A DNA stretch of 64,000 bases from Malus domestica. Lineage: Eukaryota; Streptophyta; Magnoliopsida; Rosales; Rosaceae. The DNA is taken from the NCBI RefSeq assembly GCF_042453785.1, contig NC_091675.1:1624501-1688500 (forward strand), in the 5' to 3' direction. Positions within the stretch are counted from its first letter, which is position 1; every line of letters starts with the position of its first letter. The translations under genes and the position numbers were made by a program. This document shows, one piece after another, positions 1 through 64,000 of the stretch. A model generated the notes under the pieces. It had not been told where the DNA came from. It saw nothing but the letters and a program-made list of their open reading frames with translations, and searched no databases.

Positions 1-518
1 CACACCCAAAAAACTTAACACCCCCCACCTCCACTCCATCCCGCGAATAATCTCATAATTTATTCCAAATATTTTCAACCACACCACCAAAGCCAGGCCC
101 AGAACTGTTGCCACTGCAAATAGCTAGAACGGCTTCATGGCTTCATTAATGGCTTCCGGTGACTCTGAGAGTGACTCCGTAATACAATACTAGACATAGA
201 CACACTCTTCCTTGGCGGTTGGTAGGGCATACTCCTCGCTGCCTCTCTCTCTCATTAAACGTTCCACCATCTTCTTCTTCTTCTTCAAGCCCGCTCTCTG
301 TTCGCAGAGCATTCTTAAGTTTCTTCTCTTCTGTTCGATTCCACTGAGCAGAAAAGAGAAAGATATTTTCAGTTTTGTTTGTTGGGTTTTTGAAGTTTGC
401 AATTTTATTTGGTGGGTTTTTCACTTTTTCTTGAGTTGCTCAAATTTTCTATCTTGGTGGAGAAAAGAAGAATTTTCAGAGAAATGGCGAAGACCAAGAA
501 GAATCTCCATTGACGACC
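1..518 (+). promoter_or_regulatory. Upstream region and 5' leader of the LRR receptor kinase gene
   Basis: Non-coding sequence upstream of the receptor-kinase start. A pyrimidine-rich stretch (about 236-315, with CTCTCTCT and TTCTTCTTCTTCTTC runs) is typical of plant 5' leaders. No convincing TATA box was seen. A short out-of-frame upstream ATG (484) closes within a few codons of the true start region. The boundary between promoter and leader cannot be placed from sequence alone. Confidence 0.4.
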
Positions 519-3500
519 ATGAAGTTGTTCTCTGTAACTGAAACGGCAATGGGGGCGAGAGCCCAAGTCGGCGCCTTTGCAGTAACGCTAATCTTGTTCG
601 TGATTCAGAGCGGTTTTGCGCAGCAGGTTTCTTTGAGCTCCGCCGTGGAACGGTCGGCGTTACTGGAGCTCCGCTCGTCGTTGGGTCTCAGAAGCAAAGA
701 CTGGCCCATAAAGGCCGACCCTTGTTCGTCCTGGACGGGAGTCACATGCAGCAAGAACGGCCGAGTCACTGGGGTCACCGTGTCCGGTTTGAGGCGAACC
801 CGACTGGGCCGGAGAAACCCCCGGTTCGCCGTCGATTCACTGACTGATTTCACCCTCTTGTCTATTTTCAACGCCTCCGGGTTTGCGCTTCCCGGGTCCA
901 TACCCGACTGGTTCGGCCAAAGACTTGGCGCACTCCAGGTGCTCGACCTTAGGTCTGCATCAGTCACTGGTCCTGTTCCTCAGTCGCTCGGTGATTTGAA
1001 AAATCTTACCGCTTTGTATTTATCTGCCAATGGCATCACTGGGATTTTGCCTTCTGCATTGATAAATATAACACAGTTGGAAATTCTTGATCTTTCGAGG
1101 AATGCGATTACTGGGTCAATACCTTCTGGCTTTGCCAATCTTGGAAAGCTTGAAAGTCTTGACCTTTCTTCAAATTTTTTATCTGGGCCAGTTCCACCAG
1201 GTTTGGGAACCCTTTCATGGCTTAAATTCTTGGACTTGTCTGATAACAGTCTCACCGATTCGATTCCGGTTCAGTTTAGTAACCTTTCCCGGTTAGTTGA
1301 GCTTAATCTTACCACGAATTCGTTGTCCGGGTCATTGCCTGCGGAGTTGAGAGGGTTGAGGAGTTTGAGGAGGATGGAGATTGGAGATAATAACCTTGAA
1401 GGTCCAGTACCGCAGGGTTTGTTTTCGAGTCTTGTTCAGCTGGAAGTTCTGGTTCTGAGTCGGAATAAATTTGATGGTGCTCTTCCCGGTGCATTGTGGT
1501 CACTTCCCAGTTTGCGCTTTCTTGATGTATCCCACAACAATTTTACAGGAACTCTGCTGGGCCTCGGTTCAAATGCTAGTGTTAGTGGTGCTGTGTTCAA
1601 CCTTTCTAGTAATCTGTTATATGGAAATCTGACCTTCCCTGTTGGGAAATCTGTCTCAGTCGATTTGTCTGATAATTTTTTCCAAGGCAAGGTAGTCGAA
1701 GATAGTCTAAGCAATGGTACTCTTACTGGAAATTGCCTACAGATAGTACCAAATCAAAGGAGTTTGCAGGATTGTAGACAGTTTTATGAAGAGAGGAGTT
1801 TAACTTTCGATGATTTTGGGGTCCTACAACCAGCTCAGCCACCTTTCCTAGAACCCAAATCAAAGAGTAAGAACCGATTAACATTTATTTTGGTTGGGAT
1901 ATTTGGTGGACTTGGCTTTGTTGTGATTTTGGTACTGGTTCTGGTAGTGCTCCTGAAAATGTGCAATAAAGGCACAAATCAACGAGGAAGTGCAAATGTT
2001 GGGCCTGTTCCAGGAGATGACCCTTCACTCCCCAAAGATCTCATCTACGCATCAAGTCGAGGAGATTCATTTACGTATGAGCAGATTCTCCAGTTCACTG
2101 GTGCTTTCAGTGAAACAAATCTTATAAAACATGGACACTCTGGAGACATATACCGGGGATCCTTAGCAAGCGGAACCCATGTTGTTATCAAAAGGGTAAA
2201 TTTGCATTCCTTAACGAAAGAATCATACACGATAGAAATGGATTTATTAGACAAGGTTTCACATACGAGATTGGTGCCAATTTTGGGTCACTGTTTAGAG
2301 CATGAGAACGAGAAGCTTCTGGTTTACAAATACATGCCAAATGGAGACTTGGCTCGTTCCTTGCACAGGGTTACCAACTTAGGAGATGGTAATTTACAGT
2401 CCCTGGATTGGATTACAAGATTAAAAATTGCAATTGGAGCCGCTGAAATCCTAGCTTACCTACACCATGAGTGCAGCCCTCCGCTCGTTCACAGGTATTC
2501 CTGAACTTTCTTTCAGCTATTGATCTGAGCAACATCTTATAGCCGCCGTTAATAATTCATTGTGATTCCGAGTCCTCATAACTTCTGCTCTTTCCTATAT
2601 AAAATGCATTTTTTTGGCTCAAGTTATTTATGTCTTATAAAACCTGTTTAGTCTGTAAAAATAAAGATTTTATGATGATAGTTAATAGATACAACTTCAA
2701 CTACTGCTTAAACCGAAGGTAAAGTATGCCTTATCATTGATAGTTTATGGTTACACCACTTGGTACCTTTCATTCGAAACTGTAGTTCCCAGACTCGCTA
2801 TAGTTTTTACTTCATGCTTAATTGTGCTGTATTTTACTAGTTTCAGCTCGTTGATTAGTTGATTAATTTGTATAAGCAATTGAAAGTTTATTTTTGGTGG
2901 TTGAAGAGATGTTCAAGCAAGCAGTATACTTCTTGATGATAAATTTGAGGTCCGGCTTGGAAGCTTGAGTGAGGTCCGTGTGCAAGAAGGGGATGGTAAC
3001 CAAAATGTGATCACGAGATTGTTGCGGAAACAACAGTAAGTGTTGATTATCAGTAGCCCTGCATGTATGATATATGCGATCCTTAGCATTTTTCATCAAA
3101 TTATACTTCAATTGTGGATACTAGGATCTGTTTTGTTATTATATATATATGAGAAACAAAGTAACAGTTCCTTTCTGTCTTATGCAGAACATCGGAACAA
3201 GGCCCTTATGGTACGTATATCTACTTGAAACCTTTTGTCTGAAATTTCATTCCTCGTATCTCTCTTCCCAGTTAAAACTCCCAAGTATTGGCTCTTTATA
3301 TTTCTCGTTCAATAGATTATTTAATTTTCGTTTCTTTCTGTGGATAGCCTCGTCATCAGCTGCTTGTGCATATGATGTATACTGTTTTGGGAAGGTATTG
3401 CTTGAGCTTGTGACGGGTAAGATTGGCATCAGCAAATCCAATGATTCCTCTACAAGAGAGTTGTTGGAGCACATGGTGCGCTACATCAGCATATATGACA

Positions 3501-3937
3501 AGGAACTGTTGAATAAGATTGTTGACCCGTCTCTGATACTAGACGAAGATCTATTGGAAGAAGTTTGGTCTGTGGCAATTGTGGCCAGGTCCTGCCTCAA
3601 CCCCAAGCCGTCTAAGCGTCCCCTGATGAGATACATCCTTAAAGCATTGGAAAACCCTCTAAAGGTGGTGAGAGAAGAGAGTTCCAGCTCTGGAAAGCTG
3701 CAAACAGCTTCATCGAGAAAATCCTGGAGCGCTACTTTCTTTGGTAGCTGGCATCATAGTTCATCATCAGAGAGCGCCACTGTTCCTGGCCAGACGAGCA
3801 GAGAGAGTATCAGTGGCTCAAAACAGTCGGGGCTAGTAGGTGGAGGGGAGTTCTCTGCATCACACAAAAGGTTATCAAATGAAATTTTCCCTGAGCCAAT
3901 TGAAATACAAGATCTCGAGAGACAAGACGAACATTAG
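519..3937 (+). CDS. LRR receptor-like kinase, At2g16250-like, degenerate kinase domain
   Basis: Plasma-membrane leucine-rich-repeat receptor-like kinase. Exons: 519-2494, 2907-3035, 3188-3210, 3348-3937; joined they give 905 residues in one frame. The start at 519 is the first in-frame ATG; ATG 549 also fits and puts a hydrophobic signal peptide (ending near FAQQ) directly at the N-terminus. Then come an LRR cap (DPCSSWTGVTC), about ten LRRs, a membrane segment near residues 455-482 and a kinase domain from about 517. The ATP-site lysine (VVIKRV) and the HRD aspartate (LVHRDVQASS) are present, but the asparagine after HRD is Ser, the glycine loop is weak (HGHSGDIYRG) and DFG is replaced by LGS. 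The protein is therefore probably a pseudokinase that signals through partners. The close match to Arabidopsis At2g16250, from memory, supports the exon choices, including a 23-nt microexon. Confidence 0.92.
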
Positions 3938-4695
3938 ATATGAACGATGGCGTAGTCTTCACATTGACCAGCATCATTGCTCTGCGTCCGGGTTATGCGG
4001 CTCGATGGGGATGCTCCGATAGAGATGACGAGCTATTTGACAGATTGGAAATGCACAGTGAAGTTGGTATTTAAATTGAGCGAGATTGTTATTGATATGA
4101 TAAGCTTGTTAATTGAAGAAAACAAGCTGCAAAGCTCTGCAACTGGTGCTTTATAAAAGATCCAACGAGCAGAAATTGTTAATGAATTTTGTTATACATG
4201 GAAGAATTTTCATGGTTGTCAAAATTCAAACTTCATCACGATTCACAACCAAAAGCATTTGCATCCTGTTTCTGGAAGCACTTTTTGACAACCAAAAGCA
4301 CTTATAAATATTTTGGCAGAAAAACTTAAAAGCCCTTCTAGGTCATAGAACTACTTTCTAGAAAAGCACTTCCAAATGCTTTTCCAGAATGCAATTCCAA
4401 ACAAGCCCTTAACAAACGCTATATCATCTGGAGAGAAAAAATCCAAGTGAATCGGATAGTCATAACACGCAACGAAACATTTCTTCATTCATAATGCAGA
4501 AAAGTTTGTACTACATACAGGGGCAAAGAAAAGTAAAGGGCATATAAGCACTTAATTTACAGTACTCTATTGGAGCAAACATTTACAGGGGGTACTAAGC
4601 TTTTGGCATTAGCTCTTTGTTTAATGCTTCCCAGAGCCAAACTCACCACACTCCTCCCGAAATGCTGCCTCTTCTTATCACGACGCAGAGATGCG
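3938..4695. other. Spacer between convergent genes, with both 3' ends
   Basis: Lies between the stop codons of two convergent genes and must hold both 3' untranslated regions. Reading frames here are short and lack codon structure. A repeat-like tract is annotated separately at 4245-4413. Confidence 0.6.
4245..4413. repeat. MITE-like tract with repeated AAAAGCACTT motifs
   Basis: Contains ACCAAAAGCA twice and AAAAGCACTT twice, and in inverted form AAATGCTTTT, ending CAATTCCAAACAAGCCC. These short direct and inverted repeats resemble ends of common non-autonomous DNA transposons in rosaceous genomes. No target duplication was found, so limits and family are uncertain. Confidence 0.35.
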
Positions 4696-7600
4696 TCACA
4701 GGGGAAGAATATCAAATTCATGGGGCATGTAGTCTTCACTCGGCCTGTAGTATTTGTCAGGCGAATAGAGGCTCAAGTTGGAAACTTGGCTAGCATAAAG
4801 GCAGGCAAATCTTTCAACCTGCAAATCACAGATGACCATAAGTTTCACCCAAATACCCAATGAGCCACCGCCTTATGGCCAGCAGTTTTGGCATAGGATT
4901 ACCAAACAACGAACTAGGAACCTAGAAAGGAGGGTTACACCTCACCTGATGGGCAAAGCGAGAGTTCTGATAGCCAGTCTTCATGAGTTGTCCCCAAATC
5001 TTGTGAAACTGAAATCGTAAGCAAACCAACTAGTCAACATTCTTGAAACCAAATTGAAGAAAATTCATATACCACTGGACTAAAGCCTCGGAACCAGAAA
5101 GCATATTTGATGTTGTACAAGAGAATCACTACCATTTGGTGACATTCACGTTGAGACTGTTGATGGATGAACCGCACTTGGTCTCTTCGGAACTATAAAG
5201 TTAAGCCATTAAGAAGTGATAAATACAAATTTCAAAACTGTTAAGCAACATATTTAAGCAGCTGAAATAAACTTTGCTTCGCATGTTTAAAAGGCTTACC
5301 TCCAACGCATAGTATTCAGAAGATAATTTTTGCTTCTCCTCAGCACTGATATCGTCATATCTGAGAACAGCAACCTCACTTCTATGTAAATTATCCCTCA
5401 CAAAATAAATAATAAAAAGCAAAATAGAAACCTAGATGAACACCGACTTGAGAGACCACTTTAGATGATGTATTTTGTCTTCAATCATATCGCGCTCATT
5501 CCTCAACAATTGAAGTTGCTGTATGAAACCAGTGTACGAGTTACATTCTAAATAAGCTTGTTGATCATGATACTAGACTACAGCTGTTGAATTTTAGAAG
5601 GACCTTGCGGGTATCTCTCAATTCCCATAGGAGTTCAACCTCCCTTTCTAGCTCTGGAACAACAAGCATTGTTCTCCACCCTGTTCATAAAGACAAGAAA
5701 TTAGGGAAAGTATGATCACATTTGAGGAAACAATGTTGAAGAAAGAAAACATGCACATTGTTTAAAGAAGTGACTGATAAGATAACCGAATATCAGAAAG
5801 AAAATGATCAGTACCAAGAACCTTTTTGCTACGCAAAATATCTCCGTATATATGGTCACCAACATAAAGAACCTATGAAAAATGTGCAAAATATTAGACC
5901 CAAATTTGTTAATAACATCAAATTTTTCTTTCAACTGACATACTTCGAGGAAAGAATAGTTCACCTGTGAACTTGACTCAATTGAAAGCAGTTTATGAAG
6001 ATGCCCAACACTGCCTCCCTGAAACAAGTTCAAAGGCATCATTACTCAAGTCAAAATAATTAACACAGTAATTAGCAAAACAGAATGTTGGTTATAGAAA
6101 TAAAGATGGTTGTGAAATAATGTAATTGTATTCGGATAAAGCTATTAATATGATTCTGTAATGCACTAAATATTTGAAAGAGTACCTGGAAAACTTTACA
6201 ACCCTTCTTCTGTCCGTTCAATGATAATGTAGGTGCAGGTGAAGAACTTCCAACCTTTTATAATATAAAATTGATAAATAAAACTTGATAAAATAAGGGG
6301 ATACGCATGTATAAGGTGACATAAATGAATAAAACTACATAAAATGAGGCGATACGCGTGTATAATGCGACATACAATGAATTACCAACACTAGCATACC
6401 AACCTGAGCCGTAGGAGAACCATTATCAGTATTATGTAGCATCCCCGACTCGAGATCTACCTCAAACAGATTAGCACGGTTACCATCATGAAAGAAGCTT
6501 GGCTTTGCACTGCATACGTAACCGCTTCTAATGGTTAGTATAATGACAGTAGCTATGACATGGATGGTAGATGGCAAATTCTTAGTAAATTCAGAGATGA
6601 TGAACATAAAGGATAAGCAACGTAATTCATACAAGCATACAACATGGCAAAGGGTAGGGCACATGAAATCCAGATTAGCATTCTCCAGTTAATGAATTAA
6701 TAAACTGAGTGGCGATATATGGTGAAGAACAATAAAGCACGCTTAGAGGAAAGGAAAAATCATGACCTGCCAGTGATGACAACATCGAAGTATTTAAGCC
6801 AGTTGAAATTGCATTTTCTACTACCATCCACTGTGCGCGACTCACAGAGGAAATTCATTACAATGTTTGTATAGTCCCATAAACTGTAAGTAAGATGTGT
6901 TATAGATTATCAGCAAAACATATGTATATTTTCAAATTAAATTAGACAGAAATAAAAGAAGCACAAATACCTGTTTGTCACCAGGAATGTAGCACGGCCG
7001 GAATCTCTCAGCATTTTGAGCATAGGAACTATGGAGGTATCTTCATTAATGTACCTTGTAGCAATAAGCATGAAGACCAAGTAAGATTGTTTTACTATTC
7101 AATCATCAATTGATTAGAATAAAGTGAAACTAATACACAATGCTTATCCTTACCGCTGAGGGTCATTTGCCACCATTTGCTTTAAAGTTCCATCACGGTG
7201 GCACAAATCAACAGCAGCTCGAACATCCTTGTACATAACAGCGTAACTGAAAAGGAAAAATACAAAATAAATTTTGATATAGAAGAATTTTACCATCCAC
7301 GGACCACATAGCAAGTCATATTCTTACTCAACACTCTCTGGAAAATTTCCTGAATTTTTGTCTTTAAAGTCAACCAGTTGGGCAAACATGTAAGCTTCAG
7401 CAAGGGCAAAGAGGGTATCAATGATAATATAATCTGGCTCGTCAAAGGAATCCCGCACTAATGTATTCCCATAGGTGTTAACTTTATCTTCCTTAGATAA
7501 CTCTTTGAATCCATGGTAAGCAACTTTCACATACTTATGTCGATCCATCTGCACACCCATGCAATATCACACAGAGATTCACAAGAAAGAATAGAAATCC

Positions 7601-8235
7601 AACCTAACTTGGAATGACCACAAAAAACATAAAAACACCGTAATCAACGGATCACCTTCAAGATGTTGCCTCTCTTCTTATCCAGAACCAACCCTCTGAC
7701 CATATATGTCCAATCGAAGGACCAATTCAGCAACTTCATCAGGTAATGAGTGTTAATCAACTTACTATGATTTGCTCATAATTTAAAATGGTACTAAATG
7801 ATGTCTGCTAAGTGTTGAAATTAAAATGCACTAACACTACTGGATTAATTGCAATATTAAACCAAATTAATTGAGTATCTGATATGTTAGCAACATCAAT
7901 TTCTTCCTGAAATGTAAGAACAAATAATAGAACAGACAAACCTCACGAGGGTATCCTAGATCGTACACCAACTTCCGGATAGTTCCATCGTATGCAAGAG
8001 ACTCGAAGGTTTCTGGCTTGTACTGTGCCAATGTGTAATCCATATCAAATCCTACTGCAACAATATTCTTCATATTCAACGATCTGTTGCAGAAGATCTG
8101 CTTTCTTATGTCAATTTTACATCCTCCTTGGGGAGATGACCATACACATGGTTTTTTACCACCATCAGTTGAGCCCATAGGTGCAAAATGTGCTGACTGG
8201 TCACCTCGTACAGCAGTTTCGTGGCCTTTTTCCAT
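4696..8235 (-). CDS. HAD-superfamily IMP/GMP-type 5'-nucleotidase
   Basis: Cytosolic-type purine 5'-nucleotidase (HAD subfamily IG, NT5C2-like), which removes phosphate from IMP or GMP. Sixteen coding exons, in gene order: 7942-8235, 7656-7733, 7328-7548, 7154-7246, 6971-7054, 6767-6883, 6404-6509, 6186-6254, 5965-6018, 5815-5872, 5604-5680, 5448-5518, 5300-5360, 5133-5192, 4946-5008, 4696-4818. All phases fit and give 542 residues. HAD motif I is FDMDYTLA, with the nucleophile and acid/base aspartates; the second motif region is TFLVTN, and the late HAD block reads YVGDHIYGDILRSKK. The C-terminal part is helical and charged, ending YMPHEFDILPL. The start is the first ATG after a likely acceptor at 8265; about 60 residues precede the conserved IFCNRSLNMKNIVAVGFD block. 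Family identity is from memory of At5g48960/At1g75210. The gene looks intact. Confidence 0.95.
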
Positions 8236-8441
8236 CGAATAACTGGCATGCAATTGATAACCTCCTGTTAGATTATAGCAATGGAGCAAAAATTAGAGCT
8301 TCTAATGGTGAACGAAAAGGACGATATTTTCATTTAACTAAAGCAGGACTGTATACGGTACTTATCTAGAAATATCACATTAAACATCATAGACATGCAA
8401 ACAACGCGAATTAAAAGGGAGTGTGACAATCTATCAAAAAG

Positions 8442-8746
8442 CTTTCCGAAAAACAGCTCAAAATTCCTCATTTTCCACTCATTCTTCAGCTGACCCTTTT
8501 CAAAAAACTACCCAAACGACAAGTCTAAAAGTTAAAAATGAAAGATCGAGTGAAGAAGAAGAAGAAAACCCCATTTTCACAAACAGAAAATAATTACTAA
8601 AGTTACAATCTTTTCGAAAAACAGCTCGAAAATCCTCATTTCCCCTCATTCTTCACCAGACCCTTCTCGGAAAAACTTCCCAAACTACAAGTCTTCATTT
8701 TCTTAGAAAATGAAGAAGAAGAAGAAAACCCCATTTCTACAAACAG
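8442..8746. repeat. Two-copy tandem duplication, period about 170 bp, in the leader intron
   Basis: Copy 1 (about 8442-8588) and copy 2 (about 8611-8746) run in parallel: both contain CGAAAAACAGCTC, CTCATTCTTCA, AAACTACCC/AAACTTCCC, ACAAGTCT, a GAAGAAGAAGAAGAAAACCCC run and ACAAACAGA. They lie between the inferred leader-exon donor and the first coding exon of the nucleotidase gene, so the duplication lengthens the leader intron. Confidence 0.75.
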
Positions 8747-8769
8747 AGAACCCGGATGGGGAATCTTAC

Positions 8770-8939
8770 CTGAAGTGCCAAACAAAAGTGAGCGCACAGT
8801 GCACCAGGTTAAGTTCCAACTCTAAGAATCCTCCAAGCTATGCTCCAAGAGACACCTAACAATTACCAATTTTCTCAAAGTTAAAAGAAAAGCTCCGTGC
8901 TTTTTGCTCTCTCCCAGTACAAACCCCCCAATACTTATA
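8770..8939 (-). promoter_or_regulatory. Inferred TATA box and non-coding leader exon of the nucleotidase gene
   Basis: On the minus strand TATAAGTA lies at 8932-8939. About 30 bases downstream a leader exon could begin, ending at a good donor CAG|GTAAGA (exon edge 8770). It would splice to the acceptor at 8264/8265, where TAATCTAAC supplies a branch-point-like motif before AG. A second possible leader donor lies near 9136. The evidence is motif-based only. Confidence 0.45.
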
Positions 8940-9267
8940 GCCCAATCCTCCTACTAACTTCTAAAAAGCTTCACGCCAGATAACAAGGTAAAATCACAAA
9001 ACAACAAAAAACCCACTAGCGAAGCGTAAATGCAGACTCTACCCTCACAAAATTCACGCTTCACAAGCTCAAAAAATGGTTTAAAAATTGAAAACTTTGA
9101 AAGGAAAAACAATGAGGACGAAAGCAAAAACGAACCTGTTGTGTGAAAGCTTTTTCTTTTACCGGGAGAGCGGAAGCGGGGAAAGAGAGAGGAAGCGGAA
9201 AGTTCGGGATAAAACAGAAAGAGGCAGAAGGAAACGGGTTTCTTGGGAATTCGCATGGTGGTGTTAA

Positions 9268-9307
9268 TTAGGCATTTGGGAGGGGGGAGGGGGAGGGAAT
9301 GGAGGGG
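9268..9307 (+). other. G-rich run able to form a G-quadruplex
   Basis: Five runs of three or more guanines lie within about 35 bases (GGGAGGGGGGAGGGGGAGGG, then AATGGAGGGGG). This meets the usual four-run G-quadruplex pattern. It lies upstream of the nucleotidase gene, on the non-template side of that promoter region. Confidence 0.5.
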
Positions 9308-11182
9308 GTGATAAGAAGGAATGGGATTCGGGGGATTCCGATGCCAATGGGATTATGTGGCAGGGAACATCTAATTTGGTTGGGAGTTGGGAGTATTATT
9401 CCTCGCAGTGGGAAGGGAGAGGGAATTAAATTCGCTGGGGACGGAGCTGACGAGAGGAGGAGTACGGATTTGTTGTTGTTTCCGTTTCTGGAAACGCGAA
9501 TGATGGTGGTGGTGGTGGTGGAAAAGTGGTGGGAAATTGTTCATGGAAGATGGAGAGATGCTGTGCCACGTAGTCTAGAGACTAAGATAATATAACTTTT
9601 CCATTTGTAACTTTAATTGAGTTTTTAATCTATTTTTTAATTCAGCATATGTTCCAATTTCATACTATTTTTCAGATTTTTTTATGTTTTAATTCTTATT
9701 AAAATTTGATGAGGTTGGTTGATGATGATTATAAATTAAACTAATAAAATTATAAAATAGAAGATTGAACTTTGAAACATATTTCAACATGTGCAATTAA
9801 GCAATTTAAAAAAAAAAATTATTGTTATTAAGGGGAGCTCAACATATATATTATATGAACTCTATTAAAATTGTAGCGGATTCGTGACACCACTTTTTTT
9901 ACAAAACATTTTACTCTAATTTTTGTACCGTTTATCCTGTAATACATTTCAACGATCTGAACCGGCTATCTTTTAGATCTTCCTCAAATATCATATCTAC
10001 TAAAAATTACCAAAATAAAAAATCATATGACCGTCATGTTATGAGTTTTGAGGTTTCTTTGTAAGGATGATCTACTAAACGTATTCGTTTATTTTTTTAC
10101 TATAAATAATGTCTTAATAGTTTTGATTTGTCTAAATTTTTGTATGAATGATGTTTTAAAATATAAGCGGTTCAAATCGTTAAAACATATTAAGAAATGC
10201 GCCCCACAAAATTGCCTGAATGCAATTTTAAACCTTCTTAAACGATGTTCAAACGAGTCTTTGAGTGGATAACTTTCAAGTCTCATTGGATTGATGCCAA
10301 AATAGTAAAGAATGAATCGCAATACAGTAACTATAAGATATTAGATAAAAGATATTTGATTTGTAAATGATATTTTACAAGTAATATCTTTATGCTTTTG
10401 TAATGCTCGTATCGTGCATTTTGAGTCTCTCATATCTGACATTTTGTGATTTGTTCCTTATAAATTTAACTTCAGCCCATTCAAATATTTATAAATTGCA
10501 ACCAAACGTTCAACATTCCAAAACAAAAATTATACATTACCTTTTTTTGCCGAAGATGACATCTTTGTGTCCTATAATCTTTCTGTTTTGATGATCCAGC
10601 ATAGTCGAGTTCATCTTTAGCTTAGCTTGTATATGCACATCATGGAAATTTGGGATCCAACCTGTTTTCCACCAGAATAAACTTCAACATAAGACACAAT
10701 AATCTACTTTTTTTTTTTTGAGAAAAAAAAAACAGTTGGTGCTGGAAAAACTCACCAAGATATTTCATCTATTATTCATAAAGTAGAAGTTTACCTATTA
10801 GAATTGACGATCCACAATAACCAAGCACACAACAACTTTAATAATCAACTTCCGATAAGACCAAAGACCTAGTAAGTACAATATAGTCCAAAATGTAAAG
10901 AACATAACACATCTTGGTCGTAGATGAAGTGATCTTAATGAAGCCATATGAAAAATTGAACAATTTGTTTACTAAAGTGCTAGATAAGATGAGAGGTTAT
11001 AGAAGGTATGAGGACCGAAGGTCGGAAAAAAGGCGAGAAAGAGGTCGGAATATGAGAAATTAAGGCAATAATAACTGGAAGCGTTTAGATGCATTGTGAT
11101 ACACTAGAGATATTGATCTGGTTATTGGGTGAAGAAGATGATAACACAAAAGAACACAGGCGGCGACATGGTTACATGCATG

Positions 11183-11200
11183 ATATATATATATATATAT
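11183..11200. repeat. (AT)n microsatellite
   Basis: Nine consecutive AT units. Confidence 0.9.
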
Positions 11201-11924
11201 GTATGTTATAATATGTGTAGTGAGATGTTATTTGCATTTGAAAAGTCATTATGCATTGCATTCCTCAAAGTACTATTTCCTCTATTATGTTTTGGATAGC
11301 ACTTGCGTTCCTCCTTTGAAGATATGCTCGTTTCTATACTTGCAAATAACGTATCTCTATTGTAGAAAAAATTGTTCAATTTCCTAATTATCATTTAAAG
11401 ATCATCAATTAGTCATATAAATGCATTAAATAAATGGACAGGTCATCATTAGTATGTTATTTGGTAGTTACATCATTGATTAATTTGATACAGTTAGATG
11501 ACTAAATAATATCCAATTTGAATGATTTTTTATAGGCTTGATCTTTACTTGATTAAGAAATTGAATAGTTCCAACTATGAATTTTTAATGGTGAAAGTAT
11601 GTTATTTGTAAGTGAGATAATAAAGTTTATCCTCTACAAGGAATGAAAGTATTAGTCATCTATTTCCACGTTTTTGGAGAGCATAATAATTTTTTTTTGA
11701 AGCGTCATTAACAACTTTCTATATACAATTTGCTTTAATGTAGAAAGCTTTTAAAGTCCTACACTAATAGTGCTAATGGACTATAATTGTTGAATAAAAA
11801 AACAAAAATCTCTTTTGGTCACATGAAAATAAAAAGTTACTTGGAAAAAAAAATTACTTAAAAAACAACGTTACTTGAGGTAAAAGAAGTTTGATACGTT
11901 ACAATACTGCTGTTTGCAACGGCC

Positions 11925-12085
11925 GAGAGGCGTTACCAGAAATTCATGCAGGAAGGCCGGGTGGCTTCGATCACATTAAAAACGCACTCCGGATGCGTCT
12001 GTAACTGAAAAACTGAAGGCGTCAGGCGTTGGCGCCATCTGACTCGGAGGAGGAAGAAGGCGGACGGGACAAGTATTTAACATGC
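11925..12085. other. GC-richer island inside AT-rich DNA, unassigned
   Basis: A sharply bounded tract with many CpG sites (CAACGGCCGAGAGGCG, GGCGTCAGGCGTTGGCGCC) amid AT-rich flanks. It has no long reading frame. It could be an old promoter, a gene fragment or part of a transposon. Confidence 0.4.
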
Positions 12086-12833
12086 AAAGGGAGTCACAGT
12101 ACACTACTGACGACAAAAAAAAACCACTCAACAAGAGAAACGTGCACTCCAGAAACTAACAAAAATTCAAGCATGCTACACACGTAGTTGCATCAAAGAT
12201 GTTACACGTTTGTTTTTAAAATTAAATTAAATTTCTTTATAATTTGATTGTTTTGTGATTATTTTCATTTATTAATTATGGCTCACTTCACTTCACAAGG
12301 ATTTATTAATTATTTTGATTATTTTCTTCTTCTTTTTTAAATTAAATCAATTTTCTTAATTTTCGATCGTCTGATGAAATGAATTGGAGAAGATTAATAG
12401 ACAAAAAAAAATAAGAGTGTGTGAATAAAACTACCCAATAATAAAACACAATGCAAGTCAACAATTAGAAAGATCTTACTACATACTAGCATTTGCTTTG
12501 TGTGTATGAACACATTTTTTTTAGAAAATGAGAAGGGGAGAGAGAGAGAGAACTTGGGGGGGGGAGTGGGAGGTTTTTGTTTTTGGTTGTTTTTTTTTTT
12601 TTTTTAACATTACTTGTAGATGAAACTTCAATAAAAAATAGTAAAATTTGAACTTATGAACTTACATTATTTGATAGAAATAATAGAGAGATATATATAT
12701 ATTTTTTTATTAAAAGCAATATTAGTACTTTAAGAATTACTGAGAAGAAGAGAGAAAATTAAATTCAGAGCATAGTAAGTTAAAAAGAAAGTTCTTATGC
12801 ACCAGAGTAATCATCTAATGTTTTGACATTCCA

Positions 12834-12901
12834 AGCCCAACTAAACCCAAATGTTCATTAGATAAGGCCCATTAAACTCGACAACTCTTATTGAAGCCCA
12901 T
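12834..12901 (+). promoter_or_regulatory. Cluster of site II (TGGGCY) motifs upstream of the plastid-protein gene
   Basis: GCCCA cores lie at 12835-12839, GGCCCA at 12866-12871 and GCCCA at 12896-12900, with a telo-box-like AAACCCAA near 12844. Site II elements are known TCP-factor targets in plant promoters of housekeeping genes, especially those for ribosomal and organelle proteins. This fits the plastid protein that starts 165 bases downstream. Confidence 0.55.
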
Positions 12902-13064
12902 TAAGAGCACAAAATAAAATCCCACCAATAGTGTCTCGCCAAGTCGGAAATGCAAAATCGCGTCTCACGTGACGAGGAAAGCAAAACGCCAAGTCGTATA
13001 CCGCTGAGTCACTCGCACCACAACACGTCGTCGCAAAAGAGAAGCAGGCAGGCACGCAACAACT

Positions 13065-13482
13065 ATGGCAATTGCTTCGCACCGCCTTATCTCCAGCTCC
13101 TCCTCACCCACAGTAACCGCCATCTCATCCTTCCCTCCAAAATCAAATACCCTAATTTCAAATCCGAACGCTTCCCCCAATCTTCAACTCCCAAAACGCA
13201 GTCGTAGAGACGTCGCTTTGCTCTCCCTCGTCGCTCTCATCCCTTCGCTCTTCCGACCCGACGCGGCATCCGGATTCTCCTTCGGCATTTGTGAGCTAGC
13301 TCGCACCATTTTGATTTAGTCCTTCAGTTTCTAGTTATTTGATCTCGAAACCCTAATTTTTTCCATATTTCCGCAGCAGGACCAAAGGATTGGCTCCGCG
13401 AGCAGAAGAAGAAGGCCTCCAGGTTCCTCCTGGCCCCGATTGATGCCTCCCGAGAGAGCCTCGTCGCGGCTCATCGACTACT

Positions 13483-13536
<54 letters not shown>

Positions 13537-14505
13537 TGTGTGCGTGTGTGTAAAATTTCATCTGGATTAATGTGATTTATTTTTACAGCGGCTACGGATT
13601 CGGATTATACGAACAAGGAGATGGAGGAGGTTCGGAGATTGTTTAGATCTGCTGCAAGGGATTGTGTTATAGAGGACAGGAACTCGTTTGTTGCATTTCA
13701 AGCCAATACAGGCGTTGAGGTTCAACATTTTCGCTCATTTATCCTTGTTTTATTTAATCAGGGTGATTTGGCGGCTCTTAATTTCTATTTAGTGCATAGA
13801 ATCAACTGTTTGGATAGTTACTATAAGCAGCATCTTGTGTGAATTTATCGAAATTTTTAAGGCTCTCTTGCATGGCATTGAAAGAATCTTGTAGATTGAT
13901 GGAGCTGTTGAACTTTTGCTAATTGACCTCATATTATCAAACTCATTACTTCACAGGTTTGCACATTCCGTCTGGTTGTAAAGAACGCATCGTCGTTGCT
14001 TGGTGATAAGGATCCTGTAAAATTGGAAGCCGAGTCTATGCTAAATGATCTTGTAAGGTACATTTTACGTCTGACATATTTACATCGTAGAGCAGTATAT
14101 TTCTCTATTCAATTGCTGTAATATTTACAAACATTGTCTTTTTCATTTCCATTTTTTATGGTTGTTATGTTGCAGATCATTCACTTCTCTTAATGGTCTG
14201 GTAAATGAGACCGACGCTCAATTTGCCGCTGAAAGGTATGTCTCTTCTATCAAGGTAAACATGGCAAGAGAGAATTTCTGTAGAAATTTATTTGCGTTCG
14301 GTTTTGTCGCATTCTTGATCCCTGAGAAAGATTTATTGGGTACTCTGTTTCGCATAATAGGGTACCAAGTTGTAAGTTAACGATAAATTTTCCCATCTCA
14401 CTATGTTCTATTGGCTGCAGAAAGAAGGTTGCAGATTCTCTCATGGATACCTTATCATCCCTAGACAAATTTGAGCAAGGAATCAAGGACTGCCTTGACG
14501 CTTGA
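13065..14505 (+). CDS. Predicted chloroplast (thylakoid-lumen) protein of unknown function
   Basis: Exons 13065-13290, 13377-13484, 13589-13719, 13957-14057, 14176-14235, 14421-14505 join to 236 residues in one frame. The first 45 residues are Ser/Thr/Pro-rich with few acids, as in chloroplast transit peptides. KRSRRDVALLSLVALIPSLF then gives a twin arginine before a hydrophobic stretch, ending in an Ala-rich site (PDAASG); this pattern suggests Tat-dependent lumen import. The mature part starts near GPKDWLREQKKKASRF and is mostly helical and charged (DPVKLEAESMLNDL, ETDAQFAAERKKVADSLMDT), ending GIKDCLDA. I recognise it only as a conserved plant protein and assign no function. Size and helical character recall small lumenal PsbQ-like or photosystem-maintenance proteins, but no specific motif proves that. 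Intron 2 is almost wholly microsatellite. Confidence 0.8.
13485..13551 (+). repeat. Compound microsatellite (CT)n-(AT)n-(TG)n starting at the splice donor
   Basis: The exon 2 donor is CTCA|GTCTCTCT, so the CT repeat begins inside the donor itself and runs to about 13520. AT repeats follow to about 13537, then a short TG run. It fills about two thirds of the 104-nt intron 2. Confidence 0.9.
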
Positions 14506-15418
14506 CCAATTTGTAGGAAAAAACTATCTAGTGGATATCATGCTTGAAATTCTGTAGATGCATGTATATTGTGGATTTGATTATCTCTCGTTGCTTGTCT
14601 ATTATGTTTCTTGATTTTTGCCCTTTTCATGTGCTTCTACCATGTTTTGTGCCATTTACTTCAATAAGTTAGATATTTATAATCTAGCAAAGTTATTGCA
14701 GTCTTAGTTTCTCATTGTGGCGATATTATTCTAGTCTTTGTTAACAGAAAGGTGCTCTGCTCTTGGTTTTGGAAAGACATGAATCGGAGGTCCTTCTATA
14801 AAGACTTACTAACTTTAATGAACAACAACTTTCTTGATTTTTTTTTTTTTGTAATTAGAAATGTATAGCTCGTCACATTTCAAGTCATCCTAGTCATTTA
14901 ATTAACTCTAGTGGTCAAAATCATTCCAGATACTAACTAGGTTGATGACTTGAAATGAAGCAAAATCCACACTTCTAAATGCATAGAATGCGTTCCGCGA
15001 CTCTACTAGCTATAATATTTATTTATTTTTTATTTTCTTTTTCCTTACTTTGCATACCAGTTGTTGGTGGGTGTTGTTGATAATTTGCCTAACATAATTG
15101 AACAATTGAATATAAGTATTGGCTTCTTGGAAATTTTCAGACATCTCAAATTTGTTTGAGTTTCTCATTCCAATGGAATATATTTTTCTTCGCAGAACTA
15201 CAAATATTGATGCTGCCCACTCCTATGCTGCTTTAATTTTGAGCTGACACTTTTGATCAGATCATTATCACCTGTTGGTCCATTTGGAATGGTCTAATAG
15301 GTTGAATCAGATGGCTAAACCAAGCGGTAGCGAAGTTTTCCATCACCTGGCTGTGCTGTACTGACCTAGACAAGCTGAGCAGCTAGTTGGAGATATGTAG
15401 TAAATATCTGCTGGCTAT
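14506..15418. other. Spacer between convergent genes
   Basis: Holds the 3' ends of the plastid-protein gene and of the methyltransferase gene. AT-rich, with a poly-T run at 14840-14851. No gene, RNA or paired repeat was recognised. Confidence 0.5.
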
Positions 15419-16949
15419 CTATGGAATAGTTTGATTCGGTGAACCAGAAGCCTCAACCAAATACAAGCGACAGCATGGCGTTCCATCATCTGGGTGGGTA
15501 TGTACTGACCTAGGCAAGCTGCGAAGCTTGTTGAACAGATTTGAGGGATCGTGCATGAGTCCAAAATGAGCATCTGGATCACCAATTTGTGATAGTTTAA
15601 CATGAGAAAAGCCAAGAGATGGCAGCAGATGATCAGGCCAATCGCTATAGAAATGGAAGATGGAATTGGAAAGACTGATTGATGGTTTGTTCATAAAATC
15701 TGCCAAGAGTACCGTCTGAGTAAGCGAGCACTTGTCTGCTATGGTTTCAAGTACCTGTGTGGCCTCGGAATGGGTTAGGTAGTAGAGGATGCCTTCTAGA
15801 ACCCACACTGTGTTCTTCTCAGGCACAAACCCTGATGTTTGAAGTTTTTCGAGCCAGTCATTGCTTCTGATATCAGCCGCCACTCTTGTAATGGATTTTG
15901 CTGTCATCGTTAGACACGGGTGACCGTTTGTAGAATCCATCGCTGCTTGCAGGAGAGTGGCTTTTATTTGCAGGAGATCAGGAAAATCAACTTCAAACAC
16001 ATTGCTTTCCTTCAGGCAACTCAATCGGTAAGCCCTTGCATCCATTCCTACAAACAGAAGTGCAATTTTTATCATAGGCTGTATATTTACTTCCGTACAC
16101 GTGAAAGCTTGAGAGATTTCAGTGTCCATATACATGCTATTGATAATTTAGTATAAACTACAATTAGTCTTTGGGTGGGGCATGGTCTAAAAGTTTGTCA
16201 TTGTTTCCTACAGTTTACATATGCATATACATGACCAATAATTCGTGATCTGTATTTTACTTTGGTGCATAATCAGAAGCCAGAACTGCATGTTGAGGAT
16301 CAGTTTTCCTAGAAAGTGTTCATTTTGACGGGATTTGATTTTCACTTTACAGGGATTCATATAGTAGATTCTGATAAAGCAATGTAAATGAACAACTCAT
16401 CTGGTGTCACGATGTCAGGATTATCTGTTACTCAGAACTCCTATGATTAAAAATCCGTCATACACAAAAATGTCCCAACATCGTACATCACAGGCACGAA
16501 GTGCAACTTGATGTACGCCACATTGTTTCAAAGAGTACTGTTAACCAAATATTGTGATTTTACCAACCTGCCCCAAGAAGAACTACTTGTGCCTCCCCGT
16601 TGTTGAAGGAATGAAGTGCTGCTTCAAGCTTCGAATCAAACCAGAGTGTTCGAACTGCAAGAATGACACCAGAGATTTCTCGCGCCTTGTTGACGCAGTC
16701 TTTCTTTATCTTCTCATGGAGGCTTTTAAGGTAGGACTCTCCCGCAAGTATGTCTGCCAGGGGGTCATGAATGACATGATTCCACAAGGCTCTCCCAGCT
16801 GCCGTCTGGCAAGCCGACCGCTGAAGAGGATCCCATTCATTCTCAATCGTTGCATGAACCTGTCGAATGGTGTCTGTGGACAACAAGTCCGGAAGCTTGA
16901 ACTCCGGCCACGTTGGGAACTCAGGTGAGCCATTGTCTTGACTTGACAT
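15419..16949 (-). CDS. Class I SAM-dependent methyltransferase, leucine carboxyl methyltransferase-like
   Basis: Two exons, 16568-16949 and 15419-16047, join to 336 residues. The SAM-binding motif I reads VVLLGAGMDARAYRL and the acidic second-strand motif is FEVDFPDL, followed by VAADIRSNDW and WVLEGILYYL. This order (GAGxDxRxxRL, then EGxxxYL) is the signature of the PPM/LCMT-type methyltransferase family, common in bacteria as uncharacterised O-methyltransferases. The substrate is unknown. The start MSSQDNG is chosen because SPEFPTWPEFK follows as a plausible N-terminus; an in-frame ATG at 17030 would add 27 residues and might supply a targeting peptide. The intron splits the motif I glycine codon. 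The gene looks intact. Confidence 0.88.
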
Positions 16950-17889
16950 GGTCTTTAAATTGCTCGGAAAAGCCTTCAAACTGCACGGAAAATTGGAAAC
17001 TAATAGAAAGGAATGGAGAACATATGGCATGCTATGTGTAAGCAGAAGATAGAGGTGGGATCATAAGGTTAGGTTGAGGCAGGTGATAAGAGGGATAAGA
17101 AAAGAGAGCCACACAACACAAAGCCAAATGGGTTGGAGAAAATGGCTTACAAGTCGCGTCCCGGCTTTTATTTTTGCCTGGATAAAAAAGGAAGGTTGCA
17201 ATGCAGTCCACGACTGCCCAATTTAATGTGCCTTTCTGTTTTCGGCCTTACAGCCGTTGTGCTATTATCTGGTGCGAGTGGCTCCTAATAAATGGAAGTC
17301 CAGTCCAATCCAGTTCATGGTTTTTTAACAAGTACTCATTTGTTTGGTTTTGGCTGTGCATGCGACAAAGGCGTCCATTTTGGTGGTACATGTTTGCTTG
17401 CGTTGCACTGTGGCAACTGGCAAAGGAAGGCAATTGGCTTTAGGCTGTTTGGGGTTTCCCAAAAGGCCCCGAATTGATTGGCTATCAGTTTGTAGTCGTG
17501 TTCAAGTGATTCACCCTGTATACTTGCATCCGTGATGCCACCGTGGGGTCTCGGAAAAGTAGCATGCCATATAACTTTTGGACGTGACATTGTATTATTG
17601 GTCGAAAGCGTCTAGCATTCCAGGGGTGGAAGAAAGTCTCCTCTCGTGGTGACACTAGCCCACGCGCCAAAAGACTTTTTAGCTGCGGGGGTAGTTTGTT
17701 TTGGTAGCCGGTAATTCCTACCGGAAAAGCGAAACGTCTCTTTTGTCGGTTGGAACTTGAAAGGGATGGGCCCTAAAGCCCGAAATCAACTACGGCTTCA
17801 TGAGAACAGTGACGGGCCCAGACACAAACAGAACTGGCATCAGCAGACAGAGCCCATATTTGACCAATATTTTCCTAGATGAAGTTAAT
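16950..17889. other. Intergenic region upstream of the methyltransferase gene
   Basis: Contains the leader and promoter of the minus-strand methyltransferase gene. Several reading frames of 60-85 codons overlap on both strands at 17200-17670, but none resembles a known protein and no splice pattern links them. Confidence 0.45.
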
Positions 17890-18106
17890 GGAGGTGGATT
17901 GTCTGCCCTTCCATTTCCATATTATTTTCATCCCCTTCTGTTTGTGTGGTTACGGTTACGTCGATATTTTATATTGATTTTTTTTATAAAAATAATAAAA
18001 CAAAAAGTAATAGGAATATAAAATGTTGACGTGGCTTAACCGTGACCACACAAAACAGGAGAGGATGAGAAGAGTATGGAAATAGGAGGGCAGACAATCC
18101 ATCTTC
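17890..18106. mobile_element. 217-bp MULE-type MITE with 9-bp target duplication
   Basis: Inverted ends match over about 65 bases: the left end reads GGAGGTGGATTGTCTGCCC and the right end, reverse-complemented, GAAGATGGATTGTCTGCCC. Further inward the arms share blocks for CCATTTCCATA, CATCCCCT and GTGTGGT-ACGGTTA. Direct repeats GAAGTTAAT (17881-17889 and 18107-18115) flank it. A 9-bp target duplication is the hallmark of Mutator-like transposition. It has no coding capacity. Confidence 0.9.
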
Positions 18107-18539
18107 GAAGTTAATACCCGTTTCTTAAGATAAACTGTCTTTTCTATAGGATTTTGAGACAAAAATTGTATTAGTGAGATTTTGTTTTGATTAATTTTGT
18201 GTGCACGATATGATGTTTTAAACTACCTGGATTACAAGAAGAGAAGCGAATTCAAACTTAGGGGTCATGTCGGATGGTTATGAGTAACGGATTTAAACTT
18301 ACGTGTAAGAGAAAAAAAAGGAAGGTTGAAATAGAAATTTGTTAGTATATGACTATTAGTTTTACTTTAATTGTTTAATCTTACAACTATAAAACTAGAA
18401 AAAGATATATGAAGTGAAGAGTGTAAAATTGTTTCTCAATAAACATGTCACCCATTGTTGTCGCACTTTAATTTTTGTTGTAAACAAATGGTATTATTTA
18501 TCTTAAGGAAGAGAATGGTGAATTTAAATTATCACGGTC

Positions 18540-18670
18540 TAGTGGTATTTATCTGATTATCGTTAAAGGTAAATTTGAATCATATTATTACTAGCTTATT
18601 AGCTTATTATGAGGTTAAGTTCATATTATTAGTTAATGTAAATAATATCGTTTATTTAAAAAAAAAAAAA
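18540..18670 (+). mobile_element. tRNA-derived SINE copy
   Basis: Starts with an A-box-like TCTAGTGGTATTTATC and ends GTAAATAATATCGTTTATTT plus an A run. The same order and tail recur at 38331-38490 and 49326-49533. Imperfect flanking repeats ATTATCACGGTC and ATTACCGTGGTC (9 of 12 identical) suggest the target duplication. Confidence 0.65.
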
Positions 18671-18911
18671 ATTACCGTGGTCTTATCGTCTCAATTAAAC
18701 GCAAGTTATTCTTGTTAACGCGGGCACTTGCTCCACTGGCACCGCTAAAAGCAAGTGTGTTTGTGGAAGCAAATAAAAAAATCGAGGGAACTGAACCGCC
18801 CAAAAAGATATCCAGTAACCCAACCTAAAAGGTCCGAGAAAGACAAACCCACGCGCACGGCTTCAAATTTTGGTCTCCACTCTCCAGCAACCGAGCCAGT
18901 GAGCGACGGAG

Positions 18912-21900
18912 ATGGCTGCGGTGGTGGCCTGCTGCGGGACGAAGTTCTTTCTGTACTTGCTGATAATCGTAGGCCTGGTATGCTTCGCCGGAATGATGGC
19001 CGGACTCACTCTCGGCCTCATGTCCCTCGGCCTCGTCGACCTCGAGGTCCTCATGAAGTCCGGCCGCCCTCAGGATCGCAAACACGCCGGTGAGCTTTCT
19101 TCCCTCATAATTTCATTTTCTTTAAATTTTTTTGTTTGTTATTTGTTTTTAGTTTATGAAATTTGGAGCTGCTCAGCAATTTCGAATTTCGAATTTTTCA
19201 TTTCTTTGGGCGATCCTCTGGATTCTGAGCTATAAGAACTTTTTTGGATTGAAACTTATTCAAATATCGTTTTTGGAAACGGTTTTCTGGATTGGAAGTT
19301 ATGATATTGTTTTGTGAGATGCTGGACAGTAAGCTAAATTACTAGATGACTCAGTTTATTGCAGTCCAAGTCAAAAGAATAGTTGAACTTTACAGAAGAA
19401 CTGGATTTGCGTGTGTTTAATTGCTTTAAACTGCTCCCTTTTTTGCAGCTAAAATTTATCCGGTGGTGAAGAATCAGCACCTGTTACTTTGCACTCTTTT
19501 AATCGGAAACGCGTTAGCAATGGAGGTAATCGTGTGATGTTGTGGCTTTATCTAGGGCAATTAATTAGTAGTAGTTGATGATGTTTCCTGTGTTATTAGG
19601 CTCTTCCGGTGTTTTTGGATAGTCTTGTGCCTCCTTGGGCGGCCATTGTGTTATCGGTCACTCTCATCCTGGTGTTTGGGGAGGTAAGTTGTCTTCGGAA
19701 GAGCATTTCACGCCGAGTGCTTAGTTTAAGAAGGTATCTACATACATACAAAAGATGTTTACTTTTGGTTCTTTGTATTCGTTGCTACTCCAGATATTGC
19801 CGCAAGCAGTCTGCACTCGCTATGGATTGACTGTTGGGGCGACAATGGCCCCATTTGTGCGTTTTCTTCTTGTTCTTTTCCTCCCCATTTCGTATCCCAT
19901 TAGCAAGGTGATGTTAATGCATGAACTTACATAATGATTACAACGACTTTAGATGTTTGTAAATTTTGTGATGTGTCTTGACTGTTTGACGTAGCTGCAT
20001 ATATTCTGATATTAATTGCATTTTTGTTTCCTATTCTGTCATTTTATTTGTTCTATATTTGTTCTCTCCACAGGTTCTGGATTATATGCTGGGTAAGGGA
20101 CAATCTGCTCTTTTACGAAGAGCAGAGCTAAAGACTTTTGTGAATTTTCATGGAAATGAGGTATATAACCTGACTAAGCTCTCGCATATTGAAAGTTCAC
20201 ATCAGGCACTATACTAGTAGTCTAGTGGCATATGTTAGGAACTTTCAACTTTCCGAAAGTCCTCCGGTTTCCCATGTTCTGTGATTAAATATGGCATATG
20301 CATATGATTTGTTATTTAGGCTGGGAAAGGTGGGGATTTAACACATGATGAGACTACCATCATTGCTGGGGCACTTGAATTGACTGAAAAGACAGCAAAA
20401 GATGCTATGACTCCCATAACAAATGCATTTGCCCTTGATCTGGATGCACCTGTTACTTTGTGGGTTTGTGGATTTCGGTTTGTTCTCTCTATCATATTTG
20501 ATGTGTTCTTCCATTTTTTTAAACCTGTCACTCTATTTTCTCTCCAGGGACACATTGAATGCAATAATGGTAATGGGTCATAGTAGAGTTCCAGTTTATT
20601 GTGGGAAGCCCGGAAATATAATTGGTCTTGTTCTGGTAATTCCATTTTTGCTTTGATTATATACTATATCAAAGTTGAAGTGATAGTGCATGTCCGACCA
20701 AAAAACAAGAGTGATGCTAGCTTCAAATGTATCAGTTCATTTCATATAAGTGCAGGTTAAGAATCTCTTGATGGTTGATCCAGAAGGTGGAGTTACTTTG
20801 AGAAAACTGATGATCAGAAAAATTCCTCGGTATGATAGTACCTCATTATATTTTGGTTTTTATTATCTGATACAAGACATGAGCTAATGTAGTTTTGAGA
20901 ATTCCTGAAGGGGGTGTGCTGCTATCCACACATCCCTTTTTACTTCTCACACACCTTAATTTCCGGCCGTCGGATCGAATAAAATGAAGAAGATCAAAGG
21001 ACATAAATTAATAAGGGGTGTGTGAGAAGTAAAAAGGGGTGTGTGGATATCACACCCCTTCCTAAAATAGTTTGTTTCACTGCCTGTGTTTTATTTTTAT
21101 TGGGCCGGAGCATGATAATTCTTGGCTGGCCTCTTCATTTGCTCCACAGGGTTTCAGAAGACATGCCTCTGTATGATATTCTAAATGAATTTCAGAAAGG
21201 TCACAGTCACATTGCTGTTGTCTTTAAGTATCCAAACGGGAAAAAGGATGCACTAAAGAATGGCAAAGATGGCGAACCACCTGTGTTTAAGGATGATTGT
21301 AAGAAGCAAGCGGGCCAACCTGTGGCATCATTCAAGAAAGGTGTGTATATTCGTAGCAGCAACAAAAGAATGCTGCTGTTTAGGTTTATTTTCATTTTGA
21401 GGTTCAAGATTCAAATCTCAGTTTTAATATTTAATTGTTTCATGATATTTCATTCTGTATTCATAATGTAAAGTTCCATTTGAGTATGTTAATGGATTTA
21501 ACTTGTTCTGTGTGTCCTGTATGATTGATATGATTAACTGAGTTTCTGGCTATCTGATTTCTCAATGTATGTGCTTTTCCTGAGTTTTTCAATCACTGCC
21601 ACCTTTTTGTATGTGTGTCCTTTGAAGTACATAATTTGTGTTCTTGTTGAATTCCAGATGAAAAAGTGGGTTCAAGCAATGCTCTGAGTGCTTTGGACAA
21701 TGGTGATGGAGGTCAACAATCTAAGAAAAGCCCATCAGCTACTCCTGCATTTAAGAAACGACACAGAGGCTGTTCACATTGCATTCTGGACGTTGAGAAC
21801 GGTCCCATTCCAGTTTTCCCAGACAATGAAGAGTTTGTAGGAGTAATTACCATGGAGGATGTCATCGAAGAACTTCTTCAGGTAATGGTCATGCATTGTA

Positions 21901-22496
21901 GGAATAAGTAACTGAATCTGCTCCTGCATTTTCTTACGAAACTTGTGTGAGTATTATCTGGATACTGGATTTTTGTAAATTTTAATTGTTGCATGTATTG
22001 ATCCGAATTGTAAATCTCTGCTTATACCAGGAAGAGATATGGGATGAAACAGATGAGTATGTCGATATCCACAACAGGTAAGATTTTAAGCGATTTTCAC
22101 CTGCACATAATAGCACAACACATTCTTCTTAAATCTTCGGTTCCATGCTGTAGTATGGGTTTGTCAATCATTTTGCTTTGGTAGCAGGACAACCAGTATT
22201 GCTGAAACTTGTATTTTGGACCGAAAGATGATAATATTTCTTGAATATGCAGGATTAAGGTCAACATGCATGCATCTCAGGAAAAGCCTTCTTACTCGAA
22301 CCCACCCAATCCTTCCGGACAACGGTCACCACCTGTCAACCGCGCCCCACTGTTAACATCATCATCAGTGCCATTATATTCAGGTTCTACTCAACATCAA
22401 GACTCTGATAAGGTGACTGCTGTAGATCCAATGCCAACGGACTCACATACCACAACTCATCAAGGTTCTGAAGGCGACACGTCAAGAGATCACTGA
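18912..22496 (+). CDS. CNNM/DUF21 and CBS-domain membrane protein
   Basis: Putative divalent-metal (Mg-type) transporter or regulator of the ancient CNNM/CorC group, on plasma or vacuolar membrane. Twelve exons: 18912-19089, 19449-19525, 19600-19683, 19794-19907, 20074-20160, 20320-20459, 20548-20635, 20756-20829, 21150-21340, 21658-21881, 22031-22077, 22253-22496; joined, 515 residues. Residues 1-180 form the DUF21 domain with four hydrophobic segments and the signature [24 protein letters not shown] pair follows: first GHSRVPVY...IIGLVLVKNLL, second [10 protein letters not shown] and [15 protein letters not shown]. About 100 poorly conserved residues are inserted between the halves of the second CBS domain, as in plant members. 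The tail is Ser/Pro/Thr-rich and disordered. Intron 8 holds a MITE. The gene looks intact; from memory it is closest to At4g14240. Confidence 0.95.
20910..21058. mobile_element. 149-bp hAT-type MITE in intron 8 of the CNNM gene
   Basis: Long inverted ends: the left has GGGGTGTGCTGCTATCCACA then TTTTTACTTCTCACACACC; the right is GGTGTGTGAGAAGTAAAAA then GTGTGGATATCACACCCC. Flanks TTCCTGAA (20902-20909) and TTCCTAAA (21059-21066) form an 8-bp target duplication with one change, as made by hAT transposases. Related copies lie at 37629-37778 and 58585-58731. Confidence 0.88.
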
Positions 22497-24058
22497 GATT
22501 GATCGTATGTTCTTCGCATGAATGAAATATAGATGCACAAAATCAATATTTAAGTTTGAAATTACGTAAAATTAACCGAAGACTACCTACAATTATGGTA
22601 CTCTAGTTATGTAGAAAGATATGATCCCCTACATGTTTGATGAGAACCCGCTGCTAAGACAACCCTCTCTCTCTCTCTCGATCTCTCTCTCGAACGTAAA
22701 TTCTATTACTACGTGTTTTATGTGCTAAGCGCTCTTCACCTGTTTTGTAACATCAAGTGTTGCCCATGAAAGGCCCGGCAGGCCACCCTTCATGATGAAC
22801 TCCTTAACACTTTTGCATCGAGTTATCGATTGGTATGAGTAGAACCACTCAATTTTTTATTTTGGCAATTTTCTGAAGTAATAATCTTGCATTCTTCAGT
22901 AATTCAAACCTAAAGTTTAATAGCAAGATAATGCTAAAGCGATTCTCTTAAAGAATTCTTCATGAACTCTCATTTACCTTATAGTTTAACGTCAATTCTT
23001 ATTCTAATATTATAAAAAATTATTTAAAAAATATGAGGTGATAGAGATTTTTCCATTTCAATCTTTTTTCTCTAAACTAAAATCAATTTGATTAATACAT
23101 TCTCACGTTATAATCAGATATTCACTTCATGAGCATAATATAAATGAATAATATGTACAATTTGAAAATTGTCAACTTCATCGTTCACTTGTGAAAATGA
23201 TTTATACCATACTAAGTGACCGTATTCAAATATTATACGCGATTAATACCATATTAAGTGACCATATTCAATTATTTACGCGCTAAATTTTTAGGCACGT
23301 GCTGGTTAGCTGTTGTGCGCAGTACGCACCGTAACCTGGACATAAACCCGAAACTTTCTGGTGGCGGTCAATTTCCATCCATGGCGCTCGCCGCAAAATG
23401 CAAATAAAATCTACGACATGAGTTCCAGCCTCTTATAGATGACACGACAACCTTAACAGCACTGCCCACTTCGCAGACAACATAATTTTTATAAACAAAT
23501 TTCAAAAGTTTATTACTTTATACTCGATTACTACCTCTGCTCATTAGTCATTTCCCCAACTAATCACTTAAAAAAAAAATTAATTTTAATTTTTCCGAGT
23601 GACAGAGAAGTTTCTCCCACTTATTTGAAAATTCTGCTGCTAAAAGCTAATTTATATTGGGTAGGTGCTAATTAGTACTTACCCAATTCAAGTTCCTTCT
23701 TTAATTTCTCAGTTCATCGGGAAAAAAAAAACTCTTCTTTAGATTTTTCATGATCTTGAAGGTTATAAATTCTTTGAAAGGCTATTTCTTTTTGTTGTAG
23801 TTCGATCCAGACGGTGATTTTCCCATTTGGGTACTCGCAGTTTCATCTTCTATTTCCATTTTTAGAAACATTTCCACAGATCTGTCTCATCTCCTGCTCC
23901 AGATTTGTTAAAGATTTCATTTTCTGCTTAAATCCCACTTCTGGATTTGAATTTCGATATTTTATCCAATTTTGGCGGGGTTTTTCATTGGGGGGTTTCC
24001 AGATTGATAGGCTACTTAGTTTACATTCTTCAAAGTTCATTTATTGGGGTGTATTTTT
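22497..24058. other. Intergenic region with CT repeat
   Basis: The 3' end of the CNNM gene, then AT-rich DNA and the promoter and leader of PMT28. A CT repeat interrupted once by GA lies at about 22666-22693. No further gene was recognised; frames near 23814-24311 overlap the true gene start out of frame. Confidence 0.5.

Positions 24059-24084
<26 letters not shown>
24059..24084 (+). repeat. (AG)13 microsatellite directly before a start codon
   Basis: Thirteen AG units end exactly at the ATG of the PMT28 gene at 24085, so the repeat is the last part of the 5' leader and supplies all start-context bases on that side. Confidence 0.95.
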
Positions 24085-24090
<6 letters not shown>

Positions 24091-27000
24091 GTGGCTCGGT
24101 TGGGCCGCCAAGCAAAACGGCCAGGTGGGTTCTGCATAAAAATGACGGCGGTGGCAATCTTGGGCCTCTGCTTTATATTCGTCTGGTCGATGTTTTCTTT
24201 TTCTTCCTCCTCCGTCACCACCCGAATCGAAAGCTTCGACAACATTGGGAAGTCGCCTGGATCAAAGAGCACCAGAGCGAGCACTCCCAGTGGGACCCAC
24301 CAAGTTGCTAGTAATGGTGGGGAGGAGAAAAGGGCAAATGACTCTGCTGTGAGTTCACCTGCCCGTGAGCATAAATACGAGAAGGAGAAGAAAGAAGCGG
24401 TAAATGGGAAGAAGGGGAAGGGTAAGAAAAAGTTACCAGAGAGTGTGGCAAAGGGTAAAAATGTGACCTTGGAATCCGAGAATGAAGATTCGGAGATTGA
24501 AAAGGAAGATGGGGATGAAGAAAAGGAGGTGGTGGATGGAAAGGAAGAAGCTTTGGGTGATGAGAGTGAAGGAAATGGGGAAGCAGGGGGAGAGGGGGAT
24601 AATTTGATGGAGACGATGGATAAGGAATCGGAGGAGGTGAAGCTGGAAGATGACGGTGGTGAATCCGAAAAAAGAGGGAAGAAGTATAAGATGAAGGGTC
24701 CATTGTTTGATCCAAAAGCACATTATAGTTGGAAACAATGTAGCACAAGGAGCAAGCATAATTACATTCCTTGTATTGATACGGAAGTTGGATCTGGAAG
24801 GCTGCAGTATAGGCATACGGAGAGGAGTTGCCCGAAAGTGGAACCTATGTGTCTTGTACCTCTTCCCCACGATGGATACGGCCCTCCAGTCCCCTGGCCT
24901 GAGAGCAAGGAGAAGGTATATATGCTTAGGGTTTCATATGTTTTTCTTGTATTCAAGTGTAGTACAATGTGAGGAAAACAAATTTTACTGATGTTTTGTT
25001 TTCGTAACATTTCGTGTTTTGTAGATATTGTACAAGAATGTGGAGCATCCGAAACTGGCGGCATTCATCAAGGAACATAGTTGGGTGATGAAGTCTGGAG
25101 AATATCTGACTTTCCCTCAGAACCAGTCTGAATTGAAGGGTGGGATTCTTCACTATCTTGAGTCCATTGAAGAGGTGTGACTTTTACTCATTGTCCATTG
25201 AATTTGAGAATCTGTATGATGCCTCTTTTATTACAACCTGAAATGAATTGATAACGCTTGTAAATGATTATTTGGGTAGATAGACGATTTCTCTTTCGAA
25301 CGTGTGTTTTTATATATGAAATTAGTGGTAAACCTTGGAAAATCTCATATTTCTAGGATAAAGAGTCTAACTGTTTTATCTCTACTATATTTTTGCATCC
25401 TAATATTGTGAGAGATGTGGAGTTTGAAACCAGCCTCTATTTACAGATGGCAATTAAACTTCACCATATACGTACTCTGATGTGTATGTATGTGCTAGTT
25501 ATCTCCTAATAGTAATTGCTGTAAGTCTTACCATAAAAAGAAGTTTGAATTTTTATTTTGTTTGATAGATGGTACCAGACATCGAATGGGGTAAGAATAT
25601 CCGTGTAGTGCTGGATATTGGATGTACAGATTCCGCCTTTGGGGCTTCTCTTGTTGATAAGGATGTATTAACATTGGCATTGGGCTTGAAAGATGACCTA
25701 GTTGACCTAGCTCAAGTTGCCCTCGAACGTGGTTTTCCTGCTTTAGTTAGCCATTTTCAAAATAGAAGGCTGCCTTTCCCCAGTGGTGGTTTTGATGCTG
25801 TTCACTGTGGCGGTTGCACCATTCCTTGGCATTCAAATGGTCTGAATCGATTTCTTTCTGCCTTCCATTCTTCATTTTTTTTCTTCTTGAAGTTTCAAAT
25901 CCAACTTTAAGTCACTTTCATGGTGTTCTTTCTTTTGCAGGGGGTAAGCATCTTCTAGAGATGAATAGGATTTTAAGGCCAGGCGGATACTTTGTCTTGT
26001 CAACTAAACATGACAGCTTTGAAGAAGAAGAAGGTTTGCCCTATGCTGCTAACTATTATGATAATAATAATTATTTTAGATGCTTGAAAGCTGGAGCAGT
26101 AGGCCTTGTGGTCCGAATATCTTACAGTTAATACTATTTTTGCGAGGACTAACTTCCTTAGGATATCTAAGATTTGTTTGCTTTATGATATTATATAATT
26201 TTATCCTGAGTTGCTTGTGCTGAATAATTTGATAACATGTGGCATTTTTTTCTTATCTTCCAGCCATGGCTAAATTGACCGCATCTATCTGTTGGAATAT
26301 TCTGGCTCATAAAACTGAAGAAGTCAGTGACGTGGGTGTCAAAATATACCAGAAGCCAGACTCAAATGATATATATGATCTGAGGAGGAAGAAATATCCA
26401 CCTTTGTGCAAGGAAAATGAAAACCCTGATGCAGCCTGGTAAGCTTAAATGAACTTGCTTGACAATATTCGTCTCTTCTAGGTTTTTAGCATTATGAATC
26501 CATACATATTCCATTTCTGGCTCGTTAATTTGTTGAACGGAATCTGTATGTTCGTTATCTGTGCATGGAAGACTACTTTTTGATGATTTCGTTCTTTTAG
26601 GAACAGTTAGCCTTATATGTCCCTTAACAGGTACGTTCCCGTGAAGACTTGCTTGCACCCCATTCCATCTGCCATTGAACAGCGTGGCACAGAGTGGCCA
26701 GAGGAATGGCCCAAAAGGCTCGAAAGGTATCCTGACTGGTTAAGTGATAAAGATAAATTGGATGCAGACACCAAGCACTGGAAAGCTATTGTTGATAAAT
26801 CTTATCTCACTGGACTGGGTATCGACTGGTCAAAAATTCGAAATGTAATGGACATGAAAGCCATCTATGGAGGGTATGTAAATAAATTCAACAGAACCTT
26901 GTGTTTTCTTTTGTTTTCTTTTCAATAGAAACACATCGAAGTTGGTTGGTGAATTGAATTGTAATGTACTTTACGCAGATTTGCTGCAGCCCTCGCACAA

Positions 27001-27488
27001 CAAAAGGTTTGGGTGATGAATGTGGTACCTGTCCATGCACCCGATACACTTCCTTTCATATTTGAACGCGGGCTTGTTGGAACCTACCACGACTGGTGCG
27101 AGTCTTTCGGTACTTATCCCAGATCATATGACCTTTTGCATTTGGATCATCTGTTTTCGCGGCTTAAGAATAGGTGAGAGCCAACTCCTCCAGTTAGCGC
27201 TTCATTACTGTTTGCAGTGACATTTTGTTATTTAAGTCTCCGATTTTTCAAGTGTCCCAATGCTTTACATCTGGAATACTACTTTGCAGGTGTAAGCAGC
27301 CTGTATCAATTGTTGTTGAGATGGATCGCTTGTTACGGCCTGGAGGTTGGGCGATTATACGTGAGAAAGTTGAGGTACTGGAACCCCTGGAGGGTATATT
27401 GAAGAGTATGCATTGGGAGATCCGGATGACTTATGCTCAGGGAAAGGAGGGTATCTTATGCGCCCAGAAAACGTTGTGGCTGCCTTAA
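24085..27488 (+). CDS. PMT28: Probable Golgi methyltransferase PMT28
   Basis: Type II Golgi membrane protein of the QUASIMODO2/DUF248 methyltransferase family, thought to methylate pectic sugars. Eight exons: 24085-24915, 25025-25174, 25569-25839, 25941-26033, 26264-26438, 26631-26873, 26979-27173, 27290-27488; joined, 718 residues. A short basic tail precedes one membrane segment (residues about 20-42), followed by a long Lys/Glu-rich acidic stem (about 70-205) and two methyltransferase-like halves. The first half has [16 protein letters not shown] in place of the usual GCGVASFGG, and [20 protein letters not shown]; the second has [15 protein letters not shown] and [10 protein letters not shown]. 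The departures in motif I match my memory of Arabidopsis PMT28 (At1g19430). Start chosen as the first ATG, before [16 protein letters not shown]. The gene looks intact. Confidence 0.93.
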
Positions 27489-28297
27489 AAACGATAATGC
27501 AGCTTCATACAAGTCCATAACAGCACGAAGACCTGCGGCGAAGCCATGCTTCCTTCGGGTGCTCCATCCAATTTTGAGCGTTCTTATAACCGATGTTTTT
27601 TATTTACCACTTGAATTTTATTGGTGATGCAGTTGCAGTTGATGTAGAGGATGAGCTGAGGAAGTGAGGGTGAATGAGTCCAGTTCACTAAGAGTGCACA
27701 TTAGTATGTTTTTTCCTAAACATTTCAAGTGATGAATTTTTCTGTGTATAGGTTTGTGTATTATATAAAGATGTTATATTAAAGAATCAAGATTCTTTTT
27801 TATACGAGCGAATTTTACTTTAAACTTATCTAAATTGCAGAGAAGGGGATCTGAACCCAGGTGCATAATGGGAAGAACATTCGCTCTAGCTCATGTGATT
27901 GTCTACGTCTGCAAATGAATAATTTTCTTTCAGGAGCGAAATGCTGTATCCTTGTATTCCAGAAAGGTTTATTTGATTGTTACCCTGGTTCTTGTACGTG
28001 TTATAATACGAGTCAATTCAATTTGACACAATGTTACTCATTGAAATTATACGAAAGTACGTTACTGCCTCGTGTGGTACCGAAGGCTTGATGAGGGATA
28101 TTAGTGCATATGGGCATGTGCACTAGAAGGTCCAGAATCAGCCCACCAACATTGCGTACCCAAAATTCTAATCGCCGTCTTCCGCCTGCTCGTTCACTCT
28201 TCTCGCAGTTCTGCAACGGACTCCACTCATCTTCGCGCCTCCATAACATTCATGTGATTGTCCGCCAAAGGACAATCCAACAAATTTAATTCCCGCC
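27489..28297. other. Spacer between PMT28 and TYW1
   Basis: Holds the PMT28 3' end and the TYW1 promoter and leader. The last 170 bases are richer in C, with CGCC and CTCC runs typical of a plant leader. No other gene was seen. Confidence 0.5.
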
Positions 28298-31243
28298 ATG
28301 TTCCTCTCCTCTGCTCCTGCGCGGCTCACTCTCCTCGCCCTCCTCTCCGCCACCACTGTCTACTGTTTCTACAAATCCCGCCGCCTCCGACGCCTCAAGC
28401 TATCCCTAAACCCTAACCCTGGCTCTTCGCCTCGCAGAGGCAAGCTCTTCTTCGTCTCCCAAACCGGAACCTCCGAAGCCCTAGCTCGTCGCCTGCTCGA
28501 TTTTCTGACGTTAAAAGGCGTCGCTTTCGACCTCGTCAACCCCAACAACTACGAGCCCGAAGACCTCCCGAAGGAAACCCTAGTTCTGATCGTCGCTTCG
28601 ACGTGGGATGACGGGAAGCCGCCTCCGAACGCCAAGTTCTTCTCCAATTGGCTCGCCGAGAGCGCGGAGGACTTCAGGGTGGGATCGCTGCTGCTCTCCA
28701 ATTGCAAATTCGCCGTCTTCGGCGTTGGGAGCCGAGCCTACGGCTCTACGTTCAATGCGGTGGGGAAGGACTTGGCGAGGAGGATGAGGGCGTTGGGCGC
28801 TTCTGAGATGTTTCCGATTTGGGAAGGGGACGTGGACGGTGGTGATTTAGACGAGGTGTTTGATGCTTGGAGTGGGAAGGTGGTGAGGTTTCTGAAGGGT
28901 GGTGCGGCGGAAAATGGCGGGGTTTTGGGTAATGGGGTTGGTGATGAATGTGAAGCTGAGAGCTTTGATGGGTCAGACGAGGAGGATGAGGAGGAGGAGG
29001 ACGGTGGGGAGTCAGGTGTTGTTGATCTTGAGGATATTGCAGGTAAAGGACCTTCAAGAAGGAACCCAGTGGCGGCGACGAAGACGAACGGGACAGTGAA
29101 TGGTAAAAAAGAGATGGTCACTCCGGTTATTCGAGCTAGCTTAACGAAGCAGGTAAGCTTGTCTGAGCAGACTTCTTTCTGGAAAATTTGGAAGTGTTGT
29201 GTTTGCCTTTAGGATTTTTGTTCTGATCTTTGGCTTTGATTTTCCTCGAGTGAAAATGCAGGGGTATAAAATTATTGGTTCTCATAGCGGTGTCAAAATT
29301 TGCAGATGGACAAAGTCGCAGCTTCGAGGCCGTGGAGGTTGCTACAAACACTCGTTTTATGGCATAGAAAGTCACAGGTAACCGAAATTATTATCAATTT
29401 GGAGCAGATTTCGCACCGTCCCTTCCCATATACACGTCTGTGTGACTCTGAATTCATGCATTATGCGCATATTTTAGCTTGACTGTTGCATATCTGTAAT
29501 ACCTCAGTGCTATTGAATTAGTGTGAATTGGCAGTCTTATAGCATATACATTTTGAACTTGTATATTTTACATAGTCGCATTTACTTTTATAGTTGTTTA
29601 TGTATATTTCACATTGCCTCAAGTAGCAGTTTAAATTTGAGACGTTTGAATGAAATAGGTGCATGGAGACAACCCCTAGTCTGGCATGTGCCAACAAATG
29701 TGTTTTTTGTTGGAGACATCACACAAATCCTGTCGGAAAGAGTTGGCAGTGGAAGATGGATGATCCGTTAGAGATTGTTAATTCTGCCATAGACCAGCAC
29801 ACGAAAATGATCAAGCAAATGAAAGGAGTTCCTGGTAAATCCTGTGGTTTTTTTTCTTTGGGGAAGAAATACATCCTTGGATAATGCTAAGTATTTTTAG
29901 TTGTACAAGACAGCTCGAACCAGTGATGAATTAATTGAAACACCGTTTAGGAAGGCATGGTTATATTGGGTTCCCCAACTATTTGGTTGTACTATCATCA
30001 ACTAAATCCTAGGAAACTTAATAGTGTATAGATATGCTTAGTTTTATGTCATGAGATATCTTCTACTGCAGGTGTTACATTGGAGCGATTAACAGAGGGT
30101 CTCTCTCCCAGGCATTGTGCCTTATCACTTGTTGGTGAACCCATCATGTATCCTGAGATTAATGCACTCATAGATGAGCTGCATCGAAGACGGATTTCTA
30201 CTTTTCTAGTAACAAATGCTCAGTTTCCTGAAAAGATCAAAATGCTGAACCCTATCACACAGGTTTGCTTGCTACTGTTATATTGCTGTTTGATCTTACA
30301 TCATGCTATTCTTTAGTTTTGGTTGGCAATGATTTTGGACTTCTTTGCACACAGTTATATGTAAGTGTAGATGCTGCAACTAAAGAGAGTTTGAAGGCGA
30401 TTGATAGGCCACTTTTTGGGGATTTTTGGGAGCGATTCATTGTAAGCATCTGATCTACTTGATACTTTGAGGTCCCAATTTCTTGTCTTCAATCCACTGA
30501 TAAAAACAAAATGATTCAGTACTTCTGGTGTTACTCATGTGTATGCTTGAATTTTTATCGCCAGGATTCCTTGACTTCCCTCAAGGACAAACAGCAACGA
30601 ACTGTTTATCGCCTAACTCTGGTGAAGGGCTGGAATACAAAAGATATTGATGCTTATTATAACATTTTTGGCCTTGGCAATCCTGATTTTGTTGAAATCA
30701 AGGGAGTTACATATTGTGGAACGTAAGTTTTCGTTTCTTTGGTTCCTAAGTAGTCAGGTCATTTAAATGCTTTAGTTCTATATTCAGATTGATCAATTCA
30801 CAGGTCTGCTACATCAAAGTTGACAATGGAGAATGTGCCCTGGCATGCTGATGTGAAAGCATTTTCAGAGGCCTTAGCTTTGAAAAGTAACGGGGAGTAT
30901 GAAGTCGCATGCGAGCATGTCCACTCGTGCTGTGTCCTCCTGGCAAAAACTAGCAAGTTCAAGATTGATGGCCAGTGGTTCACGTGGATTGACTATGAAA
31001 AGTTTCACGATCTGGTATATTTGGCTCCAACAATTATATACTCCTAGAGTGCCATTTGGGCGATCATATTTATTCACTCATCCATTCTTATGGAAAATGC
31101 AGGTGGCCTCTGGAAAACATTTTGACAGTAAGGATTACATGGCTCCAACACCTTCATGGGCCGTTTATGGGGCAGAGGAAGGTGGTTTTGATCCGTATCA
31201 GTCTCGATACAAGAAGGAGCGCCATCACAGAACAAACCAGTGA
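28298..31243 (+). CDS. TYW1: TYW1, tRNA 4-demethylwyosine synthase
   Basis: Radical-SAM enzyme that condenses N1-methylguanosine-37 of tRNA-Phe with pyruvate carbons to give 4-demethylwyosine, the second step of wybutosine synthesis. Eight exons: 28298-29152, 29262-29377, 29659-29834, 30072-30262, 30355-30441, 30565-30722, 30804-31014, 31103-31243; joined, 644 residues. An N-terminal hydrophobic segment (about 8-24) comes first, as in other eukaryotic forms. Next is a flavodoxin domain (LFFVSQTGTSEALARRLLDF, the FMN phosphate loop; then FAVFGVGSRAYGSTFNAVGK), an acidic linker (about 220-255), and the radical-SAM domain with the cluster motif CANKCVFCW and ALSLVGEPIMYPE. The C-terminal part includes VEIKGVTYCG and GQWFTWIDYEKF. 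The gene looks intact. From memory the Arabidopsis match is At1g75200. Confidence 0.97.
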
Positions 31244-33717
31244 CAACCAGGTTAGGGGTTTGATTAGTATGGAGTTCTAGGAACAGTTTTGATTGTATTT
31301 TATTGTAGATTTACCCATGTGAACGAGTTTTTGCATGACATAAACAACAGTATAGATTAATAGAGTTTCTGGGTAAGTTTTACTCTGCAATGTTTATGTT
31401 CGGACAATGTCATAAAGATGCAACTACTGTTTAATCAGGGAGGTAATTACTGTTTATGTTCTACTTCGTTCAAATAGATTCAAAAGGTTGTGGCTACTTG
31501 ATGTCTTTTGTGTCCTTTTGATGTTATTAGCTGACACCAGTGGCACCCAAAACCGATGATGCGTTGTGTTTTAACTTCCTGCATTACGTCACATGATTGG
31601 TTTGGGACGAGCGCTTTAGCGTTTCGGTCAATATCCATTTGTCTATAATCCTTCTCACCTTGTATTTTTTTTTTTTTTTTTGGTCAAGTCTTCTCACCTT
31701 GTACTGTAACAATGGTTGGCGAAATATCTGTTTCAATGGCCCCTTGTAATGGTGCTTGATCTTCCATAAGTGGAAATTGTCGTTACCTATATATGTCGTA
31801 CGCAGCTTTCCACATCAGCCAACCTCATTCGTGCATTATTTTTTTGTCTTAGTTTTTACTGTTAGGCAGAGCAAATTACGTCATGTATCCAAACGAGGTA
31901 TCCAATATGGGTGACCTAATAGTTGGAGATGAATTTTATGCTATATGCCATATGATACGTTCTTGTTCAATTCTTAAGATTGGTGAATCGCACGATAGTG
32001 ATCAAGAAGAGACTAAAATACCTTTATAAGTCTTTTCAGCCCTCGAAATAATGAACTGTCGGAACGAAATCACTAACTAATCTTTTTAAAAATCAAAGTC
32101 GAAAGTCCAATCAATAAATTTTATTTCACGCGCATTATTTAATATGCACCTCGAACATTTCTCAAAACTTTTACAAATCAAAATTATAACGCTCTAATTA
32201 ATAAAACTGACCATTTTATTACCAAAAACAAAATATAGAACCCTACTTTCGCAAGTCTTTGCATGGATGGTGCATGCTACCAAAAAAGTAAATAAAAAAT
32301 AAAAACCGCTTTGGTCCAATATACAATTACTAAATTAAATTGTCAAAAGTCCCGTGGTATAGGACATTCTAGAGGACCATAAAAATTTCATACAACTTAT
32401 ATATTTAGCATGCATAATTGATTTGAAATATTGTTATGTAAGCATAAAACTCGTGGCTACGCTACTTTGACTTTATCCATAGTTAAGACTTAATGGGTGA
32501 GACACGAGACAATACTAATTAAGTTAGGCACCTTACGCACATGTGAAGTGGGATAAATTTTTAGTTTTGACGGGAACACGAATGGTACATCACGTGTTTT
32601 TATGCAAGTGGTGAAAAATTTTAATTTTTAAGTTATTAATCTTATAATACACATAACACACTGAAAAATCTCTCCTAGAGTGGAAACCCTAGCTGCCACG
32701 CCCTACTTATTAGAAAAAGCACTTATTGGCTTACTGAGGCGGCTAGTGCGAAAACAGCTTTCTTTCTACTAGCTTTGCTCGCTTGCTTGTGCTCTTTCAA
32801 GGGAAGGCGTTTATTCGTATATTAATTTAGAACATGAGTGTCACGTGACACGACTTGGCAAATGACAGTAGCAGAGATGCTAACTCGGCTAACATACGAT
32901 TTCTGTTTCCATTTTCCAGATTTTGCAATCTTCCTTCTTTCTAAATTCTGCAGAAAACCCCACGTTTTTTAGTGGCCCCTCTATTTTCATTTATTTTGTT
33001 TTCTTACCCCTTTCAACATAAATAATTGAGCGTAACTAAGATGGTGATGTCAGTGTTCTCCGGTTCTTTAAAATAATGTGTCATCAATAAGAATAAATCT
33101 GTTTATCAAATTATAAATAATAAATCAATTATCAACTTTTATATCTTTTAGTTTTCAAAACTTTATCTATAAATTTAATCTTGCTAACGTTATCTTCCTT
33201 CAAATATTTTGGTTGCATTTTAGTTGCAGACATCAGTCTCATCCAAGTTAGCATGCTAATAATGCTTTACCTAAGTTCGAATTATTTTCCGGATGGATTA
33301 GTTTAAAACATTGCTTGTATTATAACATAAACACCAAAACTAATTTCCTACAGGTGAAAATAACAAAAAAATTAAAACTAATGAAAGATATATTTTCATC
33401 AATGAACTGAGAAATAAAAAACCCTAGTTGCTCGGTCTAATTCATCCAACTACTAATCAATAGAAAAAACTAATCGGAAAGCATTTTGATTGCGTACAGA
33501 AAAGCTGATTATATTATACAAAGGCAGAGGCTGGAAGAAGTCAAATGCAAAAACGAAGTCCAACTCTCTATCTTCTGCATATAATTTATATGCAGGAAAT
33601 TAACGAGAGATAATATGTTGCCTTTACAGATTTTTTGATTGATTTAATTAATTTTCCAGATGTTTTTAACACAGAAGAGGAAACTAAGAACAATAAAAGA
33701 AATTACCATGAGAGTAA
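31244..33717. other. AT-rich intergenic region
   Basis: About 2.5 kb without a supported gene. A poly-T run lies at 31665-31681, between two CTTCTCACCTTGTA copies (31650-31664 and about 31690-31703), so this may be a small insertion flanked by a duplicated site. The rest is AT-rich with no long frame and no clear paired ends. Confidence 0.45.
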
Positions 33718-34176
33718 CTAGTTATGGCTACTCTTTCTGGGTTTGCTTTTCCTCCTTGCTCTACTTCTTGAAGGCTCCCTAGGTAAAAAACTCTCTTCTT
33801 TTTTACCTCTACCTTCTTCTTCTTTTTTACCGCTACCTTCTTCTTCTTCTTTTTTACCACTACCTTCTTCTTCTTCTTCTTCTTTTACCTTTGGCTGCTG
33901 TAACTCTTCCTGTTGCTTCTGCTTTTGATCTTCATCATCCTCATCCTCATCTACTTTTGCTTTTTTGGAATCACTTTCTTTAACATCTTCAGCTACAGAA
34001 GCAGAAGCAGATTCTTCTATTCCTGCTGTGGATTGCTCTTCAATAATAATCTTGCGAGGCCTTCCTCTCTTTCTTGGGGTATGAGCCTGGGGTTGCTGCT
34101 GGGATTCGTCTCCGGTTGACGAAGCTTCTGCTATTGCCACTGATAGCTCCTTCGTTTTCTGAGGCTTCTTTCCCAT
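33718..34176 (-). CDS. Small AT-hook protein with acidic repeats
   Basis: A single-exon frame of 152 residues starting MGKKPQKTKELSVAIAEAS. Residues 34-42 (PRKRGRPRK) are a textbook AT-hook for the minor groove of AT-rich DNA, so a nuclear, HMGA-like chromatin role is likely. The middle is acidic (DEDEDDEDQ), followed by KQKQQEELQQP and three imperfect copies of a GSGKKEEEE unit (about 100-128), then a basic Arg/Ser/Lys tail (SRSRARRKSKPRKSSHN). The whole protein is low-complexity and probably disordered. The leader region near 34313-34325 is CT-rich. It is small and repeat-rich, so expression evidence would matter; the AT-hook and coherent charge pattern favour a real gene. A homologue name cannot be given. 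Confidence 0.7.
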   Translation of the reverse strand: MGKKPQKTKELSVAIAEASSTGDESQQQPQAHTPRKRGRPRKIIIEEQSTAGIEESASASVAEDVKESDSKKAKVDEDEDDEDQKQKQQEELQQPKVKEEEEEEGSGKKEEEEGSGKKEEEGRGKKEESFLPREPSRSRARRKSKPRKSSHN

Positions 34177-35983
34177 AGAAAAATTTCTCTATCAAATAAT
34201 AAATATTTTGATGATAATTTTCACCAAGACAACAACTTTTATATTAATCTGATGAGTAGAAATAAAACCCAGAAAGCCAAAAAAACTTCAAGAACGTTCT
34301 CTAATATTTTTCCCTCTCTCTCTCTAAAGAAGTGAACCGGCAGAGAGAGAAGGCTCAAATCTTTGACCTGCACCTAGATTCGGAAAATACCATTAAAAAT
34401 AATCTCTTACCAGTCATATACGAGACCCAATAAAATTCGACCCGGCCCCCTCCTCCTCCTACTCTCCTACTACTGTTTGATAAAAATAAGCAAAAATATT
34501 TTTATAAAATTCAAAAAAAAGCTCAAAAGCCACTAATAATCGTATTTCCCTTTTCTTTGGTAGTACCTATTTTTCCATCCCCTTCATGTCTGAGTAAAAG
34601 AATATAGAAAAGACAAAGCAGGAGGAAATGAGGTCGAAAGCCAGTGAGGGAAAACTATGGAGTGGCTGAGGATGGGTAACCCTACCATATATATTTTAGA
34701 TGCTACCATGATTAGGGGTCTTGTTAGGGTTTTAGGGTGTTTTTAAACTAATAATAAGTACGGATTTAGGTCTTTATTCAAGCGTGTTGGCACTCTAAAA
34801 CAACGTTAATAATAGTTTTTATTTTTATTCAAGTGATAGTGTTTTGGTATAAGCCATATTGGAAAAGAATAGAAATTGAACGGTAGAGCTTTTTTTTTTA
34901 GCACAAAGATACATCAGACTGTAGTATTGACCGTTAATCGAACGTTAAAACTTAAATTGGGTATAAAGATAAATACTCTTGAACTTAATTAATTGAGTTC
35001 CTAATTCGTTGAATTTTACTGATTTTATGCATCAATAAATCTTAAACTATTCGAAAGAGATTTGGAACACATATTGAGTGAAGAGACGAGGACATCAACT
35101 TGCAACTCGACAACGACCACATCTGCTAAAAGAAGCCTTTGGGTTTCGACTGGTTTGATATTGCTGTGTTTTGAAAAAAGAATTGTTTCTTCTGTATCGT
35201 GAGAATAAACTTATTTTTTCTATCTCAAGTTTTTAGCTTTTATTATCTAAAATTATGAAAATAAATTATTTTTAAATATTTACTTTTTAAACTTAACTTT
35301 TTTTTTATATTTATTTTTTATAAAACCACGTCAGTACCAATCCAGTACAAAAGGCTAAATTAGTTGCCTCTCTGTCAACCATTTTACTAATGTGAAAAAT
35401 GAAAAAGGCAAGCATGTGGGTTTATTTCGACATGGGTAATAAGACGGATGCGTTGTACTGCATGGTTCAGGACTCAGTGTTTCAGTCTGACCACTAGTGT
35501 CGGGTTTCGCGCCCTTTGAGCTGTGATAGGCTGCTTCTGAGCTGTATCCTACTCTACTCTCCCTCCTAGATATTGACCACCGTTGCCTACCCTTGTTGGC
35601 CTTGACAGATCATACATACATAGATGATCATCATGATATTCGCTGCGCCTACGGTTTGATCTTGGAGTCGTTGAGGCACAGATCCTGTTGCCTGTTTTAC
35701 TTGGAGACATTTACGAGATGTTAAAAGGCGGTGATATTTTAAGTAAAACACACACGATATGTGATTTAATTGTTCATTCAGAACATGATACATGATTATT
35801 TTGAAATATCGTAATTAAGAAAGTCGATTTGGTAAAGGAGAGAACGGAAAAACAAAAGTCGCTTGAGAGTACAGAACAAAAAAGAAGAAGGAATTAAAGA
35901 CTGGGCATGGAAATCAGTAGGGTTTTACCGCGTGTTTGTGATTTGAGCATAAGAAGCCTCCAACCATTTCTAATTTGTGAGTG
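34177..35983. other. AT-rich intergenic region
   Basis: Includes the upstream region of the AT-hook gene (CT-rich leader near 34313, a CTCCTCCTCCTACTCTCC tract near 34449). After that, AT-rich DNA without a convincing reading frame or paired repeat. Confidence 0.45.
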
Positions 35984-36178
35984 AGATCCTCGCCGGTTCC
36001 CTTTTGTAACGATTTCGGAAATTCTTAAATCATATTCATTCATCGTATATTGTATGGTCATAAATTTTTGTAAATTTTTTATTCAAAATTGAATATAAAT
36101 AGTATTTGTAAAAACTGACCACACGATGAACGGATATGATTGGAGAATTCCCGAAATTACACCGGATCCTCTCTCCTA
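35984..36178. mobile_element. Foldback MITE, family with CATCGTATATTGTATGG core
   Basis: Left arm has GATCCTCGCCGG, ATTTCGGAAATTCT and TCATTCATCGTATATTG; the right arm mirrors these as CACACGATGAACGGATATGA, GAATTCCCGAAAT and CCGGATCCTC. No clean target duplication was found, so limits are approximate. Related copies: 36951-37130, about 47969-48940 (interrupted) and 50372-50576. Confidence 0.7.
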
Positions 36179-36699
36179 TTTTATAACCCTACCAAAATGT
36201 TTCCAAACAAAAATATACAAAGTGTGCGGAACTCATTTTTTTACTCTTTTATTCCTTCATTTTTCCCTCAAGTACAAACCCTTTTGCCAAACAAAAGTGT
36301 TTTAATAACAACTAAACCATTTTTTTTATGTGGTTAACAAAAAAAAAAACCATTTTTTATGTGTCTATTCTATGAATAATTTTTTCAGCCATATAAAAAT
36401 GGAGCTTCACAACCAGAAAATAATAGTGACCTAATTCAATTGAGTTTTCCGGATATGTATGTTGAAAATGTACTTTTGATTATCTGTATTCATTTTAAAT
36501 AATTCGGTACAAGTTTCGAATTCACTTCGTAAATTTAAAATTCACGGTTTAAGAAATAAGTTTTCATACTTCTCAATACTATTTTTGCATAAAAAATCAC
36601 CACAATGCTTCTTTCGAGGTGACAAAATATATTTCGTATTTAAGTGGCAAATTAGAAAATATAATGTAAAGCATTTTACTGTGGTGCCGAAAGTAATTT

Positions 36700-36950
36700 A
36701 AGGTTTGTTTGACCAACCAACAGGGTCAAACCTTGTTATAATCTTCCATCCTTCGTACCTTCTACGCGACCCGCGACTCGCGACTCGCGACAAAGTTTGC
36801 ATAGACGCGTAATCACCCTCACATTTGAAAATCTGCCGACGCAAAAGGCCATGGGTCCCGTCATATGCCCCACCACTCACAGGGTTACGTCGTCGTTTCG
36901 AGCTATTCCATCCGAACTCCAAACTTAGCTGGTTTTGGTTCCAAGAGGAA
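36700..36950. other. GC-richer tract with CGCGACTC tandem repeat
   Basis: Contains CGCGACCCGCGACTCGCGAC, a near-perfect 8-bp tandem repeat, at about 36768-36790. CpG density is higher than in the flanks. No gene was recognised. Confidence 0.4.
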
Positions 36951-37130
36951 CTTGCCGGATTATATTTCTGAGGATTTTTAAAATTTTTTAATTAAATCCG
37001 TTTATTGTATATTGTACGGTTAAAAATTATTGTAATTTTTTTATTTAAAATTAAATATTAATTATATCAAATAAATATTGACGGCATAATGTATAATAAA
37101 GAGATATGATTAGAGAATCGACAAGTATCC
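36951..37130. mobile_element. Foldback MITE, second copy of the 35984 family
   Basis: The left arm shows TTTATTGTATATTGTACGGT and the right arm TGACGGCATAATGTATAATA, mirror images with changes; outer ends ACTTGCCGGATTATA and GAATCGACAAGT also pair loosely. More diverged than the first copy; limits approximate. Confidence 0.6.
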
Positions 37131-37628
37131 TTTTAAGTAAGTTGCGAATGAAACCTTTATTAATCCGGATAATTTGTTTATTATGGTGATGCGGCATTGC
37201 GAGGCTGCCACATGTGGTCAACGTGAATTGGTCAACGAGAGGTTCCAAAGCTGCCGCATCCACATGTGCGGATGTCGATATCGTCGTGCTCATTCAATTC
37301 AAGGTTGCTTAATGCAAGTTTGTTAATTATTGACACTCTAATTACGTACTTAACCCGCTAAGAGTTCGTTAATTGGAGAGCTTTACTTAATCCAGGAAGT
37401 AGGTTATGTAACGTTAGAGGAAAACAAAGTAGAGGATAAAATGTGTTTATCATGTTAAGTTATAAGTGTGGTAAACTCAAAAGTTTATACAATTACGGTT
37501 TCATTTCATGTCCTATTAAACTAGTTAAACCTTTTGTTCGTTCAAAACCAAAGACAATAAGAGAATGATTTGTTTTTCGAGTGTTGGATAGAGCAACGGT
37601 TGGTGACTTGATGAGAGTAATTAAATTA

Positions 37629-37778
37629 GGATAGTACTATCCACACACCACTCATTTTTACTTCTCACGTATTTTTATTAAGCTTTGGTCATTGATCTTC
37701 TTTAATTCATTTCATCCGATAGTCGAAAATTAAGAAGAGTGCGTGAAAAATAGAAATAAGTGTGTGATAGCACTACCC
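37629..37778. mobile_element. 150-bp hAT-type MITE
   Basis: The left end GGATAGTACTATCCACACACC pairs with the right end GTGTGTGATAGCACTACCC. Inside are CATTTTTACTTCTCACG on the left and CGTGAAAAATAGAAATAAG on the right. Flanks TTAAATTA and TTAAATCT (6 of 8) may be the decayed target duplication. Same family as 20910-21058. Confidence 0.75.
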
Positions 37779-37984
37779 TTAAATCTAAGCAGTGTATAAA
37801 GTTGGCCACGTAATAAGAATACCATAATACCAAACGAATATGAACGAAAATACCAAATTCATATGCTGCCAAAGGCATAAGAGTGGACATTGAAGAAGTT
37901 TGCAAATGACAGTTTGACACATATGTAAAATGTTAAAAAGTCGAGTTTTTCTCCTTCGGAGATTAGATTGGACGGAAATTAGAT

Positions 37985-38128
37985 TGGGCTGATTGGATGA
38001 ACTGGATTTGGGAGATTCTTGGCCCTTTTGTTTGGATCGCATTATAGGTTTGCTCTTTGAGCCCATAAAATTTGGGCTCAACTTTATATCAACGGTTTGG
38101 GCTTCATAAACTGTTCTTTCAGCCCATA
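37985..38128. promoter_or_regulatory. Orphan cluster of site II (TGGGC) motifs
   Basis: Within about 145 bases: ATTGGGCT (37984), GAGCCCATAA (38060), TTTGGGCT (38072), TTTGGGCT (38097) and AGCCCATAAG (38121). Such clusters usually lie in housekeeping promoters, yet no gene starts here on either strand. It may be a relic promoter or part of a repeat. Confidence 0.5.
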
Positions 38129-38330
38129 AGAAGAGGCTTATTTTGCTTGTAGACGTTATGGTTGCAAAAATTAGCTATATTAGGATAATATTTTTACGCA
38201 TTTATATTTAATCATTTTCGTTGTTTTGTTTGATTTATTTAGCCTAATGATGAAAAATAAATAGGAATGTGAGAAATAAAAAATATATATATACGAAAAT
38301 CAACTTTTCTTAAGAAATCATTATCATTGT

Positions 38331-38490
38331 CACTTAGTACTACAATCTAGTGATATTCTTATTCACTTATAAGTGAGAGGTCTTAGGTTCAATTATTGTC
38401 AAATGCGAGTGTGAACCATATTATTTTTAACCCATTGTAAGACTAAACTCCTCCCCCTTAATATAGATAATATCGTTTGTTAAAAAAAAA
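38331..38490 (+). mobile_element. tRNA-derived SINE copy
   Basis: A-box-like ACAATCTAGTGATATTC, B-box-like GGTCTTAGGTTCAATTA, then GAACCATATTATTTT and a tail AATATCGTTTGTT with nine A. Head and spacing fit an RNA polymerase III promoter from a tRNA ancestor. The same family occurs at 18540 and 49326. Confidence 0.72.
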
Positions 38491-39104
38491 TCATAACCAT
38501 CATCTTTTGTATGATTAAATGGTTAAGACTAAGAGACTGTTGGCTAAATATTTTGTTTTAACATTTTAATTTTTTTTTTATTTTTAAACAAAAAAAATAA
38601 CTGAAAATAGTTATTAAATAAAGTTTTAATTCCAAAAAAATCTAAACTAATAATTAAATATTTATAAAAATGGACCCCAATTTTTCAAATGTTTTTAGTT
38701 TTCAATGTGTCAAAAATTTTACTCTGAGGAAATACAAAAATATTATTCTTATTATTTATTTGTATTATTGTTTGGGCCCAAAATATTTGTTTGGGCCGAG
38801 TATAGAATAATTCTCGGCCCGGGAGGCCTTACAACAAGGATACCATGGATCGTGGGCCTCCAAACCTAGGACGGCTAGGTCATGACGTAGGACAAGTCGA
38901 GTCCTGGTGCAATAAGGAGTCTCGGCAGGATTAATAACCCGAAAGCGAATCCGGCTCAATTAAGGACTAGGTTCATAATCATAGAGGAACTCGTCATTAG
39001 AAAGGTCGTCGAGAGCGAAGAAGTATCTGAATACTTATTCGGCTTGGTGATGGGGGATTGGCCGAAGAGCCAATTGAAGGCCGAGGGCTTCCCTGGGCGA
39101 GAAA

Positions 39105-39875
39105 TCAGCAATCGTTGGCCGAAGATGAGCGAAGTAGACCATTTGTTGTACCAATAGAAGAGGAAAGCCTCGTGTTCTCCTTCTCGAAGAGCCTATTCTC
39201 CTCGGCGGGCAAAATGAGGTAGAGGGTGTTGTAGTTGAAGAAGTTCTTGTGAAGCTTGTGAACCTCTTCCTTCGAGTGTGTTTGGCCTTCACTGCTTAGC
39301 GTCTCAAGGGCCCGTTTGTCGAAAAGCACCTTCAAATTAAGGTTTGACGGGTACCCAGGGAGGGCAGAGTCGACTGGGATTCCAGTCGGGGAAGTCCCCA
39401 GGATGGCAGTAAGGTCGATGATGGTGGGGCCAATAGGGCCGAGAGGGAGGACCATGGTGTTAGTGGCCGAACACCAAAAACATAAAGCCGCTAGGAGGAG
39501 CTCCTTGTCCAAAATGACCTTCATAGATGAAAGGCGAATGGCGTCGTAGATGCCTAGGGCTTTCCATTGCTCGCCGAAGATTTTTTCCATTCGAACAACC
39601 CAAGTTGCCCAGGTTGTAGTAGTCGAGGGCCAAGAGCCTTGGGGCCTCGCTACATCCCACTTCGACCAGTCGAACCCTTGTAGCAAGGGTGATAAGCAAT
39701 GCTCATGAAGAAGTGTAGTAATGGTCGATGACACCGCCGCCTTAAAAAGAGGACCCAAGATTTGATGAGGGGTGCTCATGTCGCTCTCAAATCGGATGGT
39801 CTTGATTGAACTCTGATCGATGATCTTTTGGCATTGGTCACACTCCTTGGAAAGCTTTAAGATAAAGGAGGCCAT
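39105..39875 (-). CDS. Plant-mobile-domain (MAIN-like) reading frame inside the LTR element
   Basis: An ATG-started frame of 256 codons, opposite in sense to the element. Key parts: GLFKAAVSSTITTLLHE-like N-terminal helices, a central block with EQWKALGIYDAIRLSSMKVI, and PLGPIGPTIIDLTAILGTSP followed by GIPVD. The last block is the hallmark of the plant mobile domain (aminotransferase-like PMD, as in MAIN/MAIL1 silencing proteins), where a proline-rich PTLxDLAxxxGxPxxG segment is typical. PMD genes are known to occur both as host genes and within retroelements and MULEs. A TATA box upstream on the same strand suggests it can be transcribed separately. It is shorter than host PMD proteins; whether it makes protein is unknown. 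Confidence 0.75.
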   Translation of the reverse strand: MASFILKLSKECDQCQKIIDQSSIKTIRFESDMSTPHQILGPLFKAAVSSTITTLLHEHCLSPLLQGFDWSKWDVARPQGSWPSTTTTWATWVVRMEKIFGEQWKALGIYDAIRLSSMKVILDKELLLAALCFWCSATNTMVLPLGPIGPTIIDLTAILGTSPTGIPVDSALPGYPSNLNLKVLFDKRALETLSSEGQTHSKEEVHKLHKNFFNYNTLYLILPAEENRLFEKENTRLSSSIGTTNGLLRSSSANDC

Positions 39876-40022
39876 GATGAATGGTTTAAAGGAATGACAA
39901 GAAAAGAACTTTCTGGGTTAAAGGTTAAAGACGAAAATTTGGAAGGAAGATATGCATTGGAGAGCAATGGCAAGAAATTCAGAAAATTGGAAAGCGTAGA
40001 AGTACAAATGAGATGATTTCGG

Positions 40023-40030
40023 TATTTATA
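40023..40030 (-). promoter_or_regulatory. TATA box for the antisense mobile-domain frame
   Basis: TATAAATA on the minus strand, about 150 bases upstream of the frame's ATG, in the sequence CCTATAAATACC. The spacing leaves a leader of roughly 115 bases. Confidence 0.6.
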
Positions 40031-40502
40031 GGACGGTGGAGGGAAGGGCAATCGTTCGAAATTCAAAATGAAGGGTAAAATCGACTGAGAAATTCGCTAA
40101 TCATTATGAACATTCAGAAGATCCAGTTGAGAAGACCGAAGGTTTTGTATTTCGGGAGACGCATGATTGCGTGTGGCGGCGAGATTTATGGTGAAAGACG
40201 GTTTGGCATCTGCACGATGCTGAATGGTTCGCAGATCAAGGCGGCATGGTGGTGTTCAGCAATAAGGCCATAATGATATGACCGTTCAGGGAGCCGCACG
40301 CTTCAAACGTCATTATTAGGGACTAGCCCTATAAAAGAATGCCACGTAGTGTGGTGGTTAGCAGGATCAAGATCGTGCAATCGTGCTCAATAAATGCGCC
40401 TCGAGAATAAGAGCATTTGAGTTTTGAGTTTTAATTTCGCTTCTTCAAGGCCGGAGCTCGACCAGAGGGTTCAGGCTGAGGGCCTCTGAAGCGAGGGGGC
40501 AA

Positions 40503-41614
40503 TGTTTGGGCCCAAAATATTAGTTTGGGCTGAGTATAGAATCATTCTCGGCCCGGGAGGCCTTACAACAAGGATACCATGGATCGTGGGCCTCCAAACC
40601 TAGGACAGCTAGGTCATGACGCAGGACAAGTCGAGTCCTGGTGCAATAAGGAGTCTCGGCAGGATTAATAACCCGAAAGCGAATCCGGCTCAATTAAGGA
40701 CTAGGTTCATAATCATAGAGGAAATAGGACTGGTCGAGTTGTTGTTTGATTAGGAGACGAATACCTACTCCGAGTAGGGTTTTGACTCGGCTTTAAAGGT
40801 ATCCAATGCTATAAATAGAGGAGGCTGTGCAACAAAGAAGCTTCTCCAATTCAACACATAACTGCCCTACGCAAACTCTCTCAACAACTTTGAGATTTTT
40901 ATTTTCTCTTTTCGCTGACACATATTCCGTTGGCATCAACAACACTGTGAAAGCAACCGGTGATATCTTAAGTCGGCATAGATAGCTCTGTCATCGTAGA
41001 ATCAGCCGGTCCCGCAGTATATTCCGTTGGCATCAACAGCACTGCGCCGAGGACGGTTGGTTACTTATCCAAGTCTCGGTCGAAAAGGATTTTCGAATCC
41101 TTATTGATTAAGGTCGTCTTATTAGCTTTCTCGGCGAAGTGAGGTGTTACAGTTTATTGAGCTCGGCGCATTGCATGCCGAGTTATTTTATGATTGGATA
41201 CTCTTAAGTGGGATTTAGAGTTCGGCATTCAGACGGCCGAACCACGTTCACTATTAAGACTTATATTTACTTTGAGTATTTGTGCCCTTACACTTTGGTG
41301 TCGATTCGGCGAGAGTTTACTCTGACGAATAACATCACTGTGACCGAATCTGAAGACGGCGATTGGTGAACTTTGTAAGAATAGTAACCTTGTCTTCAGG
41401 TTCGAGAGCCCAAGAGGCCGAGACGTGTTCCTTTCTCGGCCGCAATCGCAAGACGCAGAAGTCAGCCACGCACCTAACGCAACATCAACAAATTTACTCC
41501 TCGGCCGAGCTTGGCCGACGAGTTGGCACACCCCGCATTTACCGAAGGACGTAGTTAGCTTATAGATTACTCGGCATGCGCGCCACATAGCTTTGGTAGT
41601 TTTTAGGGTCAACA
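40503..41614 (+). repeat. Right long terminal repeat of the LTR element
   Basis: 1112 bp from TGTTTGGGCCC to GGGTCAACA. A TATA box (TATAAATA, 40810-40817) about 300 bases in marks the promoter part. A block beginning TATTCCGTTGGCATCAACA occurs twice inside it (about 40924 and 41020). Confidence 0.85.
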
Positions 41615-41619
41615 ATTAT

Positions 41620-43391
41620 CATTCTTATAGAAATGAGATTCACATGTATCGAGGAGTCGGCAACTCCAATTCTAATAGAGAGATGATATAAGTAATTATA
41701 TAAATAGATTGTAAGTGTATTACTAATCCGAAAAAATAACCATGGATTTTTTTTATTTTTTTATGAAGAGAGTATATTTGTTTTCTAACTATTTATGGTG
41801 GTGAATAAAAAAGATCGGTGAGAAAAGAGAGTAGAGGGGCGAACACTGCACCACTAAAAAAGAACTAATTATTAATTTCTAACTAAGCAATTAGGCGTTG
41901 CCCATCCCTTTCAGGGTTTCAGGGACAGGAAGCCAGTCCAAATTCTTCTGCCTCCTCCCCAATCGGATAAGATGAACAACAAAATTTAAGAAAACGCCCA
42001 TTTCCCTCTCAGATTCCTGCTCCCCTATAAAACCCATCTCTCCATTTCATTCCCTTCTTCGGAAACTCTCAGAATCCACGCACCACAAACTCAAAAGCCT
42101 CAAGCTTTTTCTTTTTCCATCCAAAAAAAAGGAAACACCAACAAAAGCAACCAACAATTATTTTTATTTTATTTTATTTTGGAGGACTTGGGTCAATCGT
42201 AATATTGATTCGCAGCCACGAATTCTGGGCTGGGAGGAGAATCAAAAGCCTCGACCTTGAAGGAGTTTCGAAAGCGATTCGGGAAGTCACTCTCTGCAGT
42301 TGAAGATTGTGGATGGAATTGAATCAATTACTTGGTTAGTTTTTTATTTTTTTATTTTTTTTGTTTCTCTTTATTTGTTTGTGGCTCTTGATTCGTTTGA
42401 GAGGAAGAGAGAGATGGATTTGGCTGCTTCTGTGAATTGACTGGTTGTGGCCAGCTTTTGCAGCATATTTATTTTATTTTTCTTCGTAATTTTGTAATAT
42501 TCTCTTGCAAACATTTCAAAATTCAATTTGGTTTCAGTTCGTTTGCTTTCCTTTAAAGTTTTACGAAATTACGAATTGGATTTGAAGATTGAAGATTTGA
42601 ATTGTTCAATTCTTGTTTAATTCCAGGATCTGCTGGTGGGTCTTCCTGTTTTCATCCTCTGCTCAAATAAATTGTGTGTAATTTTATTTTATTTGTTTGA
42701 AGACTATGTTCATGCAGTGAAAGGCTCTAAAATTAATCTGTAAATTTGGATAGCAAATTGATTGAATTGCTATACTTTTAGGTTAATATAAATGGGAAAT
42801 GATATTTGCACAGTTTTATTCTCGTTTTGCACACTCGTGTTTATTTATGTTCTTTGATTTATATTTAAAGGCTATAAATATACAAGGGTGTGCAGACGGA
42901 GAAAAGGCGTGTGTGCGGAAATTACTTCCCATATAAATGTTTCATCTTTCTATGAAGTTAGATTTGTGTTTGTTCAAGATAAGAGTGAGCATATACCTTT
43001 TGTTTTCAAATCCTATTTGTTAGCCTATATAGCTGGATTTTTGCTCTTTCAGTTGTGAGATTGAGTTCTTTGTTCCTCAATCTATGGATTTCTAACTTTC
43101 TGTTTCTAAATATGGGGTGTTTTGTTTTTCCCTTACAAAAATACCGTTTTACCCGGCAAAGGCAAACCTTTCTTGATTATGTGCTGGTTTAATGGATTTG
43201 AGTTTGACCATCTGGGCTTCTGGGTTTTTTCCCCTTTGTTTGTGATTATCTGAACCGAAGATATTCTGGTTATTTCTTCACAGGTCTCTTATGCCAGTCT
43301 GAGTTCAACTTGTGTGGTTCCTACGGCAATGACATTGCCGTTTTGATCAATATCGAGGGATTTCAGTGAGGATTGCTCTCCTAAAAGAAAA
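41620..43391 (+). promoter_or_regulatory. Promoter, leader exon and leader intron of the At1g01500-like gene
   Basis: A TATA box CCTATAAAAC lies at 42025-42034, about 30 bases before a C/T-rich leader (from about 42058). The leader likely ends at a donor near 42334 (TTG|GTTAGT) and resumes at 43284 after CTTCACAG, giving an intron of about 950 bases in the 5' leader. That intron holds a MITE (42794-42930). Leader introns are common in plant housekeeping genes. Confidence 0.6.
42794..42930. mobile_element. 137-bp MITE with exact 8-bp target duplication, in a leader intron
   Basis: The left end GGGAAATGATATTTGCACA pairs with GTGTGCGGAAATTACTTCCC at the right. ATATAAAT flanks both sides (42786-42793, 42931-42938), fitting hAT-type insertion. 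Confidence 0.85.
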
Positions 43392-45339
43392 ATGGATGGT
43401 TCAAATGAAGTTTCAAGCAATGGTGAAGTTGAGAATCATGCCCTCCAGATTATAAGATACTCTCCTTACCAGCCCTGCAGTAAATTACCTTCATCTTGGT
43501 TTGATTTGAGAGTCTTCTATGTGAGGATTAGTAACTTTAAGGTTGATGATTCGACCCCAAAGTTTCTGACTCTCCATCATATTCCTGTAAGCCCGGATAC
43601 CCTTTTGGAAGTCAATGGTGCTAAAACTAGCATTCACTCTGAAGGTGTTTCTTCACATCTTAGAAGGGATCGGGTAGATAAGAAGTCTGAAGAGGCCACA
43701 TTTGTGAATACAGACAGCATAAGGTTGACGGGGAGCGCGAGATTTGAGGTGTATGACAAAGATGATCTCATCCTCTCTGGGGTGTTAGAGATGTCTAATA
43801 GCAACGGTTTCATTGGGGAATCAAAAAACAATGTCAAGCGATGGAGCATGAATTGTGAATCAGATATCAGTGCTTGCACTGGATTTTTGAAGGGGAAACA
43901 TCTTGGTGGCGCTGAATTAACTGCACCAACCATTGAAGTTTACATCACAGGATGCTTCTCTGGCACACCGATCATCTTAACCAAGACACTGCAGCTTCAT
44001 TTTAGAAAGAAACACAATAGGAAGAGCACGTTGGGTGCAATACCAGAGTACGAGACAACCGAATGCCAGAAAGATGTCTCTCGTGGAGTTGATATTGAGG
44101 TACATATTGAAACTTTTTTTTTGTATTGAAAGATTGAAACTCAAATTTTGTTATGTTCACTTCAGTGCTTTGCCATAGTTGCATTTATCTGGTATCTTAG
44201 GGTAGTGTCGGTATATGCATGTTGTAAGGCGCCTGTGTTCATCTAATGCCTCACTCTAGGGTCGGTTTTTGTTTGTTATAAGGCGAAAAATTATTTGAAG
44301 CTTTATTTGCAGTCATTGCAGTATTTGATATCAAAAATTGTACAATGCATCGGTGTCTGCTTCCGTGGATGACTAGATTTACATGCTTTAATCCAAACAT
44401 TCGAATCTAGCGGTCCATAAAACCGGTGCATCCCGCACACCAGTGTACTGTAGTCTGTAGGACTCATTTGATAGATGAGGTGTTGAACAATTTTGTCGTT
44501 TTTGGGAGGCAGGTCCCCAGTGATCTAAAACCATATAGCGGTATGGTGAAATTGTCGCCTTTGTTAACTCTTTCGTACGAGCCTTGCAACTGCCTGCCTG
44601 TGCTTCCTGCCCAGAAACGTACTTCTTGTTAAACAAGGACTTGCAAACAGAATCTTATCTTATGGCACATGGGTATTATGGGTAGGGCACAGTTTTCAAG
44701 AGATGGGGTTGTATTCAATTTGCCGGTTCTGTCTTCTTTTTCATATCCTTGTTGAAGTCAGACTTACATTGGCCTCATCCAACGAGACGTGGGGATGGTC
44801 CGTCATTGTGGGCCCCACCTTCTACTGGGTTGTTGTAGACAGTATTCTGAAGGTTATATTGGCACCGATTTATTATCTTTGGGATCTTGATAAGATGGTT
44901 GTCTTAATTTACCCTGGTTAAGATGGCACTCATGAATTTGTTCTGTTGGTTTTATCTCTTGCGTAAAGAAGGAAAGGTTAACTTACTAAGGGCTAAATAA
45001 TTAGTCATCATAGCATCTTTCATTTGTTATGGTTCATATCTCTGTTATTTATTCTTCGGTTGGGATTGTACGTTTTGGGATCCCCTAACCTTTCTTGAAT
45101 TGCAGGTAGCAGAGTACAGAAACTACAAGCCGGAGAACGAGGATGAGTACAACAATATGTACTGGAGGAGGACGGAATATATGGACGGTGAAGACGGAGA
45201 ACTCTCATGGTTCAATGCTGGTGTGAGAGTTGGCGTGGGTATCGGACTTGGCGTTTGCCTTGGAGTTGGCATAGGGGTCGGTTTGCTGGTCCGCACTTAC
45301 CAAACGACCACGCGAACTTTCAAGAGGCGCCTGTTGTGA
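43392..45339 (+). CDS. At1g01500-like conserved plant membrane protein
   Basis: Exons 43392-44099 and 45106-45339 join to 313 residues. Plant genomes label this family 'erythronate-4-phosphate dehydrogenase-like', but I see no dehydrogenase fold motif and would not use that function. The N-terminal 220 residues look like a soluble beta-rich domain (SSWFDLRVFYVRISNF, RLTGSARFEVYDKDDLILSG). Near the C-terminus WFNAGVRVGVGIGLGVCLGV, continuing IGVGLLV, is a glycine-zipper membrane segment, followed by a basic tail TFKRRLL, so a C-tail-anchored or single-pass protein is likely. The 1-kb intron separates the two parts. A TATA box and leader intron precede it. It is convergent with the Sec14-like gene. 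The gene looks intact; function unknown. Confidence 0.9.
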
Positions 45340-46074
45340 TGTCAACGTGTTTTGTGTGCTCAATCTCGAAAGGCAGCTAACCTTGTCTGCGTTTAACGTG
45401 CATCTCGAACGACAGATTTTGACTTAGTACTGTTTGTGTAGCTGACAGTTTATATGTTTCGCATTCTATGTTGTTTCCTCCATAAACTCTTGGTGAGAGG
45501 TTTGTTTAGAAGAAGGGTGTGATAGAAAGAGAGAAACAGTCTTTGATTTGGACAAAAGTATATAAATGGTAAAATATTGTATTTCATTGTAGTAGATAAC
45601 ATCTCTTTCCCCCAAAGCTAATAAAATTCGATTTAATAAATTTTATTTCTGGCCATCAGACTAAAACGGGGAACGGTGCACGTATTTATCATTTTCCCAT
45701 CCCAAATTAGACTTGGTAACAAGATTCAAGCTCAGGCGCAAGAAGACGGGAAAAAATGAAGGTTTTGCGAACAAGTGCTTTAGAATTTTAATTACGTCTT
45801 GGCTGATTGGTCTCACCCACATCACATTTGATGAGATATTTATAAAACAAACCGATGCCAGATTGCTAATTTGTTTTCTTAATGATAATGTAGTCACTAA
45901 ACATGTTTAGTATTAAGATAATCTCTCACTGGATCGTAGCTTGCAGGCTTACAGCAACATCTCAACCAGTTAGTCCGTCTCACTTATTCTCCTATACTTT
46001 AGGGTTATCAGCTCCTGCTATGGAGGATTCCGGTGATTAATCACGATCATGCGCTGAGAGTAGGGGCGGGAGAC
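45340..46074. other. Spacer between convergent genes
   Basis: 735 bases holding two 3' untranslated regions. No paired repeat or reading frame of note. Confidence 0.55.
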
Positions 46075-47363
46075 TCAGCTGGCTGCTGGTGTAAGGCTCA
46101 CTGGCTCTGGAGCCACCTCAGCTCCAGAACGCCCATTAGCCCAATGTGGTGGTTTGTCATCGGGGCACCAAAATGCAGCTGATTTCACATCATCTTGATT
46201 CATTAGTTTAGAGAATTCCTCGTGATCATAGTTTAGTATGGCTGGTCCTCCAAACTCAATAGGGAGATTTTCCTCGTCGAAATATTGTTTCATAAGCTCC
46301 ACGCTATCTTTGTTCTTCGGGTAAACGAACTTAACCTTGTGGAATGTCTTGTTATCCAAGAAATACTTGACAATCTGCATCAACAGAACAGAACAATCTC
46401 AGATACTCGATTCAATTATCTATCATCAATTTGAATAACTACTAGATTATAACCGCACGACCCCCGATTCTTTTGGCGGAAGTAATGTTCAATGAAGCAA
46501 ATAGGAAGAACAGAACTCAAACCTTCCAAAATGCTTCAAAAATGCGTGGGGGATTGTAGAGAAATGCTACTGCTAGTCTCTCAGGGTAGTGGTTCTGTAA
46601 AATGTTGATGGTGTCTCGAGCCGATTTCACAGGCACGGTAGCACTTAGCGTCCACCCTGTGAAGTCTATCAGCCACGCCATTTGTTCTTGGCCCTCCGGA
46701 AGGTTGAACACAGCATTCTCAATCAGATACACCAGATGCCGCATCTGATTGTCTATTGATACCGTGTTCTGCAACATTTCCAGTAGCATTAATCTTCGCC
46801 CTAGTGAATGCTCAACGAATCAGAAATACAAAGTGACAACGCTTAATACCTGCATTCCCGGTCTCAGTATAAGAACAGTCCTCCCACTACGATCGCGAAA
46901 ACTTGCTCTGTAAACTTTCCCGGTCTCGCCTTCACATGCAACTTCGCGCTGACAACACAACAATCACGTCAACACTCAGCTAGAAATGTAAGCATCAGAA
47001 ACAGAGAACATCGTAAAAAGTAAAGCAATTTTACCCAGCGGATTTCCTCAGGCTTATAGGTTGACCTCCATTTGAGTGTTTCCTCCAACATTTTCTTCGC
47101 CTTGCCAAGGTTCCAATTTCGCGCCTCCAAGTACCGCCTGAAGCATGCATCAGTGCAGAACTGCAAACTGCGTCCAGATAGCGGTCCAATCGCAGCCTTC
47201 AGCTCATTGATCTGCATATATATTGCAATTCATGAACTCAACTAAGAAAGATTTTTCCACATTTCCTTGAAAACTTGTATACTTCAAACTTTTTCATTAC
47301 CTTAGCGTCATGGTTCAAGGGATCGTCCTCTTGCTGATGAGAAGTGCTCCAGAGGCGAAACAT
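46075..47363 (-). CDS. Sec14-like (CRAL-TRIO) phosphatidylinositol-transfer protein
   Basis: Soluble lipid-transfer protein that exchanges phosphatidylinositol and a second lipid between membranes. Five coding exons in gene order: 47301-47363, 47035-47211, 46850-46948, 46523-46768, 46075-46374; joined, 294 residues. The CRAL-TRIO N-terminal helical part has FRRYLEARNWNLGKAKKMLE and LKWRSTYKPEEIRW; the lipid-binding domain has RTVLILRPGMQNT, WLIDFTGWTL, HYPERLAVAFLYNPPRIFEA and KVKFVYP, ending with the gate region LPIEFGG. The start MFRLWSTSHQQ is chosen because it opens the exon joined to the conserved INELKAAIGPLSG block; upstream sequence in that exon reads as leader. A separate leader exon probably ends at a donor at 47819. 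From memory it is closest to At1g01630. The gene looks intact. Confidence 0.93.
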
Positions 47364-47818
47364 GTCCACAGATTTTTCGATATCAAAATCCTTCGCAACT
47401 GAGTGCAGCTTCACCCAGGAACTTAATAGCTGCTCGTTTACTGGACTTGCATGAAACAGGGAGGGGTAGAAAATGATAAATAAATGAGGAAAAATCACGC
47501 AAACTGCGGTGTTAGATCAACCATCCAAACCCAATCTTAAAAGTCAAAGAATCAAACAATCCATGTTCCAGAAGAATTGAACATTGTTAACTGTAAAAAA
47601 AATAGAACGAAAAATGAAATCAGCAATAATAAAAAATTGTTGACTGCGGGAGTCATGACATATTTCCAGATCTTGGGCCCCACAAACAGAAGAACTACAG
47701 CAAACCCAGAACTCAGAAATTTTCTAATAATTTAATTTTCTTAGGAAAAATGAAACAAAAACAAATTAAAAACATAAAAACCAAGCACATAGCATGAGCA
47801 GAGAGTGTTCATTGCTAC

Positions 47819-47930
47819 CTGGAAATCCAAAGCCTCCAACCTTGCCAATTGCTTGCCCCAGAGAGAGAGAAACGTGATGACCTTTTGTAAAACTAACACG
47901 AGATACGAGTGAAGAAAGAAGATAAAGGAG
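47819..47930 (-). promoter_or_regulatory. Inferred leader exon of the Sec14-like gene
   Basis: On the minus strand CCAG|GTAGC gives a donor with exon edge 47819. The exon would contain TCTCTCTCTCTGGGGC, typical of a plant leader. It would splice to an acceptor a little upstream of the coding start at 47363. Confidence 0.4.
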
Positions 47931-47968
47931 GAAAGACCGAAGCTTTATGGAGTGGAGTAAGCTTTATC

Positions 47969-48940
47969 GAGTGGGAAAGATTTTCTAATATGATCCATTT
48001 ATCATACATTGTACAGTCAGAAATCATTATAAATTTTTTTATTTAAAATTGAAGGCTAAATTGGATTAATGGTCCCGTGGTGAGAGGGTAATCGGAAGAT
48101 AGCTTTCGTGGTGAAAAAAATCAAATTTAAACCTTTGTGGTGAACTCCGTTAAGATTTAAGCTTAAAATTAACATTCTCCTCATCTATCCGTTAACCCAT
48201 TCAACATTCATAACTAAAAGAGAAAAAAAACTCATTCATCCAAGGCTATGAATTCGTTGATCCATGGTTTGATTCCATTCAAATATTGAAAAACGAAATA
48301 TTGGGTTGTGAAAACTGACTTACAGATTGAAGATGGTGTGGTTGGAGCCTCTCTGTAGTAAAAGAAGCTTCAGGATTTGTAAAAATAAGAAAGAACCGCA
48401 ATTTGGGTGATAAATTTAAACTTACTCGAACTTTACAAAATCTAAAGGTTAATAAATTACAAGGGATTGGAGCCAAAAGCTTGAAACTTCACAACCCATA
48501 TCAAATCTCAGCCGCAGATGCCACCTAAGCGTGAAAGCAAGCTCCTTTTTTTCTTCTAGGAATCCTACTCAGAGAAAGAGCTAAAATTTAAAAACTCGCT
48601 CGGATTGAATTAACCCAAAGAACACAAAAGGTGACATTGCTTTCGACCAAAAAATTTAAAATCCAATGAAATCTTTGGGAAAAGGGTGGGACTGTTAGTT
48701 TTGGGTTAACGGAAAGTTTACATAAATGTTAATTTTGAACTTAAATTCTAACAGAGTTCACCACGAGGGTTTAAATATGAATTTTTTCACCACGAGGGCT
48801 ATCTTCCGATTACTCTCTCATCATGGGACCATTAATCCAATTTAGCTATAATTGAATATAAATAATAACTAACAAAAATTAATCTCATAATATACAATAA
48901 ACATATATAATCAGAAAATTTCAAGAATCATCACAAAAAT
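47969..48940. mobile_element. Foldback MITE split by a later MULE-type insertion
   Basis: Left arm: GATTTTCTAATATGATCC, CATTTATCATACATTGTACA. Right arm: AATATACAATAAACATATAT, AATCAGAAAATTTCAAGAATC. The arms mirror each other and match the CATCGTATATTGTA family at 35984, 36951 and 50372. The 794-bp element at 48054-48847 sits in its loop. Confidence 0.7.
48054..48847. mobile_element. 794-bp non-autonomous MULE with about 115-bp inverted ends
   Basis: The left end GGCTAAATTGGATTAATGGT pairs with the right end CATTAATCCAATTTAGCT. Pairing continues over about 115 bases, including GGTAATCGGAAGATAGC, AATTTAAACC and GTGGTGAACTC. Flanks AAAATTGAA (48045-48053) and ATAATTGAA (48848-48856) are a 9-bp target duplication with one change. 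The interior has no recognisable gene. Confidence 0.88.
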
Positions 48941-48959
48941 GATACGGCGAGGATCATCT

Positions 48960-49260
48960 CTCTTGTGTGAAATGCAATCTCTCGGGTCTGCGCTTTCCTT
49001 TTTCTGTATTTTTCCTGGCGGCAATGCTAGAGCCACTGCCTTGTGATCTTTCGAGCGATGACGTGCAGCCAAACCCACGCCCACGTGTTTTTTTCATGCA
49101 CTTAATATTTGCACGTGTGGCCTCTGATAAGAGAATCATGGTCTTCGTTCGATGCCTCTCAACGTGGCGGATTCTTGGAACATTGCAAGTTGCAACCGGG
49201 GAAAATTTAGTAGGAAACCGTAAAAGAGATGCGGAGGAAAAACGAAAAAGATGAATATAT
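48960..49260. other. GC-richer tract with G-box, no confirmed gene
   Basis: Contains CCCACGTG (G-box, about 49080) and several CpG sites. A frame of 95 codons on the plus strand shows no known domain, so it is not called a gene. Confidence 0.35.
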
Positions 49261-49325
49261 GGATTCTAGAAGGTATTCCAAATTGCCGTGAACAAAACTT
49301 TCTTTGTCAATAAAATGAAAACCTT

Positions 49326-49533
49326 TAGTACTACGATTTGGTATTTTTTATTTTCAGTAAGAAGTTTTAGATTCGGTTTTTACTAAAGACGAATTTGAAT
49401 TACATTATTCTTAATCTATTATGATTTTCAATGAGAAGTTTTAGATTTGATTCTTACTAAAGATAAATTTAAACCACATTATTCTTAATCTATTATGAAG
49501 CTTAGCCTAATTTTTTATCCAGTTAACGTAAAT
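49326..49533 (+). mobile_element. SINE copy with an internal tandem duplication
   Basis: Starts AGTACTACGATTTGGTATTT and ends AGTTAACGTAAATAA, matching the SINE copies at 18540 and 38331. Its middle is present twice: about 49350-49424 and 49425-49498, each with AGAAGTTTTAGATT, TACTAAAGA, ATTATTCTTAATCTATTATGA. The two units differ at roughly eight or nine positions. Confidence 0.72.
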
Positions 49534-50322
49534 AACCAATTTTTCTCTTTATTTTTCAAACATCACCCACATTGCCATGGTAATATTTTTAATTAAAAAA
49601 AGAAAAAAAATACATTTCTATATGATAGTTTTTGTTTTACTTTTTATATACACACGTGTGAGCTTTATCTAGTATTGGTAAAAGTAAGAAATGACTATGA
49701 CATGGGTTTTTGGGTTTACAGTCACAACACATTTAAACCGTAGGGTTTGTTACTTTCACCAACCCATTGGGTTTGCTACATTTTCCTTGTTTTTTTAGTT
49801 GATGTTGCTTTTTCCTTGTTGACCAAGTGCATGAATAAATCGCAAGAGTAAAGAAACATACAGAAATAAACATAGCTTACATGAGATGAAAACGTGATTA
49901 AAACAAATAATCTTTTTAGGATTAATTTGATAAAACTTGGCTTTTTACACTTCAAAAGTCATTCCTTTGCACACAAACCAAAACACATATCATATTCAAA
50001 ACAAATAAACTTCAAGGAAAAGGCAGCCAAATCACGCTAGCATATGAGCTTCCCATGTATTCTGATTCCACCCAACATTACATGCAAGTTTTTCTAATCA
50101 AACAATTTTACCGAAGTTTTATTGGCACAATAATCTTCCATCCAAATATAGAGCCAAATAGTGTGACTAATATAGAGGAGGAAAAGTAAAACCAGTGAGT
50201 CGGCACCACTATGTCAAAAGCGGTGGGTGCTGCATCGTCCAACTTGCAAGTGCCTAGCCAATGTCAAATGAAATCGAAGACATGCCCACCTACACCATTT
50301 TTCCCCATTTGATACTACTGGA
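49534..50322. other. AT-rich intergenic region
   Basis: No gene, RNA or paired repeat recognised. A CACACGTGTG palindrome lies near 49650. Confidence 0.45.
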
Positions 50323-50668
50323 GCATTCTGCCAACCGACCCGAACTTGTCCCTCTGATTTCCTCTCTAAACTGTGAACAAGGATCTTCTTCGGATTCACT
50401 TTGTGAGGATCCGATCCCCACATTCAACCGTTCATCGTACATTGTATCGTCAATTTTTATCAGATACTATTTATGTTTAATTTTAAATTAAAAAAATCAA
50501 ATAATTTTTTACAACACGATACACGATGAATGGTTACGATGTGGAGATCTCTAGAATCCCCACAAAATGGATCCAAATGGGATCCAATTCCCTAAACCAT
50601 TACAAAAGATAGCATTCTGCCAACTGACCCGAACTTGTACCCCTACAGCTGATTTCCTCGCGAAACTA
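50323..50668. repeat. Direct duplication flanking a MITE
   Basis: GCATTCTGCCAACCGACCCG and the following CTGATTTCCTCTC-AAACT occur at 50323-50372; a close copy lies at 50612-50668 (GCATTCTGCCAACTGACCCG ... CTGATTTCCTCGCGAAACT). About 240 bases containing a foldback MITE separate them. Confidence 0.75.
50372..50576. mobile_element. Foldback MITE, fourth copy of the 35984 family
   Basis: Left arm CCGTTCATCGTACATTGTAT, right arm ACACGATACACGATGAATGG; outer parts TTTGTGAGGATC and CCCCACAAAATGGATCC also pair. Limits approximate. Confidence 0.72.
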
Positions 50669-50676
50669 TTGCAAAG

Positions 50677-52583
50677 GCCAATTTTCGGCTACGGGATGTT
50701 TCCTCACAAAACATCAAATTTTTGGAAGCATGATAAGAGGGAATTTGGTCATTTATTTTAGTTTCTGAGGAAAATTGGCCAATGTCGTACGAGTCACAAT
50801 TTAAAGGAAGAATGACACGCTTTGTAGACAATACAAAATCTAAAAGTTTTCACACAATCACAGATTCACAACCATAGTATAGCCTGAGTTCGAACACAAA
50901 AGAATCAGTATACATGCATTAAGGTATAGCTCCATCCGAGTAGCTGAAGAAGTAGAAAGAAAAGCAGATACAGTAAGTTTTAGAACGCATCAGTATAAAC
51001 AGCATTGTAAGATGTACATGGACAAAAGTAAACCAATTCACAGACCACCTCTCAGACATGACACGAAAGTAAAATCTCGTTGAAACTGAAACGATCACAA
51101 ATTAAAGAAACCGCCAACACAAACATGAAGAGTACTGAGACTTGATTAAAACTATTAAGAAGTCAAATACAACCACCCTGATAGAAGAAATCTCACGAAG
51201 GATACCTCGGAACTGTTTTCTTCCAATTCACCAAAAGGGATCGCCTTCTGACTAAGCCAGCACTCTTCCACGCAAAGAGAGTGTTATGAACGAGCTCTAA
51301 GATCAGGTCAGCATTCTTCCACATAACAAGTACGTGATGAACCAGTTTGCAAATAAGCCCAGCACTCTTCGACATGAGGCCTTAGGTGAACGATCATATA
51401 AGCTATTCTCTACAAGTCATGACTGCGGTTTGAAGTAATGGTATAGAAAATGCATGTGTTGTGAGTACGAAACAAAGCAAACGGAAATAGGCGCCAAATA
51501 ATACAAGCCTAAATGCTTTATTTTTTATGTCATTGGGGAATCATCCAACAAAAGATGCGATAAGCTCAAAAGAAGCTTAAGGGACTATTAGCAGTTTTCT
51601 TAATATGCATCTATATATCATTCACCAAAATTGAAAATTGAAAATAGATGTATACATACTAAAGCATAAATGAATACCGAACAACAACATTTTACGGAAT
51701 ATGAAAGATCTTCAAGAGTTGCAACATAATGTAGCAACGTTTATTGTTATACTAAAATGTAACATGATATGGCGTGGAAACCTAGCAACCAACAGAACCC
51801 TAATTTGTTTCTATACATCACTAGCCAAACCGAACCCTTGTAGATTTTTCTTCACCTAGTTTTTACTGCATTTGTAGGTAGTCAATGAGTATAAGTTAAT
51901 TGAGAGCTGCAATTTTAATTATTAAGTAACGAATCGAAGTTAGTACCTCTCCGTGAAGCCAAATCGGAATCCGCCTTCTCCATGTAAGCTAATTGAATCA
52001 TCGTAATCATCACAACCGGGTCAACTACCAAATCCGATCCAGTGGACAATCAGCACCGGGTAATCGACTGAAAACAACAGTTACCGAAAAAAACATATGA
52101 GAAAATCAGTCAACAAACATAGCCAGGTAAGAACAAGCAGCGTAGGGATAAATTTAAGCGGATCAATCACATACCTTACTCCCGAACTACTTATTTTCGG
52201 AGATAATTATCAATGATAAGCCCAATTAGATACTAGTTTAATTAACTATCATTAATTACATTTCCTTACTTCAATCTCCTGATTCTTCATACATTAATGT
52301 ATAACCAATAATTAACCACCAAATCATAGGGTTAAATCTTATATTTTCCACCAATGTCCCTCACATTACTCAATTCCCTAAACAAGGCTATTGTCTCCGT
52401 TATTTAGTCTCATTTATTATGTGACTGCATCTAACGTCTCGTTAGACTGCCTACGTACCCTAATTAGGGATCAAGCCATTCGTAATTCACAATAATTAAT
52501 TGTAGGTAACATGCACAATTCACTTTAGAAGCGTTTGAGGAGCTATCAATTATATACCTATGATAAAAGGAAGAGATCCACTC
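50677..52583. other. Intergenic region, possible non-coding transcript
   Basis: No protein gene can be supported. A minus-strand frame at 51193-51375 shows a 17-residue periodicity and is discussed as a finding. Near 51940-52080 the minus strand has exon-like sequence ending CACGGAG|GTACTAAC, which could be a leader or non-coding exon. Confidence 0.35.
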
Positions 52584-54360
52584 ACCTGGAGTCCACGCTA
52601 TGATTCTCTAGCACGCACATCGAGGTGTCTCGAATGATTGGCGCTTGGAATAATTATAGAATCACATCTCAGAACTCTCATCAATAGAATACGTAATTCA
52701 CATAAAACACATCCTCAAGGACATTCTAAAATAGTTTGAGACCCATTGACCATAAGTCAATCGTCGATCAAAGATCGACGGTAGGGTCTACAACCCTGTA
52801 TAACTCGATTCGGAAGATCCGCATATTAGATTTTCAATTTGCAACTTCCAAAGATCCACATTATGCTTTTAGAATAACATACTAAAATTTCATTGCGATC
52901 AAACGGTCGAATCTCAGCTAATTGCCCAAAACCAAGTGGCGGTTAACATTTATTTTATAAACTTACACATCCAATTCGGGAAGATCCGTAGTCGGATTCC
53001 TGATCTGTAAGTTTCTATGGCCCTCAAATATTATGTACTATAATGTATTAAAGTTGGTGATGATCCAACGGTCGGATCGTCGATTACTATTCTAATTAAG
53101 TGGTGGACCTTAATGGGACTTTGCCAGATTCTGCAGTTTTTGAAGATTTCCTGGGCGATCTTTGGAACACCATATCTCACTTGTTTCTCAACCAAATTCT
53201 ACCCATAATATACCAAATCGAAGCTATAGAAATTTAGAACAAGATTATACCAGCTTGGAGTCCAAATGGTTGCATGAGGTGGCCAGAAAATGGTTTGAAA
53301 TACGGCTGTCCGCGGGAAAACTGGTAACTCGCCGGAATTTCTGGGCAACCTTTCAACGTCCATAACTTTGTCAATACTCAACGAAAACAAGTGATTCAAA
53401 AACGAAAATCATAGTTCTCAATGAGATGAAGAGACTGGTACCTTACACGATGGCTATCTCACCGTTATTTGGCCGGAAAACGCCTCAAAAGTGGCAGAGG
53501 TCGTCAGAAACTAGGCAAATTTTAAATCGTTATAACTTTCTCATTTCTCCACCAAATCACACGATCCAAACATGAAAATTCATCTACACAACATGAGGAA
53601 TCGATTTATACCTGTGTCCAAGTCCAATTTAACCAGGAAAGGCTACAATTTCACTTAAACCCGCCGAAACCCTAGAAAAGGGTGTGCTTTGATTCGGCTT
53701 CGAATCGAACTATGACGCCTCCAACACTGCTTGGGCTTTGTTCTTGGGGTTGAGAGAAGTCTTTTTGTGGTGGTCATGGATGGTGAAACTTGTCGGAGCC
53801 ACCGGGAAGAGGGATAAAGCCGCCGGAACACCCGTGAGTTTGTGGTTTCGAACTGGAAAAATGGAAAAGAAATAAGAAAATCTAACACCACTAGGATGTA
53901 GGGCTCATCAAGGGATTTCCATGGATACCAAGATCACCCAAAAAGGAGTTCGTATGAAGGAGATATGGCCGGGTCAAAAATGTTGGTTCGCGGGTCAAAA
54001 ATGACCCATTTCGGGTCCCTCCTTTCCTCTCCTTCTCCTCCTCCTGATTGGGCAGCTCCTAACCTTTTTAAAAATCTGATTGGTGGCTACTCCCACAAGG
54101 TGGGAGTTCTAATAATTTAAACTAAACTTTAACTAACCAATTTCAAATGTCCGTAACTATACAGTTATAATTCGGACTTGCAAACGGCTTTCATCTATGC
54201 GTTCATACCAACGAGTACTATACAAATACGCCAAAAGAATAAGTCATACGTTCCTCTAGACGACGGACAACAAAAATCAAAGTCCTCGGCTCCAAGGCAT
54301 TTTCGTCAATTCACGCTTTTAAAATTTATAAAATTGTAAAATTTGGGACGGGTTGTCACA
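52584..54360 (-). mobile_element. Fossil LTR-like repeat, copy A
   Basis: On the minus strand it starts TGTGACAACCCGTCCC at 54360, a TG-type terminus. It shares with copy B (54606-56231) the blocks CACCTGGAGTC, ATAAAACACATCC, GATCAAAGATCGAC/GGTCAAAGATCGAC, GAAGATCCGC and ATGTATTAAAGTT, in the same order and sense, at roughly 80% identity in the part aligned by eye. No coding domain of a retroelement was found. It is old and broken; whether the two copies are ends of one element or separate solo repeats is unclear. Confidence 0.6.
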
Positions 54361-54605
54361 GGGTGCAACCATGATGAGCTCTAAATAAATATATGCATAC
54401 CAATGCAATACAACCCATTTAATCACATAATACTCACCTGAAGCTTACCTGAGTCTCCACAACATCAAATAATATAATTCTCAAGTATAACAGTGCAATA
54501 GTCAAAATGCAACTCATTATGACATGGCATTCAAAACATAAATCATTTAAGAAAACGTTTTGGAAACCGTAACATACATACATATATATATAGAAAAAAA
54601 ATGCC

Positions 54606-56231
54606 CACTCACCTGGAGTCTGCGCTACAACTCCCTAACACCAATATCAAGGCGTCACGAATGATCGTCGCCTAGAACAATTATCAAATCACGTCTCAGA
54701 ATTCTTATCAATAGAAAACGTAACTTACATAAAACACATCCCCCAAGGACGTTTTAGAATGATTGGTAACCTATTGACCAAAAGTAAACCGTCGGTCAAA
54801 GATCGACTGTAGGGTCCACAACCATACGTAACTCGATCCAGAAGATCCGCTCTCGGATTTCCTATCCGTAATTTCCAGAGATCTATATTATGCTTCTAGA
54901 ACAACATCCTAAAGTTTCAGAACGATCCGACTGTCAGATCTCCGCCAATTACTAAAATTAAGTGGCGACCGACGTTTTATTTTACAAACTTACAAATCCA
55001 ATTTGGGAAGATCCGCATGTCGGATTCCTAATCCATAAGTTTCTAATATCTTGAAATATTACATACTATAATGTATTAAAGTTTGGTGACGATCCAACGG
55101 TTGGATCGTCAATTCATATAAGGATCAAGTAGAGGTCTTTATCAAAACTATGTTCAAACGATGAAATTTCATGCAATGGCTTCACATATGCAATTGGGCT
55201 ATCAAATTTAGCCTAGGAAGGTCAGGTGGGGTCTCCGCCCACATGCCGCCGCACACAGCAGCCGATCGCCCCGACTCGTCGGAAAATTCAACTATTTCTA
55301 AAAATTCTCAAACTTGACATAAATGAAGATCTCAGTGAGTAGAGAAAGTTTTATACCTGTGGCCAAGTCCAATTTGGCCGAGAAAAGCCTCAAATCACCA
55401 TGAACTCTAGAATTTTGGTGTTTTTGATTCGTCCTCAAATCAACTCCGACGCTCCAACCATTGATTGGGCATTGTTCCTGACCTCTTGAGGAGTGTTTTG
55501 GTGGTGGTTATTGAAGGAAAACATTTCAGAATTGGTAGATTTTGGGCAAGTCTTCCGCGGCACCCACATGGTATTCTTCGTGAAATCTCCACCATTTCGT
55601 GTCAATTTTGTCTAGAATTGGATGTTGGGATATAATGATGAGGTTTGGTGGTGGTGAATGGGTGAAAATCTTCGAAAAATAGGTGAGGATCGCCGGAAAC
55701 TGCTTCGAACCCAATGGCACCCCCGATCGAGTACGTAGGTACAGGGGTGAAGGGGATGAAGGTCTTGGTTGGGTGCCACTCATCTCTCTCCTTTCCCTTC
55801 ATTTCCTTCTATCTCCATTGGGCAACCTCTTCCTTTCTCCTCATCCGATTCGCCACCACCCCCTCCTGAAACTCTCATTCTCCATTCTTCTATTCCGTCC
55901 AACATTCTCCTTCCTCACAACTTGTTTCCACCCCAGCCACACACATGGCTCCCTAAAACAAGTCACAAAAAAATATCTATCAATTATGAAATTTATTAAT
56001 TTGTCTTCGGTATTCGATGTTTCGTTAAATTTTAACCGTAGCTTCGATTTCAATTCCGATTACGCCTTCGCGTTTGTATCGTCGAGTACTTCAGGAATAC
56101 ACCAAAATAATATTTCGTACGTTTCACTATACGTTGGTCAAAGAAAGTTAATACCTTCGCCTCTAAGGGAATTTTTGTAAAATCACGATTTTAAAATTTA
56201 TAAAAACGTAAAATTAGGGACAGGTCGTCAC
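54606..56231 (-). mobile_element. Fossil LTR-like repeat, copy B
   Basis: On the minus strand it starts TGTGACGACCTGTCCC at 56231. It parallels copy A through its whole length, including the AAGTCCAATTTGGCC region and the AAAATTTATAAA end region. No retroelement protein was recognised; old and broken. Confidence 0.6.
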
Positions 56232-56311
56232 ATAGATTGTGCCGCATCACTAGCCGTTGGGTTTGAATTTCAGATTTTTTTTACTGTTGGAAATCCAACG
56301 GCCCATAAAAC

Positions 56312-57296
56312 TAGGGATGGATTTTTTTGCTAAATTGCCAACCGTGCCATACTGATTTTGTGCCAACAATAATGGTACGGTATTGTACCGTACTGAAAGT
56401 TCGTGGTACGGTATTGGTAATGGATACCATTACCACGGTATTACTATACCGTACCGAAAATATAATATAATATATAATTTATATAAATTATATAATATAT
56501 AATTATAATATAACACATATTTATAAATTATAATATATTTTATTTGTTTGTTAAATGGTTTTCAACTTTAATTCTTCTTGCTACTAATATGTTTTCTTTG
56601 TTTGTAATATAGGCTTAACACAAACTCAATCTTCTACAAGTTCAATGCCTCATCCAAAAGCTTCTACATTTTAAACTTGAAGAATTGATCAATGAATTTT
56701 ACCTTTTGAAGTTTAGTTTCAATTTTCCTTTGGTTTGAAACTTTAACTTCTATTTGGATTGTTAACTTCTATTTGTTTTGGTTTGTAACATCTATTTGGA
56801 TTGTAAGCTTAATTTTCATTTTGATGCATAATTTGAATTATTGTGTGTGTGAATTATGAATGATGAATAATAAATGAATTTAGGCTACAATTTAAATTAC
56901 TGCTTTATGTTTCCATTCTTTGTTTCAGGCGTATAATTTTCAAGTAATTCATCAACATTTCATGCGGCTGTAAATCCATTTGAAGGTGGAAATCCAAAAT
57001 CCATTTGGGCACTTGTTATGAGAATTTTCTTCTGTCTATGCATTTGGTTTATATATCTTTGTCTTATTACAGAGGCACAAAATATGAAATGTTGAACAAA
57101 GCAAAAACAGATTTTGTCTCAAAATAAAGTGGCAATTACCATTGCCATACCATGCCAACCGAGCATTTGGCAATACCAAACTTCGGTATACCGAAAGTTT
57201 GGTATGGTAATGGTAATAGATTTTACCAAACCAAAAATTTGGTACGGTAATTGATACGAGGGTTTTGGTACGGTAACCGTACCGAACCCACCCCTA
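56312..57296. mobile_element. 985-bp Ds-like non-autonomous hAT element
   Basis: Ends TAGGGATGG and CCACCCCTA form hAT-type inverted termini, and CATAAAAC flanks both sides exactly (56304-56311, 57297-57304), an 8-bp hAT target duplication. Short GGTACGGTA/TACCGTACC motifs recur many times near both ends in both senses, like transposase-binding subterminal repeats of Ac/Ds. A palindromic AT tract lies at about 56457-56512. The interior has no transposase frame. Confidence 0.93.
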
Positions 57297-57304
57297 CATA
57301 AAAC

Positions 57305-58584
57305 TAGCCGTCGGAAATCCAACGATCAAGGCTTAGCCACGTGACCCATGTCCCGTGCCCTTTTAGTGCACCTACAACACGGGCCCGGCGGTTGTTGCCT
57401 TGTCGGGGACGCACAACCACACGAGCGTGTTTTCCACAAGCCTGACACAAAAAAAAAAAAATTGTGTTGCCCACTGACATCATGCTGGCATCAGCATGAC
57501 GCCAGATAGGCCGGTTTCTACCTCAACTCATTTTGGGCCGGCCTACAAACTGGCTTGAACTTTGGGCTAGCCTATTTTTAAGGGTGGATGGGTTTTTTTG
57601 GGTGCCAGCCTAAAAGATAGGGCTGAAGCTGCTCTTAGGTTGTTTTGATGGGCTATACCAAATTTTTTGGAAGCATGGCAATAAAAGGGCAATTTGCCAT
57701 TTATTTTGGGTGATTGGCTCAGTATTTAAACTCATCCATGTGTGATAAATATGGTGGTGAGTATTAGCACCACTTTAGTATGATGAGCAAAAATATTTTC
57801 ATTTATATTCAAAGTTCGACATTTCTGGTAAGTCTTTTTTTAATTTTAATTCCAATTTTTTGTTTTTAATAAAATTAGGTTCTCATCCATCTTTCTTCTA
57901 TTTTATTAAATAAAACCTTATTTCTTTGTAATTTTTTATAAAGGAGCATCTGGAGATGGAGTTAGCGAGCCAGCAAGAAAGTCATGCGTACCAGCGATAA
58001 TACCAGTTTCAGCAATACATTTCTTGCAGAGCCCAGGCAATGACAACATTTGTCATTCGCTTCCCCGATCCTCCGAGTGACTTTCAGTTGCCATCCACCA
58101 AAGCACTGCAATATTTGTAGTTAGTTTAGCATTTCTTGTATACATTTGTACGAATATTTTTTTAATCGAATTAAATAATTTTTTTAGTAGTGATTTTTTT
58201 TAGATTAATACATTTTCAAAAATAAAATAAAATAAACTGATTGCTGAAATATGTTCGTCGAGCAAAATAATATAAATATTTTATTTATAGAAACCCAACG
58301 AAGTAATGGGGTCAAAGGAGTGCAATGGTTGAAAAAAGAAATTTCAACTCAATGACTTTATAGAGGTTTTATTGTAAATTCAAAGAAGCCCTACGGCTTA
58401 AAAATAATTCAAAATTGGGGGCTGTTTGAACCATTTATTGCCTTGTGGGGAATCTATTCATTAATTTTTCTGGTGTTGTGTCGCTAGCAGCAGTTAAAGT
58501 GAAGAAATTGTGTTTTGACAATTGGCCAAAACTATTGTCCCTTCCAAAGAAGGGGAACCCAATTATGACAGTTCCTTAATTTCA
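57305..58584. other. Repeat-like intergenic DNA
   Basis: Continues the GGAAATCCAACG repeat interrupted by the hAT element. It then holds CpG-rich sequence, a GCTGAAGCTGCTCTTAG end-like motif (about 57622-57638) typical of plant MITE termini, and AT-rich DNA. A short frame at about 57955 opens MELASQQESHAYQR and stops at once. Nothing else can be supported. Confidence 0.4.
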
Positions 58585-58731
58585 AGAGATGTGCTATCTA
58601 CACATTCATTTTTACTTTTCACATACCTTTGTTAATTTCTGTCTATTAATTTTCTTTAATTCATCCGATCCGACCGTCGAAAACTAAAAAAGTATGAAAG
58701 AAATAAAAAAAAATATGTGAATATCACACCC
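58585..58731. mobile_element. 147-bp hAT-type MITE, exact target duplication
   Basis: TAATTTCA flanks both sides exactly (58577-58584, 58732-58739). The left AGATGTGCTATCTACACATTC pairs with the right AATATGTGAATATCACACCC. Same family as 20910-21058 and 37629-37778. Confidence 0.88.
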
Positions 58732-58958
58732 TAATTTCAAAGGCCACAACATCCACCTCTAGATTCATGGAGTGAATTACGGGTCATATTTTACACCATG
58801 CTCTTGACGACTAAGTACAACAGCAGACATATCCATATATTCATAAATACTTTAAGAAAAGCGAGTTTTGACAAGGACTTAAAGTGGGGTAGATTTTACG
58901 TTTGAAAACCCGAGGCTTCTGGTCATATGTATTTTTCTAAAGATTGACAAAAATTTAT

Positions 58959-59113
58959 GAGGAATTTTAATGAAAAGCATCCGGTACTGTTTATTTTAAT
59001 AAAAAATTATATTTTTACACTAAAAAGTCAATCTTGGTACTATTCATTTTACCATTTATTTTGTCCTTATCATTAAAACTCAAAGTTTTCAAGCTTTTTT
59101 CATTAGTTTTCCT
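58959..59113. mobile_element. 155-bp hAT-type MITE
   Basis: AAATTTAT flanks both sides (58951-58958, 59114-59121). Ends GAGGAATTTTAATGAAAAGC and TTTTTTCATTAGTTTTCCT pair. The interior contains GGTACTGTTTATTTTAA and TTGGTACTATTCATTTTACC. From memory this sequence type is very common in apple-family genomes. Confidence 0.8.
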
Positions 59114-59121
59114 AAATTTAT

Positions 59122-61407
59122 AAGAATATGATTCTCTCCTCTTGTTTATTTCCTTATCTTTTTTCATTTTTTATTTGAACGATCACGATTAAACCATATC
59201 AATATTTTATATTAATTTTTTATAAAAATAAAATAAAATAAAAAATATAAAAGGAGGAGATGAAAAAAAACGAAGAGATAATCCTAGTCTAAATTTATAT
59301 GGATATTATTGTTGATGGGAACCTGAGTTGTTTATCATGACCATAATAAGTGAATCCTATTTGATTCAAAGGAAGAAAAAAGTCACGAAATCAAGGATTC
59401 GTACTATTTAGACGTAAGATTCGTGGAATTTGATGACTTACGTGGAAAGGTGACCGCCATTTTGAAATATGGAAAAGCTGATAGGTGCTGCTGATAAGAT
59501 CGGTCGAAGACTTTTATCATCTTGTTTTTGAACTTTTATTATTTAAATTTTATGATGGAATTTTAAATTTTTTTATAATATCAAAACAGATTGTTTAATA
59601 CGGGAAGTTCTACAGCCACCCGTGATCTACATCATACAATTTATCTTGTATATGTGATAGTCTTAAAAATTCGTCAAACATTAAGAGACATGTTATATGA
59701 GAAATGTTAAGGAGGGGAGAGAATTATGCTTCATATTATATGAGAAGTGTTAAGAATATTCTTTTAAAATGATATTCTATATAATTCTTTATTGCCTCAC
59801 AATTTAAAGTTAATTTCTACGTAAATATTATAAAATATTAAGCAAAAAATAAGAGATTAGAAAGTTCACGTAGAATCACACATTTACAAAAATATCCTTT
59901 ACATTTCTCATATTATGTCGTACATAAACAAAAAAATACTATTGGATGAGCTTAAATAATAATGATAAAGCCACGTAGCAAGCCTGGAAGAAAATCACAC
60001 ATTTCACTAATCAGCTTGATGCACCTTAATTCAACATTTGACTAATGACTTTTTTTTGGTTATTGTTTGATACAAATGAGTTTATAATAATAAAAATACC
60101 AACGTGAAATATGTAGGTTTATTTGTTAATTATTTGAGGGGTGCTTTCAGGGTGATCGAATGGAAATTGAAACAAAGGTGTTGATTAAGTTGGAGTCTCT
60201 AGCTAATGACGGTGTGTGTGAGTGGGATTAACAACGCCTCATGTGGTACCAAGACTACGGAGGAAATGATATTTTTCAGGCAACACAGTAACAGTTTTAT
60301 TACCATTATAAGAAAAGGTATAAACTTCAAATAGAGTATCTTGAGTTAAATCTGAATGATCCTTAAACAAAATAGATTTCAATACAAAAAACAAGGTCAA
60401 CTTGGCCAATCTCACCATATCGGCAGATCTTTGGGTATGACTAGCATAATAACACATCAAGCACTCTAAAGCCAAATGTACTTCAATCTTGGCAATTAGA
60501 AAATCAATCACATCATAACCCGCCTTATGAGAGACTTTGCGTACAAAATTGCCAGCAAAACTAGTAAAAGAACACTATTTACATACAAGCAACGCCAACT
60601 TAAAAAAGAAACTGCTAAAGAAACAACTAGTGACGTTTACAATAATGACTCTACATTCAAAACCACAAACAAAAGCATCGATTATATTACGATAAATCGT
60701 ACCAACGTCACCATGAGACATGAAAGAAAGATTCAAGCTCAAAAAGGCAAATCTAACATGGATGAAAGCAGCACTATAATCTAGAAAACCCACATCATTA
60801 AAACTCAACTTCATCTCTTGCCAAACCCACACTACCCAAAACAACCACAAACGGAAGATTTTGAAGGAAAATTGGATTGAAAAGGACAAAAAAAATAATT
60901 GATAGAGAACTCAAATATAAGCAAGCTTAGGCTAAGACTTAATCACCACAAAAGGGACTAATAAAATTAGTATGTCATCAATGTGTGATAACAAAAAAAA
61001 ATCACTTAAATGTTTCGTTCTTTGTCACATGGTTAACGCTCACAGCACAACAATGGTTATACACTATATGTTTGGTGGATGGAAGATTCCCCTGATTTCC
61101 TTAGGGATATCTTGTAATTTGATTATGTATTGACATTTGAGAATAGATCCTTTCATCGTGCGGGACGGTCTTTTTCTTTAGATCGGATTGAAATTTCCGG
61201 CAAGATTTTATCGAGGTCCAATATAAACACTATTCTTAGTTTGTTGTCAATTTGTATTTGTATTACTTTGTTTGTAATGAATATCAAATATTGTATTTCT
61301 CTAAAAAAAAAATTAAAAAAAGTCTCGGCCTTTCTATCTTCTGGATAGTATGTTTGACAAAGTAATCAATCACATAATTGATGCTGACCAAAAAAACAAA
61401 AAAAAAA
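59122..61407. other. AT-rich intergenic region
   Basis: No gene supported. ATATGAGAA(G/A)TGTTAAG occurs twice near 59694-59756 and inverted at about 59902-59920 (CTTTACATTTCTCATATTATG), so a decayed MITE is possible. Minus-strand frames at 60239-60889 are AT-driven and match nothing recognised. Confidence 0.4.
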
Positions 61408-61650
61408 GGGTTGTGATTTTCACACACCCTTAACTACTTTTCCCACACCCCTCCCTATTTTTTAGTACTTAATTGGTATCCTACTAATTATTCTTCCATA
61501 TATACCCTCTCCCTATTTAATCTTTCATTAATTACCATAAAAAAGTAGGAAGGGTATATATGGAAGATTAAATAGTAGGAAACCAATTAACTATTAAAAA
61601 ATAGGGAGGGTGTGGGAAAAGTAGTTAAGGGTGTGTGAAAATCACAACCC
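61408..61650. mobile_element. 243-bp nearly perfect palindromic (foldback) MITE
   Basis: Both arms start GGGTTGTGATTTTCACACAC and stay nearly identical for about 58 bases, with weaker pairing to the centre (about 120 bases per arm), so the whole element can fold into one hairpin. It lies between A runs, so no target duplication can be defined. Confidence 0.88.
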
Positions 61651-61742
61651 AAAAAAAATCATGTCGTTGATGAGCCGCCGCAAGAGAGAGAAAAATGTAC
61701 AATCCCTTTCTTTTTGTTTCGTTGTTTTTGAAATATAATTTA

Positions 61743-62779
61743 GGATAAATTACATAATAACTCTTCAGGTTTGAGATTTATTACAATCTCATACAATATC
61801 TTTAAAACATTTCACTTTCATAGCTCACGTACTATTTTATTTCAAAATAATACATCCGTTACATTTTTCATCAATAGATCCGTTAAGTGCTGACGTGGCT
61901 GCCAAATGTATGCCATGTGGCAAAATATATATATATATATATATATATAAACACACATACACACACGTAGAACCCATCCCTTTCTCTGTTTCAATCGACC
62001 GCCATGTGTGCACCAGTACTCTGGCGCCCCCAAATCACACCCTCTCTTTCTCTCTAATCCCTAAACCCAGAAATTGCGCACCAAACTTCATCGTCCCTGA
62101 TCATCTTCTCCTTAAAAAGCACAAACAAAAATCCAGGAAACTCTCTCTATATATCTCTAGATTTCCGACGATGCCGAGGCGAAAACGAGGAGTTATAGCC
62201 TAGGACTGGGAGCTGGTGGTCCTCCAGAAGAAGCCCAATAAGGCCAGCGCCCTCCGCGACCCGAAGGCGGTGAACCACGCGATGCGGTTGGGTGCGCTGG
62301 TCTAGACCATCAAGAAATTCGACGGGGGCTCGAACAAGAAGGCAGGGACAATGGTTAGCGTGAAGAAGCTCGAGGAGGTGGGTGAAGGCGAAGGGGGAGG
62401 ATCTGGTGCGGAGGATCGGGGAGGCGGTGAGGTGGAGTATGAGGTTGAGAGAGGTGAGGAGAGGTTGAATCTAGAGATTGTCGAAGAAAGGGGTTGCGGG
62501 GAAGGGGAAAGGGAAGGGATGGGGTTCCACGTGTGTTTTTTTTATTTAAAATTTTTTAAATTTAGAAGATTAAGGTTTTTTTTTAAATCAATTTTTTTTT
62601 GCCACGTGGCATACATTTGGCAGCCACGTTAGCACTTAATGGATTAATGAATGGAAAATGTAACAGATATATTATTTTGAAATAAAATAGTATGTGGGGT
62701 ATGAAAGTGAAATGTTTTAAAGATGTTGTATGAGTTTGTAATAGATATCAAACTTGAAAGGCTACTATGTAATTTACCT
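61743..62779 (+). mobile_element. Pack-MULE carrying an MBF1c gene fragment
   Basis: Inverted ends of about 180 bp: 61743-61925 starts GGATAAATTACATAATAACT; 62597-62779 ends AGTAGCC/GGCTACTATGTAATTTACCT in the opposite sense. Shared inner blocks include TTAAAACATTTCACTTTCAT, ATTTTATTTCAAAATAATA and CGTGGCTGCCAAATGTATGCC. An exact 9-bp target duplication TATAATTTA flanks it (61734-61742, 62780-62788). The interior holds a host gene fragment rather than transposase, which defines a Pack-MULE. An AT/AC microsatellite (61927-61966) lies just inside the left end. Confidence 0.93.
62171..62377 (+). pseudogene. MBF1C: Captured N-terminal half of multiprotein bridging factor 1 (MBF1c type)
   Basis: Read from the ATG at 62171 the codons give MPRRKRGVIA, a stop, DWELVVLQKKPNKASALRDP, KAVNHAMRLGALV, a stop, TIKKFDGGSNKKAG and VSVKKLEE. 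This matches the MBF1 N-terminal domain in order and spacing; MPSRYPGAVTQDWEPVVL is the MBF1c start as I recall it. Both stops (TAG at 62201-62203 and 62303-62305) sit at conserved glutamines (residues 11 and 45), so each is CAG to TAG. The captured piece includes the 5' leader (about 61970-62170, with CTCTCTTTCTCTCTAATCCC). It ends after about residue 69, so the helix-turn-helix domain is absent. MBF1c is a stress-response transcriptional coactivator; this copy cannot make it. Confidence 0.9.
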
Positions 62780-62788
62780 TATAATTTA

Positions 62789-63778
62789 ACTCCTTAAATT
62801 CAATTTTTATACATACAAGCCGACATAATTTCTTTACGGACGATACTTGGATGCTGAACACTCAGCACACTAATATTACTTACCACTAGTGGATCAATGG
62901 AATTTAAACGTCTGTTCTTTGAAACCCATCCTAACAATTGCTATCGTAATACCCAAACACCAAACTGTCACCCTATGTCACTAACCAAAGCAGCATCTTC
63001 TTCCCCTCACGTCTTCCATGGCAGATCTCACCAACCAATTCATCTCTCCTCCGTCAACCCCACCTCCATTCCCTCGTCCAACCTATCCTCCGTCCTCCAC
63101 AACAAGTCCGCGACCACGGCTACCTAGTCGACTCCGCCGCCATCGTCTGCAAGATACTTTAGCAATCGCGGAGCAATACTCTTTTGGAACGACGACGTCG
63201 ATCATCGCGGGAGACCGTCCTTAGCATATAACACATGTCATGTCTTTATTGGCCATGTATGTTAGTGAGTAAAATGGTACTGAGTAGTCAGTACCCAAGT
63301 ATTGTCCTTATTTTTACTCCCGATCACAATGATCCACGTAAGAAAATTCATTAATTATACTTTATTTTACAAATTTTATATTTTTCGAATACCTAAAATA
63401 TCCTTATTGCATATTTGATTGACACAATTAATTTTGTACAAGTTGTAAAGGAAATTAATGATTTGCCAAAATAAAAAGGAAAAAAAAAAAAAGAGAATTG
63501 GAATAGATAAGTTCTCTTTACAGAAATTTAATTCAACGGCTAAAGTTATTATAACTTTTAATTAGATTCTCTGTTTGTAGTCGTTAAATCAAATTTTAAA
63601 AATTCAAATTGATTGATTAAGTGAATTTAATAAAAAGAATCCGGCTCTTTATTATAAACCATCTATCTTTTACTCTTTAACATGTCTCGAGAATAAAAAG
63701 TTATTTATTTCAATCGATTCATACGTAGTACACGTGCACATATTACTCCTGTATATCTCTCTGTGTGTGACAGAGCTC
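62789..63778. other. Intergenic region upstream of the P450 gene
   Basis: 62890-63230 is GC-richer and Ser/Pro-coding in several frames, perhaps a gene fragment, but nothing was recognised. The rest is AT-rich. A G-box CACGTG lies at 63731-63736, about 45 bases before the TATA box. Confidence 0.4.
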
Positions 63779-63786
63779 TATATAAA
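63779..63786 (+). promoter_or_regulatory. TATA box of the cytochrome P450 gene
   Basis: TATATAAA, 66 bases before the ATG at 63852, leaving a short leader of about 35-40 bases. The G-box at 63731 may be a control site. Confidence 0.75.
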
Positions 63787-63851
63787 CTTAAGCCTTCACC
63801 CAGTTCGGTAAAAATCACTGTCTCTAGCTGTCTAATGTTTGAGTTGCAATA

Positions 63852-64000
63852 ATGGATTCTCTCCCTTATGCAAACTCTATCACTGCTGGCCTGTTCACAG
63901 TATTCATCGTGTTCTATTACTTATCACGAAGATGGAGAGCTGCCAATCACAAGGGAAAATTATCCCCACCAGAAGCCAAGGGTGGATGGCCTATATTTGG
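63852..64000 (+). CDS. Cytochrome P450, CYP82-like, 5' end only
   Basis: The first 49 codons of a gene that runs past the window edge: MDSLPYANSITAGLFTVFIV, then FYYLSRRWRA and a Lys-rich link, then LSPPEAKGGWPIFG. A hydrophobic ER anchor, basic stop-transfer residues and the proline-rich hinge PPEAxGxWPI(F/I)G define a plant microsomal P450. The PPEAGGAWPI-type hinge is typical of CYP82, a family of monooxygenases in specialised metabolism (terpenoids, alkaloids, flavonoids). The heme region lies outside, so substrate and intactness cannot be judged. Confidence 0.85.
   Translation, partial: MDSLPYANSITAGLFTVFIVFYYLSRRWRAANHKGKLSPPEAKGGWPIF

Follow-up and report, generated by a model that had tools for sequence, protein, structure and literature searches.

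Mutator-like elements (MULEs) have target duplications (TSDs) of 9–11 bp and terminal inverted repeats (TIRs) that are typically 100–500 bp long (PMC3310237). The Pack-MULEs of rice are non-autonomous MULEs that carry fragments of host genes, and one third of them are multicopy with distinct TSDs (PMC8277862). In Oryza, 5%–10% of the putative genes derived from MULEs use two or more parents (PMC4858842). The nearest described case that was found is the PM-ZIBP family of tomato, in which a fragment of one gene (encoding a putative zinc-ion binding protein) is present at several loci; the elements in the first rows of Table 5 of that report are 944–1372 bp long, with TSDs of 9–10 bp and an outer TIR identity of 87%–94% (PMC3310237). 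In the open-licence literature nothing was found that pairs a Pack-MULE with MBF1 and, judged by the titles listed, there was no work on apple Pack-MULEs, on MULE gene capture in Malus or on capture of MBF1c. A Rosaceae survey (PMC11197308) has the term “Pack-MULE” only once, within the reference list.

The window is a stretch of 64,000 nucleotides from apple (Malus domestica), C15:1624501-1688500 of a 651-Mb assembly with 19 contigs. A Mutator-like element is situated at window positions 61743–62779. The explanation that we consider very probable is that of a Pack-MULE with chimeric captured cargo, which was inserted at four sites in the genome, has decayed, and most likely has no host function.

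Ends and target duplication

A sequence-only reading of this DNA had described an exact 9-bp target duplication and inverted ends of about 180 bp, and both are borne out. The copy at this locus is flanked on both sides by TATAATTTA, and an alignment of the left end with the reverse complement of the right end displays 24 differences in 183 sites (87%–88% identity). The BLAST alignment of the two ends gives 217 bits; the best inverted repeat found in 200 dinucleotide shuffles of the element gave 27 bits. Going by its ends and duplications, the element is a non-autonomous MULE. The two longest open reading frames in it, 61895–62203 (102 codons) and 62351–62632 (93 codons), have zero Pfam matches at E-values up to 1, and the element shows no transposase of its own. 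Table 1 lists the features. By eye, a MITE-like element with inverted repeats, some 250 bp long, is seen at window positions 61407–61653, upstream of the left TSD by about 80 bp.

Table 1. Features of the element and its target site, in window positions.
Feature	Position	Strand	Evidence
Left TSD, TATAATTTA	61734..61742	.	9/9 identical with 62780-62788
Left TIR, remnant of a repeat 373–434 bp long in the sister copies	61743..61925	+	88.4% over 181 bp against the right end
TA-repeat and remnant of a longer subterminal repeat	61926..61978	+	Alignment with the three sisters
Junction of internal deletion (354–369 bp), window copy only	61977..61982	.	Global alignments; block kept in 3/3 sisters
Cargo without assigned source, common to all four copies	61982..62070	+	Interior probe, 7/7 candidates scored
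MBF1c 5′ leader, begins inside the parent's TATA box	62071..62170	+	85.4% to M02a over 62071-62159
MBF1c coding fragment, codons 1–69 of 144	62171..62378	+	M02a DNA and protein match
TAG replacing CAG, codon 11	62201..62203	+	All four copies (alignment site 31)
Second TAG, codon 45	62303..62305	+	Window copy, not in the sisters
GAGGAGG at the join, part of both MBF1c and the antisense Dabb gene	62372..62378	+	Read off the sequences
Dabb-domain (stress-responsive A/B barrel) gene fragment	62372..62459	-	96.6% over 88 bp to L058 2688-2775 (C15:17265187-17265274)
Subterminal part; in the sisters within the 373–434 bp inverted ends	62460..62596	-	Sister alignment
Right TIR	62597..62779	-	Pairs with the left TIR
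Right TSD, TATAATTTA	62780..62788	.	9/9 identical with 61734-61742

The MBF1c fragment and its parent

The 144 amino acid MBF1c protein of chromosome 2 matches window positions 62171–62389 with 79% identity (E-value = 6.6e-28), with two TAG codons inside the match. This confirms the MBF1 similarity that had been read at 62171–62377, and together with the ends and the TSD it supports the view of a Pack-MULE carrying a 5′ fragment of MBF1c. Three full MBF1c genes were detected in the genome: M02a and M02b on C2, separated by about 9 kb, and M15 on C15. All are open and uninterrupted over 143–144 codons. Alignment to these genes, which had been proposed as a way to find the parent, shows M02a to be the nearest, with a nt identity of 90.8% over 62141–62378. 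The M02a protein displays the Pfam domains MBF1 (aa positions 11–79) and HTH_3 (89–139); the element holds most of the MBF1 N-terminal domain and none of the helix-turn-helix HTH_3. M02a and M15 are both near aldehyde dehydrogenase exons, as expected for duplicated chromosome segments.

The fragment had been described as the leader and first half of the gene, with 61970 as the start of the stretch to be aligned. Only the last 100 bp of that leader are MBF1c sequence: BLAST comparison with the M02a, M02b and M15 loci places the start at about 62071, and the rest of the proposed leader is other DNA. BLAST reveals no match to the segment at 61982–62070 in the M02a, M02b and M15 loci that were compared, and an MBF1 origin of this segment is thus unsupported. 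When used as a genome-wide probe it is found near-whole only in four copies of the element, together with three partial matches of 43–51 bp (all seven candidates scored). An open reading frame by a 43-bp match to this cargo (L080, C13:24749655 region) is ATP synthase alpha/beta N-terminal-like, with a Pfam E-value of 0.015 that is below the curated cut-off.

In a first tree the four copies group together (92/93) and are joined to M02a (85/86), with no branch at the program's strong-support mark. In a second tree, which includes older MBF1 fragments of the genome, they group at 97/94 and are sister to M02a (92/88). An AU test gave p-AU = 0.13 each for M02b or M15 as the parent, so that neither is rejected. 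The M02a lineage of MBF1c is most likely the source of the captured sequence. At coding sites 108 and 178 all four copies differ from each of the three MBF1c genes; a T at coding site 209 of the copies is accounted for by the join described below.

Because the TAG at codon 11 is present in all four copies, this stop was probably already in their ancestor and the fragment would have been broken before it spread, although four separate changes are also possible. For the same reason a decoy MBF1 protein is unlikely. The MBF1 frame has sustained further changes: the copy on C17 (E17) has a 1-bp deletion and the copy on C16 (E16) has an extra TGA.

The Dabb fragment and other cargo

The cargo does not stem from one gene, as had been assumed, but joins MBF1c to a fragment of a Dabb gene, and the sister copies add a piece of a third open reading frame. 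The MBF1c part stops at 62378 and overlaps by 7 bp with the Dabb sequence, which starts at 62372. The source open reading frame (L058) matches Pfam Dabb with an E-value of 9.5e-26. The seven-base GAGGAGG overlap is compatible with template switching as the mechanism of joining. Template switching has been discussed for transposons in animals, and it has been proposed that its role in Pack-MULEs be tested (PMC8277862).

All three sisters have the Dabb fragment twice, once per inverted end and in opposite orientation. They also carry a 71–73 bp piece that matches a pair of open reading frames on C4 and C12 (in the C17 copy, at 94.4% and 88.7%). Searches with part of the C12 open reading frame gave no match in Pfam or in PDB sequences, and those with the frame on C4 gave none in Pfam or NCBIfam; this pair may be similar to a plant RNA helicase in its N-terminal part.

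Left limit of the fragment and the heat-shock elements of the parent

Similarity to M02a ends on the left at −137 to −133 across the four copies, at the TATAAA that starts at −136. Three sequences in M02a, which overlap one another and start at −170, −165 and −160, match a three-unit heat-shock element with one mismatch each. M15 has a perfect match at −132 and one-mismatch matches at −142, −137 and −127; at the same stringency M02b has no match within 600 bp upstream. There are no heat-shock element matches in the four elements. Shuffles average 0.05 matches per 300-bp upstream stretch and 0.37 per window copy, so the zero count in the elements is unremarkable alone and the weight is on the parent's matches lying outside of the captured part. 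Because the similarity begins at the TATA box and the M02a matches are further upstream, the capture appears to have left likely heat-responsive sites behind. With the heat-shock element matches outside of the capture boundary, the element is unlikely to be transcribed in a heat-responsive manner from the parent's promoter. More generally, a captured “leader” should not be presumed to carry its promoter.

Four copies and a private deletion

A 96-base interior probe (61980–62075) detects four near-full copies, the one in the window and one each on C16, C17 and C5 (all seven candidates scored). A separate genome search recovers the identical four, each with most of the interior. The sister copies are 1,418 bp (C17), 1,400 bp (C16) and 1,473 bp (C5) in length, with inverted ends that pair over stretches of 414, 373 and 434 bp at 80%–89% identity. 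All four cargo copies have exact 9-bp TSDs (9/9 in each) and the target sequences differ. On the fetched strand those of the sisters are TTTTTTTTT (C17), AAAGTAAAA (C16) and TAATTTTTT (C5), of which the C17 duplication consists of nine T and is weak evidence taken alone.

Whole-element K2P distances for the six pairs are 0.113–0.149. The tree of the four copies is star-like, with branches among copies of 0.003–0.006 and a branch below them of 0.027 that is shorter than the tips (0.046–0.078). The short stem and the short inner branches read as a single capture that was followed soon after by spread. The four copies, at these distances and with this tree shape, lead to the rejection of a recent single-copy capture. 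In the captured coding part the copies diverge by 0.108–0.144, the same order as M02a versus M15 (0.103). As a rough guide this points to the element having arisen long before the cultivated species did, with the proviso that methylation-driven decay would make the element seem older than its real age. With such an origin, every cultivar would be expected to carry the insertion.

The window copy lacks a block next to position 61979 that amounts to 354 bp when aligned with the C17 copy, 361 bp with the C16 copy and 334 + 35 bp with the C5 copy. A further 22 bp, present in all three sisters, is missing from its left end. Since the block is kept in the three sisters, and its outer part still has a counterpart in the right end of the window copy, that copy is read as a deletion derivative from which the block was lost.

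The terminus family

The ends of the element are GGGTAAATTACATAGTAGCCCC ends. A genome-wide search for a 31-base terminus pattern that allowed up to 3 mismatches yields 1,241 hits (618 + 623); the reversed pattern yields zero hits. Twenty-one family loci were examined: the window copy, its three sisters, and 17 more that were chosen among the matches of a genome search in which 40 of 2,103 candidates were scored. The ends can be paired in 19 of the 21, with no pair for L063 and L072. TSDs in the paired loci match at 9/9 in 15 and at 8/9 in the remaining four; random pairs at the same tolerance gave 2 in 2000 at 9/9 and 27 in 2000 at 8/9 or better.

Three other loci in this genome (C7:26139xxx, C10:3650xxx and C6:10164xxx) have at least one matching family end each and, unlike the element, show no MBF1 match among those listed in the protein search. 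The loci on C7 and C10 carry the third open reading frame piece near the ends and the locus on C6 carries Dabb-like sequence, and for this reason pieces seem to be exchanged within the terminus family. In the C6 region (L059, C6:10161500-10167000), family ends and rearranged Dabb-like fragments are found beside an open reading frame with a lactate/malate dehydrogenase domain.

PF10551 transposase matches number 151 in the genome among those listed (150 of 482 candidates scored). A weak check by eye of the first 100 of the 1,241 termini and the listed PF10551 matches revealed no autonomous element between paired termini.

Older MBF1 fragments in a different repeat

The MBF1c protein also matches 16 further sites in the genome (e.g. 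C8:4581304 and C12:21599658) as N-terminal fragments, 15 of them with stop codons. This count is derived from 34 protein-match rows, less the three genes, the four copies (five rows), nine rows that look like exons (residues 5–49, 6–49 or 103–141) and one unclear row (C9:33930718, residues 7–58). Nine of the 16 were compared at the DNA level, two of these being near-identical neighbours on C12: L041 (C17), L042 and L044 (C8), L047 (C13), L048 (C5), L049 (C9), L051 (C4), and L053 and L054 (C12). They span coding nt 43–50 to 198–209 with 71%–79% identity. The nine loci lie in a mosaic repeat that differs from the Pack-MULE, and within flanks of about 1.5 kb they show no inverted ends; L048 has a family end nearby that does not enclose the MBF1 fragment.

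It is unlikely that the older fragments are members of the Pack-MULE family. They form a separate tree group (100/100), their similarity begins at coding nt 43–50 and not in the leader, and all nine lack an AAT codon that is also absent from M15 and is present in the four Pack copies, M02a and M02b. An AU test of a single clade of Pack copies and older fragments did not reject it (p = 0.084).

The right limits of the two kinds of fragment nearly coincide (coding nt 198–211), which would point to a capture hotspot. We regard it as distinctly improbable that the 5′ half of MBF1c was captured twice at a shared hotspot and that small RNAs from these sequences form one transposon-borne silencing circuit. 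If true, such a circuit would link a Dabb stress gene with a coactivator of the heat-stress response.

Possible effects on host genes

An improbable reading is that the element yields small RNAs which act on MBF1c or on the Dabb gene. The longer sisters, with sense and antisense Dabb in their opposite ends, could form a hairpin if read through, and small RNAs of rice Pack-MULEs and genic MULEs have been reported (PMC4858842, PMC8277862). The window copy has 67 21-mers in common with M02a, with a longest exact run of 63 nt, but the number drops to 39 in the C17 copy, 23 in C16 and 15 in C5. In addition, the MBF1 part is outside of the inverted repeats except for a few bases at the Dabb join, and the left Dabb arm is gone from the window copy.

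That the locus is a processed or segmental MBF1c duplicate hit by unrelated repeats, with no MULE capture, is highly improbable. The MBF1c genes are open without a break over 143–144 codons, so the absence of introns in the fragment is uninformative; however, the same chimeric interior and ends recur in four copies with their own TSDs and differing flanks, and the MBF1c fragment terminates at a join with another gene. It is scarcely credible that a chimeric peptide encoded by the two open reading frames acts on the product of the parent gene, for although frames of 102 and 93 codons are present they match no Pfam domain, and the MBF1 frame is interrupted by the stop at codon 11 in all copies, again at codon 45 in the window copy, and by the deletion in E17 and the extra TGA in E16. 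The element is taken as a silent relic, and it gives no indication of a functional product.

Discussion

The Pack-MULE reading may be put together as follows. A MULE transposase supplied in trans would recognise the ends of the non-autonomous element, whose interior would have been filled with copies of host-gene pieces, from a Dabb gene, from MBF1c and, in the ancestor, from a third open reading frame. The filling was probably by repair synthesis or by template switching at short microhomology. The chimera appears to stem from a single capture, with the M02a lineage as the most likely source of MBF1c, and to have inserted soon after at four sites, probably with the internal stop already in place; the copies then would have decayed, and the window copy would later have shed about 360 bp. 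The locus is a clean case of the shuffling of gene fragments by MULEs, in which the sequence reveals the probable parents, the breakpoints and their microhomology, the copies, and a deletion that came later.

The element belongs to a known class, the Pack-MULEs, and illustrates it clearly. Its target duplications are within the size range of MULEs, as are the inverted ends of 183 bp in the window copy and 373–434 bp in the sisters. It carries host-gene cargo with identifiable parents (MBF1c, with M02a nearest, and a Dabb gene), and this cargo is found at four loci with four TSDs, as in multicopy Pack-MULEs. It resembles the Pack-MULEs of rice in being a non-autonomous MULE with host-gene fragments; the cargo and the genome differ. 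With the PM-ZIBP family of tomato it shares the presence of one gene fragment at several loci. Some PM-ZIBP copies have inner and outer TIRs (PMC3310237), whereas the sisters of the apple element have one long TIR at each end, with the Dabb sequence extending into it.
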